Assembly: GCF_003569765.1 (NCBI RefSeq)
Contig: NZ_QXMG01000029.1
Location: 1 to 64,000 of the forward strand
Source: Caldimonas tepidiphila
GTDB lineage: Bacteria; Pseudomonadota; Gammaproteobacteria; Burkholderiales; Burkholderiaceae_C
Direction: 5' to 3'
DNA length: 64,000 nt
Shown here: positions 1 through 64,000 of the stretch, piece by piece
Position numbering within the stretch: position 1 is the stretch's first letter
How the letters are laid out: every line of letters starts with the position of its first letter
Made by a program: the position numbers and the translations under genes
Notes under the pieces: model-generated
The model's input: the letters and a program-made list of their open reading frames with translations, nothing else
What the model was told of the DNA's origin: nothing
The model's database searches: none

Positions 1-80
1 CCGGCACCTCCACCCCGGTCAGGCACTGGGTCGAGGTGCTCGACGAGGCGCTCGAGGCCCGGCCCCCGGTCCGCCCCTGA
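1..80 (+). CDS. C-terminal end of an unidentified protein (partial)
   Basis: An open frame enters from the left edge and stops at TGA 78-80, giving 25 residues with a plausible amphipathic helix (RHWVEVLDEALEARP). Only the tail is visible, so neither family nor function can be assigned. It lies 42 nt upstream of the pyruvate carboxylase gene on the same strand and could be co-transcribed with it. The call rests on the open frame and codon-like GC pattern only. Confidence 0.3.
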   Translation, partial: GTSTPVRHWVEVLDEALEARPPVRP

Positions 81-122
81 GCGGGCCGGCAGATCCGTTT
101 TCCCATCTCTTCCTCCGCCTCC

Positions 123-3100
123 ATGAACCACAACCCCATCCGCTCGCTGCTGATCGCCAACCGCTCCGAGATCGCGATCCGCGTGATGCGCGCCGCCTCC
201 GAGATGCGCATCCGCACCGTGGCGATCTACTCGCAGCAGGACCGCCACGCGCTGCACCGCTTCAAGGCCGACGAGAGCTACCTCGTCGGCGAGGGCAGGA
301 AGCCGCTGGCGGCCTACCTCGACGGCGAGGACGTGCTGCGCATCGCGCGCCAGGCAGGCGTGGACGCGATCCACCCGGGCTACGGCTTTCTCTCCGAGAA
401 CCCGGACTTCGCCGAGGCCGTCATCGCCGCCGGCATCCGCTGGGTCGGCCCCTCGCCCGAGGTGATGAGGACGCTCGGCAACAAGGTCGCCGCGCGCCAT
501 GCGGCGGTGGAGGCCGGCGTGCCGGTGATGCCCGCGACGCCCCCGCTGCCGCGCGAGCTGGATGCGTGCATCGCGATGGCCGAGCTGATCGGCTTTCCCG
601 TGATGCTCAAGGCGAGCTGGGGCGGCGGCGGGCGCGGGATGCGCGTGATCGAGTCGGCAGCCGAGCTGCCCGTGGCGCTGGAGGCCGCGCGCCGCGAGGC
701 GCTGGCCGCCTTCGGCAACGACGAGGTCTACTTCGAGAAGCTGATCCGCCGCGCACGCCACGTCGAGGTGCAGATCCTCGGCGACCTGCACGGCAACGTC
801 GTGCACCTGCACGAGCGCGACTGCACCGTGCAGCGGCGCAACCAGAAGGTGGTCGAGCGCGCGCCCGCGCCGTATCTCGATGCGCCAGCCCGCGCCCAGC
901 TGTGCGACCACGCGCTGCGCCTGATGCGCCGGGTCGGCTACACCCATGCCGGCACGGTCGAATTCCTGATGGACGCCGACACGGGCAAGAGCTACTTCAT
1001 CGAGGTCAACCCGCGCATCCAGGTCGAGCACACCGTCACCGAGATGATCACGGGCGTGGACATCGTCAAGGCGCAGATCCGCATCACCGAGGGCGGGCAC
1101 ATCGGCGTGGCCGAGGGCGCCAACGGCGAGCTGCACCCCACCGGCGTGCCGGTGCAGGAGGCGATCCCGCTCAACGGCCACGCGCTGCAGTGCCGCGTCA
1201 CCACCGAGGACCCGGAGAACGGCTTCCTGCCCGACTATGGGCGGCTCGCCGCCTACCGCAGCGCTTCGGGCTTCGGCATCCGGCTCGACGCGGGCACGGC
1301 CTACGGCGGTGCGGTCATCACGCCCTACTACGACTCGCTGCTGGTCAAGGTCACGGCCTGGGCGCCGACCGCGGGCGAGACCGTCTCGCGCATGGACCGG
1401 GCCCTTCGCGAGTTCCGCATCCGCGGCGTCGCGACCAACCTGCAGTTCCTCGAGAACGTGATCAACCACCCGGCCTTCGCCGCCGGGGACATCACCACGC
1501 GCTTCATCGAGAACACGCCCGAGCTGCTGGAGTTCACCGCACGGCGCGACCGCGCCACGAAGCTGCTGAGCTTCCTCGGCGAGGTGGCGGTCAACGGCAA
1601 CCCGGAGGTCAAGGGCCGCGTGCTGCCTGCCCTGCCCTTGCCGAAGCCCGTGTTGCCGAAGCCGGACCTCAACGCGCCGGTGCCCCCCGGCACGCGCGAC
1701 CGGCTCAAGGCACTCGGCCCCGAGAAGTTCGTGCAGTGGATGCTCGAGGAGCGCCGCGTGCTGGTGACGGACACGACGATGCGCGACGCGCACCAGTCGC
1801 TGCTGGCCACGCGCATGCGCACCGCCGACATGCTGCCGATCGCGCCGCACTACGCCCGGGAGCTGTCGCAGCTGTTCTCGCTGGAGTGCTGGGGCGGCGC
1901 GACCTTCGACGTGGCGATGCGCTTCCTGAAGGAGGACCCCTGGCAGCGCCTGGCGCAGCTGCGCGAGCGCATCCCGAACGTGCTGTTCCAGATGCTGCTG
2001 CGCGGCTCCAACGCGGTGGGCTACGCCAGCTACCCCGACAACGTGGTGCGCCACTTCGTGCAGCAGGCCGCCAGCCAGGGCATCGACCTGTTCCGCGTCT
2101 TCGACTCGCTCAACTGGGTCGAGAACATGCGCGTGGCGATCGACGCGGTGCGCGAGGCCGGCGCCTTGGCCGAGGGCACGATCTGCTACAGCGGCGACCT
2201 GTTCGACGCCACGCGGCCGAAGTACGACCTGAAGTACTACGTCGGCATCGCGCGCGAGCTGCAGAGGGCGGGCGTGCACATCCTCGCCATCAAGGACATG
2301 GCCGGCATCTGCCGCCCGAAGGCCGTGGCCGCGCTCGTGAAGGCGCTCAAGGAGGAGACCGGGCTGCCGCTGCACTTCCACACCCACGACACCAGCGGCA
2401 TTGCGGCAGCCTCGGTGCTGGCCGCCATCGACGCGGGCTGTGACGCGGTGGACGGCGCGCTCGACGCGATGAGCGGGCTGACCTCGCAGCCCAACCTCTC
2501 GTCGATTGCCGCAGCGCTCGCCGGCACCGAGCGCGACCCGGGCCTGAGCCAGCACGCGCTGCACGAGGCCTCGACCTACTGGGAGGGCGTGCGGCGCTTC
2601 TACGCACCCTTCGAGTCCGAGATCCGCTCCGGCACCGCCGACGTCTACCGCCATGAGATGCCGGGCGGCCAGTACACCAACCTGCGCGAGCAGGCCCGCG
2701 CGCTCGGCCTGGCGCACCGCTGGAGCGAGATCTCGCAGGCCTACGCGGACGTGAACCAGATGTTCGGCGACATCGTCAAGGTCACGCCCACCTCCAAGGT
2801 GGTCGGGGACATGGCGCTGATGATGGTGGCCAACGACCTCACGCCCGCCGACGTGTTGAGCCCCTCGCGCGAGGTGGCCTTCCCGGAGTCGGTGGTGTCG
2901 CTCTTCAAGGGCGAGCTGGGCTTCCCGCCCGACGGCTTCCCGCCCTCGCTCGGCCGCAAGGTGCTCAGGCTCGGCCCCAACGACATGCCGCCCCGGCCCT
3001 ACCGCCCGGGCGACTGGCTGGAGCCCGCGGACCTGGAGGCGGTGCGCGCCCAGGCCGAGCGCGAGTGCGGGCAGCCGATCGGCGACACCGAGCTCGCCTC

Positions 3101-3626
3101 GTACCTGATGTACCCCAAGGTCACGCGCGACTTCCTCGCCCACCAGCGCCAGTACGGCGACACCTCGATCCTGCCCACGCCGGTGTTCTTCTACGGGCCG
3201 CAGCCGCAGCAGGAGATGGCGCTGGAGATCGACCCGGGCAAGACGCTGCTGGTGGCGCTGCAGACGGTGGCGCCCGACGGCGACGCGGCGCACAAGGTGC
3301 AGTTCGAGCTCAACGGGCAGTCGCGCACGGTGCGCGTGGCGCGGCCCGAGGCTGCGGGGGCCGCGAAAGGGCGGCCCACCGCCGATGCGACCAATCCCTG
3401 GCATGTCGCGGCACCGATGCCCGGCGCCATTGTCAGCGTGGCGGTGCAGCCCGGGCAGCGCATCAGTGCGGGCGCGACGCTTCTGGCGCTGGAGGCGATG
3501 AAGATGGAGACGCACGTGACGGCCGAGCGCGACGCGGAGGTCGAGGCGGTGCTCGTCGCGCCCGGCGACCGTGTCCAGGCCAAGGACCTGCTCATCGTGC
3601 TGCGGGCGCCCGCCCCGGGGGCTTGA
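123..3626 (+). CDS. pyc: Pyruvate carboxylase, single-chain
   Basis: Biotin-dependent enzyme that carboxylates pyruvate to oxaloacetate with ATP and bicarbonate, refilling the TCA cycle in the cytosol. At 1167 aa it has the full single-chain length. Domain order: biotin carboxylase/ATP-grasp in about the first 480 residues (LLIANRSEIAIRV start, FIEVNPRIQVEHTVTE signature), carboxyltransferase in the middle (VTDTTMRDAHQSLLATR), and a C-terminal biotinyl domain with EAMKMET; the biotinylated lysine should be K1127. The ATG at 123 begins directly with the family N-terminus. No obvious strong Shine-Dalgarno is seen. The gene is followed by a strong terminator at 3771-3798. Confidence 0.96.
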   Translation: MNHNPIRSLLIANRSEIAIRVMRAASEMRIRTVAIYSQQDRHALHRFKADESYLVGEGRKPLAAYLDGEDVLRIARQAGVDAIHPGYGFLSENPDFAEAVIAAGIRWVGPSPEVMRTLGNKVAARHAAVEAGVPVMPATPPLPRELDACIAMAELIGFPVMLKASWGGGGRGMRVIESAAELPVALEAARREALAAFGNDEVYFEKLIRRARHVEVQILGDLHGNVVHLHERDCTVQRRNQKVVERAPAPYLDAPARAQLCDHALRLMRRVGYTHAGTVEFLMDADTGKSYFIEVNPRIQVEHTVTEMITGVDIVKAQIRITEGGHIGVAEGANGELHPTGVPVQEAIPLNGHALQCRVTTEDPENGFLPDYGRLAAYRSASGFGIRLDAGTAYGGAVITPYYDSLLVKVTAWAPTAGETVSRMDRALREFRIRGVATNLQFLENVINHPAFAAGDITTRFIENTPELLEFTARRDRATKLLSFLGEVAVNGNPEVKGRVLPALPLPKPVLPKPDLNAPVPPGTRDRLKALGPEKFVQWMLEERRVLVTDTTMRDAHQSLLATRMRTADMLPIAPHYARELSQLFSLECWGGATFDVAMRFLKEDPWQRLAQLRERIPNVLFQMLLRGSNAVGYASYPDNVVRHFVQQAASQGIDLFRVFDSLNWVENMRVAIDAVREAGALAEGTICYSGDLFDATRPKYDLKYYVGIARELQRAGVHILAIKDMAGICRPKAVAALVKALKEETGLPLHFHTHDTSGIAAASVLAAIDAGCDAVDGALDAMSGLTSQPNLSSIAAALAGTERDPGLSQHALHEASTYWEGVRRFYAPFESEIRSGTADVYRHEMPGGQYTNLREQARALGLAHRWSEISQAYADVNQMFGDIVKVTPTSKVVGDMALMMVANDLTPADVLSPSREVAFPESVVSLFKGELGFPPDGFPPSLGRKVLRLGPNDMPPRPYRPGDWLEPADLEAVRAQAERECGQPIGDTELASYLMYPKVTRDFLAHQRQYGDTSILPTPVFFYGPQPQQEMALEIDPGKTLLVALQTVAPDGDAAHKVQFELNGQSRTVRVARPEAAGAAKGRPTADATNPWHVAAPMPGAIVSVAVQPGQRISAGATLLALEAMKMETHVTAERDAEVEAVLVAPGDRVQAKDLLIVLRAPAPGA

Positions 3627-3680
3627 GAGCCCGGCCACAGGACGCCCCGGCCGCGGCGGTGCGAAGCCGCTTCGCCCCCC

Positions 3681-3798
3681 CTCACTCACAGGGTGCCGGT
3701 ACCCCCGAAGACGGGCGATCCTTCGTTCGCCACCTCTCCTGGGTGTGCTCCAGTCAGTGAGAAGCGTTGAGCCCCGGCACCCGCCGGGGCTTTTTTTT
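3681..3798 (+). ncRNA. Candidate structured small RNA or structured 3' UTR
   Basis: Between the pyc stop and a strong intrinsic terminator lies a segment closed by CTCACT (3681-3686) and AGTGAG (3756-3761). Inside it are several short hairpins: GGGT/ACCC around 3690-3703, CCCG-AAGA-CGGG around 3704-3715, GGCGA/TCGCC around 3714-3731, CACC/GGTG around 3732-3745. Some of these overlap and exclude each other. I do not recognise a known riboswitch or SRP/6S-type consensus. It may be an independent small RNA or a processed 3' UTR of pyc. There is no protein-coding frame of note. Confidence 0.35.
3771..3798 (+). terminator. Intrinsic terminator after pyc
   Basis: A perfect 8-bp stem GCCCCGGC/GCCGGGGC with a 4-nt loop is followed directly by eight T (3791-3798). 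It ends transcription of pyc, or of the candidate small RNA just upstream. Confidence 0.85.
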
Positions 3799-3854
3799 CG
3801 CCATCCCGGGCCCCGCCGGGATCGCGCCACGGGCGCCGCCTGCGTGGGAGGCGC

Positions 3855-4829
3855 TCAGCTCAGCGGCACCGCGGTGTCGGACGAGGATTCCTGCAGCCGC
3901 GCGCGGGCGGCGCGTTCCCGCAGGCCGAGCCATTCGTTGCCCACCAGCGCCGCGAGCACCAGCGTGCCGCCGCCGAGCACCGCGAGCGAGGGCTCCTCGC
4001 CGGCGCCGAGCCAGGCCCAGGCCACGCCGAACACCACCTCCAGCAGCGACAGCAGCGCGATCTCCGGCGCGGGCAGCACGCGCGCGAGGCGTACCGCGAT
4101 CAGGCAGGGGATCGCGAGCTGGAACACGCCCAGGCCGGCGAGCAGGCCGAGGTCGTGCGCGGAGGCCTGCAGCGGCCAGGCGAGCGGCAGGCTCGCAAGC
4201 GAGGACAGCACGGCGCCGATCAGCACCGCCGGCAGCAGGTCCGGCGGCCGGGCGCCACCGGCCCGGGCGGAGGACGCGTGGTGGCTGATGTGCTGCGTAA
4301 TGGTCCAGTTCACCGCGGCAGCCAGCGGCACGCCGAGCGCGACCAGCGTGCCGAGCAGGTGCCGGGCGTCGCCGCCGCCCGCCTCGCGGCCGTACATCCA
4401 TGCGATGCCGAGCCCCGCCACCGCGATAGCGCCCCAGGTCCGCGCCGGCAGCCGGTGGCCGAGCGCGGCGCGCGCCAGCAGCGAGGTCGCCAGCGGCGCG
4501 AGCGCCATCGTCACGAGCACGTTGGCGACCGTCGTCAACGACAGCGCCAGCATGAAGCACGTGAACATCACGCCCCAGCAGGCGCCTGCCGCCCACACCG
4601 GCCAGCCGCTGCGGAACAGGCTGCGCCACAGCCCCCGACCCTGCATCGCGCCGAGCGCGACGACGAGGAAGGCGGCGTTGAAGAAGCTGCGCCAGAAGGT
4701 GATCTCGAAGCTACGCGCCGCCTCGAGCTGGCGCGTCACCAGCCCCGCGATGCTCCACAGCAGCGTGACCCCGACCATGGCCCAGACGGCATGCCGATGG
4801 GAAAGCGACGGCGAAGAAACCCTGTCCAC
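3855..4829 (-). CDS. EamA/DMT-family membrane transporter
   Basis: Predicted inner-membrane exporter of the drug/metabolite transporter superfamily, with the usual ten hydrophobic segments in two EamA repeats and family-like starts such as TLLWSIAGLVTRQ. Substrate unknown. The GTG at 4829 is chosen as start (324 aa): it has GGGGG about 6 nt upstream, and it lies downstream of the typA terminator (4843-4880), which a longer reading would include in the protein. Convergent with pyc. Confidence 0.8.
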   Translation of the reverse strand: MDRVSSPSLSHRHAVWAMVGVTLLWSIAGLVTRQLEAARSFEITFWRSFFNAAFLVVALGAMQGRGLWRSLFRSGWPVWAAGACWGVMFTCFMLALSLTTVANVLVTMALAPLATSLLARAALGHRLPARTWGAIAVAGLGIAWMYGREAGGGDARHLLGTLVALGVPLAAAVNWTITQHISHHASSARAGGARPPDLLPAVLIGAVLSSLASLPLAWPLQASAHDLGLLAGLGVFQLAIPCLIAVRLARVLPAPEIALLSLLEVVFGVAWAWLGAGEEPSLAVLGGGTLVLAALVGNEWLGLRERAARARLQESSSDTAVPLS

Positions 4830-4842
4830 ATCCGACCCCCGG

Positions 4843-4880
4843 AAAACGAAACGGCCCGCCGACTGCAAAGCCGGCGGGCC
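4843..4880 (-). terminator. Intrinsic terminator after typA
   Basis: Stem GGCCCGCCG (4853-4861) with CGGCGGGCC (4872-4880). On the minus strand it is followed by a T-rich tract (4850-4843). Placed just after the typA stop. Confidence 0.8.
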
Positions 4881-4938
4881 GCCACGGGAAGGGGGAGAGG
4901 CGCTGCGCACCCCTGCCCCGACTCGACGGGAAACGCGC

Positions 4939-6768
4939 TTACGCGGCTTCGCGCTGTGCGCGCTTGCGCTCGTGCTCCGCCAGGAAGCGCTTGCGCAGGC
5001 GGATCGACTTCGGCGTGATCTCGACCAGCTCGTCGTCCTCGATGAACTCGACGCCGTACTCCAGCGTCAGGTCGATCGGCGGCGTGATCTTGATCGCGTC
5101 TTCCTTGCCGCTGACGCGGAAGTTGGTCAGCTGCTTGGTGCGCGTGGCGTTGACGACGAGGTCGTTGTCGCGGCTGTGGATGCCGACGATCATGCCTTCG
5201 TACACCGGGTCGCCCGCCTTGACGAACATGCGGCCGCGATCATCCAGCTTGCCCAGCGCGTAGGTGAAGATCTCGCCCGCGTCCATCGAGATCAGCACGC
5301 CGTTCTTGCGGCTGGCGATCTCGCCCTTGTGCGGCTCGTAGCCGTCGAAGATGTTGGAGATCAGGCCCGAGCCGCGCGTCAGGTTCAGGAACTCGTTGCT
5401 GAAGCCGATCAGGCCCCGCGCCGGGATGCGGTACTCCAGGCGCACGCGGCCGCGGCCGTCCGGCTCCATGTTCACGAGCTCGCCCTTGCGCTCGCCGAGC
5501 GCCTGCATCACGCCACCCTGGTGGCCTTCCTCGATGTCGGCGGTGACCATCTCGATCGGCTCGCACTTGACGCCGTCGATTTCCTGGAACACCACGCGCG
5601 GCTTGGAGACGGCCAGTTCGTAGCCCTCGCGGCGCATGTTCTCCAGCAGGATGGTCAGGTGCAGTTCGCCCCGGCCCGAGACCTCGAAGACGCCGTCCTC
5701 GTCGGTCTCCTTCACGCGCAGCGCGACGTTGTGCTGCAGCTCCTTCTGCAGGCGGTCCCAGATCTGGCGGCTGGTGACGAACTTGCCCTCGCGGCCGGCG
5801 AGCGGCGAGGTGTTGACGCAGAAGTTCATCGTCAGCGTCGGCTCGTCGACCTTCAGCATCGGCAGCGGCGTCGGGTTGGCCGGATCGGTCACGGTCACGC
5901 CGATGCCGATCTCGTTGATGCCGTTGATCAGCACGATGTCGCCGGGGCCGGCCTCGGTGACCTGCACGCGGTCCAGGCCCTGGAAGGTCAGCACCTGGTT
6001 GACGCGACCCTTGACGGACTTGCCCTCCGGGCCCTCCATGACCAGCACGTCCATGCCGGGCTTGACGGTGCCCGCGCTGATGCGGCCCACGCCGATGCGG
6101 CCGACGAAGGTCGAGAAGTCGAGCGCGGAGATCTGCAGCTGCAGCGGCGCCGCCGGGTCGCCCTGGTGGGCCGGCACGTGCTTCAGGATGGTGTTGAACA
6201 GCGCCGACATGTCGGGGCCCCACTGCTCGCCCGGCGCGCCCTCTTCCAGCGAGGTCCAGCCGTTGATGCCCGAGGCGTAGACCACGGGGAAGTCGAGCTG
6301 CTCGTCGGTGGCGCCGAGCTTGTCGAACAGGTCGAACGCGGCGTTGATCACGGCGTCGGGCTTGGCACCCGGCTTGTCCACCTTGTTGACCACGACGATG
6401 GGCTTCAAGCCCAGCGCGAGCGCCTTCTTGGTCACGAAGCGCGTCTGCGGCATCGGGCCTTCCTGCGCGTCGATCAGCAGCACCACGCCGTCGACCATGG
6501 AGAGCGCGCGCTCGACCTCGCCGCCGAAGTCCGCGTGCCCCGGGGTGTCGACGATGTTGATGTGGGTGCCTTCCCAGCTCACGGCGCAGTTCTTGGCCAG
6601 GATCGTGATGCCGCGCTCGCGCTCGATGGCGTTGTTGTCCATCACGGTGTCGACCACCTTCTCGTGGTCGGCGAAGGTGCCCGACTGCCGCAGCAGCTGG
6701 TCGACCATGGTGGTCTTGCCATGGTCGACGTGGGCGATGATGGCGATGTTGCGAATCTGTTTGCTCAT
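4939..6768 (-). CDS. typA: Ribosome-associated GTPase TypA/BipA
   Basis: Translational GTPase (609 aa, normal length) that binds the ribosome and helps 50S assembly and stress adaptation. G1 is AHVDHGKTT near residue 12, G3 is [13 protein letters not shown]4 is NKVDKPGA; the EF-G-like domains and the TypA-specific C-terminal domain follow. The start ATG at 6768 gives [17 protein letters not shown], the standard TypA N-terminus; the longer open frame upstream is only antisense/other-frame overlap with truB. It lies 26 nt downstream of truB and may be read through from the rimP-nusA-infB operon. It ends at the terminator 4843-4880. Confidence 0.97.
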
Positions 6769-6794
6769 GGGATGGCTCTGTGGCCCGGGCCGTT

Positions 6795-7862
6795 TCAGGC
6801 GTCGGGCGCGGTGTCGAATCCAGGGGGTGAATCGGGTCGAGTAAGGAGGCCCTGGACCTCCAGCGGACTCAACAGCCGCGTTGAAATCAGTTCTCCGGCC
6901 CGCACGCTCGCGCTGCCGAGGAAGGCCCGGGGCTCGGGGCCGTAGACGCGCACCTGCGCCGCATCCGGCAACGCCACGCGCCGGCGCATGCCGGACAGGA
7001 AGCGCCCCGCCTCCTCGGCCGACAGCCGCAGCTGCGGCCAGTCGGCCAGCAGTGCGTCCGGCGGCAGCAGCAGCGCCTCGCGCCCGGCTTCGCTCATCGC
7101 CTCGAGGGCCTCCAGCGTCACTGCGCCGGCCAGCGTCAGCGCGCCGCTGCCGGTGCGGCGCAGCGCGCTCAGATGCGCCCCGCAGCCTAAGGCTTCCCCG
7201 ATGTCCTCGGCGAGCGTACGGATGTAAGTCCCCTTGCTGCACAGGACGTCGATCACGAGGCGTTCATCCTGCCACTCGACGATGTCGATGCGATGAATCG
7301 TGACGCGCCGCGTCTCGCGCTCGAGCTCGATGCCGGCGCGCGCGTACTCGTAGAGGGGCTTGCCGTCGCGCTTGAGCGCCGAGTACATCGGCGGCAGCTG
7401 CTCGATCGGGCCGGTGAAGCGCGCGCAGGCGGCGTCGATCGCCTCCCGCGTCGCCGCGACCGGGCGCGTCCTCAGCACCTCGCCCTCGGCGTCGCCGGTG
7501 GTCGTCGTCTCGCCGAGCTTCAGCGTGGCCCGGTAGGCCTTGTCGGCGTCGAGGCTGACCTGCGAGAACTTGGTCGCCGCACCGAAACAGAGCGGCAGCA
7601 GGCCGGTGGCCATCGGGTCGAGCGTGCCGGTGTGCCCGGCCTTCTCGGCGCGCAGCAGGCGCTTGGCCTTCTGCAGCGCGTCGTTGCTCGACAGGCCCAG
7701 CGGCTTGTCGAGCAGCAGCACGCCGTGCAGCGCGCGGCGCGGCACGCGCGGGCGCTGCGGCTGCGAGCCCTTCGGCGCACGCGCACGCGGCTGCGCCGCG
7801 GCGGAAGCCTCGGCTCCGGTCGCGGGCGAATCCTGCATCGGGCGTGCGTCGTCCATGCTCAC
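6795..7862 (-). CDS. truB: tRNA pseudouridine(55) synthase TruB
   Basis: Makes pseudouridine 55 in the T loop of tRNAs. The catalytic motif [12 protein letters not shown], with the nucleophilic Asp, is present after [17 protein letters not shown]. 355 aa, with an Arg/Ala/Pro-rich N-terminal extension of about 45 residues before the conserved core. The GTG at 7862 lies 4 nt after the rbfA stop, with ATG 7856 as an alternative two codons in. Last gene of the classic rimP-nusA-infB-rbfA-truB operon. Confidence 0.95.
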
Positions 7863-7866
7863 TGCC

Positions 7867-8241
7867 TCACTGCTCGTCGGCGTCGCGGGCGCGCGTGGCG
7901 TTGGCGCGGTTGATCAGCGCATTGAGGTCCGCCGCGCGCTCGGTGGTGCGGTCGAACACGAAGTGCAGCGTCGGCACGGTATGGATCTGCAGCCGCTTGA
8001 ACAGGCTGTTACGCAGGAAGCCGGCCGCCTCGTTCAGCGCCGTCTCGGTCTCCTCGGCATCGCCGACGAGCAGCGAGAAGAAGATCTTGGCATGCGCGTA
8101 GTCGGGCGTGACCTCGACCGCGTTGATCGTGACCATGCCGACGCGGGGGTCCTTGAGGTCGCGGATCAGCTCGGCCACGTCGCGCTGGATCTGGTCCGCG
8201 ACGCGGAAGCTGCGGTTGGGAGTCGATTTCTTGTGTCGCAT
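7867..8241 (-). CDS. rbfA: 30S ribosome-binding factor RbfA
   Basis: Small KH-domain protein (124 aa) needed for late 30S maturation and 16S 5'-end processing. Visible family features are the [24 protein letters not shown] helix region near the N-terminus and [12 protein letters not shown] in the core. Start ATG at 8241 with GAGAGGTG upstream. Lies between infB and truB. A strong inverted repeat occupies the gap to infB. Confidence 0.95.
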
Positions 8242-8273
8242 CTCACACCTCTCGCTGGAGAAGGGAGCCCTGA

Positions 8274-8319
8274 AAGCGACCGGACCCCGCCCTTTTCATG
8301 GGGCGGGGTCCGGTCGCTT
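8274..8319. repeat. Perfect 19-bp inverted repeat between infB and rbfA
   Basis: Arms 8274-8292 and 8301-8319 (AAGCGACCGGACCCCGCCC and its complement) flank an 8-nt loop. No T tract follows on the minus strand, so it is not a typical terminator. It may be a REP-like element or an mRNA-stabilising or processing hairpin that sets infB and rbfA levels differently. Confidence 0.8.
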
Positions 8320-8338
8320 CGCAGGACTGGGCGCCGCC

Positions 8339-11269
8339 TTACAGCGTGCGTGCCACTTCCTTGATCTCGAAGAACTCGAGCTGGTCGCCTTCGGCGATGT
8401 CGTTGTAGTTGCGGATGTTCAGGCCGCACTCGAAGTTCTCGCGCACTTCCTTGACGTCGTCCTTGAAGCGCTTGAGCGAATCGAGCTCGCCCGTGAAGAC
8501 CACCACGTTGTCGCGCAGCAGGCGCAGGCGCGCCGTGCGGCGGACGATGCCGGAGGTGACCATGCAACCCGCGATCGCGCCGACCTTCGACGAGCGGAAG
8601 ACCTGGCGGATCTCCGCGGTGCCGATGACCTCCTCGCGCTGCTCGGGCGCCAGCATGCCGGACATCGCTGCCTTCACGTCATCCACGGCGTCGTAGATGA
8701 TGTTGTAGTAGCGCAGGTCGACGCCGTTGTTCTCCGCGAGCTTGCGTGCACCCGCATCGGCGCGCACGTTGAAGCCGACGATGACCGCCTTCGACGCGAT
8801 CGCGAGGTTGACGTCCGATTCGCTGATGCCGCCGACCGCGGCGTGCACCACCTGCACCCGCACCTCGTCGGTGGAGAGCTTGAGCAGCGACGAGGCCAGC
8901 GCCTCCTGCGAGCCCTGCACGTCGGCCTTGATGATCAGCGGCAGCGTCTGCACGTCGCCCTGGCCCATCTGCTCGAACATGTTCTCGAGCTTGGCGGCCT
9001 GCTGCTTGGCCAGCTTCACGTCGCGGAACTTGCCCTGGCGGAACAGCGCGATCTCGCGTGCCTTGCGCTCGTCGGCCAGCACCATGAACTCGTCGCCGGC
9101 CTGCGGCACCTCGGTGAGGCCCTGGATCTCGACGGGGATCGACGGGCCGGCTTCCTGAGTCGGCTTGCCGTTCTCGTCGAGCATCGCCCGCACCCGGCCG
9201 TAGCTCGAGCCCGCCAGCACGATGTCGCCGCGCTTGAGCGTGCCGGACTGCACGAGGACCGTCGCGACCGGGCCGCGGCCCTTGTCGAGCTTGGCCTCGA
9301 TCACGAGACCCTTGGCCGGCGCGTCCTTCGCCGCGGTCAGCTCCAGCACCTCGGCCTGCAGCAGCACCTGCTCGAGCAGGTCGTCGATGCCCTGGCCGGT
9401 CCGCGCCGACACCGGCACGAAGGGCGAGTCGCCGCCGAAGTCCTCGGGCACGACCTGCTCGGCCACCAGCTCGCTCTTGACGCGCTCGACGTTGGCGTCG
9501 GGCTTGTCGATCTTGTTCATCGCGACGACGATCGGCACGCCGGCCGCCTTCGCGTGGTGGATCGCCTCGCGCGTCTGCGGCATCACGCCGTCGTCGGCCG
9601 CGACCACCAGGATCACGATGTCGGTGGCCTTGGCACCGCGGGCGCGCATCGCCGTGAAGGCGGCGTGGCCCGGGGTGTCGAGGAAGGTGATCGTGCCGCG
9701 CGGCGTGTCGACGTGGTAGGCGCCGATGTGCTGCGTGATGCCGCCCGCCTCGCCCGCTGCGACGCGGGAGCGGCGGATGTAGTCCAGCAGCGAGGTCTTG
9801 CCGTGGTCGACGTGGCCCATCACGGTCACGACCGGTGCGCGCGGCAGCTGCTCGTAGTCCTGCGCCTTCTCGTCTTCCTCGAGGAAGGTCTCCGGGTCGT
9901 CCAGCTTGGCCGCGAAGGCCTTGTGGCCCATTTCCTCGACGAGGATCATGGCCGTTTCCTGGTCGAGCTGCTGGTTGATGGTGACCATCTGGCCCAGCTT
10001 CATCAGCTTCTTGATGACCTCGGAGGCCTTGACCGACATCTTGTGCGCGAGGTCCGCGACGCTGATGGTCTCGGGGACATGCACCTCGTAGACCTGCGCC
10101 TCGGACGGGGCGACGAAGTTCGACGCCGAGTCGTTGCGGTCGCCACGGCGGCCGCCAGCGCGACCGGCCGGTGCGCGCCAGCCACCCGGACGCGCCCCGC
10201 CCGTGTCGCCACGGGTCTTGAGCGCGCCGCGCTTCTTGGCGGCGTCGTCGGCCCAGCTCGACGACAGCTTCTCGGACTTGACCGACTTCTTGTCGCCGGG
10301 CTTGGCGGCACCGGCCGGCGCGGGCGCGGCTGCGCCCGGCTTCGGCGCGGCACCGGGAGCGGCGGCCGGCTTGTGGATCGTGCCCTTGATGCCTTCCTTG
10401 GGCGCCTCGGGCTTCTTCTCCTCTTCCGGCTTCTTCGCGACCATCACGCCCTTGCGGGGCGTGGCCATCATCGCGCGGATCGCCGCGGCCTCGGCCTCGG
10501 CGGCCTTGCGGCGGCGCTCCAGGTCGGCCAGGCGCTGCGCCTCGGCGGCCTCGACCTCGGCGGCCTTCACCACGCGCACGGCGGGCTTGGGCGGCTCGGC
10601 CGGCTTCGCGACCGGGGCGGGTGCGGGCGGCGGGGGCGCGGCGGGACGGCCGTTGTCGCCGCCCACGGTGGCGGTGGCGTTCTGCTTGGCGCGCGCGGCA
10701 GCGGCCTCGGCGGCGGCACGCGCGGCGGCCTCAGCGGCGGCGCGCTCGGCAGCCTCGCGCTCACGGCGCGCCTGCTCCTCGCGCTCGCGGCGCTCCTGCT
10801 CCTCGCGCTGGCGGCGCTGCTCGGCGAGCGCCTCCTCCTGCGCACGCAGGCGTTCGGCTTCCATGCGGGCCTCCTCTTCCTGGCGACGCAGCCGCTCCTC
10901 GGCTTCCGCCGCGGCCGCTTCTTCCGCCGCGAGGTCGGGCGCGCCGACGCCGCCGGCCACGGCCGGCTCGTCACGCTTCACGAACACGCGCTTCTTGCGC
11001 ACCTCCACGGGGATGGTGCGTGCGCGACCGGTGGCATCGGCCTGCCGGATTTCTGTGGTCGATCTCTTGGTCAGGGTGATCTTCTTGCGATCGGCACCGC
11101 TGGTGCCGTGGGCGTTGCGTAGGTATTCGAGCAGACGTTCCTTGTCTGCATCTGTCAGCGAATCCTGCGGGGAAGCCTTCGCCACCCCGGCGGACTTGAG
11201 CTGCTCGAGCAGCGTCGTCGCGGGGCGGTTCAGCTCGGCAGCGAACTGAGCGACGGTGGTGACGGCCAT
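8339..11269 (-). CDS. infB: Translation initiation factor IF-2
   Basis: GTPase that brings initiator tRNA to the 30S subunit. 976 aa: IF2_N modules ([16 protein letters not shown] start and a second copy around residues 400-450), a long charged Ala/Glu/Arg then Ala/Pro linker, the G domain near residue 475 ([28 protein letters not shown]), then domains II-IV. The linker is longer than in enterics, as is common in high-GC Betaproteobacteria. Third gene of the rimP operon, 65 nt after nusA. Confidence 0.97.
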
Positions 11270-11334
11270 TGTGTAGTCCTTGGCGAGCGGTGCTGTGTGC
11301 CTGTTGCGTGGTTCCGGGGGCGACGTCGTGCCGT

Positions 11335-12813
11335 TCAGGCGGTGAACCAGTGTTCACGCGCCTTCATGATCAGCGCCTTCGCCTGGGCGTCGGGCACCCC
11401 GGTGATCTCGGTGAGCTCGTCCACGGCCAGATCGGCGAGGTCGTCGCGGGTATGGATGCCCGCGCCCGCCAGCTTGGCGATCAGCTCCCCGTCGAGCCCG
11501 TCGAGATCGCGCAGATCCTGCGACACCTCGTCGAACCGCTCCTCTTTTGCGATTTCCATCGTCAACAGCACATCCTTGGCACGGTTGCGCAGTTCGTTGA
11601 CGGTGTCCTCGTCGAAGGCTTCGATCTCGAGCATTTCCTGCAGCGGCACGTAGGCCACTTCCTCGAGGCTGGTGAAGCCTTCCTCGATCAGGATGTCGGC
11701 GACCTCCTGGTCCACGTCCAGCTTCTCCATGAAGAGCTGGCGGATGGCCCCGCTCTCCTCGGCCTGCTTGGCCTGGGATTCCTCGGCGGTCATGATGTTG
11801 ATGCGCCAGCCGGTCAGCTCGGACGCGAGCCGAACGTTCTGGCCGCCTCGACCGATGGCGATGGCGAGGTTCTCCTCGTCCACCACCACGTCCATCGCGT
11901 GGCGCTCCTCGTCGACGACGATCGACTGCACGTTCGCCGGCGCGAGGGCACCGATCACAAATTGGGCCGGATCCTCGGACCACAAGACGATGTCGACGCG
12001 TTCGCCGGCCAACTCGTTCGTGACGCCGTTGACGCGCGAGCCGCGCACGCCGACGCAGGTGCCGATCGGGTCGACCCGCTTGTCGTGCGACAGCACCGCG
12101 ATCTTGGCGCGCGAGCCGGGATCGCGTGCGCAGTTCTTGATCTCCAGCAGGCCCTGCTCGATCTCGGGAACCTCCTGGCGGAACAGCTCGATCATGAAGG
12201 CCGGGGCGCTTCTCGACAGCACGATCTGCGGGCCGCGCAGCGTCGGGTCGACCTCGAGGATGACCGCTCGCACGCGGTCGCCGGTGCGCAGGTTCTCCTT
12301 CGGGATCATCTCGGTGCGCTTCAGGCGCCCCTCGACGCGGCCCGACTCGACGATCAGGTCGCCCTTGTCCAGGCGCTTGACGGTGCCGACGAAGATCTTG
12401 TCGCCGCGGGCCAGGAAGTCGTTGAGCAGCTGCTCGCGCTCGGCGTCGCGGATCTTCTGCAGGATCACCTGCTTGGCGGCCTGCGCGCCGATGCGCCCGA
12501 TCGGCACCGACTCCACCGATTCCTCGATGTAGTCGTCCACCTCGATGTCCGGGATCTGCTCGGCGGCCTCGAACAGCAGGATTTCCGACTCGGGCAGTTG
12601 CAGGCCGGCCTCGTCCGGCACCACGTGCCAGCGGCGGAAGGTCTCGTACTCGCCGGTGTCGCGGTCGATGGCGACGCGAATGTCCACCTCGCCCTCGTAC
12701 AGCTTCTTGGTCGCGGAGGCGAGCGCCGCCTCCACGGCCCCGAACACCACCTCGCGGTCCACGCTCTTCTCACGCGAGATGGCGTCGACCAGCATCAACA
12801 GTTCGCGGTTCAT
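11335..12813 (-). CDS. nusA: Transcription termination/antitermination factor NusA
   Basis: RNA-polymerase-binding factor acting in pausing, termination and rRNA antitermination. 492 aa: N-terminal polymerase-binding domain ([18 protein letters not shown]), S1 domain, tandem KH domains ([17 protein letters not shown]), and two C-terminal acidic helix-hairpin repeats. The start overlaps the rimP stop as ATGA, implying translational coupling. In enterics NusA represses its own operon through leader terminators; a similar leader terminator is visible here at 13580-13608. Confidence 0.97.
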
Positions 12814-13361
12814 TGCTCTTGACCTCCGTCTTTTTCTGCATCCGGCGCGGCAGCGTCGTCCGCCGCAGGCGCTGCGGTCGGCGGTGTCTGGAAGCGGCGG
12901 CCCTTGAAATCCACCACCGGCACGAGGCGTGCCTCGCGCACCTCGTCGAGCGTGAAGCCGAGCGCCTGCTCGACCTTGCCATCGGTCCAGACCAGGCGCC
13001 AGCCCTCGTCGGCCGCTTCCAGCACGCCGCGGTACTTCTTGCGATTCTGGAACGACTGCTTGAGCGTCACCTCGACCTCCTGGCCGACGAAGCGCTGGTA
13101 GTGCTCCGGCCGGCGCAGCGGCCGGTCGAGCCCGGGCGAGGACACCTCGAGCCGCTCGTAGGGCACGCCCTCGACTTCCAGCAGGTACTGCAGCTGGCGG
13201 GTGACCTTCTCGCAGTCGTCGACGGTGATGAACTCACCGTTCGGGTCGTCGGGCAGGCGGTCGATGAAGACCTGCAGCAGCCCGCGGCCGCTGCGCACGC
13301 AATCCACCAGGTCGTAGCCCAACCCGGTCACGGTGTTCTCCACCAAGGTTTGCCAACCCAT
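12810..13361 (-). CDS. rimP: Ribosome maturation factor RimP
   Basis: Needed for 30S assembly. From the ATG at 13361 the protein is 183 aa and starts [19 protein letters not shown]; the family hallmark [12 protein letters not shown]-like stretch appears as [15 protein letters not shown]. An in-frame ATG at 13373 is possible but its Shine-Dalgarno would be too close; the 60+ residues further upstream lack family similarity and are leader. First gene of the operon; its stop overlaps nusA. Confidence 0.92.
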
Positions 13362-13579
13362 GCGCTGCCCCATCCCCTGATCAGCCGGCGACGACGATTG
13401 CTCGTCCCCTCCCGGCATTCCACTCTCCGAACCGACGTTCCTGCGCTCTTTCAATCCTGCCCGCTCAATTGTGTAATGCCATGCAGGCGGCATGCCGGGC
13501 ACTCCCGGCAAAAGCCCACCCCATCTGCTGCCTTGCCATTGCCTGCCTCGCCCGGAAAACCCACCCGAAGCGATCAAGC

Positions 13580-13608
13580 AAAAAAAATGGGCTGGATTGC
13601 TCCGCCCA
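13580..13608 (-). terminator. Intrinsic terminator in the rimP operon leader (possible attenuator)
   Basis: On the minus strand TGGGCGGA, a GCAA tetraloop and TCC-A-GCCCA form a stem with one bulge, followed by eight T (13587-13580). It lies about 20-45 nt after the predicted start of transcription and over 200 nt before rimP, where a terminator only makes sense as an attenuator. Confidence 0.65.
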
Positions 13609-13631
13609 AGCCGTTTTCTAGCGAAAGACGG

Positions 13632-13660
13632 ATTGTACCAAGCAAGCGCCCCTCAAGCAA
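13632..13660 (-). promoter_or_regulatory. Predicted sigma-70 promoter for the rimP-nusA-infB operon
   Basis: Minus strand: -35 TTGCTT (13660-13655), 17-nt spacer, -10 TACAAT (13637-13632). Transcription would start near 13625, giving a leader of about 265 nt before rimP. Confidence 0.5.
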
Positions 13661-13809
13661 GGCAGGGCACGCTTGTCAAGCCCTGGACTTCCGCACGGGC
13701 TGCGCACCGCGTTCGGTGGCCGGCGGAGCGGATGATGCCTCATGATCCGCCCTGCCGCATCGCGGCGGCATGCGAGAATTCGCGCCGAATTTTCAGATCT
13801 GGAGAGAAC

Positions 13810-14610
13810 ATGGGATTTCTGGCGGGCAAACGCCTGTTGATCACCGGCTTGCTGTCCAACCGCTCGATCGCCTACGGCATCGCGCGCGCCTGCCGCCGCG
13901 AGGGCGCCGAACTGGCCTTCAGCTACGTCGGCGAGCGCTTCAAGGACCGCATCACGGAATTTGCACGGGAGTTCGACTCGGAACTGGTCTTCGACTGCGA
14001 CGTCGGCAGCGACGAGCAGATCACCCGACTCTTTGCCGACCTCGGCCAGCACTGGCCGACCTTCGACGGCTTCGTGCACTCGATCGGCTTCGCGCCGCGC
14101 GAGGCGATCTCGGGCGAGTTCCTGGACGGCTTCTCGCGCGAGGCCTTCCGCACCGCGATGGACATCTCCGCGTACAGCTTCCCCGCGATGGCCAAGGCCG
14201 CGGCGCCGATGCTCAACGAGCGCGCCGCGCTGCTGACGCTGAGCTACCTCGGCGCGGTGCGCCACGTGCCGAGCTACAACACGATGGGCCTGGCGAAGGC
14301 GGCGCTCGAGTCGAGCGTGCGTTATCTGGCCGTGAACCTCGGCCTGAAGGGCGTGCGCGTCAACGGCATCTCCGCCGGGCCGATCAAGACGCTGGCGGCC
14401 TCGGGCATCAAGGGCTTCGGCAAGATCCTCGACGTGGTCGAGACCAACGCGCCGCTGCGCCGCAACGTGACGATCGACGACGTCGGCAACGTCGCAGCCT
14501 TCCTGATGTCGGACCTCGCGTCCGGCATCACGGCCGAGATCACCTACGTGGACGCCGGCTTCAGCCAGGTGATGGGCGGCGGCAGCGGCGGCCAGCCGCT
14601 CGAAGGCTGA
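13810..14610 (+). CDS. fabI: Enoyl-ACP reductase (NADH) FabI
   Basis: Last step of the fatty-acid elongation cycle: reduces trans-2-enoyl-ACP to acyl-ACP. 266 aa short-chain-dehydrogenase fold. The cofactor loop is [13 protein letters not shown], and the catalytic Tyr-x6-Lys falls at Y156 and K163, the numbering known from E. coli FabI. ATG 13810 is preceded by GGAGAGA; the longer open frame upstream has no similarity. A terminator follows at 14632. Confidence 0.96.
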
Positions 14611-14631
14611 CCCTCCCGCCCCAGCACCCCG

Positions 14632-14654
14632 AACCCGCCCCGGCGGGTTTTTTC
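14632..14654 (+). terminator. Intrinsic terminator after fabI
   Basis: Stem AACCCGCC/GGCGGGTT followed by TTTT on the plus strand, 22 nt after the fabI stop. Confidence 0.8.
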
Positions 14655-14711
14655 TTGCCCGGGCGCGCGAAGCAGGGGCGCCGCGAACGCGCAAGCGGCA
14701 CCCGCAAAGGA

Positions 14712-14743
14712 AAATGCCCGCACAGCGGGCTGTGCGGGCATTC
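14712..14743 (-). terminator. Intrinsic terminator after tRNA-Ser
   Basis: A 13-bp perfect stem (14714-14726 with 14731-14743, CGGG loop) and a short T tract on the minus strand, 7 nt after the CCA end of the tRNA. Confidence 0.75.
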
Positions 14744-14750
14744 CTGGTCT

Positions 14751-14842
14751 GGCGGAGACGGAGGGATTCGAACCCTCGATGGAGTTTTTGACCCCATACT
14801 CCCTTAGCAGGGGAGCACCTTCGGCCTCTCGGTCACGTCTCC
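14751..14842 (-). tRNA. serX: tRNA-Ser (anticodon GCT)
   Basis: Cloverleaf with 7-bp acceptor GGAGACG/CGTCTCC, anticodon loop CTGCTAA reading AGC/AGU codons, long variable arm typical of class II serine tRNA, TTCGAAT T loop and an encoded CCA (14753-14751). 92 nt with CCA. It has its own promoter overlapping the lysC stop. The gene symbol is only a generic placeholder. Confidence 0.95.
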
Positions 14843-14853
14843 GAAGAAGGGCT

Positions 14854-14883
14854 ATTCTAGCCGAGACTTCACGAAAAGATCAA
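14854..14883 (-). promoter_or_regulatory. Predicted promoter of tRNA-Ser
   Basis: Minus strand: -35 TTGATC (14883-14878), 18-nt spacer, -10 TAGAAT (14859-14854). The -35 box overlaps the lysC stop codon, and the start point would fall about 5 nt before the tRNA 5' end. Confidence 0.55.
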
Positions 14884-16145
14884 GCGGCCTGGTCGAGATC
14901 GAAGGCCTTGTGCAGCGCGCGCACGGCGAGCTCCATGTACTTCTCGTCGATCACGACGCTGGTCTTGATCTCGGAGGTGGTGATCATCTGGATGTTGATG
15001 CCCTCCTCGCTCAGCGCGCGGAACATCTTGGCCGCGACGCCGGCGTGCGAGCGCATGCCGATGCCGACGATCGAGACCTTGCAGATCTTGGTGTCGCCGG
15101 TGACCTTCTCGGCGCCGAGCTGCGGCACGATCTGGCTGTTGAGCAGGTCGACCGTGCGCGCGTAGTCGTTGCGGTGCACGGTGAACGAGAAGTCGGTCTT
15201 GCCCTCGTGCGAGACGTTCTGGATGATCACGTCCACGTCGATATTGGCCTCGGCGACGCCGCCGAGGATCTGGTAGGCGATGCCGGGCTTGTCGGGCACG
15301 CCCATCACGGTGATCTTGGCCTCGTCGCGGTTGAACGCGATGCCGGACACAACGGCTTGTTCCATTTTCTCGTCTTCCTCAAAGGTGATCAGCGTTCCGG
15401 ACTTCGCCTCTTCCTCGAGGTCGATGTCCCAGGGCGTGAAGCTCGACAGCACGCGCAGCGGCACCTTGTACTTGCCCGCGAACTCGACCGAGCGGATCTG
15501 CAGCACCTTGGAGCCGAGGCTGGCCATCTCCAGCATTTCCTCGAAGCTGATCGTGTGCAGGCGGCGCGCGTCGGGCACGATGCGCGGATCGGTCGTGTAG
15601 ACGCCGTCGACATCGGTGTAGATCAGGCACTCGTCGGCCTTCATCGCGGCGGCGACCGCCACGGCCGAGGTGTCCGAGCCACCGCGGCCGAGCGTGGTGA
15701 TGTGGCCTTCCGGGTCGATGCCCTGGAAGCCCGTGATCACCACCACCTTGCCGGCGGCGAGGTCGGCGCGCACGCGGACGTCGTCGATGCTCTCGATGCG
15801 CGCCTTCGTGAAGGCCGAATCGGTGCGCACCGGCACCTGCCAGCCGGCGTAGCTGACGGCTTCGAGCCCTTCGGCCTGCAGCGCCAGCGCCAGCAGGCCC
15901 ACCGACACCTGCTCCCCGGTGGAGGCGATCATGTCGAGCTCACGCTGGTACTGCGCGCTGTGCACGCTCGGCGCCACGTCCTTGGCCAGGCCGAGCAGGC
16001 GGTTGGTTTCGCCGCTCATGGCCGAGGGGACGACGACCATCTGGTGGCCGGCCCGGTGCCATTTGGCGACGCGCTTGGCGACGTTCTTGATGCGCTCGGT
16101 CGAGCCCATCGACGTGCCGCCGTATTTGTGAACGATCAGTGCCAT
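14880..16145 (-). CDS. lysC: Aspartate kinase
   Basis: Phosphorylates aspartate, the first step to lysine, threonine, methionine and diaminopimelate. 421 aa: kinase domain with KYGGTSMGS at residues 7-15 and GRGGSDTSAVA, then two C-terminal ACT domains that would bind feedback amino acids (Lys/Thr). The ATG at 16145 gives the family start MALIVHKYGGTS; the upstream extension of the open frame is basic and unrelated. Divergent from the LOG gene. Confidence 0.96.
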   Translation of the reverse strand: MALIVHKYGGTSMGSTERIKNVAKRVAKWHRAGHQMVVVPSAMSGETNRLLGLAKDVAPSVHSAQYQRELDMIASTGEQVSVGLLALALQAEGLEAVSYAGWQVPVRTDSAFTKARIESIDDVRVRADLAAGKVVVITGFQGIDPEGHITTLGRGGSDTSAVAVAAAMKADECLIYTDVDGVYTTDPRIVPDARRLHTISFEEMLEMASLGSKVLQIRSVEFAGKYKVPLRVLSSFTPWDIDLEEEAKSGTLITFEEDEKMEQAVVSGIAFNRDEAKITVMGVPDKPGIAYQILGGVAEANIDVDVIIQNVSHEGKTDFSFTVHRNDYARTVDLLNSQIVPQLGAEKVTGDTKICKVSIVGIGMRSHAGVAAKMFRALSEEGINIQMITTSEIKTSVVIDEKYMELAVRALHKAFDLDQAA

Positions 16146-16288
16146 GGAGAGTGGTGTTGCGCGCTTCGAGGGTTGCAGAGGCTTTTTGCGGCGCAGTCGC
16201 AAAGCCCTCAATTATAGCCGCGCACCCTGCCGCCCTCCGCCGCGGCGGCCTCGCACTTTGTCACGGCGCACTGCCCCACAATCGCGGC

Positions 16289-16879
16289 ATGACAACCCAG
16301 CCTTTTTCCCTCTGCGTGTACTGCGGCTCCCGCAACGGCGCCTTGCCCGACTACGAGGCGGCGGCCCGCGCGGTCGGCCGCGAGATCGGCCGCCGCGGCT
16401 GGCAGCTCGTCTACGGCGGCGGCAAGGTCGGCCTGATGGGCGCGGTGGCCGACGCGGTGCTCGACGCCGGCGGCCGCGCGGTGGGCGTGATCCCGCGCTC
16501 GCTGATGGACCGCGAGGTCGGCCACGCCGGCCTGCACGAGCTGCACGTGGTGGACACGATGCACCAGCGCAAGCAGATGATGGCCGAGCGCAGCGACGCC
16601 TTCCTCGCGCTGCCCGGCGGCATCGGCACCTTCGAGGAGCTGTTCGAGGTCTGGACCTGGCGCCAGCTCGGCTACCACGACAAGCCAATCGGGCTGCTCA
16701 ACGCCGCCGGCTACTACGACGGCTTCGTCGACTTCATCGCGCACACGGTGCGCCAGGGCTTCCTGTCGCAGGCGCAGCAGGAGGTGCTGCTGAGCGGCAC
16801 GGAGCCGGCGGAACTGCTCGAGCGCCTCGCCGCGCAGGCCGCGCGCGCCGACGCGCCCGACGACTACCGGCGCATCTGA
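16289..16879 (+). CDS. LOG-family nucleoside 5'-monophosphate phosphoribohydrolase (TIGR00730)
   Basis: 196-aa Rossmann-like protein with the family signature PGGIGTFEE at residues 109-117 and GGGKVGLMG near residue 47. Homologues cleave the N-glycosidic bond of AMP or cytokinin monophosphates; the true bacterial substrate here is unknown. ATG 16289 gives MTTQPFSLCVYCGSRNG, the usual start. Monocistronic; it faces the P-II gene across a hairpin. Confidence 0.9.
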   Translation: MTTQPFSLCVYCGSRNGALPDYEAAARAVGREIGRRGWQLVYGGGKVGLMGAVADAVLDAGGRAVGVIPRSLMDREVGHAGLHELHVVDTMHQRKQMMAERSDAFLALPGGIGTFEELFEVWTWRQLGYHDKPIGLLNAAGYYDGFVDFIAHTVRQGFLSQAQQEVLLSGTEPAELLERLAAQAARADAPDDYRRI

Positions 16880-16901
16880 GCCCCGCCCCGCCCCGGCCAT
16901 G

Positions 16902-16925
16902 AAAAAGGCCCGCGCTCGGCGGGCC
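16902..16925 (-). terminator. Intrinsic terminator after the P-II gene
   Basis: Stem GGCCCGC/GCGGGCC (16907-16913 with 16919-16925) followed on the minus strand by five T. It may also weakly stop the plus-strand LOG gene. Confidence 0.75.
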
Positions 16926-16961
16926 TTCTCTCGTGCGGGAGAGGGAGTCAGTCGGCTGCCC

Positions 16962-19503
<2,542 letters not shown>

Positions 19504-19683
19504 GGTGCAGGCTCCTGACGGTCTCGGGGAAGGCCCGGGCACGGCGGGTGTACGTCACGCCACACCAGCAGGCGCCGTGCCGTTTCAGTACGCTCGGGGG
19601 GGCCGGCAGGGCGGCGGGTCTCGTGCGCCGCCGGGCCGCGCGACACGCCCCGGCGGCACGGGGCGGGAAGAAACAGGACGGGA

Positions 19684-20865
19684 ATGGATCGCTCGAACGA
19701 TTATGTCATCCGGGTGGCGGGCAAGCCCGCCGAGGTGGACGCGGCTGCGTGGGACGCGCTCGCGGACGCGTCGCCGCTGGCGGGGCCCTTCGTGCGCCAC
19801 GCCTACCTGCAGGCGCTGCACGAGTCGCGCAGCGCCGTGGCGAAGACCGGCTGGACGCCGCAGTTCCTCACCGTCTGGCTGCGCGACGCGCTCGTCGCCG
19901 CCTGCCCGCTCTACCTGAAGAGCCACTCCTACGGCGAGTACGTGTTCGACTGGGCCTGGGCCGAGGCCTACCAGCGCCACGGCCTCGACTACTACCCGAA
20001 GCTGCTCGCGGCGGTCCCCTTCACGCCGGTGCCGGGCCCCCGCCTGCTCGCGCGCGACGACGCGGCGCGGCGCGCGCTGCTGCAGGGCCTGCAGGCGCTG
20101 GCCGAGCGCGGCGGGCTGTCGTCGGCGCACGTGCTCTTCCTCGACGACGCCGACCTCGCCGCGGTGCAGGCCGCCGAGGCCGAGGGCTGGATGCTGCGCA
20201 GCACGGTGCAGTTCCACTGGTGCAACCGCGAGCCCGAGCCCTACGCCGACTTCGCCGACTTCCTCGCCGGACTGCAGCGCGACAAGCGCAAGAAGATCCA
20301 GCAGGAGAGGCGCCGCGTCGCCGAGGCCAGCGTCACCTTCCGCACGCTGCGCGGCGCCGAGATCGGGCGCGAGGACTGGGACTTCTTCCACCGCTGCTAC
20401 GAGGCCACCTACCGCGCGCACTTCTCCACCCCCTACCTGACGCGCGAGTTCTTCGCGCGCATGCAGCGCGACATGCCGGAACACTGGCTGCTGTTCGTCG
20501 CCGAGCGCGGCGGCGAGCGCATCGCCGCGTCGCTGCTGGCGATCGACGCCGCGCGCGGCACCGCCTACGGGCGCTACTGGGGCGCGACCGAGTCCGTGTC
20601 CTGCCTGCACTTCGAGGCCTGCTACTACCGGCCGCTCGAGTGGTGCATCGCGCAGGGATTCCGGCGCTTCGAGGGTGGCGCGCAGGGCGAGCACAAGATG
20701 GCGCGCGGGCTGCTGCCGGTGCGGACCTGGTCGGCGCACTGGCTGAGCCACCCGGCCTTCGCCGACGCGGTGGCGCGCTTCCTCGAGCGCGAGGGCGCCG
20801 GCGTCGAGGCCTACGTGGACGAGCTGCGCGAGCGCAACCCGTTCAAGGCCGACGACCCGGCCTGA
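19684..20865 (+). CDS. COG3146/DUF482 predicted N-acyltransferase (GNAT-like)
   Basis: 393 aa. Matches the FemAB/GNAT-like DUF482 family: WLRDALVAACPLYLKSHSYGEYVFDWAWAEAY in the first third and RRFEGGAQGEHKMARGL near the C-terminus. No enzymatic role is firmly established for the family; an acyl or aminoacyl transfer is inferred from the fold. It stands alone between nadE (divergent) and the PEP-CTERM gene. Confidence 0.8.
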   Translation: MDRSNDYVIRVAGKPAEVDAAAWDALADASPLAGPFVRHAYLQALHESRSAVAKTGWTPQFLTVWLRDALVAACPLYLKSHSYGEYVFDWAWAEAYQRHGLDYYPKLLAAVPFTPVPGPRLLARDDAARRALLQGLQALAERGGLSSAHVLFLDDADLAAVQAAEAEGWMLRSTVQFHWCNREPEPYADFADFLAGLQRDKRKKIQQERRRVAEASVTFRTLRGAEIGREDWDFFHRCYEATYRAHFSTPYLTREFFARMQRDMPEHWLLFVAERGGERIAASLLAIDAARGTAYGRYWGATESVSCLHFEACYYRPLEWCIAQGFRRFEGGAQGEHKMARGLLPVRTWSAHWLSHPAFADAVARFLEREGAGVEAYVDELRERNPFKADDPA

Positions 20866-21086
20866 GCCACCGCCCGCCGCCTGCCACGAGCAAGCGCGGG
20901 GCGTCAGCCCCCGGCTTCCGGGATCGCACCGAGGCAGGGGGTGCCTGCATGGCCCGCCCGCCCCCTAGCATCTTCCGGCCGGACCCGACCGGGCAGGCCC
21001 GGCGCCGCCGGACCGCGCGCCGGTGGCGGCGCCGAGGGCCTCGACGCGCCCTCGCCCGGTCCCCTTCACGGCAGGAAAGGACCTCC

Positions 21087-21554
21087 ATGTCGAAACTCCG
21101 GACCCTGGGACTGGCGGCGGCGCTGTCGTTCGCCGCGAGCGCCACCCCGGCCCAAGGGCTCAAGCACGGCAGCGCCGATCCCGTCCCCGCTCTCGCGGGC
21201 GGCATGCCGCAGGCGGATCCCGCCCCGCCGTCGCCCTTCGCCGGTGCCAGCCTGTTCGCCCTCCCGCAGGCCGGCAGCGCGCCGGCGCTGCACGCGACCT
21301 CCTTCTCGGCGCTCGCGAAGCACCCCCGCTACCTGCCCTTCGACGGCCTCGACGGCGCGCAGGCGCTGTCCGCGCCGGCCTTCGACGAGACGGGCTGGAC
21401 GGACGCCGACCTGCCGCCGACCGGCACCGCGCTCGACGGCAGCGCCGCCGGCACCGCGGTGCCCTTGCGCGCCATCCCGGAGCCGAACGTCTACGCGCTG
21501 CTGCTCGCGGGCCTGGCCGCCGGCGCCTGGGCCTCGCGGCGCCGCAAGCGCTGA
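21087..21554 (+). CDS. Small PEP-CTERM sorting-signal protein
   Basis: 155 aa. N-terminal signal peptide (LGLAAALSFAASATPAQG), a low-complexity Ala/Pro/Gly body without a recognised domain, and a textbook C-terminal tripartite signal: PEP (within IPEPNVYALLLAG), a hydrophobic helix, and a basic tail ASRRRKR. Such proteins are recognised by an exosortase and often go to the cell surface or exopolysaccharide. No exosortase is in the window. ATG 21087 follows AGGAAAGG. Confidence 0.8.
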   Translation: MSKLRTLGLAAALSFAASATPAQGLKHGSADPVPALAGGMPQADPAPPSPFAGASLFALPQAGSAPALHATSFSALAKHPRYLPFDGLDGAQALSAPAFDETGWTDADLPPTGTALDGSAAGTAVPLRAIPEPNVYALLLAGLAAGAWASRRRKR

Positions 21555-21610
21555 GGGCGGGGCCGGCCGCCGCGGCAACCGGCCCGCCGGAAGCCCGCCC
21601 GCAAGGAGGC

Positions 21611-24409
21611 TCAGGGCTTGAAGTCCCCGCCCACCGCGGTGACGAACTGCGAGGGGTTCACGTACTTGCGCAGCGCCGCATTCACCTGCTCCACCGTCAG
21701 GGCCTGCAGCGCCTCGTCGACGCGCTGCGAGACCGAGAAGTCGCGGTTCAGGAACAGGTTGCTCGCCAGCGCGCCGGCGAGCGTGTCGTCCTGCGCACGC
21801 GACAGCGCGCGGCGGCTCAGCAGCCCGCGCTTGCCGGCGGCGAGCTCCTCGGCGGTGAAGCCCCCCTTGAGCGCGCCCTCGACCACCTCGCGGAAGGCGG
21901 CCTCGACCTTGGCGCGGTTGGACGGCGCGAAGATCGCCGAGCCGCTCCACTGCGAGTTGGGCTCGAAGCTGTTCCACTGCATCGAGCTGCGCACGTCGTA
22001 GGACAGCCCGCCCTGCTCGCGGATGCGCTTCCACAGCCGCGAGTCGCCGCCCGCGCCAAGCAGCCAGTTGGCCATCATCAGCGCCGGGTAGTCGGGATGC
22101 AGGTCGTTGAGCGGCACGCTCAGGCGCACGCCGAGCGTCGCGTTCTGCTTGTCGGGCGTCTCGAACACCATGCGCGTCGGCGGCACCTCGACGAAGGGCG
22201 CCGGCACGCGCGTGAAGGGCAGCGGGCTCGCCCAGTTGCCGAAGGCCTTCTGCAGCGCCTCGCGCGTGGCCGACACGTCAAGGTCGCCGACCGCGCCGAA
22301 CTGCGCGTGCGAGGCGCCGAGGAAGCGCTGGTGGTACTGGCTCAGCCCCTGCACCGTCACCGCCTTCAGGTCGGCCTCGATCTCGTCGAAGGTGCGCGCA
22401 TGCCGCACGTCGCCGCGCGGGTAGGGATTGCCGTGGCGCGCCAGGCCGTTGGCGACCTGGGCCTCGGGCTCCTTGCGCTGCTGCTCGACCGCGGTCAGCA
22501 TCTGCCGGCGCACCTCCTCGAGCGCATCGGGCGGCAGCGCCGGCTCGCGCAGCAGCTCGCCGAGGAGCTCGATCACCGCCGGCAGGTGCTGGCGCCGCGT
22601 GGTCAGCGACACCTGCAGCGCGCCGGGCGAGCCGCCGATGCCCATCTCGGTCTGCAGCTCGTCGAGGCGGTCCCGGATCTGCTGGCGCGACAGCCGGCGC
22701 GTGCCCTTGTCGAGCATCTGCGCGAGCATCGACGCCGCATCGCCGCTGCCGAACAGGCTCTTCTCGTCGCCGAAGCGCAGCACCAGCGTCGCCTGCACCA
22801 GGCTGCCGCGCGTCGGCTTGGGCAGCAGCGCCACCTCCAGCCCGCCGCGGTTCTGGTGCTCGATCACGAAGCGCTGCGTCAGCCGGTCGATGTTGGCCGG
22901 CGTCGCGACGAAGGCCGCGACCTGCCCTGCCCCCTCCTGCGGCTTGAAGTCGCGCAGCTGCTCGGCCACGTCCACCCGCTGCGGCGCCGGCGCGCGCTGC
23001 GGCGCCTCGGTGGGCAGGTAGGTGGCGAGCGTGCGGTTGGACGGCACGAAGCGCTGCGTCGCGACGCGCTGCACGTCCTCGGCCTTCAGCGCCCGCATGC
23101 GGTCGCGCAGCAGGAAGAAGAGCCGCCAGTCGCCCTGCGCGACCGACTCCGACAGCGCCACGCCGAGCGACTCGGGGTCGGCATAGAGCTGCTCCCAGGC
23201 ATTGATCCAGCGCACGCGGGCGCGTTGCAGCTCGGCGGGCGTCACCGGCTCCTTCTCGAAGGATTCGAGCGTGCCGAGCAGCACCTCGCGGGCACGCGCG
23301 AGGTCCTGCCCGGGGCCGAGCTCGACCCCGGCCATCAGGAAGCCGGGGTCCGCCAGCGGCCGCGAGAAGGCGAACACCGATGAGGCGAGGCCGGCCTCGA
23401 CCAGGCGCTGATGCAGCCGCCCAGCAGGCGCATCGGTCAGGATCGGTTCCAGCGCCTCGATCGCGGCGTAGTCCGGGTGCGCGCCGGGCATCACGTGGTA
23501 GCCGGCCATCACCAGCGGCGTGCCGCCGACGCGGCGCAGCGTCACCGTCCTCTCGCCGTCCTGTACCGGGTCGATGGTGTAGAGCTCGGGCAGCTCGCGC
23601 TTGGGCGCCGGGATGCGGCCGAAGTACTGCTGCACCCACTGCAGCACCTGCGCCGGCTCGAAGGCGCCGGCGACGATCAGCGTCGCGTTGTCGGGCTGGT
23701 AGTAGGTGCGGTAGAAGGCCTGCAGCCGGCCGATGTCGACGTTCTCGACGTCCGCGCGCGCCCCGATCGTCGAGTTGCCGTAGTTGTGCCACTGGTACAT
23801 CGAGGCCAGCGCGCGCTGGAACAGGATGGAGCCGGGGTTGTTCTCGCCGCGCTCCATCTCGTTGCGCACCACCGTCATCTCGGTCTCGAGATCCTTCTTC
23901 GCGATGAAGCTGTTGACCATCGCGTCGGCCTGCCACGACAGGTACCAGCGCAGGTTCTCCTCGTTGGCCGAGAAGCTGGCGAAGTAGTTGGTGCGGTCGA
24001 ACCAGGTGGTGCCGTTGGCGCGCATGCCGCGGCGCGTGAACTCGGCCAGGGCGTTGCGCGTGGTCGGCGTGCCCTTGAAGATCAGGTGCTCGAGCAGGTG
24101 CGCCATGCCGGTCTCGCCGTAGTTCTCGTGGCGCGAGCCGACGCGGTAGGTCAGGTTCACCGTGGTGGTGGGCTTGGAGCTGTCGGGCGCGAGCAGCACC
24201 TGCAGGCCGTTGGCGAGGCGGTACTCGGTGATGCCCTCGACCGAGGTGACGCGCTGCACGCCGCGCGGCAGCGCGGGCCCGGCCTGGGGCCTGGCCGGCG
24301 AGGGCGCCGCCTGCGGGGACGGGGTCTGCGTCTGGGCTTGCGCCGGGACGAGGACGGTGACGGTGACGGTGCACAGCAGGGCCAGCGTGGCCGGCAGCCG
24401 TTTGAGCAT
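21611..24409 (-). CDS. M16-family zinc metallopeptidase (pitrilysin-like), secreted
   Basis: 932 aa with a signal peptide (TLALLCTVTVTVLVPAQAQ) and a Pro/Ala/Gln linker. The inverted zinc motif HLLEH is at residues 104-108, and a downstream NEMERGENN supplies the third ligand. A second, catalytically degenerate M16 half follows in the same chain, as in full-length pitrilysins. Likely periplasmic. The ATG at 24409 has AAGGAGAG upstream; the longer open frame lacks a signal peptide. Convergent with the PEP-CTERM gene. Confidence 0.9.
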   Translation of the reverse strand: MLKRLPATLALLCTVTVTVLVPAQAQTQTPSPQAAPSPARPQAGPALPRGVQRVTSVEGITEYRLANGLQVLLAPDSSKPTTTVNLTYRVGSRHENYGETGMAHLLEHLIFKGTPTTRNALAEFTRRGMRANGTTWFDRTNYFASFSANEENLRWYLSWQADAMVNSFIAKKDLETEMTVVRNEMERGENNPGSILFQRALASMYQWHNYGNSTIGARADVENVDIGRLQAFYRTYYQPDNATLIVAGAFEPAQVLQWVQQYFGRIPAPKRELPELYTIDPVQDGERTVTLRRVGGTPLVMAGYHVMPGAHPDYAAIEALEPILTDAPAGRLHQRLVEAGLASSVFAFSRPLADPGFLMAGVELGPGQDLARAREVLLGTLESFEKEPVTPAELQRARVRWINAWEQLYADPESLGVALSESVAQGDWRLFFLLRDRMRALKAEDVQRVATQRFVPSNRTLATYLPTEAPQRAPAPQRVDVAEQLRDFKPQEGAGQVAAFVATPANIDRLTQRFVIEHQNRGGLEVALLPKPTRGSLVQATLVLRFGDEKSLFGSGDAASMLAQMLDKGTRRLSRQQIRDRLDELQTEMGIGGSPGALQVSLTTRRQHLPAVIELLGELLREPALPPDALEEVRRQMLTAVEQQRKEPEAQVANGLARHGNPYPRGDVRHARTFDEIEADLKAVTVQGLSQYHQRFLGASHAQFGAVGDLDVSATREALQKAFGNWASPLPFTRVPAPFVEVPPTRMVFETPDKQNATLGVRLSVPLNDLHPDYPALMMANWLLGAGGDSRLWKRIREQGGLSYDVRSSMQWNSFEPNSQWSGSAIFAPSNRAKVEAAFREVVEGALKGGFTAEELAAGKRGLLSRRALSRAQDDTLAGALASNLFLNRDFSVSQRVDEALQALTVEQVNAALRKYVNPSQFVTAVGGDFKP

Positions 24410-24525
24410 GGACTCTCCTTGGTTTCTCTTATGGTCGACGCAGTGTAGGCAGTTGCGCGCCCGCTGGGGAGCGCACAGGGGCATGGAGGCGCGAGCGGCA
24501 ATTCCGGTTCCCGGCCCCGACGCCC

Positions 24526-27500
24526 TCAGTGGAAGTCGCGGCTCGCCGTCGCCAGCCGCCCGAGCAGCGGCGTCAGGTCCTCCAGGTGCCCGGCGATCAG
24601 GTGGCACACCGCGCCCTGCCGCTGCCAGCGGCCATGCACCGCGAGCAGCCGCGCCTGCAGCAGCGCGCGGCGCTGGCGCTCGCGCAGCGACTTCCAGACG
24701 ATCACGTTGACGCAGCCGGTCTCGTCCTCGAGCGACACGAACACGGTGCCGTTCGCGGTGCCCGGCTGCTGGCGCATCGTGACGATGCCGCAGGCGCGCA
24801 CGAGGCGGCCGTCGGGCGCGCCGGCCAGCTCCGCCGCGCTCGACAGCCGGCGCTGCGCCAGCAGCGGACGCAGCAGCGCGAGCGGATGGCGGCGCAGCGT
24901 CAGCCCGAGCGCGGCGTAGTCGAACACGATCTCCTCGCCCTCGGGCGCGGCGGGCAGATCGAGCGGCGCCTCGTCCACCGGCGCCTCACGCAGCAAGGCC
25001 TCATGCAGCAGCGCGGGCGCGGCGTGGCGCGCGCTCGCGTCCCAGAGCTGGCGGCGGCGGTGGCCGGCGAGGCTCGCGAGCGCGTCGGCCGCCGCCAGCG
25101 CCTTCAGCTCGCCCGCGTCCAGCCCGGCGCGGCGCGCGAGATCGTCCACGCCGGAGAAGGCCCCTGCGCCGCGCGCCGCCTCGATGCGCCGCGCGGCTGC
25201 CTCGCCCAGCCCCTGCACCAGCCGCAGCCCGAGGCGCACCGCGGGCTGGCGGTCCGCGAGCGGCGGCAGCGCCCAGGGCGCGGCGGGCGCGCCGCTGCCG
25301 CCGCGCCACGGCCGCTCGTCCTCGAGCGTGCAGTCCCAGCCGCTGCAGGACACGTCGGCCGGCCGCACCTCGATGCCGTGGCGGCGCGCGTCCTGCACCA
25401 GCTGCGAGGGGCTGTAGAAGCCCATGGGCTGCGAATTGATCAGCGCGGCGAGAAAGGCCGCCGGCTCGTGGCGCCGGATCCAGGCGCTGACGTAGACCAG
25501 CAGCGCGAAGCTCGCCGCGTGGCTCTCCGGGAAGCCGTACTCGCCGAAGCCCTCGATCTGGCGGAAGATCGCCTCGGCGAAGCCGCGCTCGTAGCCGCGC
25601 GCGAGCATGCCCTCGACGATGCGCTCGTGGAAGCGGTGCAGCCCGCCCTTGCGCCGCCACGCCGCCATCGCGCGGCGCAGCGCGTCGGCCTCGCCCGCCG
25701 AGAAGCCGGCGGCGATCATCGCCACCTGCATCACCTGCTCCTGGAAGATCGGCACGCCGAGCGTGCGCGCGAGCGCCGGCGCCAGCGCCGCGTCCGGCAG
25801 CGGCGGCCGCCACGCCGGGTCGCGGCGCTGCGCCTCGCGGCAGCGCAGGTAGGGATGCACCATGCCGCCCTGGATCGGGCCGGGGCGCACGATCGCGACC
25901 TCGACCACCAGGTCGTAGAAGCGGCGCGGCTGCAGCCGCGGCAGCATGCTCTGCTGCGCGCGGCTCTCGATCTGGAACACGCCGGTGGTGTCGGCACGGC
26001 AGCACATCTCGTAGGTCGCCGCGTCCTCGGCCGGGATGTCCTGCATGCGCACGGTGCGCCCGTGGCGCGTGCCGAGCAGGTCGAGCGCGCGGCGGATGGC
26101 GCTCAGCATGCCGAGCGCGAGCACGTCGACCTTCATCAGGCCGAGCGCCTCGATGTCGTCCTTGTCCCACTCGATCGTCGTGCGCCCCGCCATCGCGGCC
26201 GGCACCACCGGCACCGTCAGCGGCAGCGGCTGCTGCGTCAGCACGAAGCCGCCGACATGCTGGCTCAGGTGGCGCGGGAAGCCGAGCAGCGCCGGCACGA
26301 GTTCCAGCAGCAACCGCGCGCGGTGCTCCTGCGGGTCGAGCCCGGCCTCGGCGAGGCGCTGCGCGAGCGCGTCGCGGCCGTCCCACCACTGGTGGCTGCG
26401 TGCCAGCGCCTCGATGCGCGCGGCGTCGAGGCCGATCGCGCGGCCGACGTCGCGGATCGCGCTGCGCGGCCGGTAGCTGATGACGGTGGCGGCGAGCGCG
26501 GCGCGGTCGCGGCCGTACTTCGCGTAGAGGTGCTGGATCACCTCCTCGCGGCGCTCGTGCTCGAAGTCGACGTCGATGTCGGGCGGCTCGTCGCGCTCGC
26601 GGCTGACGAAGCGCTCGAACAGCACGCTCATGCGCGCCGGGTCGACCTCGGTGATGCCGAGGCAGAAGCACACCGCCGAGTTCGCCGCCGAGCCTCGGCC
26701 CTGGCAGAGGATGCCGCGGCCGCGCGCGAAGGCGACGACCCCGTGCACGGTCAGGAAGTAACGCTCGTAGGCCAGCTCGGCGATCAGCGCGAGCTCGTGC
26801 TCGAGCTGCGCCCGCACCTGTGGCGGCACGCCGGCGGGAAAGCGCCGCTGCGCGCCCTCCTCGGTGAGCCGGCGCAGCCAGCCCGCGGCCGTCTCGCCCG
26901 GCGGCACGACCTCCTCGGGATACTCGTAGCGCAGCTCGGCGAGGCTGAACTCGCAGCGCGCGGCGACCTCGAGCGTCGCGGCGAGCAGCGCGGGCGGGTA
27001 GATGCGCGCGAGCCGCGGGCGCGATCTCAGGTGCTGCTCGGCGTTCGGCGCGAGCGCGAAGCCGCACTCGGCCAGCGGCCGCCCGAGCCGGATCGCGGTC
27101 AGCACGTCCTGCAGCGGCTTGCGCGAGCGCAGGTGCATCAGCACGTCGCCGGCCGCCACCTGCGGCAGCCCGGTGAGCGCCGACAGCCGCGCCAGCACCT
27201 CCAGCCAGCGCGCGTCGTCGAGCGCGAGCAGCAGCTCGGCCGCGAGCCAGCAGCGCCCGGGCCACTGGCGCGCGGCCCACTGCGCCTGGGCGCGCAGCGT
27301 CTCGAAGGGCGCGTCGCGCGCCGGCACCCACAGCAGCACGCAGCCGGGCAGCGCGGCCTCGACGCGGCCGTCGCGCAGTTCGTCCCAGCCGAGCCGGTAG
27401 CGCCGGCCCTTCGGCGCGGCCAGCCGCAGCCGGCTGACGAAGCGGCTCAGCTCCCCGTAGCCGCCGCGCGTGCAGGCTAGCGCCACCAGCCGCGCCGGCT

Positions 27501-27771
27501 GCGGCGCGTCGATGCGGAACTCGGCGCCGACCAGCAGCTTCAGCCCGAGCCGGCGCGCCTCGACATGCGCGCGCACCACCCCCGCGAGCGAGCACTCGTC
27601 GGTGATCGCGAGCGCCGCGTAGCCGAGCGCATGCGCGCGCGCGACCAGCTCCTCGGGGTGCGAGGCGCCGCGCAGGAAGCTGAAGTTCGACGCGCAGTGC
27701 AGCTCGGCGTAGCCCGGCCCGCTCCCCTCCGGCTGCGGCACGGCCCCGTCCGCGCCGCCGGCCTCAGCCAT
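24526..27771 (-). CDS. dnaE2: Error-prone DNA polymerase DnaE2
   Basis: C-family polymerase alpha subunit of the SOS mutasome, acting in translesion synthesis. 1081 aa: PHP domain at the N-terminus (LHCASNFSFLRGASHPEELV), polymerase core with PDIDVDFEHERREEVIQ (catalytic Asp residues), then helix-hairpin-helix and OB domains (VFVSLEDETGCVNVIVW). Lacks the C-terminal beta-clamp/tau-binding extension of replicative DnaE. Overlaps imuB by 8 nt, hence coupled translation. Confidence 0.96.
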   Translation of the reverse strand: MAEAGGADGAVPQPEGSGPGYAELHCASNFSFLRGASHPEELVARAHALGYAALAITDECSLAGVVRAHVEARRLGLKLLVGAEFRIDAPQPARLVALACTRGGYGELSRFVSRLRLAAPKGRRYRLGWDELRDGRVEAALPGCVLLWVPARDAPFETLRAQAQWAARQWPGRCWLAAELLLALDDARWLEVLARLSALTGLPQVAAGDVLMHLRSRKPLQDVLTAIRLGRPLAECGFALAPNAEQHLRSRPRLARIYPPALLAATLEVAARCEFSLAELRYEYPEEVVPPGETAAGWLRRLTEEGAQRRFPAGVPPQVRAQLEHELALIAELAYERYFLTVHGVVAFARGRGILCQGRGSAANSAVCFCLGITEVDPARMSVLFERFVSRERDEPPDIDVDFEHERREEVIQHLYAKYGRDRAALAATVISYRPRSAIRDVGRAIGLDAARIEALARSHQWWDGRDALAQRLAEAGLDPQEHRARLLLELVPALLGFPRHLSQHVGGFVLTQQPLPLTVPVVPAAMAGRTTIEWDKDDIEALGLMKVDVLALGMLSAIRRALDLLGTRHGRTVRMQDIPAEDAATYEMCCRADTTGVFQIESRAQQSMLPRLQPRRFYDLVVEVAIVRPGPIQGGMVHPYLRCREAQRRDPAWRPPLPDAALAPALARTLGVPIFQEQVMQVAMIAAGFSAGEADALRRAMAAWRRKGGLHRFHERIVEGMLARGYERGFAEAIFRQIEGFGEYGFPESHAASFALLVYVSAWIRRHEPAAFLAALINSQPMGFYSPSQLVQDARRHGIEVRPADVSCSGWDCTLEDERPWRGGSGAPAAPWALPPLADRQPAVRLGLRLVQGLGEAAARRIEAARGAGAFSGVDDLARRAGLDAGELKALAAADALASLAGHRRRQLWDASARHAAPALLHEALLREAPVDEAPLDLPAAPEGEEIVFDYAALGLTLRRHPLALLRPLLAQRRLSSAAELAGAPDGRLVRACGIVTMRQQPGTANGTVFVSLEDETGCVNVIVWKSLRERQRRALLQARLLAVHGRWQRQGAVCHLIAGHLEDLTPLLGRLATASRDFH

Positions 27772-29122
27772 AGAGGCCCTGCAGGAACCAGCCGGCGCCC
27801 TCCCCTTCGGCGCGGCGGCGCTCGCGGTAGATCCACAGCAGGCCGGCGCCGGGGCTGTGGGCGACGAAGTAGTCGCGCTCGGCGCGTGCCGGCGCGCCCG
27901 GCGACCCTCCCTCGCCGTCCCACCAGCCGGCCTCCAGGCGGTGCGGGCCGGCCAGCAGCTGCAGCGCGCCGTGGTAGTGAGGCCGGCCGTCGATCACGAG
28001 GAGCGGCAGCGGGACCTCGAGCAGCCAGGCCGGCTGCGGCGGGCCGGGCGGCGGCTCCGCCGCGGTGCCGCGGCGCCGCGCTCCCGCCGCCACGGGGCGA
28101 GGGCCGGCGCTGTCCGCCGCGCGCCAGCGCACGCGGCCTTCCGGCCGGTGGTCCTCGCGCGCCTGCGGCCACAGCACGCGCGCCGCGCCGAGCCGCGCCG
28201 CCAGCCGCTCGATGAGCTGCTGCAGCGGCTCGCCGCCGTCGCGGCGCGCGTCGGGCAGCAGCGAGGCGCTCGCCGGCGCCAGCGGCTCGACCTCCTCGGC
28301 GCGCAGGCGCAGCTCGTCCACAGGCGCCACGAGCCGCGTGCGCGCCAGGTGCTCGGCGAGCAGCCGCCCGAGATGCTCGACGTCGCGCGTCGCCTCGGCG
28401 GTGCGCAGCGGCAGCTCGCCGGCGCCCGCCCCGGCGCGCCGGCCCTCGCCGCGCCAGGCGAGCCGCAGCGCGCGCACGCCGGCCTGCCGCGCGGCCAGCC
28501 AGCCGGCGAGCTGCAGCAGCAGGCGGCGCGCGCCGAACATCAGCGCCGGGGCGCTCTCGACGCGGCCGGGCAGCTCCAGCCGCACGTCGAAGACCTCGGG
28601 CAGCACGAGCCAGGGATAGGCCTCGGGGCGCAGGCCGTAGGCCTGGTCGAGTGCCTCCAGCAGCAGCGCACCGGTGCGCCGTGCCAGGCCGCCGCGCGGC
28701 AGCCGGCGCAGCGCGCCGAGTGTGCGGCAGCCGAGCCGCTCGAGCAGCGGTGCGTGCGCCGCCGCGGCGCCGAGGGCCGCGAGCGGCAGCGCGTCGAGCA
28801 GTTCGGGCAGCGGCCGCGCGAAGCCGTCCGGCCCGCCGCAGCGCGCCAGCGCCAGCGCGCCCAGGCCGGTCGGCGCCCCTGCCAGCGCGGCGACGCCGAG
28901 CGCCGCGGCCTCCCGGCTCAGCCGCGCGTGCAGCGCGGCCTCGCCGCCGAACAGGCGCAGGCTCGCGGCCAGCTCCATCAGCACCGCCTCCTCGAGCAGG
29001 CAGACCCGCGGCGTGAACTGCAGCGCCCACCAGCCGAGCGGCAGGCGCGCATCGGCGGCGTCGTCGCCCCCGCCGGTCTCAGGCGACGCGCCATCGTGCG
29101 GGATCAGCGCCAGCCAGTGCAT
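27764..29122 (-). CDS. imuB: ImuB, inactive Y-family polymerase-like mutasome subunit
   Basis: 452 aa Y-family polymerase homologue. Starts MHWLALIPHDG, has the palm/fingers-like segment LLEEAVLMELAASLRLFGG and a helix-hairpin region (LERLGCRTLGALRRLP). The acidic catalytic residues of active Y-family enzymes are not apparent, as known for ImuB, which links DnaE2 to the beta clamp. Overlaps imuA by 44 nt and dnaE2 by 8 nt. Confidence 0.92.
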   Translation of the reverse strand: MHWLALIPHDGASPETGGGDDAADARLPLGWWALQFTPRVCLLEEAVLMELAASLRLFGGEAALHARLSREAAALGVAALAGAPTGLGALALARCGGPDGFARPLPELLDALPLAALGAAAAHAPLLERLGCRTLGALRRLPRGGLARRTGALLLEALDQAYGLRPEAYPWLVLPEVFDVRLELPGRVESAPALMFGARRLLLQLAGWLAARQAGVRALRLAWRGEGRRAGAGAGELPLRTAEATRDVEHLGRLLAEHLARTRLVAPVDELRLRAEEVEPLAPASASLLPDARRDGGEPLQQLIERLAARLGAARVLWPQAREDHRPEGRVRWRAADSAGPRPVAAGARRRGTAAEPPPGPPQPAWLLEVPLPLLVIDGRPHYHGALQLLAGPHRLEAGWWDGEGGSPGAPARAERDYFVAHSPGAGLLWIYRERRRAEGEGAGWFLQGLYG

Positions 29123-29918
29123 CGACCCGCTCCCCGGGCGTCGGCGCGCCGTCCTGCATCTGCGCGCCCGGCGCCGTCCCGTGCCGGGGCAGGCGCGGCG
29201 CCCGCAACGCGGGCCGCGGCACGATGCCGGCGAGCCCCGGCGGCAGCGCCGCCAGCTCGATCGGCGCGTCGAGCGCCGGGCCGCGGCGCTTGATCAGGCG
29301 CAGCTCCAGCCGCCCCGGCGCCTTCGGCGCGAGCCACAGCCGCAGCGGGGCCGGCGAGGCCTCGTCCTGCGCCGCCTCGGGCCGGAACACGAACACCGGC
29401 GCCGCGAGCAGCCGCGCCGCCGCCTGCAGCCGCCGCAACTCGGCGGCGCGGGCCTGCGGCAGCCAGATCAGCGCGGCGCCGAAGTCGCCGCTGCGCAGCA
29501 CCTGCTCGGCCGCCCACAGCCGCTCGGCGGCGCTGTCGGCGCGCACCCAGAGCAGCCGCGGCAGCGCCGTCGCGCCCCAGCCCGGCCAGTGCGGCAGGTA
29601 GGGCGGGCCCACCAGCACCAGCGGGGCGCCGCCGGCCGCCAGCCGCCGCAGGGCCGGGCCGAGCAGCTGCCACTCGCCGCAGCCGGGGCGCGGCTGCAGC
29701 AGTTCGGTGATCGATTGCACCGGCCAGCCGCCGCCGGGCAACTGCGCATCGAGCGCGGCATGCCCGCTCGGCACCACCGGCAGCGCTTCGCGGCCGAGCT
29801 CGCCAGCGCGCCAGAGCCCCGCAGGCAGCTCGCCGGGCCAGCGCTGCGGCAGCGCTGCCAGGGCCTGTTCCCCACCGGGACGGGGCAGCGAATCGGGCGC
29901 GCGGGACAGGGCGGACAT
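29079..29918 (-). CDS. imuA: ImuA, RecA-like mutasome protein
   Basis: 279 aa. RecA/SulA-like fold: ALDAQLPGGGWPVQSITELL resembles the region before the RecA Walker A, but the loop itself looks degenerate. ImuA binds ImuB and RecA in the DnaE2 mutasome. First gene of the cassette; ATG 29918 lies about 43 nt from a consensus LexA box, so it should be induced by DNA damage. Overlaps imuB. Confidence 0.9.
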   Translation of the reverse strand: MSALSRAPDSLPRPGGEQALAALPQRWPGELPAGLWRAGELGREALPVVPSGHAALDAQLPGGGWPVQSITELLQPRPGCGEWQLLGPALRRLAAGGAPLVLVGPPYLPHWPGWGATALPRLLWVRADSAAERLWAAEQVLRSGDFGAALIWLPQARAAELRRLQAAARLLAAPVFVFRPEAAQDEASPAPLRLWLAPKAPGRLELRLIKRRGPALDAPIELAALPPGLAGIVPRPALRAPRLPRHGTAPGAQMQDGAPTPGERVDALAGADPARWRVA

Positions 29919-29960
29919 CGGACGTCAGGGGGCAGCGGAGAGTCGGAGGCAAGGCACAAA

Positions 29961-29980
29961 TACTGTGTTTTCATACAGTA
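29961..29980. promoter_or_regulatory. LexA (SOS) box of imuA-imuB-dnaE2
   Basis: TACTGTGTTTTCATACAGTA is a match to the consensus CTGT-N8-ACAG with extended symmetry (TACTGT/ACAGTA). It is placed 43-62 nt upstream of the imuA start. Confidence 0.9.
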
Positions 29981-30175
29981 TATGTGGACTTTTTCCGCCT
30001 GCCAGCCCCCATGCGGGGCCGGGGTGCCGGGCTGTCGCGCGAAGCCGACAGGAGCGCACCGGCAGTCATCGCGCGCAAGCTCCCGATGGCGCGCCGGGCT
30101 GCGCTCCGGGGCAGGCGCGGCCCTGCGCCGGCCCGCCTCCCGGCGCCTCGGCGAGAACGAGTTGCAGGGCGGGCT

Positions 30176-30886
30176 TTAGGCCCCGGGCTCGGCCGGCCGG
30201 CCGGTCTCCACCATCTTCAGCGCGTCCTGCGCGAACTTGCGGGCCTGCTCGTCCTGGTCGGCGTCGAGGTCGATCGAGGACGGCGGCACCGTGATGCCCT
30301 TCTGCACCGCGGGCCGGGCACGGATCGCCGCCAGCCAGCGCTGCAGGTGCGGCAGGTCGTCGATCTCGACCCCCGACCAGCGGTGCGTGCGCACCCAGGC
30401 CCAGTTGGCGATGTCGGCGATCGAATACTCGCCGGCCAGGTACTCGTGCTGCTGCAGCCGCGTGTCGAGCACGCGCAGGAGCCGCCGGGTCTCGCCCTGG
30501 TAGCGGTCGATCGCCGTCTGGATGCGCTCGGGCAGGTAGCGGTGGAACACGTTGGCCTGCCCCATCATCGGGCCGACCCCGCCCATCTGGAACATCAGCC
30601 ACTGCACGACCTGCGAGCGGCCCTTGGCATCGGCGGGCAGCAGCCGCCCGGTCTTCTCCGCCAGGTACAGCAGGATGGCGCCGGACTCGAACACCGCGAA
30701 GTCGCCCTCGTCCCGATCGACGATGGCCGGGATGCGCCCGTTCGGATTGATGGCGAGGAACCAGGGCTCCTTCTGGTCCTTCTTCCCGAGGTCGAGCACC
30801 TGCGGCCGGTAGGGCAGCGCGAGTTCCTCCAGCGCGATGGAGATCTTGTGGCCGTTGGGCGTCGCCGCCGTGTAGAGATCGATCAT
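30176..30886 (-). CDS. Glutathione S-transferase, YfcG/YghU-like
   Basis: 236 aa cytosolic GST: N-terminal thioredoxin fold ([31 protein letters not shown] cis-Pro region; [13 protein letters not shown]) and C-terminal helical domain. The T-PNG-KI pattern fits the nu-class enzymes (YfcG/YghU), which have disulfide-reductase and peroxidase activity. ATG 30886 gives the family start [12 protein letters not shown]; the upstream frame extension is unrelated. Confidence 0.9.
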
Positions 30887-30978
30887 CGGTGCCTGCCTTC
30901 CCGGGACGGGGCGTCCCGACGGCATCCTAAGCCCCGGGCCGACCGCCGGGCTCCCCGGGCCCGCGCCTGTGCGGGCAT

Positions 30979-31002
30979 GAAAAAACCGGCCCTCGGGCCG
31001 GT
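30979..31002 (-). terminator. Intrinsic terminator after ppa
   Basis: Stem ACCGGCCC/GGGCCGGT with a 2-nt loop, followed on the minus strand by six T. Confidence 0.8.
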
Positions 31003-31052
31003 CCTTCGTGTTGCGCGCCGCTGCCGCGGAAGCGGCCGCGGTGGGCGGCTTC

Positions 31053-31592
31053 TTACTTCTGGTGCGACTTGGCGAAGTTGGCGATGCCGTCGGTGACTTC
31101 CTGGCGGGCGGCCTCGGGGCCTTCCCAGCCCTGCACCTTGACCCACTTGCCGGGCTCGAGGTCCTTGTAGTGCTCGAAGAAGTGCTGGATGCGCTTGAGG
31201 ATCAGCTCCTCCACGTCCTCGGGCTTCTGCAGCTTCTTGTAGATCGGCAGGATCTTGTCGGTCGGCACCGCGAGCAGCTTGGAGTCGCCGCCGGCCTCGT
31301 CCTCCATCTTCAGGATGCCGATCGGGCGGCAGGGGACCACGACGCCCGGGATCAGCGGATAGGGCGTGATCACCAGCACGTCGACCGGGTCGCCGTCGGC
31401 GGCCAGGGTCTGCGGCACGTAGCCGTAGTTGCACGGGTAGTGCATCGCGGTGCCCATGAAGCGGTCGACGAACAGCGCGCCGGTCTCCTCATCGACTTCG
31501 TACTTGATCGGGTCGGCGTTCATCGGGATCTCGATGATCACGTTGAACTGCTCGGGCGCCTTGGCGCCAGGGGTCACGTTGTGCAGGCTCAT
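31053..31592 (-). CDS. ppa: Inorganic pyrophosphatase, family I
   Basis: Soluble Mg-dependent enzyme that hydrolyses PPi and pulls biosynthetic reactions forward. 179 aa, normal length; signature DGDPVDVLV with the metal-binding Asp residues, and [18 protein letters not shown] near the N-terminus. Start ATG 31592 (MSLHNVTPG). Divergent from the membrane pyrophosphatase gene. Confidence 0.96.
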
Positions 31593-31843
31593 GGCGAGGG
31601 TTCTCTTCGTGCAAAAGTGGGCAAACGAGCCCGCGAGTTTACCGGGCCGGCTTGCGATCGCCTGACGCCGGTACCTGCCCCTTCCCGGGGCGACCCCGCG
31701 GAACACGCGATTGCCGCCGCCGCGGCCTTGGCATAGAGTGGGCCGGCGATCCGGCACGCAGCACCCCGGCCCCAGGGAGCGAGACCCTGCGACCGGCCGG
31801 CCGCGCCCGGCCCGACCTCCTCCCGGCGGCACAGGAGAAGCCC

Positions 31844-34012
<2,169 letters not shown>

Positions 34013-34150
34013 GACTGCTTCCGAGATTCCCTCCGGCCTCCGAACCCCGGCGCGGCCCCGGGCACGGGCGCCGGGGCGACGCGGCCGGCGCCAACGGTGC
34101 CGACAGGGACATCGGGCCGCAGCCGCCCTTCCTCCGCGACACTGGCCGAC

Positions 34151-35035
34151 GTGCCCTCGAACCGCCTGCCCGGCAGCCTCGCCGCCGCCCTGATGCTCGC
34201 CCTCGTGCTGCCGGCCGACGCCGCGCTGGTGCACCGGGAGACCTCCGCCTTCGGCACCCTCTACGTCCACGATGAGGCCGGCGAGCGCTGCCTGAGCTTC
34301 AACCCCCGGCGCGACCAGCGCCAGACCTGCATCGACCTGGACGAGCCGCAGCGCCTGGTGTTCGAGTACTACAAGGGGATGATGGCGGCGCTCTACCTGA
34401 ACTCCGCGCCGCGGCGCGTGCTGGTGATCGGCCTCGGCGGCGGTGCGCTGCCGGCGGCGCTGCAGCGGCTCTTCCCGGCGCTGGAGATGGACATCGTGGA
34501 GATCGACCCGGCCGTGGTGCGCGTCGCGCGGAAGTTCTTCGGCTTCCACCCGGCGGCCGGAACGCACATCCACGAGGAGGACGGCCGCGCCTTCGTGCAG
34601 CGGGCGCGCAAGGCGGGGCGGCAGTACGACCTCGTGATGCTCGACGCCTTCGACCCCGACTACATACCCGCGCACCTGATGACGCTGGAGTTCCTGCTGG
34701 AGTTGAAGGACCTGCTCGCCGAGGACGGGGTGGTCGCGGCCAACACCTTCTCGACCAGCCGACTGCAGCAGCAGGAGACCGCCACCTACTTCGGTGCCTT
34801 CGGGGCCTTCTACAACCTCAAGGGCGGCAACCGCATCATCCTCGCCACCCGGGACGGCATCCCGCCGCTGGAGAGCGTGTCGGCGAGCGCGAAGGCGCTC
34901 GACGAGCGGCTGCGGCCGCTCGGGATCGAGCGCCAGGAGTTGCTGATGCGCTTCACCCTGCAGCAGGAGATGCCGCGCAACGCGCGGGTGCTGAGCGACC
35001 GGCAACTGCCGTCCGGGACGCCGGGAAAGAAATAG
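34151..35035 (+). CDS. Spermidine synthase-like protein with signal sequence
   Basis: About 294 aa. SAM-dependent-methyltransferase/spermidine-synthase fold: VLVIGLGGGALPAAL and DIVEIDPAVV form the nucleotide site, and DLVMLDAFD replaces the polyamine-site region. An N-terminal hydrophobic stretch (LAAALMLALVLPADA) looks like a signal peptide, unusual for a polyamine enzyme, so it may act outside the cytosol or not make spermidine. The GTG at 34151 is one start choice, GTG 34097 another; neither has a clear Shine-Dalgarno. Confidence 0.7.
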   Translation: MPSNRLPGSLAAALMLALVLPADAALVHRETSAFGTLYVHDEAGERCLSFNPRRDQRQTCIDLDEPQRLVFEYYKGMMAALYLNSAPRRVLVIGLGGGALPAALQRLFPALEMDIVEIDPAVVRVARKFFGFHPAAGTHIHEEDGRAFVQRARKAGRQYDLVMLDAFDPDYIPAHLMTLEFLLELKDLLAEDGVVAANTFSTSRLQQQETATYFGAFGAFYNLKGGNRIILATRDGIPPLESVSASAKALDERLRPLGIERQELLMRFTLQQEMPRNARVLSDRQLPSGTPGKK

Positions 35036-35066
35036 CTCTCGTCCCGTCGCCCTGCCCCCGGCGGAC

Positions 35067-35103
35067 CGCGGCCGCCCGGGCAGCGAATGCCGGGGCGGCC
35101 GCG
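35067..35103. terminator. GC-rich hairpin between convergent genes
   Basis: CGCGGCCGCC (35067-35076) pairs perfectly with GGCGGCCGCG (35094-35103) between the spermidine synthase-like gene and lpdA. There is no T tract, so termination on either strand is only inferred. Confidence 0.45.
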
Positions 35104-35146
35104 AGAGGATGTCGGAGCGGCCGAAGCCGCGACCCGGGAACGCTGC

Positions 35147-36964
35147 TTACTTGCGCTGCGGCGGCAGGTCCGTGCACGAGCCGTGCGCGACCTCGGCGGC
35201 CATGCCGATCGACTCGCCCAGCGTCGGGTGCGGGTGGATGGTCTTGCCGATGTCCACCTCGTCCGCGCCCATCTCGATCGCAAGCGCGATCTCGCCGATC
35301 ATGTCGCCCGCGTGCGTGCCGACGATGCCGCCGCCGACGATGCGGCCGGTCTCGGCGTCGAACAGCAGCTTCGTGAAGCCCTCGTCGCGGCCGTTGGCAA
35401 TGGCGCGGCCGGAAGCGGTCCACGGGAACAGGCCCTTCTTCACTTTCCTGCCCTCGGCCTTGGCCTGGTCCTCGGTCAGGCCCACCCACGCCACCTCGGG
35501 ATCGGTGTAGGCCACGCTCGGGATCACGCGCGCGTCGAACGCCGCCTTGTGGCCTGCGGCGACCTCGGCCGCCACGTGCGCCTCGTGCACCGCCTTGTGC
35601 GCGAGCATCGGCTGGCCGACGACGTCGCCGATGGCGAAGATGTGCGGCACGTTGGTGCGCATCTGGATGTCGACCGGGATGAAGCCGCGGTCGCTCACCA
35701 CGACGCCGGCGTTCTCGGCGCCGATCTTCTTTCCATTCGGCGTGCGGCCGACGGCCTGCAGCACGAGGTCGTAGAGGCCCTCGCTCCTGGTGCCGTCCTG
35801 CGCCTCGAACTGCACGCGGATGCCCTCGGGCGTCGCCTCGGCGCCGACGGTCTTCGTCTTCAACATGATGTTGTCGAAGCGCGGCGCGTTCATCTTCTGC
35901 CAGACCTTGACGAGGTCGCGGTCCGCGCCCTGCATCAGGCCGTCCATCATCTCGACCACGTCCAGGCGCGCGCCGAGCGTCGAGTAGACGGTGCCCATCT
36001 CCAGGCCGATGATGCCGCCACCGATGATCAGCATCTTCTTCGGCGTCTCGCGCAGCTCCAGCGCGCCGGTCGAGTCGACGATGCGCGGGTCCTGCGGCAG
36101 GAAGGGCAGGCGCACTGCCTGCGAGCCCGCGGCGATGATCGCGTTCTTGAAGCGGATGGTCTTGCTGGCGCCGGTGCGTTCCTGGGCGTCGCCCGAGGTC
36201 TCCTCGACCTTGACGTGGTGCGGATCGACGAAGTTGCCGTAGCCGCGCACGATCGTCACCTTGCGCATCTTCGCCATCGCGGCGAGGCCGCCGGTGAGCT
36301 TGCCCACCACCTTGGCCTTGTGGCCGCGCAGCTTGTCGATGTCCACGCTCGGTTCGCCGAACGAGACGCCGAGGTCGGCGAAGTGCTTCACCTCGTCCAT
36401 CACCGCCGCGACGTGCAGCAGCGCCTTCGACGGGATGCAGCCGACGTTCAGGCACACGCCGCCGAGCGTCGCGTAGCGCTCGACCAGCACCACCTTCATG
36501 CCGAGGTCGGCGGCGCGGAAGGCGGCCGAGTAGCCGCCGGGGCCGGCGCCGAGCACGAGCACGTCGCACTCGAGGTCGGCCGTGCCGGAGAAGCTCGCTG
36601 CGGCAGGCGTCGGCGCCACGGGCGCCGCCTTCGGGAAGGAGGCCTCCTGCCCCGTCGAGTAGGACTCGGGCGCGGTGGGCTGCGCCGGGGCCGGCGCGGC
36701 GGCGGCCGGCGCACCGGCTGCGGCGCCCTCGGCCTCCAGCGTCAGGATCACCGAGCCCTGGTTCACGGTGTCGCCGAGCTTGACCTTGAGCTCCTTCACC
36801 ACGCCGGCGTGCGAGGAGGGAATCTCCATCGAGGCCTTGTCACTTTCCACCGTGATCAGGCTCTGCTCGGCCTTCACGGTGTCGCCGGGTTTGACCAGCA
36901 CTTCGATGATCGCTACGTCCTTGAAGTCGCCGATGTCGGGGACGCTGACGTCGATGAGGGCCAT
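35147..36964 (-). CDS. lpdA: Dihydrolipoyl dehydrogenase (E3) with N-terminal lipoyl domain
   Basis: Reoxidises dihydrolipoamide of the pyruvate dehydrogenase complex with NAD+. 605 aa, longer than ordinary E3 (about 470), because residues 1-80 form a lipoyl domain ([11 protein letters not shown], lipoyl lysine K43) joined by an Ala/Pro linker. The flavoprotein part has [13 protein letters not shown], the redox disulfide [10 protein letters not shown], and the C-terminal catalytic HPHPTLGE. This fused form is known in Betaproteobacteria such as Neisseria. Last gene of the aceE-aceF-BPH-lpdA cluster. Confidence 0.95.
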
Positions 36965-36968
36965 GGGA

Positions 36969-37541
36969 TCAGCCTTTCAGTTTCATGGCGTGGACCTTCA
37001 CCGGTCCCGCCGAGTTCTTGTCGAATTCGCAGCCGGCCCGGCAGCCGATCTCGGCCACCTCGCGGGCAGTGCGTGCCTTGTCGTATGCGGCGTACATCGC
37101 GCCGAGCGCGAAGCTGCGCCCCGAGCCGATGCCCCAGAAGCGGTCGAACTCGAAGACCTCGCGGTAGGAGTAGATGCCGTAGATGCCGCTGGCGTTGGCG
37201 ATGACGGCGGTGAACTGCGAGGACTCGTAGGGGTCGGCGTCCTCCTCGCGGGTGTTGAGGAAGAACTTCTCCTTGAGCTGCGGGTGCAGCCGCAGGAAGG
37301 TCTCGAACACCTCGTCGCGCGAGCTCAAGCGGAGCTGGTCGGCGGGCAGCGCGCCGAGCGCCTTGCGCAGCACCGCGAAGTGCGCGGTGGTGCCGGCCAT
37401 GCCGATCCAGTTGTCGCCGACCTTGAACAGCTTCTCGTTGACCTCGTAGCCGTGCGCCAGCCGCGTGTCGCCGAAGGTCACCAGCGTGTCCGCGGCGATC
37501 GCCACCTGATCGCCCTTCTTCACCACCACCACGGTCGTCAT
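36969..37541 (-). CDS. Betaproteobacterial proteasome homologue (BPH), HslV-like Ntn hydrolase
   Basis: 190 aa starting [27 protein letters not shown]. After Met removal Thr2 would be the N-terminal nucleophile, as in HslV and proteasome beta subunits. [18 protein letters not shown] and an acidic residue pattern near AADT support the fold. The sequence is clearly different from HslV (MTTIVSVRR, GGTADA) and from Anbu, and no hslU-like ATPase is nearby. I assign it to the BPH family of Betaproteobacteria from memory. ATG 37541 has AAGGAGAGG upstream. It sits inside the pyruvate dehydrogenase cluster, 4 nt from lpdA; its substrate is unknown. Confidence 0.8.
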
Positions 37542-37626
37542 GCTCGCAACCTCTCCTTCGCTTCGGGACTTCTGCCGCAGCCGGAGCACGGGACGCGCCC
37601 GCCGGGGCGCGCGCGTCCCGTTGCCG

Positions 37627-39330
37627 TCACAGCATCACGCGACGGAAGTCCGCGAGCACCTGGCCGAGGTAGGCGTTGAAGCGGGCCGCGGCCGCGCCGT
37701 CGATGACGCGATGGTCCCAGCTCAGGGACAGCGGCAGCATCAGGCGCGGCACGAACTGCTTGCCGTCCCACTTCGGCTCCATGCTCGACTTGCACACACC
37801 CAGGATCGCGACCTCGGGAGCGTTGATGATCGGCGTGAAGTAGCGCCCGCCGATGCCGCCGAGCGAGGAGATCGAGAAGCAGCCGCCGGTCATGTCGGCG
37901 GGGCCGAGCTTGCCGTCGCGCGCCTTCTTGGCGAGCTCGTTCATCTCCTGGCTGATCTGCAGGATGCCTTTCTTGTCGGCGTCCCGGATCACCGGCACCA
38001 CCAGACCGTTGGGCGTGTCCGCCGCGAAGCCGATGTGGTAGTACTGCTTCTGGACGATCTGGTCGCCGTCGAGCGAGGCGTTGAACTCGGGGAACTTCTT
38101 CAGCGCCGCGACCGAGGCCTTGATCAGGAAGGCGAGCATCGTGACCTTGACGCCGCTCTTCTCGTTCTCCTTGTTGAGCTGCACGCGGAAGGCTTCCAGC
38201 TCGGTGATGTCCGCGTCGTCGTGGTTCGTGACGTGCGGGATGATCACCCAGTTGCGGTGCAGGTTGGCGCCGGAGATCTTCTTGATGCGCGACATCTCCT
38301 TGCGCTCGACCGGGCCGAACTTCGCGAAGTCGACCTTCGGCCAGGGCAGCAGGCCCAGGCCGCCGCCCTCGACCGCGCCGGCGGCCGCGGCCGCCGGGGC
38401 CTTGGCCTTCTGCGCCTGCGTCTGCACCTGGCCGGCCATCACGCCCTTGACGAAGCCGTGCACGTCCTGCTGGGTGATGCGGCCCTTCGGGCCGGTGCCC
38501 GGCACCTCGGCCAGCGGCACGCCGAGCTCGCGGGCGAGCGCGCGGATCGCGGGCGAGGCGTGCGGCAGCTTGCCGCTGGGAGCGGTCGGCTCGTGGGCCG
38601 GCAGCTTGGCGGTCGGCACGGTGCGCTCGACCGGCTGGCTCGCGAGGTCCGCCGGGGCGGCTGCCGCCGCGGACGGGGCCGCGGCAGGCGCCGGGGCTGC
38701 GGCGGCCGGCGCGGGCACAGGTGCGGCGGCGCCGCCGCCTGCCTGCTCGATGACCGCGACCGGCGTGCCCTTGGACACCTTGTCGCCGAGCTTGACCTTC
38801 AGCTCCTTGACCACGCCGGCGTGCGAGGACGGGATCTCCATCGAGGCCTTGTCGCTCTCGACCGTGATCAGGCTCTGCTCGACCTTGACGGTGTCGCCGA
38901 CCTTGACCAGCAGCTCGATCACCGCGACCTCGTCGAAGTCGCCGATGTCGGGCACCACGGCCTCGACCCGACCACCGGAGGCGGCGGGCGCGGGCGCCGG
39001 TGCCGCGGAGGCGGCGGCCTCGGCCGCTGCGCCGGGCGCGGGCGCGACCGTCAGGGACGGCACGGGCACCGCAGGCGCCGGCGCGGCCGCCGCGTCGCTC
39101 TCGACCAGCAGCAGCAGGCTGCCCTCGCTGACCTTGTCGCCGAGCTTGACCTTCATCTCCTTGATCACGCCGGCGTGCGTCGCCGGGATCTCCATCGAGG
39201 CCTTGTCGGACTCGACCGTCACCAGGCTCTGCTCGACCTGGATCTTGTCGCCGGGCTTGACCAGGACCTCGATGACCTCGACGTCCTTGAAGTCCCCGAT
39301 GTCGGGGACCTTGACTTCAACCAGTGCCAT
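37627..39330 (-). CDS. aceF: Dihydrolipoyllysine acetyltransferase (E2)
   Basis: Core of pyruvate dehydrogenase; moves acetyl from lipoyl to CoA. 567 aa: two tandem lipoyl domains (each with [11 protein letters not shown]), Ala/Pro-rich linkers, a peripheral subunit-binding domain ([23 protein letters not shown]), and the catalytic domain ending in [14 protein letters not shown] with the active-site His. Follows aceE by 24 nt. Confidence 0.96.
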
Positions 39331-39354
39331 GTTCTTCTTCCTTCGGCTCGGCTC

Positions 39355-42063
39355 TCAGGCGTACAGCGGGTTGATCTTGTCGGCGTTGAGGCCGTACTTC
39401 GCGATCGCCTCGGCGACCTTGGCGACCGGCACCTTGCCCTCGTCGGCCAGCGTCTTCAGCGACGCGACGACGACGTAGTGGCGGTTGACCTCGAAGTGCT
39501 CGCGCAGCTTGCCGCGGAAGTCGCTGCGGCCGAAGCCGTCGGTGCCCAGCACGCGGTAGACGCGGCCCGCCGGGATGAAGGCACGGATCTGCTCCGCGAA
39601 GCTCTTCATGTAGTCGGTCGAGGCGATCACCGGGCCGTCGTGCGGCAGCAGCTGCTGCGTCACGTAGGGCACGCGCGGCGTCTCGGTCGGGTGCAGCAGG
39701 TTCCAGCGGTCGCAGTCCTGGCCTTCGCGGCCCAGCTCGTTGAAGCTCGGGCAGCTGAAGACGTTGGCCGACACGCCCCAGTCCTTGGCCAGCAGCTCGG
39801 CGGCGGCGATCGACTCGCGCAGGATGGTGCCGGAGCCGAGCAGGTTCACGCTCGGGCCGCCGTTCTTCGCGCCTTCCTGCAGCAGGTACATGCCCTTGAT
39901 GATCTGCTCTTCCGTGCCCGGCTTGAGTCCCGGCTGCGCATAGTTCTCGTTGAGCAGCGTCAGGTAGAAGAAGACGTTGTCCTGCTTCTCCACCATGCGC
40001 TTGAGGCCATGGTGCAGGATCACGCCGACTTCATGCGCGAAGGTCGGGTCGTAGCTGATGCAGTTCGGGATCGTGCCGGCGAGGATGTGGCTGTGGCCGT
40101 CCTCGTGCTGCAGGCCCTCGCCGTTGAGCGTGGTGCGCCCCGAGGTGCCGCCGAGCAGGAAGCCGCGCGCCTGCATGTCGCCGGCGGCCCAGGCCAGGTC
40201 GCCGATGCGCTGGAAGCCGAACATCGAGTAGTAGACGTAGAACGGGATCATCACGCGGTTGTTCGTCGAGTACGACGTCGCCGCAGCGATCCACGAGCTC
40301 ATGCCGCCCGCCTCGTTGATGCCTTCCTGCAGGATCTGGCCGGCCTTGTCCTCCTTGTAGTACATCACCTGGTCCTTGTCGACCGGGGTGTACTGCTGGC
40401 CCGCGGGGTTGTAGATGCCGATCTGGCGGAACAGGCCCTCCATGCCGAAGGTGCGCGCCTCGTCGACGAGGATCGGCACCGTGCGCGGGCCCAGCTCCTT
40501 GTCGCGCAGCAGCTGCGTCAGGAAGCGCACGTAGGCCTGCGTCGTCGAGATCTCGCGGCCCTCGGCGGTCGGCTCGAGCACAGCCTTGAAGGTCTCCAGC
40601 GGCGGCACGGTGAACTGCTCGTCGGCCTTCGGGCGGCGCTTCGGCAGGTAGCCGCCGAGCGCGGCACGGCGCTCCTGCAGGTAGCGCATCTCGGGCGTGT
40701 CGTCGGCCGGCTTGTAGAACGGCACCTCGGCGAGCTTGTCGTCGGGGATGGGGATGTTGAAGCGGTCGCGCATGCCGCGGATGTCGTCTTCCGTCAGCTT
40801 CTTGGTCTGGTGCGCGGTGTTCTTGCCCTCGCCGCTCTTGCCCATGCCGTAGCCCTTGACGGTCTTCACGAGCAGCACGGTCGGCTGGCCCTTGTGGTTG
40901 ACCGCGCGGTGGTAGGCCGCGTAGACCTTCTGAGGGTCGTGGCCGCCACGGTTCAGGCGCCAGATGTCGTCGTCGCTCATCTTGGCGACCATCTCCAGCA
41001 GCTTCGGGTGCTTGCCGAAGAAGTGCTTGCGCACGAAGGCGCCGTCGTTGGCCTTCATCGCCTGGTAGTCGCCGTCGAGCGTCTCCATCATGACCTTGCG
41101 CAGCAGGCCTTCCTTGTCGCGCGCCAGCAGCGGATCCCAGTAGCCGCCCCACAGCAGCTTGATGACGTTCCAGCCCGCGCCGCGGAACTCGCCCTCGAGC
41201 TCCTGCACGATCTTGCCGTTGCCGCGCACCGGACCGTCCAGGCGCTGCAGGTTGCAGTTGACGACGAAGATCAGGTTGTCGAGCTTCTCGCGCGCGGCCA
41301 GGCCGATCGCGCCCAGGCTCTCGGGCTCGTCCATCTCGCCGTCGCCGCAGAACACCCAGACCTTGCGCTTGGAGGTGTCGGCGATGCCGCGCGCGTGCAG
41401 GTACTTCAGGAAGCGCGCCTGGTAGATCGCCATCAGCGGGCCCAGGCCCATCGACACCGTCGGGAACTGCCAGAACTCGGGCATCAGCTTCGGGTGCGGG
41501 TAGCTGGAGAGGCCCTTGCCGTCCACTTCCTGGCGGAAGTTCAGCAGCTGCTCCTCGGTGATGCGGCCTTCCATGTAGGCGCGCGCGTAGATGCCGGGCG
41601 AGGAGTGGCCCTGGATGTAGAGCAGGTCGCCGCCGTGGTCGGGCGTGTCGGCGTGCCAGAAGTGGTTGAAGCCGGCGCCGAACATCGTCGCGACCGACGC
41701 GAACGAGGAGATGTGGCCGCCGAGGTCGCCGCCGTCCGCGGGGTTGTGGCGGTTGGCCTTCACGACCATCGCCATCGCGTTCCAGCGCATGTAGGCGCGC
41801 AGCCGCTCCTCGATGTCGAGGTTGCCCGGGCAGCGCTCCTCCTGGTCGGGCGGAATGGTGTTGACGTAGGCGGTGTTGGCGGAGAACGGCATGTCGATGC
41901 CGGCCTGGCGCGCCTGGTCGATCAGCTGCTCGAGCAGGAAGTGGGCGCGCTCGGGACCTTCTGCTTCGATGACGGCGGACAGGGCATCCAGCCACTCGCG
42001 GGTTTCCTGTGCGTCGGCGTCGTTGGCCGCTGCGCCCAGGAAGGAATCAGGCAATGCAGACAT
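39355..42063 (-). CDS. aceE: Pyruvate dehydrogenase E1 component, homodimeric
   Basis: Thiamine-diphosphate enzyme that decarboxylates pyruvate and acetylates E2. 902 aa, typical of the homodimeric class. Visible: HISSFASVATMFGAGFNHFW, the ThDP-binding GDGEMDEPE, and DGHSHILAGTIPN. ATG 42063 (MSALPDSFLGAAAND); the longer frame reading is leader. Divergent from the sensor kinase; a promoter is predicted at 42133-42161. Confidence 0.97.
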   Translation of the reverse strand: MSALPDSFLGAAANDADAQETREWLDALSAVIEAEGPERAHFLLEQLIDQARQAGIDMPFSANTAYVNTIPPDQEERCPGNLDIEERLRAYMRWNAMAMVVKANRHNPADGGDLGGHISSFASVATMFGAGFNHFWHADTPDHGGDLLYIQGHSSPGIYARAYMEGRITEEQLLNFRQEVDGKGLSSYPHPKLMPEFWQFPTVSMGLGPLMAIYQARFLKYLHARGIADTSKRKVWVFCGDGEMDEPESLGAIGLAAREKLDNLIFVVNCNLQRLDGPVRGNGKIVQELEGEFRGAGWNVIKLLWGGYWDPLLARDKEGLLRKVMMETLDGDYQAMKANDGAFVRKHFFGKHPKLLEMVAKMSDDDIWRLNRGGHDPQKVYAAYHRAVNHKGQPTVLLVKTVKGYGMGKSGEGKNTAHQTKKLTEDDIRGMRDRFNIPIPDDKLAEVPFYKPADDTPEMRYLQERRAALGGYLPKRRPKADEQFTVPPLETFKAVLEPTAEGREISTTQAYVRFLTQLLRDKELGPRTVPILVDEARTFGMEGLFRQIGIYNPAGQQYTPVDKDQVMYYKEDKAGQILQEGINEAGGMSSWIAAATSYSTNNRVMIPFYVYYSMFGFQRIGDLAWAAGDMQARGFLLGGTSGRTTLNGEGLQHEDGHSHILAGTIPNCISYDPTFAHEVGVILHHGLKRMVEKQDNVFFYLTLLNENYAQPGLKPGTEEQIIKGMYLLQEGAKNGGPSVNLLGSGTILRESIAAAELLAKDWGVSANVFSCPSFNELGREGQDCDRWNLLHPTETPRVPYVTQQLLPHDGPVIASTDYMKSFAEQIRAFIPAGRVYRVLGTDGFGRSDFRGKLREHFEVNRHYVVVASLKTLADEGKVPVAKVAEAIAKYGLNADKINPLYA

Positions 42064-42132
42064 GCGTGTCTCCTCGTTGGGGGGTGTTTCGGGGGCGGGC
42101 GGGAGTTTGGCACAGCCTCGAAGCTTTTTCAA

Positions 42133-42161
42133 ATTATGCGAGTGCTTTTTGTAATGTGGAA
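42133..42161 (-). promoter_or_regulatory. Predicted promoter of the aceE cluster
   Basis: Minus strand: -35 TTCCAC (42161-42156), 17-nt spacer, -10 CATAAT (42138-42133), in an AT-rich patch unlike its surroundings. Leader about 65 nt. No PdhR-type palindrome was recognised. Confidence 0.45.
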
Positions 42162-42245
42162 AATTGCTGCACCTGCACATCGACGCCCCGCTTTCATCCG
42201 GTGCAAAAAACGACCCCGGCATGCCCGGGATCGATAATTCGCACC

Positions 42246-44762
42246 ATGTCGGCCCTACCTTCCAACCCTCCCCCCGCTGCGCCTTCCGCGGCACCGCGCC
42301 CCCGTCCGCTGTTCGGGCACTGGTGGCGCAAGCAGTCGCCGGCGCGGCAGGACCGCTACGCCACGCTCGGGCCGCTCGTCTCGGTGCTGCTGTTCCTCGC
42401 GGCGATCATCACGGCCTTCTGGTACCTGCGCACCGAGGAGGTCGAGCGCGAGCAAGAGTCCGTGCGACGCGACACCGAGGTCGCGCAGCGCGAGATCCGC
42501 CTGCGCCTGATCGAGAACCAGGAGCAGCTCGTGCGCATCGCGCGCGAGATCACCACGCGCGCGATCGACCAGAACGCCTTCACCGACCAGGCCGAGCGCT
42601 TCGTGCTCGAGCGCGCCGAGGTGGTGAGCCTGAGCTGGTTCGACGCGCGCGGCACGCGCCGCGTCGCCTACGCCTCGCCCACGCATGCCTTCCAGTTCGA
42701 CCGCGAGGTCGCCCCTGCCGAGAGCCCGGGAACGCCGGCGACGCCGCTGCGCGGCGAGCCGGCGCGGGCCTTCGGCGCCGCGCGAGAACTGCGCCAGCCG
42801 GTCTACTCGCGCCCCTACGCCACCGCGGAGGGCGTGGACGTGATCCAGGTGCAGGTGCCGCTGCTCGACCGCAACGGCTTCGCCGGCACCGTCGCGGCCG
42901 AGTACTCGGTGGAGGGGCTGCTGCGCCACTTCGTGCCCAAGGAGGTGGTCAAGCGCCACGCGATGAGCCTGATCGACGGCAACGGCAAGGTGCTCGCGAG
43001 CACCACCTCGTCGGCCGCGGAGAACGGGCGCGGCCCCTCGCTGTTCCACGATGTCCCGATCGCGCCGGTCGGCAACGGGCTGATGCTGCGCGGCCAGGGC
43101 TGGCGCACCTCGATCGGCCTGATCTCGAACACGCTGTTCTGGATGGTCGTCTCGCTGTCGGCGCTGACGCTGTGGATGCTGTGGGGCACCTGGCGCCACA
43201 TGCGCCGGCGGCTGCAGGCGCAGAACGCGCTGGTGGCGGAGACCAACTTCCGCCGCGCGATGGAGAACTCGGTCCTCACCGGCATGCGCGCGATGGACCT
43301 GGAAGGCCGCATCACCTACGTCAACGCTGCCTACTGCTCGATGACCGGCTATTCCGAGGCCGAGCTGATCGGCCGGCTGCCGCCCTTCCCGCACTGGTCG
43401 CCCGACCGCATGGAGGAGACGCAGCGCATCCTGCAGATGGAGCTGCAGGGCCGCAGCCCGCCGGGCGGCATCGAGGTGCGGGTGCGGCGCAAGGACGGCA
43501 CCGAGTTCGACGCGCGCATGTACGTCTCGCCGCTGATCGACGCGCACGGCCGCCAGACCGGCTGGATGACCTCGATGACCAACATCACCGAGGCCAAGCG
43601 CATCCGCGACCAGCTCTCGGCCTCGCACGAGCGCTTCACCACCGTGCTGGAGGGGCTCGACGCCGCGGTGTCGGTGCTGTCGGTGCACCAGGGCGAGCTG
43701 CTGTTCGCCAACCGCTCCTACCGGCTGTGGTTCGGCGCCGACGCGCAGGGGCACGAGCTGCTGGCCGGCGGCGTGCCGAGCGAGGGGGAGCTGCCCCCTG
43801 GCGCCGAGGACTCGGTGGACGACCTGGGCGGGCTGCCGACGCAGGAATTGATGGAGGCGGGCTCGGAACTGCGCGAGATCTACGTCGACTCGCTCGACAA
43901 GTGGTTCGACGTGCGCGCGCGCTACCTGCAGTGGACCGACGGGCGGCTCGCGCAGATGCTGATCGCCACCGACGTGACGGGGCGCCGCCGCGCCGAGGAG
44001 CAGGCGGCGGCGCAGGCCGAGAAGGCGCAGGTGACGAGCCGCCTCGTGACGATGGGCGAGATGGCCTCCTCGGTCGCGCACGAGCTCAACCAGCCGCTCG
44101 CCGCGATCAGCAACTACTGCAACGGCATGATCTCGCGCGTGAAGAACGACGCGATCGAGAAGGAGGCCTTGATCACCGCACTGGAGAAGACGGCCAAGCA
44201 GGCGCAGCGCGCCGGCCAGATCATCCATCGCATCCGCTCCTTCGTGAAGCGCAGCGAGCCGCAGCGCCAGCCCTCCGACGCGCGCGAGATCGTCGAGGAC
44301 GCGGTCGAGCTCGCGATGTTCGAGCTGCGCCGCCGCAACGTCTCGATCCACACCTACCTCGCGCAGCGCCTGCCGACGCTGATGGTCGACCCGATCCTGA
44401 TCGAGCAGGTGCTGCTGAACCTGCTGAAGAACGCCGCCGAGGCGATCGACATGGCGAAGATGCCCTCGTCGCGGCGCAACATCGAGCTGCAGGTCGTGCC
44501 GCGCCACCTCGACGAGGAAGGCGACGTGATCGAGTTCACCGTCACCGACACCGGCCCGGGCGTCAAGGAGGAGGTGCTCGCGCGCCTGTACGAGGCCTTC
44601 TTCTCGACCAAGGCCGAGGGCCTGGGGATCGGCCTGAGCCTGTGCCGCTCGATCATCGAGTCGCATCACGGCCGCATCCGGGTGGAGAACTTATACAATG
44701 GTCCGCAGGTGGTGGGCTGCCGCTTCACCTTCACCCTCCCGGTGGACGTGGTCCACCATTGA
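42246..44762 (+). CDS. PAS-domain sensor histidine kinase, FixL/DctB-like
   Basis: 838 aa. TM helix at about 41-60, an extracytoplasmic sensor of about 230 residues, a second TM near 291-314, PAS domain(s) from about 335 (MENSVLTGMRAMDLEGRITYVNAAY) and about 455, then HisKA with the phospho-acceptor H612 in VAHELNQPLAAISNY and an HATPase_c domain (NLLKNAAEAID, DTGPGV, GLGIGLSLC). The partner response regulator starts 12 nt later, so they form a two-component operon. The signal is unknown; the neighbouring divergent aceE suggests a link to carbon or redox state, which is inference. Confidence 0.9.
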   Translation: MSALPSNPPPAAPSAAPRPRPLFGHWWRKQSPARQDRYATLGPLVSVLLFLAAIITAFWYLRTEEVEREQESVRRDTEVAQREIRLRLIENQEQLVRIAREITTRAIDQNAFTDQAERFVLERAEVVSLSWFDARGTRRVAYASPTHAFQFDREVAPAESPGTPATPLRGEPARAFGAARELRQPVYSRPYATAEGVDVIQVQVPLLDRNGFAGTVAAEYSVEGLLRHFVPKEVVKRHAMSLIDGNGKVLASTTSSAAENGRGPSLFHDVPIAPVGNGLMLRGQGWRTSIGLISNTLFWMVVSLSALTLWMLWGTWRHMRRRLQAQNALVAETNFRRAMENSVLTGMRAMDLEGRITYVNAAYCSMTGYSEAELIGRLPPFPHWSPDRMEETQRILQMELQGRSPPGGIEVRVRRKDGTEFDARMYVSPLIDAHGRQTGWMTSMTNITEAKRIRDQLSASHERFTTVLEGLDAAVSVLSVHQGELLFANRSYRLWFGADAQGHELLAGGVPSEGELPPGAEDSVDDLGGLPTQELMEAGSELREIYVDSLDKWFDVRARYLQWTDGRLAQMLIATDVTGRRRAEEQAAAQAEKAQVTSRLVTMGEMASSVAHELNQPLAAISNYCNGMISRVKNDAIEKEALITALEKTAKQAQRAGQIIHRIRSFVKRSEPQRQPSDAREIVEDAVELAMFELRRRNVSIHTYLAQRLPTLMVDPILIEQVLLNLLKNAAEAIDMAKMPSSRRNIELQVVPRHLDEEGDVIEFTVTDTGPGVKEEVLARLYEAFFSTKAEGLGIGLSLCRSIIESHHGRIRVENLYNGPQVVGCRFTFTLPVDVVHH

Positions 44763-44774
44763 CGAAGTTCCCTC

Positions 44775-45404
44775 ATGAGCCTGATTCCGAAGAAGGGCAC
44801 CGTCTACGTCGTCGATGACGACGAGGCGGTTCGTGATTCCCTGCAGTGGTTGCTCGAAGGCAAGGACTACCGCGTCAAGTGCTTCGACTCGGCCGAATCC
44901 TTCCTCTCCCGCTTCGACCCCCGGGAGGTGGCCTGCCTGATCGCCGACATCCGCATGGACGGCATGAGCGGGCTGGAGCTGCAGGACCGGCTGATCGAGC
45001 GCAAGTCGCCGCTGCCGATCGTCTTCATCACCGGGCACGGCGACGTGCCGATGGCGGTGACGACGATGAAGAAGGGTGCGGTGGACTTCATCGAGAAGCC
45101 CTTCAAGGAGGACGAGCTGGTGAACCTGGTGGAGCGCATGCTCGACCAGGCGCGCACGCTGTTCAGCCAGCAGCAGGAGGCCGCCAGCCGCGACGCGTTG
45201 CTGTCGCGCCTGACCACCCGCGAGGCGCAGGTGCTCGACCGCATCGTCGCGGGGCGCCTGAACAAGCAGATCGCCGACGACCTCGGCATCAGCATCAAGA
45301 CGGTGGAGGCGCACCGCGCCAACATCATGGAGAAGCTCAACGCCAACACCGTGGCCGACCTGCTGAAGATCGCCCTCGGCGCGAACGCCCAGGCCAAGGC
45401 CTGA
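44775..45404 (+). CDS. FixJ-family response regulator
   Basis: 209 aa: receiver domain with acidic pocket VDDDE, phospho-acceptor D58 (LIADIRMDG), Thr (VFITGHGD) and Lys (IEKPFKED), then a LuxR-type DNA-binding domain ([43 protein letters not shown] in key parts LTTREAQVL and IKTVEAHRA). It should be phosphorylated by the kinase just upstream. Target genes unknown. A terminator follows at 45424. Confidence 0.93.
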
Positions 45405-45423
45405 GCCTCCCCCCCTCCCCCGA

Positions 45424-45449
45424 GGCCGCTTCTTCGAAAGCGGCCTTTT
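45424..45449 (+). terminator. Intrinsic terminator after the FixJ-like gene
   Basis: Stem GGCCGCTT/AAGCGGCC with a 6-nt loop followed by TTTT, 20 nt after the response-regulator stop and about 20 nt before folD. Confidence 0.8.
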
Positions 45450-45469
45450 GCATTCGAAAGACCGACTTC

Positions 45470-46321
45470 ATGACCGCCCGACTCATCGACGGAAACGCCC
45501 TGTCCCGCCAGATCCGCGCCGAAGTGGCCGAACGCGCCGCCGCCCTCACCGCCCGCGGCACCACCCCGGGCCTGGCCGTCATCGTGGTCGGCGACAACCC
45601 GGCCTCGGCCGTCTACGTGCGCAACAAGGTCAAGGCCTGCCAGGACAACGGCCTGCACTCGGTGATGGAAGCCTACCCGGCGACGATGAGCGAGGCCGAA
45701 CTGCTCGCGCGCGTCGAGGCGCTGAACGTCGACCCGACGATCCACGGCATCCTCGTGCAGCTGCCGCTGCCGCCGCACATCGACGCGCACAAGGTCATCG
45801 AGACCATCTCGCCGCTGAAGGACGTGGACGGCTTCCACGTCGCGAGCGCCGGCGCGCTGATGGTCGGCCAGGAGGCTTTTCGCCCCTGCACCCCCTACGG
45901 CTGCATGAAGATGCTGGAATCCATCGGCTGCGACCCCAGGGGCAAGCACGCCGTCGTGATCGGGCGCAGCAACATCGTCGGCAAGCCGATGGCGATGCTG
46001 CTGCTCGCCGCCAACGCGACCGTGACAATCTGCCACAGCGCCACGCCCGACCTCGCGCACCACACCCGCCAGGCCGACATCATCGTCGCGGCCGTCGGCC
46101 GCCGCAACGTGCTGACGGCCGACATGGTCAAGCCCGGCGCGGTGGTGATCGACGTCGGCATGAACCGCAACGACGAGGGCAAGCTCTGCGGCGACGTGGA
46201 CTTCGCGGGCGTCGCCGAGGTCGCCGGCGCGATCACGCCGGTGCCGGGCGGCGTCGGGCCGATGACGATCACGATGCTGCTGGTCAACACGATCGAGGCG
46301 GCCGAGCGCGCCGCCGGCTGA
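45470..46321 (+). CDS. folD: Bifunctional methylenetetrahydrofolate dehydrogenase/cyclohydrolase
   Basis: Interconverts 5,10-methylene-THF and 10-formyl-THF with NADP+ for purine and fMet synthesis. 283 aa, normal length; catalytic YVRNKVKAC (Tyr and Lys), the [10 protein letters not shown] loop, GRSNIVGKP and the C-terminal [10 protein letters not shown] signature. ATG 45470 gives [11 protein letters not shown]; the longer frame is read from the upstream gene. Confidence 0.97.
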
Positions 46322-46461
46322 GGCGGCAGCCCCACGCTGCAACCGGGCACCCGCCGCCTTCCGCCACCCCGGCGGTTGAAATCGCGCAAACTGGTTCCAT
46401 CTGCAACGCACCCGGCGCGCCGCCGCACCCCGAGGCAGCGCGCCTCCGTTCACGAGGCCCC

Positions 46462-48489
46462 ATGACGACTGCGAACAATCCCCTGCTCGACTTCACCGAC
46501 CTGCCCCGGTTCAGCGAGATCCGCCCGGAACATGTCTCCCCCGCGATCGACGAGCTGCTGGCTGCCGCCGAAACGGCGCTGGAGCAGGTCGTGTCGGACG
46601 CGGTGCCGGCGCAGTACGACGCGCTGTCGGCGGTGCTCGACGTCGCCACCGAGCGGCTCGGCCGCGCATGGGGGGCGGTCGGCCACCTGAAGTCGGTCGT
46701 CGACACGCCCGAGCTGCGCGCCGCCTACAACGAGAACCTGCCCAAGGTCACCGAGTTCTACACCGCGCTCGGCGCCGACGAGCGGCTCTACGCCAAGTAC
46801 AAGGCGGTCGCGCAGGGCCCCGAGGCCGAGTCGCTGTCCGCGCCGCGGCGCAAGGCGCTGTCCAACGCGATGCGCGACTTCGTGCTGTCGGGCGCCGAGC
46901 TGCAGGGCGAGGCCAGGACCCGCTTCGCCGAGCTCCAGGCGCGGCAGGCCGAGCTGGCGCAGAAGTTCTCCGAGAACGTGCTCGACGCCACCGACGCCTT
47001 CGCCTACTACGCCAGCGAGGACGAGCTCGACGGCGTGCCGCAGGACGCGAGGCACGCCGCCCGCGAGGCGGCGGAGCGCGAGGGCAAGGAGGGCTACAAG
47101 CTCACGCTGCAGTTCCCGAGCTACTTCCCGGTGCTGCAGTACGGCACCAACCGGGCGCTGCGCGAGCGGCTCTACACCGCCTACGTGACGCGCGCGTCCG
47201 ACCTGGGCGAGCCGGCGCGCGACAACAGCGCGATCATGCGCGAGCTGATCGCGCTGCGGCAGGAGGAGGCGAAGCTGCTCGGCTACCGCAGCTTCGCCGA
47301 GGTCTCGCTCGTGCCGAAGATGGCCGAGAGCCCGGCGCAGGTGGTCGAGTTCCTGCACGACCTCGCGCGCCGCGCCCGCCCGCACGCCGAGCGCGACATG
47401 GCCGAGCTGCGCGAGTTCGCGCGCACCGAGCTCGGCATGGACGAGCTCGCCGCCTGGGACCTCGCCTTCGTGTCCGAGAAGCTCAAGGAGCGGCGCTACT
47501 CCTTCAGCGACCAGGAGGTGAAGCAGTACTTCACCGAGCCGAAGGTGCTCGAGGGCCTGTTCCGCATCATCGAGACGCTGTTCGAGGTGGCGATCCGCCC
47601 CGACACCGCGCCGGTCTGGCACCCCAGCGTGCGCTTCTTCCGCATCGAGCGCGGCTCGCAGCTGGTGGGCCAGTTCTACCTCGACCTGCACGCGCGCGCG
47701 GGCAAGCGCTCCGGCGCGTGGATGGACGACGTGCGCGGCCGCTGGGCACGCCCGGACGGCGCGCTGCAGACGCCGGTGGCGCAGCTGGTGTGCAACTTCG
47801 CCGAGGGCGTCAACGGCAAGCCGGCGCTGCTGACGCACGACAGCGTCACCACCCTCTTCCACGAGTTCGGCCATGGCCTGCACCACATGCTGACGCAGGT
47901 GGACGACATCGGCGTGGCGGGCATCTCAGGCGTCGAGTGGGACGCCGTGGAGCTGCCGAGCCAGTTCATGGAGAACTTCTGCTGGGAGTGGGACGTGCTG
48001 CGGCACATGACCGCCCACGTCGACACCGGCGAGCCGCTGCCGCGCGAGCTGTTCAACAAGATGCGCGCCGCGAAGAACTTCCAGGCCGGCCTGCAGACGC
48101 TGCGCCAGATCGAGTTCGGCCTGTTCGACATGCGGCTGCACGGCGAGCCGGGCCGCGAGGCGGACATCCAGAGCCTGATCGACGAGGTGCGGCAGGAGAC
48201 CGCGGTGCTCAGGCCGCCGGCCTTCAACCGCATGCAGCACAGCTTCTCGCACATCTTCGCGGGCGGCTATGCGGCGGGCTACTACAGCTACAAGTGGGCC
48301 GAGGTGCTGAGCGCCGACGCCTACGGCGCCTTCGAGGAGGCCGGCGTGCTCGACGTCGAGACCGGCCGCCGCTACCGCCGCGAGATCCTCGAGGCCGGCG
48401 GCAGCCGCCCGGCGATGGAGAGCTTCAAGGCCTTCCGCGGCCGCGAGCCGAGCATCGACGCACTGCTGCGCCACGAGGGCATGGCCTAA
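46462..48489 (+). CDS. prlC: Oligopeptidase A, M3-family metallopeptidase
   Basis: Cytosolic zinc peptidase degrading signal peptides and oligopeptides. 675 aa, normal length, with the zinc site HEFGH at residues 467-471 and the downstream GVEWDAVELPSQFMENF. ATG 46462 (MTTANNPLLDFTDLPRF) matches the family start. A gene for a DUF4124/glutaredoxin-like protein follows 34 nt later. Confidence 0.95.
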   Translation: MTTANNPLLDFTDLPRFSEIRPEHVSPAIDELLAAAETALEQVVSDAVPAQYDALSAVLDVATERLGRAWGAVGHLKSVVDTPELRAAYNENLPKVTEFYTALGADERLYAKYKAVAQGPEAESLSAPRRKALSNAMRDFVLSGAELQGEARTRFAELQARQAELAQKFSENVLDATDAFAYYASEDELDGVPQDARHAAREAAEREGKEGYKLTLQFPSYFPVLQYGTNRALRERLYTAYVTRASDLGEPARDNSAIMRELIALRQEEAKLLGYRSFAEVSLVPKMAESPAQVVEFLHDLARRARPHAERDMAELREFARTELGMDELAAWDLAFVSEKLKERRYSFSDQEVKQYFTEPKVLEGLFRIIETLFEVAIRPDTAPVWHPSVRFFRIERGSQLVGQFYLDLHARAGKRSGAWMDDVRGRWARPDGALQTPVAQLVCNFAEGVNGKPALLTHDSVTTLFHEFGHGLHHMLTQVDDIGVAGISGVEWDAVELPSQFMENFCWEWDVLRHMTAHVDTGEPLPRELFNKMRAAKNFQAGLQTLRQIEFGLFDMRLHGEPGREADIQSLIDEVRQETAVLRPPAFNRMQHSFSHIFAGGYAAGYYSYKWAEVLSADAYGAFEEAGVLDVETGRRYRREILEAGGSRPAMESFKAFRGREPSIDALLRHEGMA

Positions 48490-48523
48490 TAATGGCGGCG
48501 TGAAGTCGAGGAGAACCGGAGGG

Positions 48524-49162
48524 ATGATGCAACGACCGCTGCGACCGCTGAGGATCGGCCTGGCGCTGCTGGGCCTGATGACGGCAATGCCAGGCTTCGC
48601 CCTCTACAAGGTGGTCGGGCCGGACGGCCGCGTGAGCTACACCGACCGGCCGCCGCAGGAGAGCGCGAAGGTCCAGCCGCTGTCCCCGGCCGGCGGCGCA
48701 GCGGCGCCCGACGCGGCGCTGCCCTTCGAGCTGCGCCAGGCGGTGCAGCGCCACCCGGTCACGCTCTACACCCGCGCCGACTGCGCGCCCTGCGACAGCG
48801 GCCGCGCGCTGCTGCGCCGCCGCGGCGTGCCCCATGTCGAGAAGTCGGTCGCCACCTCCGCCGACGCGGAGGCCTTCCGGCGGCTCGGCGGCCAGTCCCT
48901 GCCGCTGCTGCAGGTCGGCACGAAGCGCCTGGAAGGCTTCACCGAGGACGAGTGGAACAGCTACCTGGACGCGGCCGCCTACCCGGCGCAATCGCGCCTG
49001 CCGTCCAGTCACGCCTTCGGCAAGGCCACCCCGCTGGCCGCAGCCGGCGGCACGCCCGCCCCGGCCACCTCGGCCGGCCCGGCGCCGTCCCCGGCGCCGG
49101 CCGCCGCCCCCCAGCAGGCGCCGGCCGGCGGCGGCAACGCGCCGCCCGGCTTCCGTTTCTGA
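48524..49162 (+). CDS. Secreted DUF4124 protein with glutaredoxin-like domain
   Basis: 212 aa. Signal peptide (IGLALLGLMTAMPGFA), then a DUF4124 segment (LYKVVGPDGRVSYTDRPP) and a glutaredoxin-like fold with CAPC at residues 87-90 (VTLYTRADCAPCDSGR, QSLPLLQVG). The C-terminal 50 residues are Ala/Pro/Gly-rich. A periplasmic redox role is inferred. The start ATG 48524 lies after GAGGAG and GGAGGG; ATG 48527 and GTG 48500 are less likely. Confidence 0.82.
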   Translation: MMQRPLRPLRIGLALLGLMTAMPGFALYKVVGPDGRVSYTDRPPQESAKVQPLSPAGGAAAPDAALPFELRQAVQRHPVTLYTRADCAPCDSGRALLRRRGVPHVEKSVATSADAEAFRRLGGQSLPLLQVGTKRLEGFTEDEWNSYLDAAAYPAQSRLPSSHAFGKATPLAAAGGTPAPATSAGPAPSPAPAAAPQQAPAGGGNAPPGFRF

Positions 49163-49198
49163 AGCGGCCCCGGGCGGCCGCAGCACCTCGCAAACGAC

Positions 49199-49220
49199 AA
49201 GGCCGCCCTCGGGCGGCCTT
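49199..49220. terminator. Hairpin between convergent genes
   Basis: Perfect 10-bp stem AAGGCCGCCC/GGGCGGCCTT with a 2-nt loop, between the DUF4124 gene and rpiA. Probably bidirectional, though the T tracts are short. Confidence 0.6.
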
Positions 49221-49240
49221 GCTGCATCCGGGAGGGACGT

Positions 49241-49900
49241 TCAGAACTCGATGCTGCGCACGCCCTGCGGCGTACCGAGCAGGCAGATGCCGGCGCGGTG
49301 GCGCGCGAAGATGCCCACCGTCACGACGCCCGGCCACTGGTTGATCTCGCTCTCGAGCGCGGCCGGGTCGGCGATGGACAGGCCCGCCACGTCGAGGATC
49401 AGGTTGCCGTTGTCGGTCGTGACGCCCTCGCGCAGCTTGGGCGTTCCGCCGAGCACCGCGAACTTGCGCGCGATCTGCGCCGCCGCCATCGGGATCACCT
49501 CGACCGGCAGCGGGAAGCGCCCGAGCGTGCGCACGTACTTGCTCTCGTCGGCGATGCAGACGAAGCGCTCGGCGAGGTCCGCGACGATCTTCTCGCGCGT
49601 GAGCGCGGCGCCGCCGCCCTTGATCATGTTGCCGTGGTGGTCGATCTCGTCGGCGCCGTCGACGTAGACGGGCAGCGACTCGACCTCGGACGCCTCGAGC
49701 ACCTTGATGCCGAGAGCCTGCAGCCGCTCGGTGCTCTTGACCGAGCTCGACACGGCGCCGGCGATGCGGTCCGTGATCTTCGCGAGCTCGTCGATGAAGC
49801 AGTTGACGGTGGAGCCGGTGCCGACGCCGACCACCGAGCCGGGCACGACGTGATCGATGGCGGCGCGGCCGACGAGGGCCTTGAGTTGGTCCTGGGTCAT
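49241..49900 (-). CDS. rpiA: Ribose-5-phosphate isomerase A
   Basis: Interconverts ribose-5-P and ribulose-5-P in the pentose phosphate pathway. 219 aa; substrate loop [21 protein letters not shown] and [11 protein letters not shown] with catalytic Glu/Lys are present. ATG 49900 ([11 protein letters not shown]). Divergent from pyrD with a 63-nt gap. Confidence 0.97.
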
Positions 49901-49963
49901 GGGAAGGGATGGGGCGCACGGCCCTCTGTTTGAGACAATCCCGCGATTATCCGAGGACCCTCC

Positions 49964-51010
49964 ATGGCCCTGCTCCCTTATTCGCTCGCCCGCCCCTTCC
50001 TGTTCCGGCTCGACGCCGAGCAGGCCCACGAACTGACGCTCGACGCGATCGCGCGCACGCAGGACTCGCCGCTGGCCTGCCTGTGGAGCGAGGCGCGCGT
50101 CGACGACCCGGTGACGGTCGCCGGCCTGCGCTTCCCGAACCGCGTCGGCCTCGCTGCCGGCCTGGACAAGAACGGCCGCTGCATCGACGGTCTCGGCGCG
50201 ATGGGCTTCGGCTTCATCGAGGTCGGGACCGTCACGCCGAAGGCGCAGCCCGGCAACCCGAAGCCGCGCATGTTCCGCCTGCCCGAGGCCGATGCGCTGA
50301 TCAACCGGCTCGGCTTCAACAACGAGGGCCTCGACGCCTTCGTCGCCAACGTGCAGCGCGCGCGGCGCTTCCGCCAGGGCGGCGGCATCCTGGGTCTCAA
50401 CATCGGCAAGAACGCCGCGACGCCGATCGAGCGCGCGGTCGACGACTACCTGATCTGCCTCGACGGGGTGTATCCGCACGCCGACTACGTCACCGTCAAC
50501 ATCTCGAGCCCGAACACGAAGAACCTGCGCGAGCTGCAGAGCGACGAGGCGCTCGACGCGCTGCTCGGCGCGATCCAGTCGCGGCGCGAGGAGCTCGCGC
50601 AGCGCAGCGGCCGGCGCGTGCCGGTGTTCGTGAAGATCGCACCCGACCTCGACGAGGCACAGGTCGGCGTGATCGCGGCGACGCTGCGGAAGAACGGCAT
50701 CGATGGCGTCATCGCCACCAACACCACGATCGCGCGCGACGTCGTCAAGCACCTGCCGCACGGCGAGGAGACCGGGGGGCTGTCGGGCCGGCCGGTGTTC
50801 GAGGCCAGCAACCGCGTGATCCGCAAGCTGCGCGAGGCGCTGGGCGCCGGCTACCCGATCATCGGTGTCGGCGGCGTGATGAGCGGCGCGCACGCGAAGG
50901 CCAAGCTCGACGCGGGCGCCGACCTCGTGCAGATCTACACCGGGCTGATCTACCGCGGCCCGGCGCTGGTGCGCGAGGCGGCACAGGCGATCCGCCACGC
51001 GCGGCGCTGA
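49964..51010 (+). CDS. pyrD: Dihydroorotate dehydrogenase (quinone), class 2
   Basis: Membrane-associated flavoenzyme of pyrimidine synthesis; passes electrons from dihydroorotate to quinone. 348 aa; N-terminal amphipathic helices for membrane binding ([24 protein letters not shown]), [16 protein letters not shown], the catalytic-Ser motif [14 protein letters not shown], and the FMN phosphate site [10 protein letters not shown]. Convergent with the FAD oxidoreductase gene (18-nt gap). Confidence 0.96.
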
Positions 51011-51028
51011 GCCGGCGCGGCTGCGTCC

Positions 51029-52156
51029 TCAGGCGGCGTCGCCGCAGACCAGCGCGGCCGCCGCGTCGCCGAGCGCGAGCGAGGCGGTGAGCCCCGGCGA
51101 CTCGATGCCGAACAGGTTCACGAGGCCCGGGATGCCGTGCGCGTCCGGGCCCTGCAGCAGGAAATCGCGCGCCGGCTCGCCCGGCGCCTGGATCTTCGGC
51201 CGCACGCCGCTGTAGGCCGGCTGCAGCGCGCCGTCGGGCAGCGCCGGCCAGTAGCGGCGGATCTCCTCGTAGAAGGCCTCGGCGCGCGCCGGGTCGACCC
51301 GGTAGTCGATCGCGCCGTCCGGCCCCGGCACGATCCATTCGACGTCCGGGCCGAAGCGCGCCTGGCCGCCGAGGTCCAGCGTCAGGTGCACGCCGAGTCC
51401 CGCCGCCTCCGGGACCGGGTAGATCAGGCGCGAGAACGGCGCGCGGCCGGCGAGCGCGTAGTAGTTGCCCTTGGCGAAGTGCGGCGTCGGCACCTGCTGC
51501 GCTTCGAGCCCCTCGAAGCGCCGCGCCAGCGCCGGCGCCCACAGCCCCGCCGCGTTGACGAGCAGTCCCGCGTGCAGCGTCATCGGCGCCTCGCCGCCCA
51601 CCTCCAGCACGAAGTCATCGCCGCGGCATTGCGCGCGCCGCAGCGGCGACGCGAGCGCGACCGCGCCGCCGGCGCGCTCGAGGTCGCCCTGCAGCGCGAG
51701 CATCAGCCCGTGGCTGTCGATGATGCCAGTGGACGGCGACCACAGCGCCGCGGCGCATTCGAGCGCCGGCTCCATCGCGCGGGCCTCCTCGCGCCCGAGC
51801 AGGCGCAGGTCGTGCACGCCACAGGCCGCTGCCTGCGCGCGGATCGCCTCGAGCCGCGGCTGCTGCGCGTGCGAGCCCGCGACGATCAGCTTGCCGCAGC
51901 GTCGGTGCGCGATGCCGCGCTCCTCGCAGTAGGCGTAGAGCCGCTCGCGGCCGGCCACGCACAGCCGCGCCTTCCACGACCCCGGCGCGTAGTAGATGCC
52001 GGCGTGGATCACCTCGCTGTTGCGCGAGCTGGTGCCGGTGCCGATCGCGGTCTCCGCCTCCAGCACCACGGTCTCCAGCCCGCGCAGCGCGAGCGCGCGC
52101 GCCGTCGCCAGCCCCACCACGCCGGCGCCCACCACCACCGCATCGACGCGGTCCAT
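51029..52156 (-). CDS. FAD-dependent oxidoreductase, L-2-hydroxyglutarate oxidase-like
   Basis: 375 aa DAO-family flavoprotein: dinucleotide fold [17 protein letters not shown] at the N-terminus, [14 protein letters not shown], then the substrate domain with VNAAGLWAP and [19 protein letters not shown]. These stretches are typical of the LhgO/L2HGDH group, which oxidises L-2-hydroxyglutarate, but a related glycerol-3-P- or 2-hydroxyacid-type substrate cannot be excluded. ATG 52156 ([12 protein letters not shown]) chosen; the upstream 29 residues lack conservation. Divergent from the metY-like gene. Confidence 0.82.
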
Positions 52157-52366
52157 CAGCGCGTCCGGCGCCCGCAGCGCCGCTTCGAGGTATCGATCTT
52201 TCGCATGACGGTGATTGTGGCCCTGACGCAAGGCGTCCCGCACGGCTTCCTCCGCGCGCCGAGGAATTGACGGCGCTCAGGAACATGCGCTTTGCGCATT
52301 TCCCCTCCAGCCTGCGGCATGCAAGGATGCGGCCCCCGATTCCTCTCAACCCAGCGAGCAAGAACG

Positions 52367-53653
52367 ATGACACAGGACAACTGGCGCTTCGAGACCCTGT
52401 CGGTGCATGCGGGCTACAGCCCCGACCCGACCACCCGCGCCGTCGCGGTGCCGATCTACCAGACGGTGGCCTTCTCCTTCGACAGCGCGCAGCACGGCGC
52501 CGACCTCTTCGACCTGAAGGTGGCGGGCAACATCTACAGCCGCATCATGAACCCGACCTGCGACGTGCTGGAAAAGCGCATCGCGGCGCTCGAGGGCGGC
52601 ATCGCCGCGCTCGCGCTGGCTTCCGGGCAGGCCGCCGTCACCTACGCGATCCAGACCATCACCGAGGCCGGCGACAACATCGTCGCGTCGAGCGCGCTCT
52701 ACGGCGGCACCTACAACCTGCTCGCGCACACGCTGCCGCAGTTCGGCGTGACGACGCGCTTCGCCGACTGGCGCGACCCGGCCAGCTTCGAGCCGCTGAT
52801 CGACGCGCGCACCAAGGCCGTCTTCGTCGAGTCGCTCGGCAACCCGCAGGGCAACATCACCGACTTCGAGCGCATCGCCGAGATCGCGCACCGCCACGGC
52901 GTGCCGCTGATCGTCGACAACACGGTGCCGAGCCCCTACCTGTGCCGCCCCTTCGAGCACGGCGCCGACATCGTCGTGCACTCGCTGACCAAGTACCTCG
53001 GCGGCCACGGCACGAGCCTCGGCGGCGCGATCGTCGATTCCGGCAAGTTCCCCTGGGCGCAGCACAAGGAGCGCTTCAAGCGCCTCAACGAGCCCGACGT
53101 CAGCTACCACGGCGTGGTCTATACCGAGGCGCTAGGTGCTGCGGCCTACATCGGGCGCGCACGGGTCGTGCCGCTGCGCAACACGGGTGCCGCGCTCTCG
53201 CCCTTCAACGCCTTCCAGATCCTGCAGGGCATCGAGACGCTGGCGCTGCGCATGGACCGCATCTGCGACAACGCGCTCAAGATCGCGCAGTACCTGCAAA
53301 AGCACGAGAAGGTCAGCTGGGTCAACTACGCCGGCCTCGAGGACCACCCGGACCACGGGCTGGCCCGGAAGTACCTGGGCGGCCGGGCCTCGGGCCTGTT
53401 CACCTTCGGCGTCAAGGGTGGGCGCGCCGCGGGCGAGCGCTTCCTCGACGCGCTGCGGCTCTTCACGCGGCTCGTCAACATCGGCGACGCGAAGTCGCTC
53501 GCCACGCACCCGGCCTCGACCACGCACCGCCAGCTCTCGCCCGAGGAACTGGCCCAGGCCGGCGTCACCGAGGACACGGTACGGCTGTCGATCGGCATCG
53601 AGCACGTGGACGACCTGCTCGCGGACCTCGACCAGGCGCTGGCCGCTGCCTGA
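52367..53653 (+). CDS. metY: O-acetylhomoserine aminocarboxypropyltransferase/sulfhydrylase
   Basis: PLP enzyme that makes homocysteine (or methionine) directly from O-acetylhomoserine and sulfide. 428 aa; start [32 protein letters not shown], and the PLP lysine K209 in [11 protein letters not shown]. Length and the GHGT site separate it from cystathionine gamma-synthase. The ATG at 52367 is chosen although its Shine-Dalgarno (GAGCAAGAA) is weak. A hairpin with GCGC arms lies upstream; no SAM or SAH riboswitch was recognised. Confidence 0.94.
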
Positions 53654-53732
53654 AGGCTCCGGTGCGGCCGACCCCTGCCGCACGGGCTGGGGGCGGGGGG
53701 CGCGGCCGCGCCGTTTCATGCAAACTCCCGGC

Positions 53733-54104
53733 ATGTCGTCCCCGAATCCCGCCCCGCTCCCCGACGCGCCCTCCTGGCTGGTCGCCTGCCTGTGCGCCCA
53801 GTGGTGCGGCACCTGCCGCGACTACCGCGCGGTCTTCGCGCAGGCCGAGCGCGAGTTCCCGCAGGCCCGCTTCCGCTGGATCGACATCGAGGACGAGGCC
53901 GACCTGGTCGGCCCGGTCGATGTCGAGGACTTCCCGACGCTGCTGGTCGCGCGCGGCAGCGAGGTCGCCTTCTTCGGTCCGCTGCTGCCGCATGCCGCGA
54001 CGCTGCTGCGCCTGCTGCAGGCCCGGCTCGACGAGAGCGCCCCGCCGCAGCTGCGCGGCGGCGAAGTTGGCGGACTGGCATTGCGCCTTAGGAACGGCGC
54101 CTGA
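53733..54104 (+). CDS. Thioredoxin-like protein
   Basis: 123 aa with the redox centre WCGTC (W24, C25, C28) in CLCAQWCGTCRDYRAVF and the cis-Pro segment DFPTLLV. No signal peptide, so cytosolic. The motif CGTC differs from CGPC of true thioredoxin. ATG 53733 is chosen because similarity begins close after it; ATG 53718 is the alternative. Follows metY by 79 nt and may be co-transcribed with it. Confidence 0.85.
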   Translation: MSSPNPAPLPDAPSWLVACLCAQWCGTCRDYRAVFAQAEREFPQARFRWIDIEDEADLVGPVDVEDFPTLLVARGSEVAFFGPLLPHAATLLRLLQARLDESAPPQLRGGEVGGLALRLRNGA

Positions 54105-54150
54105 GAAAGTCGCGCCTATCGCAGGGAGCGTGCCGGCATTGCCGGGGCTC

Positions 54151-54462
54151 CTACCACTTCACGGCGCTCAATTCACGCAGCAGCCTGCGGATCTCTCCGT
54201 TGCGCGCCTGCCTCAGCTCCTCGCGCAAGGTCTCGCCCGACGTGTCGACCCCCTCGACGCCGCGCCAGACCGTGGCCTCGAACTGCTCGCGCGAGGTATG
54301 CGGCGGCACCTGCCACAAGGCTTCCGTCACGCACTCGATCGCCAGAGCGAAGGCTCGTGTTCGATCGATCTCCTGCTGCCGCCCCGTCATCACATTCAAG
54401 ACCGCCTCCCTGTTCATCAACAGCGTGCGGGCAAGGGTATCCGCACCGGCGTCGGCCCTCAT
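54151..54462 (-). CDS. Small hypothetical protein, helical
   Basis: About 103 aa from ATG 54462 (MRADAGADTLARTLL), rich in charged helix-forming residues: TREQF, LREELRQARNGEIRRLLREL. No family recognised. ATG 54426-54428 region (MNREAVLN) could be the real start. Convergent with the thioredoxin-like gene across a 46-nt gap. It codes with normal high-GC usage, so it is probably genuine, but function is unknown. Confidence 0.5.
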   Translation of the reverse strand: MRADAGADTLARTLLMNREAVLNVMTGRQQEIDRTRAFALAIECVTEALWQVPPHTSREQFEATVWRGVEGVDTSGETLREELRQARNGEIRRLLRELSAVKW

Positions 54463-54540
54463 CCCCCGTTCCAGGGAAGGGGGTGCTGAAATATCGGGAG
54501 CGGGAAATGGAAAACAGTGGCACCGGAAGCACCACAAGGC

Positions 54541-54638
54541 CTGAAGGCGAACTGCCTTCAGACCGGATCGGAGGCGGCTGCGAGCCGGCCGCCTCCGGCA
54601 AGGTGAGAATCGCGGCGGCCCTGCCGAGCCGGGCCGCC
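54541..54638. repeat. Cluster of three hairpins between two minus-strand genes
   Basis: Three inverted repeats in a row: CTGAAGGC/GCCTTCAG (54541-54561), GGAGGCGGC/GCCGCCTCC (54570-54596), and GGCGGCCC/GGGCCGCC (about 54614-54638). They follow the BON gene on the minus strand. At least one probably terminates it, though no T tract is seen. Confidence 0.55.
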
Positions 54639-54645
54639 CCGGGAA

Positions 54646-54975
54646 TCAGCCGGTGATCACCAGCTGGTTGTCCACCGACTTCACGCCCTTGATCTCCTTG
54701 GCCAGCGACTCGGCCTTCCTTCGCAGCACGAGGGTCTTGACCTCGCCCTTCAGCCGGACCGCGCCTTGCATCGTGTCGACGTTGATCTTCAGTGCGCTCA
54801 GGTCCGGATCGGCGGCCAGTTTCGCCTTCAGCTGCGCGGTGATCGTCGCGTCGTCCACCACCTCGCCGGCCGTTCTCTGACTCGTGCCCTGGGAGGCGCC
54901 CCGATCACCGCCCGCCATGCCGGCGCAACCGGCAAGAAAGGTGGCGGCTGCCACGACAGCAAGCATTTTTTTCAT
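54646..54975 (-). CDS. BON-domain lipoprotein
   Basis: 109 aa with a lipoprotein signal peptide and lipobox LAGC (Cys17), a Gly/Ser linker, then one BON domain (ITAQLKAKLAADPDLSALKINVDTMQG; VRLKGEV; VDNQLVI). Small BON lipoproteins resemble OsmY/YraP halves and protect the outer membrane or periplasm. ATG 54975 gives MKKMLAVVAAATFLAGC, preceded by GGAGAACTTAGC. Confidence 0.88.
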   Translation of the reverse strand: MKKMLAVVAAATFLAGCAGMAGGDRGASQGTSQRTAGEVVDDATITAQLKAKLAADPDLSALKINVDTMQGAVRLKGEVKTLVLRRKAESLAKEIKGVKSVDNQLVITG

Positions 54976-55582
54976 AAGCTAAGTTCTCCAGCTGTGCCTC
55001 TATCCATCCCGCCCTCGCGAGGTGCGCAGGTGGCGCAGCCCCGCTCCGCGAAGCGCCGGGCCTCGCCATCGGCAGCGGTTTTTTCCGATGTTCCGGACTG
55101 CAGCAAGCTGCATGCCTCCGATGGGAAAGTATCCCCGGGAAAGGCGTGCGCCGCTTAGCGTGGGGTTTCCGCCACCCGACCTCGGGCTGCGGCACCCCCG
55201 CAGCGATTGTTCGCGCCCTTGCCGCGCGAAGTCCCCCGGGGTTTTCCCGCGAGTCGCTCCCCGGGCTTCCACGCCCTCGGTGACGGAAGAGCGCTGGGTC
55301 CGCGAAAACCGCGCCTCCTGAGAAAGCTGCTTTGCTCCCCCGAAGCGCCTGCTGCCCCGCACGAAGGCAGAAGAACCCGTCTTCCCGGGCAAGGGGGGAA
55401 GGTCCGGAAACGCCTTCCGCCTGGACCAGGAACGCCACGGCCGCGGTCCTCGCATGGGCCGCGGGAGCGGCCCGCCGTGCCCTCCCCCCTCGCCCCGGGC
55501 GGAGCCCCTCGGCGCGGCAGGAGCCTTCGGATAGTCTTTGGCGCTCGGGACGCCCCGAAGCACCGCAGTCAAAGGAATCCGC
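54976..55582. other. 607-nt stretch without a recognisable gene
   Basis: Several frames are open here because of the high GC, but none shows protein-like composition or a plausible start. I see no strong terminator, tRNA or repeat. It holds upstream signals of the BON gene (minus) and the small gene at 55583 (plus), and possibly an undetected RNA or decayed gene. Confidence 0.4.
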
Positions 55583-55897
55583 ATGGGCAAGCGCACAGTT
55601 TTCATGGAAGGAACCTCACCCGCTCGAGCGGCTGCCGTGGAGGCAGCGAATCCGCCTGCATTCCCCGCGCCGCACGCACCGGCCGGCAACCGCGAGATGC
55701 TGTTCAAGATCGTCGAGCCGGACGGCAAGACGAAGGTCATCTACGCCGACGGCAGCACCGAGGGCTTCGACTTCCCGGCAGGAACGGCCTTCTGCAACTA
55801 CCACCCGCGCCTGCTGGCCGAGGCGGTCGTGCGCCTGCGACGGGAGGCGCTGTTCCGTGCCGAGGCGGAACGGACACGGCAGCTCCCCGCCGCCTGA
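55583..55897 (+). CDS. Small hypothetical protein
   Basis: 104 aa from ATG 55583 with AAAGGA about 6 nt upstream. The N-terminal 45 residues are Ala/Pro-rich and disordered; the C-terminal half (MLFKIVEPDGKTKVIYADGSTEGFDFP) looks like a small beta domain, followed by an Arg/Glu-rich helix. No family recognised. A TTG start at 55538 is possible but less likely. Confidence 0.55.
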   Translation: MGKRTVFMEGTSPARAAAVEAANPPAFPAPHAPAGNREMLFKIVEPDGKTKVIYADGSTEGFDFPAGTAFCNYHPRLLAEAVVRLRREALFRAEAERTRQLPAA

Positions 55898-56160
55898 AGG
55901 CCGCGCGCGGCTTCACGAATGGGCGCCGGGCCGCGGCCCGGCCCCATCGAGATCGCGACCCGCAGGCGGCAAGGCCCGCGCGCTGCGCCTTGCCAGCTGC
56001 CGCCTCCTGGCCCGGCGCGGCACGCAAAGCCGCACCGAACCGTGCCACAATCCGGCCTTCGTGCCGGACCCCGGTCCCGCCTGCCTCGCCTTCGCAGAGA
56101 AGGTCGAGCGGGCCCCGGGTCCGCGGCGACCTGCTACCCGGGCTCTCTGCAGCCCGGTTT

Positions 56161-56237
56161 CTGCCCGTAGCTCAACTGGATAGAGCAACTGCCTTCTAAG
56201 CAGTAGGTCGGGGGTTCGAGTCCCTCCGGGCAGGCCA
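56161..56237 (+). tRNA. tRNA-Arg (anticodon TCT)
   Basis: Acceptor CTGCCCG/CGGGCAG, D arm GCTC-AGAGC, anticodon stem ACTGC/GCAGT with loop CTTCTAA (TCT), TTCGAGT T loop and encoded CCA (56235-56237). It reads AGA, a rare codon in a GC-rich genome. The GC content drops sharply right after its 3' end, so it is the likely attachment gene of the island. Confidence 0.95.
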
Positions 56238-56699
56238 ACAACATCAATGACTTAGCACGGCCACAGCAAAGATCCGCCTTTGCCTCTACCCGCGCGGGAA
56301 CCACTTTGGGAACCGCTCTATGTGCGCGTACTTCACCATGGCGGCCCACCTCCCGGTTAGAGCCAGCTACCGCAGCCACCCGTTTTTCCTACCTCACAGT
56401 GTTGGGCGCAGTGAAGAAAGAGTCCCCTCTACCAGAACGGGTGCCCCCCAGCAAGAGCCCAAGGACGCCGAAGGCTTAAGATGGACACTGACAAGCCTTC
56501 GGAGACAGGCTCGACTGGGGCGCACTCGCTGCAGTGGAGGCACGCCTCTTACCACCCGAGACAGCTCCGATTGTTGTCCCTCTAAAGCACGGGCAGGCGA
56601 GACAAGGCCAATCGTCGGGAACGCTATAAAAATATGAAACGGCGCGCTGCCCTGCCGGGTACTGCCGTTAAAAGAAGTCGAAATGAGGGAGAGAAAATA
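56238..56699 (+). other. Non-coding leader before the reverse transcriptase gene
   Basis: 462 nt without a credible gene. It holds a strong hairpin, CCGAAGGCTT (56468-56477) with AAGCCTTCGG (56493-56502), 15-nt loop, and a smaller one GAGG-CACG-CCTC near 56537-56547. A TATAAA (about 56625) could be a -10 element for the downstream gene. It may hold a non-coding RNA of the reverse transcriptase system, the island junction, or both. Confidence 0.45.
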
Positions 56700-58139
56700 A
56701 TGGCGCCCATCCAAGCCAATCTTTCGGCAAGCATCCCGCCGGAGACTGTCGATCACGAGGCACTCTTCAAAACGCACTTCTCACCGACGGCACTTGAGCA
56801 AGCCTTCAAAGAAAAGTTCGCCACTACAACTGGCAAGGGTGTCGACCGGCTCAACGGGTTCCAGTTTGCGCCTAGGTCAGCAAGCGAGTTGGAGATTACC
56901 TCATCCAAGATTTTGGCAGGCCATTTTCGTTTCTCGCCGTACCTTGAGGTGCTACGACCAAAGGCAAGAGATAAGCATCCCCGCTTGATTGGCATTCCAA
57001 CAGTGCGCGATCGCGTCGTTCTCCGTCAGCTCAACAAATACCTTGCCACGCTTTACCCGGAGCGCGTTCCTAAGAATGTGGCGAGCACATACGTCCGAGA
57101 GTTGGCGGCCGACCTCCAAGCACGCCCCTTGGACAAAACCTGGGTCTGCAGCACAGACATCCAAAAGTTCTATGACTCGATTAAGCAGGAACGACTACTG
57201 TCAGTTCTCGCGAAGCGGGTCAAATTTGATGCTGCAATCCGGCTGATTAGGCACGCCATCGCCACCCCAACGGTGCCGCGAAACACGCGACGTAATCGAC
57301 ACAAGGACTACCCTTCGGCAGGTGTACCGCAGGGCTTAGCGATCTCGAACATCCTTGCATCAATCTACATGCAGGACGTTGACGAGGCAATGAAAGGCTT
57401 GGGTGTTGTCTACTACCGTTATGTAGATGACGTTTTAATGTATGGAGAGCATGATGCGGTTCATATGGCGCACAAGTCGCTTCGGGCTCGCTTAAAGTAT
57501 AGAGGCCTTGCACTTCACCCACTTGGCTCAGGGAAGACGCAAATTGAACCGCTGGATAAGCCTTTTGGATACCTGGGCTACACCTTTCAAATGCCCCTCA
57601 TTTCCGTGAGGCCCTCGACCACCGAGCGTTTTTTGCAATCCATTGCAGCGAAGTTCAGCGACTTTTCCCACAACAAGACGCGAAGGCTCGAAAAGTTCAA
57701 GTATCTCAATGAAGAGCGCCTCAAGGAAATCTTCCTCCTTGAGTTGAATGAACGCATTACAGGTGCAATCGCTCAAAAGCGGCGATACGGTTGGATCGCC
57801 TACTTCAACCAGATCAGCGACCTATCGCTTCTACACCGGCTTGATGCATCTATAGAAAATATGTTTAAACGGATGAAGGAGTTCGGAAACTCCCCCCCAT
57901 CCGGGCTTAAGAAGGTACGCCGCGCTTATTACGAGATGAAGCTTAACCCGCAAGGCGGCTACGTTCGAGACTATGACCGCATCTCAACCATTCCAGAAAT
58001 GCTTACGTTTCTAGTAGAGCGTGGTCGAGTCGCTCCCGACGTGACCCTAACCGACACCGAAATCAAGGAAAAATACAACAAGTATGTGAACCACGTACTT
58101 GTAGCAATGCACGCCGATGAGGGAACCGTTTATGGCTAA
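56700..58139 (+). CDS. Defence-type reverse transcriptase (Unknown Group/Abi-like; candidate DRT10)
   Basis: 479 aa RNA-directed DNA polymerase. Motif A STDIQKFYDSI with catalytic D153, SAGVPQGLAISNILAS at 206-221, YRYVDDVLMYG with YVDD at 241-244, and FGYLGYTF near 289-296. The C-terminal 180 residues are helical and unassigned. It lacks the retron motifs (NAxxH, VTG) and any maturase or HNH domain, so retron or group II intron is unlikely. ATG 56700 has GAGGGAGAG at the right spacing; ATG 56634 is weaker. Followed by a 350-nt structured gap and a SLATT-type membrane gene, the known partner of one defence RT group. Predicted to make cDNA from a cognate RNA upon phage infection and trigger the membrane protein. 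Lower GC than the chromosome. Confidence 0.85.
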   Translation: MAPIQANLSASIPPETVDHEALFKTHFSPTALEQAFKEKFATTTGKGVDRLNGFQFAPRSASELEITSSKILAGHFRFSPYLEVLRPKARDKHPRLIGIPTVRDRVVLRQLNKYLATLYPERVPKNVASTYVRELAADLQARPLDKTWVCSTDIQKFYDSIKQERLLSVLAKRVKFDAAIRLIRHAIATPTVPRNTRRNRHKDYPSAGVPQGLAISNILASIYMQDVDEAMKGLGVVYYRYVDDVLMYGEHDAVHMAHKSLRARLKYRGLALHPLGSGKTQIEPLDKPFGYLGYTFQMPLISVRPSTTERFLQSIAAKFSDFSHNKTRRLEKFKYLNEERLKEIFLLELNERITGAIAQKRRYGWIAYFNQISDLSLLHRLDASIENMFKRMKEFGNSPPSGLKKVRRAYYEMKLNPQGGYVRDYDRISTIPEMLTFLVERGRVAPDVTLTDTEIKEKYNKYVNHVLVAMHADEGTVYG

Positions 58140-58489
58140 GCCCCCGATTGAGGAAACTCTCGGTTAGCTCTCAAAGAAGTCTGTCTCCCCTCCGGCTCCT
58201 CTCTAGGGCCGCCACGGCGTGCAACGGCTGTCGGTCGATCTTCCAGCCTTGTCCAACGCCCTCTAGATCGTTTAAGATGTCGGCGGGCGGGAGATGCTTA
58301 TCGCGCAAGCGATACCTCATCGGGCTTTGGCTCTGTGAGCGGAAGTGCTCCCTACTCTGCACAAGCACGGGATGCAGCCTTGGTTGGCTGCAGAACCTTT
58401 TCGAGGGCGACGTTCGTCGGCGCTGCTCGGAAAGTGGATATGACCTGATTTCTCAAGCTTCTTCCGCCCCACCACTCCAAAAATAGACA
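58140..58489 (+). ncRNA. Candidate non-coding RNA of the RT-SLATT system
   Basis: 350-nt gap between the RT stop and the SLATT start, with no coding frame of note and many hairpins: GAG-GAAA-CTC (58150-58159); TATCGC-GCAA-GCGATA (58299-58314) extended by GATG/CATC; GAGC/GCTC (58337-58350); TGCAGCC/GGCTGCA (58373-58392); CGAC-GTTC-GTCG (about 58407-58418). GGCGT/ACGCC and CTAGGGC/GCCCT pairings close a larger domain over 58203-58266. CTCTAG occurs twice exactly 60 nt apart (58201, 58261), and CAGCCTTG occurs twice. Its position fits a template or scaffold RNA for the RT; boundaries and promoter are unknown. Confidence 0.55.
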
Positions 58490-59128
58490 ATGAAAGAATT
58501 TCTTGCTGAGCTACGCACAAGGGCTTGGCGCACTGCTGGCGCACGTTATAACGCCTCTCGTCGACTAAAGATGCGAGAGTCGCTGTCGACATGCAGCTTG
58601 GCGCTGCTTTCTGCACTAAGCATTGCGGTAGCCTTCATCCAGAAAGTCTACTCCTCTACACCGGGCACCCCTTTAGACAATTATTTATCTTCGCTTGCCG
58701 TCGGGGTGGGGGTGCTTCTCTTAGTCGTCAGTCTACTGGAATGGGGGGCGGGATACGGCGCCCGTGCCGAAGCACTCCATCGCAATGCGGAGCTACTCAC
58801 CGCTTTTCATACTAAGGTGGGGATGGCTATTGCTCTGTTAGATTCCGGAACTCCGATCTCAGTGGAAGCGGTCGACAAACTTCGAATCGAGTACGATGAA
58901 ATTAAGGAACGGTGCAGTACCAATCACTTGCCACGAGATGACGAACTGTTCCGCGCTCATCGCCGGTCGGACGACGAGTTTAAGAGAAACGGTAAGCCAG
59001 CGATGAGTACGTCTCGCGCGCTCTGGAATCGCCTCGCTTGGGGCCTTTCCGAGGTGTGGTTTTTTGCAGTGATTTGGCTGCTTGTGGTGGGTTCGCTTGT
59101 GTACTCGTTATGGATCCCGAAGATTTAA
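58490..59128 (+). CDS. SLATT-domain membrane protein, putative effector
   Basis: 212 aa. Begins with a basic helix (RYNASRRLKMRESLS), then TM1 (about 34-51), TM2 (about 67-86), the SLATT-like EWGAGYGARAEALHRNAELLTAFH stretch described by its ends only (EWGAGYGARAEAL), a charged cytosolic helical region, and a third TM (188-207). SLATT (SMODS and SLOG-associating 2TM effector) proteins are predicted pore formers in defence islands, and one SLATT family is known to pair with reverse transcriptases. It probably kills or halts the cell when activated by the RT product. No strong Shine-Dalgarno is seen, so translation may depend on the upstream RNA. Confidence 0.75.
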   Translation: MKEFLAELRTRAWRTAGARYNASRRLKMRESLSTCSLALLSALSIAVAFIQKVYSSTPGTPLDNYLSSLAVGVGVLLLVVSLLEWGAGYGARAEALHRNAELLTAFHTKVGMAIALLDSGTPISVEAVDKLRIEYDEIKERCSTNHLPRDDELFRAHRRSDDEFKRNGKPAMSTSRALWNRLAWGLSEVWFFAVIWLLVVGSLVYSLWIPKI

Positions 59129-59129
59129 A

Positions 59130-59177
59130 CCAGAGATGCATACGGAATCACACTGAGAAGTTTTTCTGAATCTCTGG
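59130..59177 (+). terminator. Inverted repeat just after the SLATT gene
   Basis: CCAGAGAT (59130-59137) and ATCTCTGG (59170-59177) pair perfectly, enclosing a smaller AGAA/TTCT hairpin around a T5 run. It starts 2 nt after the stop codon and could end the RT-SLATT transcript or form part of a 3' RNA. Confidence 0.45.
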
Positions 59178-59766
59178 GTACGAGCCCCCTTAGAAATTAA
59201 ATATGGAAGGCGCCTGTGCAATGTATTATTTCTTCACAGCGCCCCTGCCAATCAACTTCAGCAACTGGGCCGCAGTCGATCACAGGTTGTCGTAAGTTTT
59301 TTATTGAACGCCGATTTTAGCTTTGCGATGCAGTTGAAAAATTCACCTGCGCAATCTCAACTCCCGCACCAAGTCTTCGCCCCCCTTTTAGCCTTCCTCT
59401 GATTGTTTATTCTTAATCGATCTACGAGGTGAACCGATAAGGGGAGACAAGACACTGAGCAACTCTGAGTTTTCCAAAAGCATCGGTCAGGATTGACTGC
59501 TGGCATGGTCGAACAAGCTAAAACAGCCAGCCAAGAGCATAGCGATTAAACGTTTTCGACCGCTTTCTAGAGAGAGCCAAGCCCTGCAAGAGAGAGCGCC
59601 GGGTGCCGCTCAAGACAAACGCCATCCTTAGCCCCCCCAACCCCACCATTTGAATGGCCACCCCGCCGGGTGGGCCCCATCGTTCAGCCCCCCTGTCCCC
59701 GGCACCTCTGCACATCTTGACAGGAGCGCACACGAGAACGCCCCTCTTGCCATTTTTTGGCCGTTC
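59178..59766. other. 589-nt low-coding stretch between the SLATT gene and the satellite backbone
   Basis: AT-richer than the core, with stops in all frames at short intervals; the open frames present (e.g. 59518-59733) have no Shine-Dalgarno or family features. It separates the plus-strand RT-SLATT unit from the minus-strand operon, and the motif AAAATGG[CT]A recurs near its right end. Confidence 0.5.
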
Positions 59767-60594
59767 TTACCATTTTGACGAGCGCGTGTAAAAATGGTAT
59801 GCAATATCGCCGCGGATACCACCATGCGTTCGCCCAAACTCTAGAAGCTTTGCGCGCTCACGCCGCCAAGCAAATAGACTGGAGGCCTCAATCAAAAGCT
59901 CCCGCCACTCATAAATTTTCTTGCGAACATCCTCACGCACATTCTCAATACGCCACCGCAAACCATGCTTGGGAGGCAATTCAGCGCGCAGCGCGAAAGC
60001 CCAATCCAAGATTGCAGCGTAAAAAACAACGAGCATGTCAATCACACAAAATCCAGCACGCAACCGATCATTTTCCACGCCGATCTTTCCCATTAGCGCC
60101 GCCCCTTTATCACACGCACCAATGAAAAAATTGACGCACATGTTCAGATCCTTCTCCAATTGCGCGTGCCGCTCTACTGGGATTTCCACCGCAATTGCAC
60201 GAACCGCCGGAGCAAATCTTTTAACACACCCCTCCGCCATAATCATCGCGACTCCCTTGGCCTCCAAATCCATGCGCGCATCGATTTCTAGCCCAGAATA
60301 ATAAACAACCCTCTCCCGAGGCTCATTAACAAAATCCATTGCCGACAAAAGGGGACTGAGCAAGCTGTCCACATGCCGCCACTGATCGGGGTCTCTCCCA
60401 CCGAGATAACGTTTTGGATCTTCCTTAATCCAATAAGAGAAACAATCCTGAGCCTTGCCGACCAACTCCCCCTTTATAGGAATAGAATAAAATTCATCGC
60501 ATACCGCCGTCATTGCGCGCTTCACGCGCTCCTCGGCATAGTCGCGGCGCAGATCAAAAATCTCGGTGTATTTGAAATCCTTTGGATTGGACAT
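59767..60594 (-). CDS. Hypothetical island protein
   Basis: 275 aa from ATG 60594 (MSNPKDFKYTEIFDLRRDYAEERVKRA), with AGGAG upstream. Mixed alpha protein, with one hydrophobic segment near VIDMLVVFYAAILDWAFAL and a basic C-terminus. No family recognised; no catalytic motif visible. It starts 11 nt after the previous gene stop and is part of the minus-strand operon below the primase. Its last codons lie in an inverted repeat (59768-59799). Confidence 0.6.
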   Translation of the reverse strand: MSNPKDFKYTEIFDLRRDYAEERVKRAMTAVCDEFYSIPIKGELVGKAQDCFSYWIKEDPKRYLGGRDPDQWRHVDSLLSPLLSAMDFVNEPRERVVYYSGLEIDARMDLEAKGVAMIMAEGCVKRFAPAVRAIAVEIPVERHAQLEKDLNMCVNFFIGACDKGAALMGKIGVENDRLRAGFCVIDMLVVFYAAILDWAFALRAELPPKHGLRWRIENVREDVRKKIYEWRELLIEASSLFAWRRERAKLLEFGRTHGGIRGDIAYHFYTRSSKW

Positions 60595-60604
60595 GGCTTT
60601 GCTC

Positions 60605-60958
60605 CTAAAAAACCTTATGAGACGGGCGCCCGACTGAGCGCTTAACGAAGTTTGATTCGGGCGGCACCCAGACAGACACCCGCCCCCCTGCAAGACGTAC
60701 CTGCTCACTGTGCCAGCCTAGTTCCCGCAAGGCAGGCCCGAGGGTCGTGATAGCTTCACCAGCGGCGCTAGCGATGGCATCGCCAACGTAATACGGCAGG
60801 CGCTTGGCCACGGGAATTTCGTTCCACCAGCGCAGCACTTTTCGACGCAGGCGCTCAGCCTTGCGGCGCTCCCTCATTGGAATATCTACCTGAATCTCAA
60901 CCTGAATAGGTGGAATGCCGGCAGGCAGAGAAACAGGAGCATGGGGTTTCTTGCTCAT
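60605..60958 (-). CDS. Hypothetical basic island protein
   Basis: 117 aa from ATG 60958 with AAGGAG upstream. The centre is a strongly basic helix (MRERRKAERLRRKVLRWWNE), the C-terminus is VSVWVPPESNFVKRSVGRP. It could bind nucleic acid, but no family is recognised. It lies 191 nt from the primase gene, across the repeat cluster at 60972-61143. Confidence 0.55.
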   Translation of the reverse strand: MSKKPHAPVSLPAGIPPIQVEIQVDIPMRERRKAERLRRKVLRWWNEIPVAKRLPYYVGDAIASAAGEAITTLGPALRELGWHSEQVRLAGGRVSVWVPPESNFVKRSVGRPSHKVF

Positions 60959-60971
60959 GAAAACTCCTTGG

Positions 60972-61143
60972 TGTGCGTCGATGGCGACGATGAATTTCCG
61001 GTTTACACAGAAATTTGGACACGGCAGGTGTAAAGCTGGATCGCCCCGGCTGCCATTTTTCTCACTAAAATAAAAATATCGTCGCCACCGTCGCCAACGT
61101 CGCACCTCCAGTAGAAATAAGAAATAGCACGGCGCGACGATAT
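60972..61143. repeat. Repeat cluster downstream of the primase gene, candidate replication origin
   Basis: Three 9-nt tandem units with core CGTCGC (61080-61106) sit at 9-nt spacing, a fourth related unit in inverse orientation (TGGCGACG) lies at 60982-60989, and a perfect 10-bp inverted repeat pairs 61076-61085 with 61134-61143 (ATATCGTCGC). An AT-rich tract (61052-61079) adjoins the units. Origins next to phage primases often have such iterons and an easily melted region; an operator is the other option. Confidence 0.4.
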
Positions 61144-61149
61144 CGGGGT

Positions 61150-62730
61150 CTAGGCTTGGCCCCAGCCGTAATTCCGCAGGCCAAAGGCGGATGCCGCCAT
61201 CTGCCGCGCCTCGCTCAAGCCAGGAAGGGACCAAGCCCGGCGGCGGGAAACTCGACTACCAACAGTAGCGCTCGCTGGCCCGCACCCGAAAGCCTCATGC
61301 AAGCGGCGCCCGATTGCACGCGTATCGATTCGCCCCGCTCGGATACCTGCCCTCCGGCAGTACGCCTCGTAGCCCTCTGCTGCCATCCCGCACTCGATTG
61401 CAACCCGCTCCTCCCCCCACTCGTTGCCGCCGCCGAGAGAAGTAGCCGTGTCAAGCGCATCAAGAATCCATCGGTCCAGCGCCGGCATGTTCTCGATCTT
61501 CTGTGAGTCGAGTGCAGACGTATGCGGCACTGCCCGAGGGTTGAACCCCTTAAGTTCTCGATCCAAGAGGTGGCGGAGGAAGATTCCCGCTCCGCCGCTG
61601 TCAATCCACTCGTTTAGCTTGCCGAAGTAGGCGTGGTCCTGTGCGCGGGAGGGAGGCACGTCAACAACGAAATACCGTCGCTCGTCTGCGCCGGCCGGCA
61701 CCACGAACGCATTGTTCGATGCCATGAACACCGTGATGCGGTTCGGCGCCATGAACACATCTCGGCCCTTCATCTCGATGGCGACGCTCGGCTCTGTAAT
61801 CAACCCCTTCAAGACGCCCTCGGCGCTCTTGTCGCCCGCCCAGTACCCCTCGTCCACAAACACCACGAGTGCGTGCCGGAGGTGGCTGTTGAAGTTGCCT
61901 ACCAAGTGCCGCGAGTTGGTGATGTGCAGGAAGTGCCGCCCGAAGATCTTTCCTAGCATCCGGAACAGCGTGCCCTTCCCCGTGCCCTGCGCTCCGCGCA
62001 GAACAAGCGCCACCTCCAAACGGGTTCCGGGCCGCTGCACGATCAATGCCATCGCGTTCAGGAAATACTCGGCAAGCTCGGCGTTTCCCGAGCAAAGCAT
62101 TCGCACATGTTCAAGCGCCAGCGTGGCATCTCCCTCGCTTGGGGCTACCGCGAAGCCCTTGAACAAATAGAAGACGTCGGGCTTCGGCGTACCGTCTGGC
62201 ACAAGCGCAATTCCTCCTAGGAACTGTCGCCGCCGCTCCGAGCGAAGCCAGGCCTCCGCAAGGGGAACCCGCCGCATTCCAGTCGGTGCGTGATACTCCG
62301 CAAAGCGGTTCGAGAGCAACAGCTTGAACTCCCCAACGCTGATAGCTGTAAGGCGTGCATGCCCAGTCTCAGGGTCGCTCTGCTCCTGCCAAATCGTCGG
62401 CTTCCCTGATCCATCAGGCGCAATGAAAAACTCCTTGTTGATCAAGTCGATATCGTCAGGTGCGTCGGCACTTGCCTGTACTACAGGCAACCGCTCCTCA
62501 GCAACCTTCGCCTGTTGCCCTGCGGCCGGACCCATTTCTGCCTCATCAGCCTTCTCCGCGTTTCCCACCACCCCATCAGAATCAAAACAGAAATTCAACC
62601 CCGCCAGCAACTCCTCAATTTCATCGGCGCCTTGATTTTTCTCCTTCAAGATGACTGTTGCTTCCGTTTCCTCGGCCTGCTGTCGTGCCCCTGCCTTCAC
62701 TCGATCCCATAGCGGTTTCGCCCCCATCAT
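61150..62730 (-). CDS. SF3 helicase/primase-type replication protein (DUF5906-like)
   Basis: 526 aa. The C-terminal half has an SF3-like ATPase: Walker A GAQGTGKGTL near residue 247, Walker B ALVVFVDEGYW near 290, and sensor-like ITVFMASNNAFVVP. This is the D5/DUF5906 helicase of phages and P4-type satellites, which opens the origin. The N-terminal 120 residues are acidic and have no primase-palm motif I recognise, so primase activity is not shown. ATG 62730 overlaps the upstream stop (TAATG) and has GGGAG upstream; ATG 62748 lies inside that gene. Confidence 0.82.
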   Translation of the reverse strand: MMGAKPLWDRVKAGARQQAEETEATVILKEKNQGADEIEELLAGLNFCFDSDGVVGNAEKADEAEMGPAAGQQAKVAEERLPVVQASADAPDDIDLINKEFFIAPDGSGKPTIWQEQSDPETGHARLTAISVGEFKLLLSNRFAEYHAPTGMRRVPLAEAWLRSERRRQFLGGIALVPDGTPKPDVFYLFKGFAVAPSEGDATLALEHVRMLCSGNAELAEYFLNAMALIVQRPGTRLEVALVLRGAQGTGKGTLFRMLGKIFGRHFLHITNSRHLVGNFNSHLRHALVVFVDEGYWAGDKSAEGVLKGLITEPSVAIEMKGRDVFMAPNRITVFMASNNAFVVPAGADERRYFVVDVPPSRAQDHAYFGKLNEWIDSGGAGIFLRHLLDRELKGFNPRAVPHTSALDSQKIENMPALDRWILDALDTATSLGGGNEWGEERVAIECGMAAEGYEAYCRRAGIRAGRIDTRAIGRRLHEAFGCGPASATVGSRVSRRRAWSLPGLSEARQMAASAFGLRNYGWGQA

Positions 62731-63248
62731 TAATCTCCCATATCGCAAATCACGGCGCCCACGTGAGGTACGGCTTGGATGCCTGCGTCCGCGCCCGTGC
62801 CGATGTTGATGACAATCGTGGGTAGATTTTCATTCGTACCCTTTGCGGCGGCCATACGCTCCGAGTGCTCGACCACGCGGTGCACCTTCGGCAAGAAAGC
62901 TCCCACGTCGTCCACATCCAACTCCCCCGCCTGCACCGCCTTGTGCAAACGCTGCAGCATCGCTAGCGTTACTTTGGCTGCAAGGGGTGCGAGCAAATCC
63001 CCGCCAAGTTCGGCCTTGGCTTGCGCAGCCACCAACTCGCCGGCGAATTCTGGCGTATCGATCAACGCCTCCACCTCCGACACGGAAATCCCGCAGTGCG
63101 CCGCGAGCTGCTCTACATCGCCCCCGGTAGCAATTACGCGCGGAAATACGGCGAGCAGCATGGCTTGCTTTTCCGTCGCTGATTTAGGAACGGCGCTGCC
63201 CTTAACCCCTAGCTTGCCGGGGCTGTAATTCGGCTTTACAGTTTTCAT
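62730..63248 (-). CDS. Small helical DNA-binding-like island protein
   Basis: 172 aa from ATG 63248, with GAGGTGG upstream. A helix-turn-helix-like stretch is visible (GGDVEQLAAHCGISVSEVEALIDTPEF in parts VEQLAAHCG and ISVSEVEAL). It somewhat resembles phage terminase-small/HTH proteins, but I do not assign a function. Its stop TAA overlaps the helicase start by one base, so the two are translationally coupled. Confidence 0.6.
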   Translation of the reverse strand: MKTVKPNYSPGKLGVKGSAVPKSATEKQAMLLAVFPRVIATGGDVEQLAAHCGISVSEVEALIDTPEFAGELVAAQAKAELGGDLLAPLAAKVTLAMLQRLHKAVQAGELDVDDVGAFLPKVHRVVEHSERMAAAKGTNENLPTIVINIGTGADAGIQAVPHVGAVICDMGD

Positions 63249-63350
63249 ATCCACCTCGACCCGGCCTTGCGCCGGGTATTTTTTCGACCTATGCAGGCGG
63301 GTGCGTCCTATAGCAGGCGCCTTGGGCACAACCGACGCGGCTTAGCTGGA

Positions 63351-63590
63351 TTACGTGGCGTCGCGGTCTTTGCTGGCGCTGTCTCGCGCCGCAACGCGCT
63401 CTGCTACCCACCGCATGACTTCCTGACGAAGCCAGCCCACCGAACGAGGGCCCAGCTTAATGCTGTGGGGGAAGCGGCGAGCAGCCATATCCTCGTAAAT
63501 TGAGGACCGGCTCCTCCCTGTCAGGGCCTTGACCTCTGCAAGGCGCATGACGCCTTCACGAGGCTCGGACTGTCCTTGGTTCCCGATCAT
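63351..63590 (-). CDS. AlpA-family regulator (MerR-like winged helix)
   Basis: 79 aa from ATG 63590 with AAGGAG upstream. MRLAEVKALTGRSRSSIYEDMAARRFPHSIKLGPRSVGWLRQEV is a typical AlpA/phage-excisionase-like HTH (key parts LTGRSRSSIYEDM, FPHSIKLG, VGWLRQEV). AlpA-type proteins control integrase and excision in satellite elements. It sits upstream of the replication gene block, as in P4-like elements. Confidence 0.85.
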   Translation of the reverse strand: MIGNQGQSEPREGVMRLAEVKALTGRSRSSIYEDMAARRFPHSIKLGPRSVGWLRQEVMRWVAERVAARDSASKDRDAT

Positions 63591-63674
63591 GTACGACTCC
63601 TTCTTAGGGCCACCGAAGCAGTCCGGTGGCATGGGTCGTACTGTAGGGACGAGCTTCTCGAAAAGCGCCCCCTA

Positions 63675-64000
63675 TTAATTCCGTTGGGTCCGCGTGTCGT
63701 GGTCGAGCTTCTCCGGTCGCACGTCGTCGTGCTGAGGCTCCTCCGCAAGCTGTGGCTCGCCTGCCACAGGGTAGGCATGCTTTATCAGGGCTTGGCGCTC
63801 CTTCGGCGACAGGTCCGCTGGCAGTTCTAGAAGAGTTATGGCTTTGCCCTCGTACCTGCACTCGAAACAGCGAGGCGCCATGTCGCGAACAATCTCACGA
63901 ACCTCAGGGGGTAGAGTGGTCCATCGCGGCAGCACGAACGCTCGCCAGTGCTTGCTTAAGACGCACTGAGCGTTGTTCCGGTCAGAATCCTCGGACGCAG
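63675..64000 (-). CDS. Hypothetical island protein, partial at the right edge
   Basis: The frame stays open from the stop at 63675 to the window edge, so the 5' end is missing; about 108 codons are visible, beginning with ASEDSDRNNAQCVLSKHWR. It carries a possible zinc-binding pair (CFEC in MAPRCFECRYEGK). The stop is followed by the AlpA gene on the same strand. No family recognised; coding is supported by continuous open frame and composition. Confidence 0.55.
   Translation of the reverse strand, partial: ASEDSDRNNAQCVLSKHWRAFVLPRWTTLPPEVREIVRDMAPRCFECRYEGKAITLLELPADLSPKERQALIKHAYPVAGEPQLAEEPQHDDVRPEKLDHDTRTQRN

What the first reader, a model, noticed from the sequence alone, without database searches (positions are those of the whole stretch)
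56700..59128. Reverse transcriptase, non-coding RNA gap and SLATT membrane protein form a candidate anti-phage DRT system
An RT with intact catalytic motifs (D153, YVDD 241-244), not of retron, DGR or group II type, is followed by a 350-nt hairpin-rich gap and then a three-TM SLATT protein, all in a mobile island at a tRNA gene. SLATT proteins are predicted pore formers and are known to pair with RTs in defence loci. From memory, this RT+ncRNA+SLATT layout is what is called DRT10, reported to make tandem-repeat cDNA in a telomerase-like way; I have not verified the family assignment. A high-GC betaproteobacterial copy in a satellite is a useful, probably little-studied case.
Basis: partly seen in the sequence, partly recalled or inferred. 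Interest (0 to 1): 0.9.

Follow-up and report, generated by a model that had tools for sequence, protein, structure and literature searches.

The report
Telomerase-like anti-phage system in island
This stretch holds a bacterial defence cassette of the recently described DRT10 type (a reverse transcriptase, its template RNA and a membrane protein) inside a small mobile island, and its RNA lets one predict the DNA repeat it should make.

Summary
The RT (56700-58139) is a UG17 enzyme (PADLOC RT_UG17, 459.5 bits, E 2.6e-138; next best model 128.1). UG17 is the class that a 2025 preprint (PMC12632851) renamed DRT10. The downstream gene is SLATT_5. The gap holds a real structured RNA, but only at 58283-58474: a covariance model built without the window finds it (118.6 bits, E 2.2e-29), and 25 of 37 pairs show changes on both sides over 10 loci. 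The first 143 nt of the gap are peculiar to this copy (14-20 nt in the 10 other loci). Added here: eleven RTs with the order RT-RNA-SLATT form one clade (100/100); all 11 have Tyr where most other UG17 RTs end in Ser; ten template loops keep GAT-N6/7-GAT while the spacer changes. This predicts Tyr478 as primer and (AGGTCATATC)n as cDNA. The cassette sits in a 9.5-kb integrase/AlpA/primase island with 47-bp att repeats at tRNA-Arg. E. coli has the same cassette in a P4-like element. New member of a known kind; function was not tested here.

The parts
56191..56237 (+). attL: 3' part of tRNA-Arg(tct), left boundary of the island
   Evidence: exact 47-bp direct repeat with contig positions 65625-65671; tRNA 56161-56237
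56700..58139 (+). DRT10/UG17 reverse transcriptase, 479 aa; D153, YVDD 241-244; predicted priming residue Tyr478
   Evidence: PADLOC RT_UG17 E 2.6e-138; Pfam RVT_1; C-terminus alignment
58140..58282 (+). spacer peculiar to this copy (143 nt; 14-20 nt in the 10 other loci), no sign of structure; probably not part of the RNA
58283..58474 (+). DRT10 noncoding RNA: closing stem with hairpins inside
   Evidence: window-free model R2 118.6 bits, 58285-58475; R1, which includes the window, 157.1 bits; covariation
58397..58434 (+). hairpin just 5' of the template loop, counterpart of SL5 (template boundary)
   Evidence: helix 5, 6 of 11 pairs with both-side changes; folds
58437..58449 (+). predicted template A-B-A': GAT-ATGACCT-GAT (A-B 58437-58446, A' 58447-58449); predicted cDNA unit AGGTCATATC
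   Evidence: the only repeat shared by the 10 loops; both GAT copies invariant in 11 rows; coordinates
58490..59128 (+). SLATT_5 membrane protein, 212 aa, presumed effector
   Evidence: PADLOC RTasSLATT E 1.3e-42; Pfam SLATT_5 E 2.1e-31; AF2 model pLDDT 86
59767..60708 (-). 313-aa protein of unknown family, island cargo
   Evidence: no hit in PADLOC, Pfam, NCBIfam or PHROGs
61150..62748 (-). phage-type primase/helicase (DUF5906, VapE-like); P4-family primase model matches below its cut-off
   Evidence: (TIGR01613 39.3 of 108.7 bits)
63351..63632 (-). AlpA-type regulator/excisionase
   Evidence: PF05930 E 3.8e-17; PHROG excisionase

Best explanation
It is a DRT10 anti-phage cassette carried by a P4-like satellite-type island. 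Proposed working: the RT binds the RNA at 58283-58474. Tyr478 at its C-terminus primes cDNA synthesis on the loop just 3' of the boundary hairpin (58397-58434). The RT copies A-B (GATATGACCT), stops at the hairpin, lets go, re-pairs the nascent ATC end with the second GAT, and repeats, giving long single-stranded (AGGTCATATC)n fixed to the RT. The cDNA holds the SLATT membrane protein in check, or signals to it; phage infection upsets this and SLATT damages the membrane, aborting the infection. Shown here: family, gene linkage, RNA structure, conserved template pattern, conserved terminal Tyr, mobile setting. Shown by others for relatives, not for this copy: phage defence, the need for RT and SLATT, protein priming, repeat cDNA (PMC12632851). 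Inferred only: Tyr478, the repeat unit, and how SLATT is controlled (the preprint also leaves that open).
For: UG17 459.5 bits against 128.1 for the next model. SLATT_5 next door. RNA found by a model that never saw the window. 89.6% of pair cells are standard pairs, against 42.2-47.1% when partners are slid. Invariant GAT...GAT at a spacing of 9-10 with five different spacers. The same reading on 7 Eco3-like loci (4 different loops) gives CAA-N6/7-CAA, again at 9-10, which agrees with the measured Eco3 template CAATGATTC followed by CAAT (PMC12632851, sections 7 and 8 read). Tyr at the presumed priming position in 11 of 11 clade RTs. ExoI (SbcB), reported essential in E. coli with UG17 (passage in PMC12483538), is present in 5 of 7 UG17 genomes tested, this one included.
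Against: A repeat of 3 nt or more turns up by chance in 63-81% of shuffled loops, so the template rests on conservation, and the invariant GATs could be kept for another reason. A second register, TGA-CC-TGA (cDNA GGTCA), is open in this copy. For E. coli L140 (probably Eco1) the repeat that I would pick by eye (TTAC) is longer than the 2-nt A that the preprint reports for Eco1, and L138/L152 show none that is clear. AlphaFold leaves residues 475-479 at pLDDT under 50, so closeness of Tyr478 to the active site was not shown. No promoter-like match before the RNA. ExoI was not found in 2 of 7 UG17 genomes. No expression data.
Confidence: 0.82

Rival explanations
1. DRT10 cassette as above, but the template uses the short register TGA-CC-TGA, so the product is (GGTCA)n or a mixture of registers.
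For: The repeat is present in this copy and in L002, L003 and L010, and L011 and L004 have a related CTGA-CTGA; the preprint reports a cryptic re-annealing site in Eco1 that blurs the repeat.
Against: Lost in L001, L144, L147 and L174, while GAT...GAT is kept in all 10 loops. It begins further from the boundary hairpin.
Confidence: 0.15
2. The cassette works as an addiction module or as a stabiliser of the island (SLATT toxin held by the cDNA), and defence against phages is secondary.
For: ExoI is reported essential in E. coli with UG17 (passages in PMC12483538 and section 8 of PMC9122126), so the cassette can be toxic; it lies in an integrative element.
Against: Three E. coli DRT10 systems gave robust phage defence in the preprint (passage); in PMC9122126 seven systems from the P4 cargo site protected against phages.
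Confidence: 0.1
3. A decayed or non-functional copy: the 143-nt spacer between RT and RNA has cut the RNA off from its promoter.
For: The spacer is missing from the 10 other loci, and no promoter-like match lies before the RNA.
Against: Both frames are open, the catalytic motifs intact, and the helices of the RNA form. The promoter scan covers sigma-70 consensus only.
Confidence: 0.08
4. A group II intron, retron or DGR reverse transcriptase with a chance SLATT neighbour.
For: Foldseek's best solved match is a group II intron RT, 6ar1; TIGR04416 matches at 126.8 bits.
Against: 126.8 is far below the cut-off of 300, retron models lower still. No intron or retron RNA family in Rfam at E up to 1 in 55900-60200. 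SLATT linked in 10 of 11 loci.
Confidence: 0.01

Closest known systems
DRT10 (UG17), Eco1/Eco2/Eco3 of PMC12632851
   Same: UG17 RT, SLATT partner, RNA directly upstream of SLATT, hairpin then template loop with A-B-A', C-terminal hydroxyl residue at the priming position.
   Different: Order RT-RNA-SLATT, where E. coli L140-L143 have SLATT before RT; Tyr in the column where L141-L143 (456 aa, taken as Eco3 kin) have their last residue, Ser456; longer RNA (192 nt by model, against 137 nt by RIP-seq for Eco3). The passages and sections that I read do not state the gene order of Eco1-3; figures and supplements were not available.
RT-SLATT pair in the P4-like satellite of E. coli H120 (PMC9122126) and E. 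coli L144
   Same: RT and SLATT as cargo of a P4-like satellite. L144: RT 50% identical, same order, same RNA (it is one of the ten rows of the alignment), tyrosine recombinase beside a tRNA gene.
   Different: In E. coli the cargo sits between psu and int; here it sits at the tRNA end, away from the integrase, and no psu was recognised. That H120 carries the L144 type is my inference.
DRT9 (UG28)
   Same: RNA with a similar layout, protein-primed repetitive cDNA, sometimes a SLATT partner (passages in PMC12483538 and PMC12632851); DRT9 structures are among the best fold matches.
   Different: PADLOC Drt9 gives 47.1 bits against 459.5 for UG17; DRT9 copies poly-U to poly-dA.
Telomerase
   Same: Repeat addition on a short RNA template with an alignment segment and a boundary element (argument of PMC12632851, sections 8-9 read).
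   Different: Protein-primed and in bacteria; relatedness to TERT was not tested here.

Membership tests
DRT10 | UG17 reverse transcriptase with intact catalytic site | tested here: met
DRT10 | adjacent SLATT gene | tested here: met
   10 of 11 loci of the clade
DRT10 | structured RNA directly upstream of SLATT | tested here: met
DRT10 | A-B-A' pattern just 3' of a stable stem-loop | tested here: met
   GAT-N6/7-GAT in 10 of 10 loops (9 different); single-sequence significance is weak
DRT10 | C-terminal Ser or Tyr at the priming position | tested here: met
   Tyr478, 11 of 11 in the clade; that it primes was not tested
DRT10 | tandem-repeat cDNA templated by the RNA | not testable with these tools
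   needs sequencing of DNA from cells
DRT10 | phage defence that needs RT and SLATT | not testable with these tools
   needs plaque assays
Group II intron RT | maturase-type RT over the NCBIfam cut-off, with intron RNA | tested here: not met
   126.8 of 300 bits; no intron RNA in Rfam
Retron | retron RT over the NCBIfam cut-off | tested here: not met
   41.5 of 235 bits
DRT3a | Drt3a over the NCBIfam cut-off | tested here: not met
   90.5 of 200 bits
DRT9 | best match to the Drt9 (UG28) model | tested here: not met
   47.1 bits against 459.5 for UG17
P4-like satellite | integrase, AlpA-type regulator, phage-type primase and att repeats at a tRNA | tested here: met
   the P4-family primase model itself (TIGR01613) stays below its cut-off
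P4-like satellite | psu and other helper-hijacking genes, cos site | tested here: inconclusive
   none recognised among the 9 island proteins given to PHROGs; cos not looked for

The most novel reading that the evidence does not exclude
In this Tyr-terminated, RT-first branch of DRT10 the realignment triplet is fixed (GAT in all 10 loops seen) and only the spacer drifts, as CAA is fixed in the 4 different loops seen of the Eco3-like branch. Together with the Ser-to-Tyr change this suggests that each branch has its own 'address' in the cDNA repeat, read by the priming site or by its own SLATT partner, so that the sequence of the cDNA, and not only its repetitiveness, carries information.
Probability: 0.2. 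Interest if true: 0.7.

Novelty: new member of a known kind. Interest (0 to 1): 0.42.

Why it matters
DRT10 is the proposed bacterial relative of telomerase, and how its repeat DNA controls SLATT is unsolved. This copy gives a falsifiable prediction (Tyr478 as primer, AGGTCATATC as repeat) for a branch of the family seen here in Pandoraea, Aromatoleum, Duganella, Pseudomonas and E. coli, and a covariance model that finds the RNA of that branch. If each branch keeps a fixed triplet, swapping RNAs and SLATT partners between branches would test directly whether the cDNA sequence is read.

Tried and rejected
E. coli searches with the window DNA, L012 and L007, and plasmid search with the RNA: no match. 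Sigma-70 promoter scan before the RNA: nothing. PDB sequence and fold search for SLATT: nothing at E 0.1 and E 0.001. Empty-site test: tRNA-Arg has one full-length match in each of the 8 other genomes of the genus, but the island's right neighbour (DUF2201) was not beside it in the 7 loci examined, so no clean empty site. Distance of Tyr478 from the active site: tail at low confidence in the model, coordinates not on hand. The 112-aa frame 58148-58486 was rejected as a gene: it overlaps the RNA and the spacer that relatives lack. R1 gives no match in the SLATT-first loci or L013, so it describes this branch only; its ten training rows match it by construction, and of the other hits L146 is a copy of L004 and L148 nearly one of L144. 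L138 and L152 loops gave no clear A-B-A' by eye.

Full report
What is there. At 56700-58139 lies a 479-aa reverse transcriptase with D153 and YVDD 241-244. It scores 459.5 bits against PADLOC's RT_UG17 and 128.1 against the next model. At 58490-59128 lies a 212-aa SLATT_5 protein (PADLOC RTasSLATT E 1.3e-42, Pfam E 2.1e-31, NCBIfam SLATT_5 118.2 bits, cut-off 60). UG17 was shown in a preprint (PMC12632851; abstract, sections 7, 8 and 9, the first of two parts of the figure legends, and passages of sections 4, 6 and 10 seen) to be a phage-defence system, DRT10: RT, RNA and SLATT are all needed, the RT is its own primer, and a short A-B-A' template gives tandem-repeat DNA as in telomerase. The link of UG17 with SLATT_5 was already known (82% of UG17 in complete genomes; passages of PMC8934634).

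Relatives. A pattern-based scan of one genome per species gave 4 loci at 56-73% identity. In samples that overlap, UG17 at E <= 1e-60 was found in 4 of 399 genomes of the family, 3 of 399 of the order, 2 of 369 of the class and 3 of 398 of the phylum; the window's own genome is counted in each, and the others come to six distinct genomes, so the system is rare. The family of G741 (43 genomes) gave only G741 itself. Viral contigs added L147, L148 and L174, the E. coli collection L144. Eleven RTs (window, L001-L004, L010, L011, L144, L147, L148, L174) form one clade (100/100) in a tree of 31 rows; with the more distant L013 they are the 12 rows in which the RT comes first (96/91, one change). 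L148 is nearly identical to L144, so there are ten distinct loci. SLATT follows the RNA in 10 of 11; in P. avellanae (L004) the contig ends 98 nt after the RNA and no SLATT start is seen. In the 17 other UG17 loci where both genes were located SLATT comes first (L007, L008, L012, L135-L138, L140-L143, L145, L150-L154). In L139 and L149 I did not locate a SLATT gene.

The RNA. Aligned over ten loci, the gap holds an RNA of about 160-190 nt: a long closing stem, a hairpin, a CCTC/GAG-type hairpin, a small GGA-AGUGC-UCC hairpin, one or two variable hairpins, then a strong hairpin followed by the loop. On 37 named pairs, 89.6% of cells are standard pairs and 25 pairs have changes on both sides; none of 500 shuffles reaches any of the five measures, and sliding the partners by 1-3 columns gives 42.2-47.1%. 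The alignment was made without structure, but the structure was derived from it, which favours slide 0. A model built from the nine other loci finds the window's RNA at 58285-58475 with 118.6 bits, E 2.2e-29 (E-values of these short calibrations are rough). In the own genome R1 gives one match (150 of 2,329 first-look places were scored). R1 does not find the RNAs of SLATT-first loci or of L013, nor any RNA in the 120 chance loci. Between RT stop and RNA lie 14-20 nt in the ten other loci and 143 here.

The template. In Eco3 the template lies directly 3' of SL5 (section 8 of the preprint). Here the hairpin 58397-58434 is followed by TGGATATGACCTGATTTCTCA. Within it two 3-nt repeats exist, GAT (spacing 10) and TGA (spacing 5). 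A 3-nt repeat alone means little: 63-81% of shuffled loops have one. But GAT...GAT is the only repeat found in all ten loops, with the spacers ATGACCT, ATGACC, CTGACT, TGGACT and ATTGCCT, and all six GAT positions are invariant in eleven rows. TGA-CC-TGA occurs in four loops, a related CTGA-CTGA in two more, and neither in L001, L144, L147 and L174. As a control, seven Eco3-like loci (L137, L141-143, L150, L151, L153; one clade; four different loops) show CAA-N6/7-CAA at a spacing of 9-10, as the measured Eco3 template CAATGATTC followed by CAAT would lead one to expect. Against this, for L140, which by length and Y444 is probably Eco1, the repeat that I would choose by eye (TTAC) is longer than the 2-nt A that the preprint gives, and L138/L152 show no clear pattern, so the rule is not safe everywhere. 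The predicted product is (AGGTCATATC)n.

The primer. Eco3 primes from Ser456 and Eco1 probably from Tyr444 (section 7 of the preprint). E. coli L141-143 (456 aa, ending in Ser) and L140 (444 aa, ending in Tyr) fit those two numbers. Of the 19 other UG17 RTs whose ends I saw, 16 end in Ser directly after the conserved stretch, L135 and L140 in Tyr and L154 in FSS. All eleven RTs of the window's clade end in DEGx[VILA]Y, some with one or two residues more, with Tyr in the column of the Ser. Tyr478 is therefore the likely primer. The AlphaFold2 model (pLDDT 87.7, 13 sequences) has a helix 452-474 leading to a low-confidence tail 475-479, so the model neither supports nor opposes this. That L144 is the preprint's Eco2 type is an inference, since strain names and supplements could not be seen.

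The setting. A 47-bp exact repeat of the tRNA-Arg 3' end lies at 56191-56237 and 65625-65671 of the contig, 9,481 bp from end to end. Between them are the cassette, a 313-aa orphan, three unknown frames (60605-61234, 62730-63329, 63675-64181), a phage-type primase (DUF5906 and VapE-like over their Pfam cut-offs; the P4-family model TIGR01613 below its own), an AlpA-type regulator and, beside the right repeat, an integrase. No psu or other helper-hijacking gene was recognised, so 'satellite' is a fair but unproven name. E. coli L144 carries the same kind of cassette between a psu remnant and the integrase at tRNA-Sec, and PMC9122126 (section 8) describes an RT-SLATT pair at that site in strain H120 and its link to SbcB. 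ExoI (SbcB) is present in 5 of 7 UG17 genomes tested, this one included.

Judgement. DRT10 membership passes every feature that sequence can test; cDNA, priming and defence cannot be tested here. The finding is a new member of a known kind, with a sharply predicted template and primer. That nothing in print treats this branch apart cannot be claimed: of the listings for DRT10, UG17, UG17 with SLATT, tandem-repeat cDNA, telomerase with DRT, SLATT with satellite, and sbcB with SLATT, I opened the four papers PMC12632851, PMC8934634, PMC12483538 and PMC9122126 and a DRT3 preprint (PMC13174585, passages), and the library lacks most subscription journals.

Noticed in passing
L006 (own genome, contig C66, 18241-19023): A second reverse transcriptase in the same genome, 31% identical over query residues 45-307; it sits on a very long branch outside the UG17 rows. 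Perhaps a group II intron RT; no family search was run on it.
   Followed up: partly
   Followed up: partly
L003 SLATT (Duganella), C-terminus: The SLATT protein carries a tail of repeated Thr-Ala-Pro that the other SLATTs aligned with it lack.
   Followed up: no
L136/L149 (Vibrio-type UG17) loops: By eye TTAA-CGGTC-TTAA and TTAA-TAGTC-TTAA: perhaps another branch in which the repeat is kept and the spacer drifts.
   Followed up: partly
window 59767-60708, - strand: 313-aa island protein without any family match in four libraries; no relative among the 14 loci compared.
   Followed up: partly
   Followed up: no
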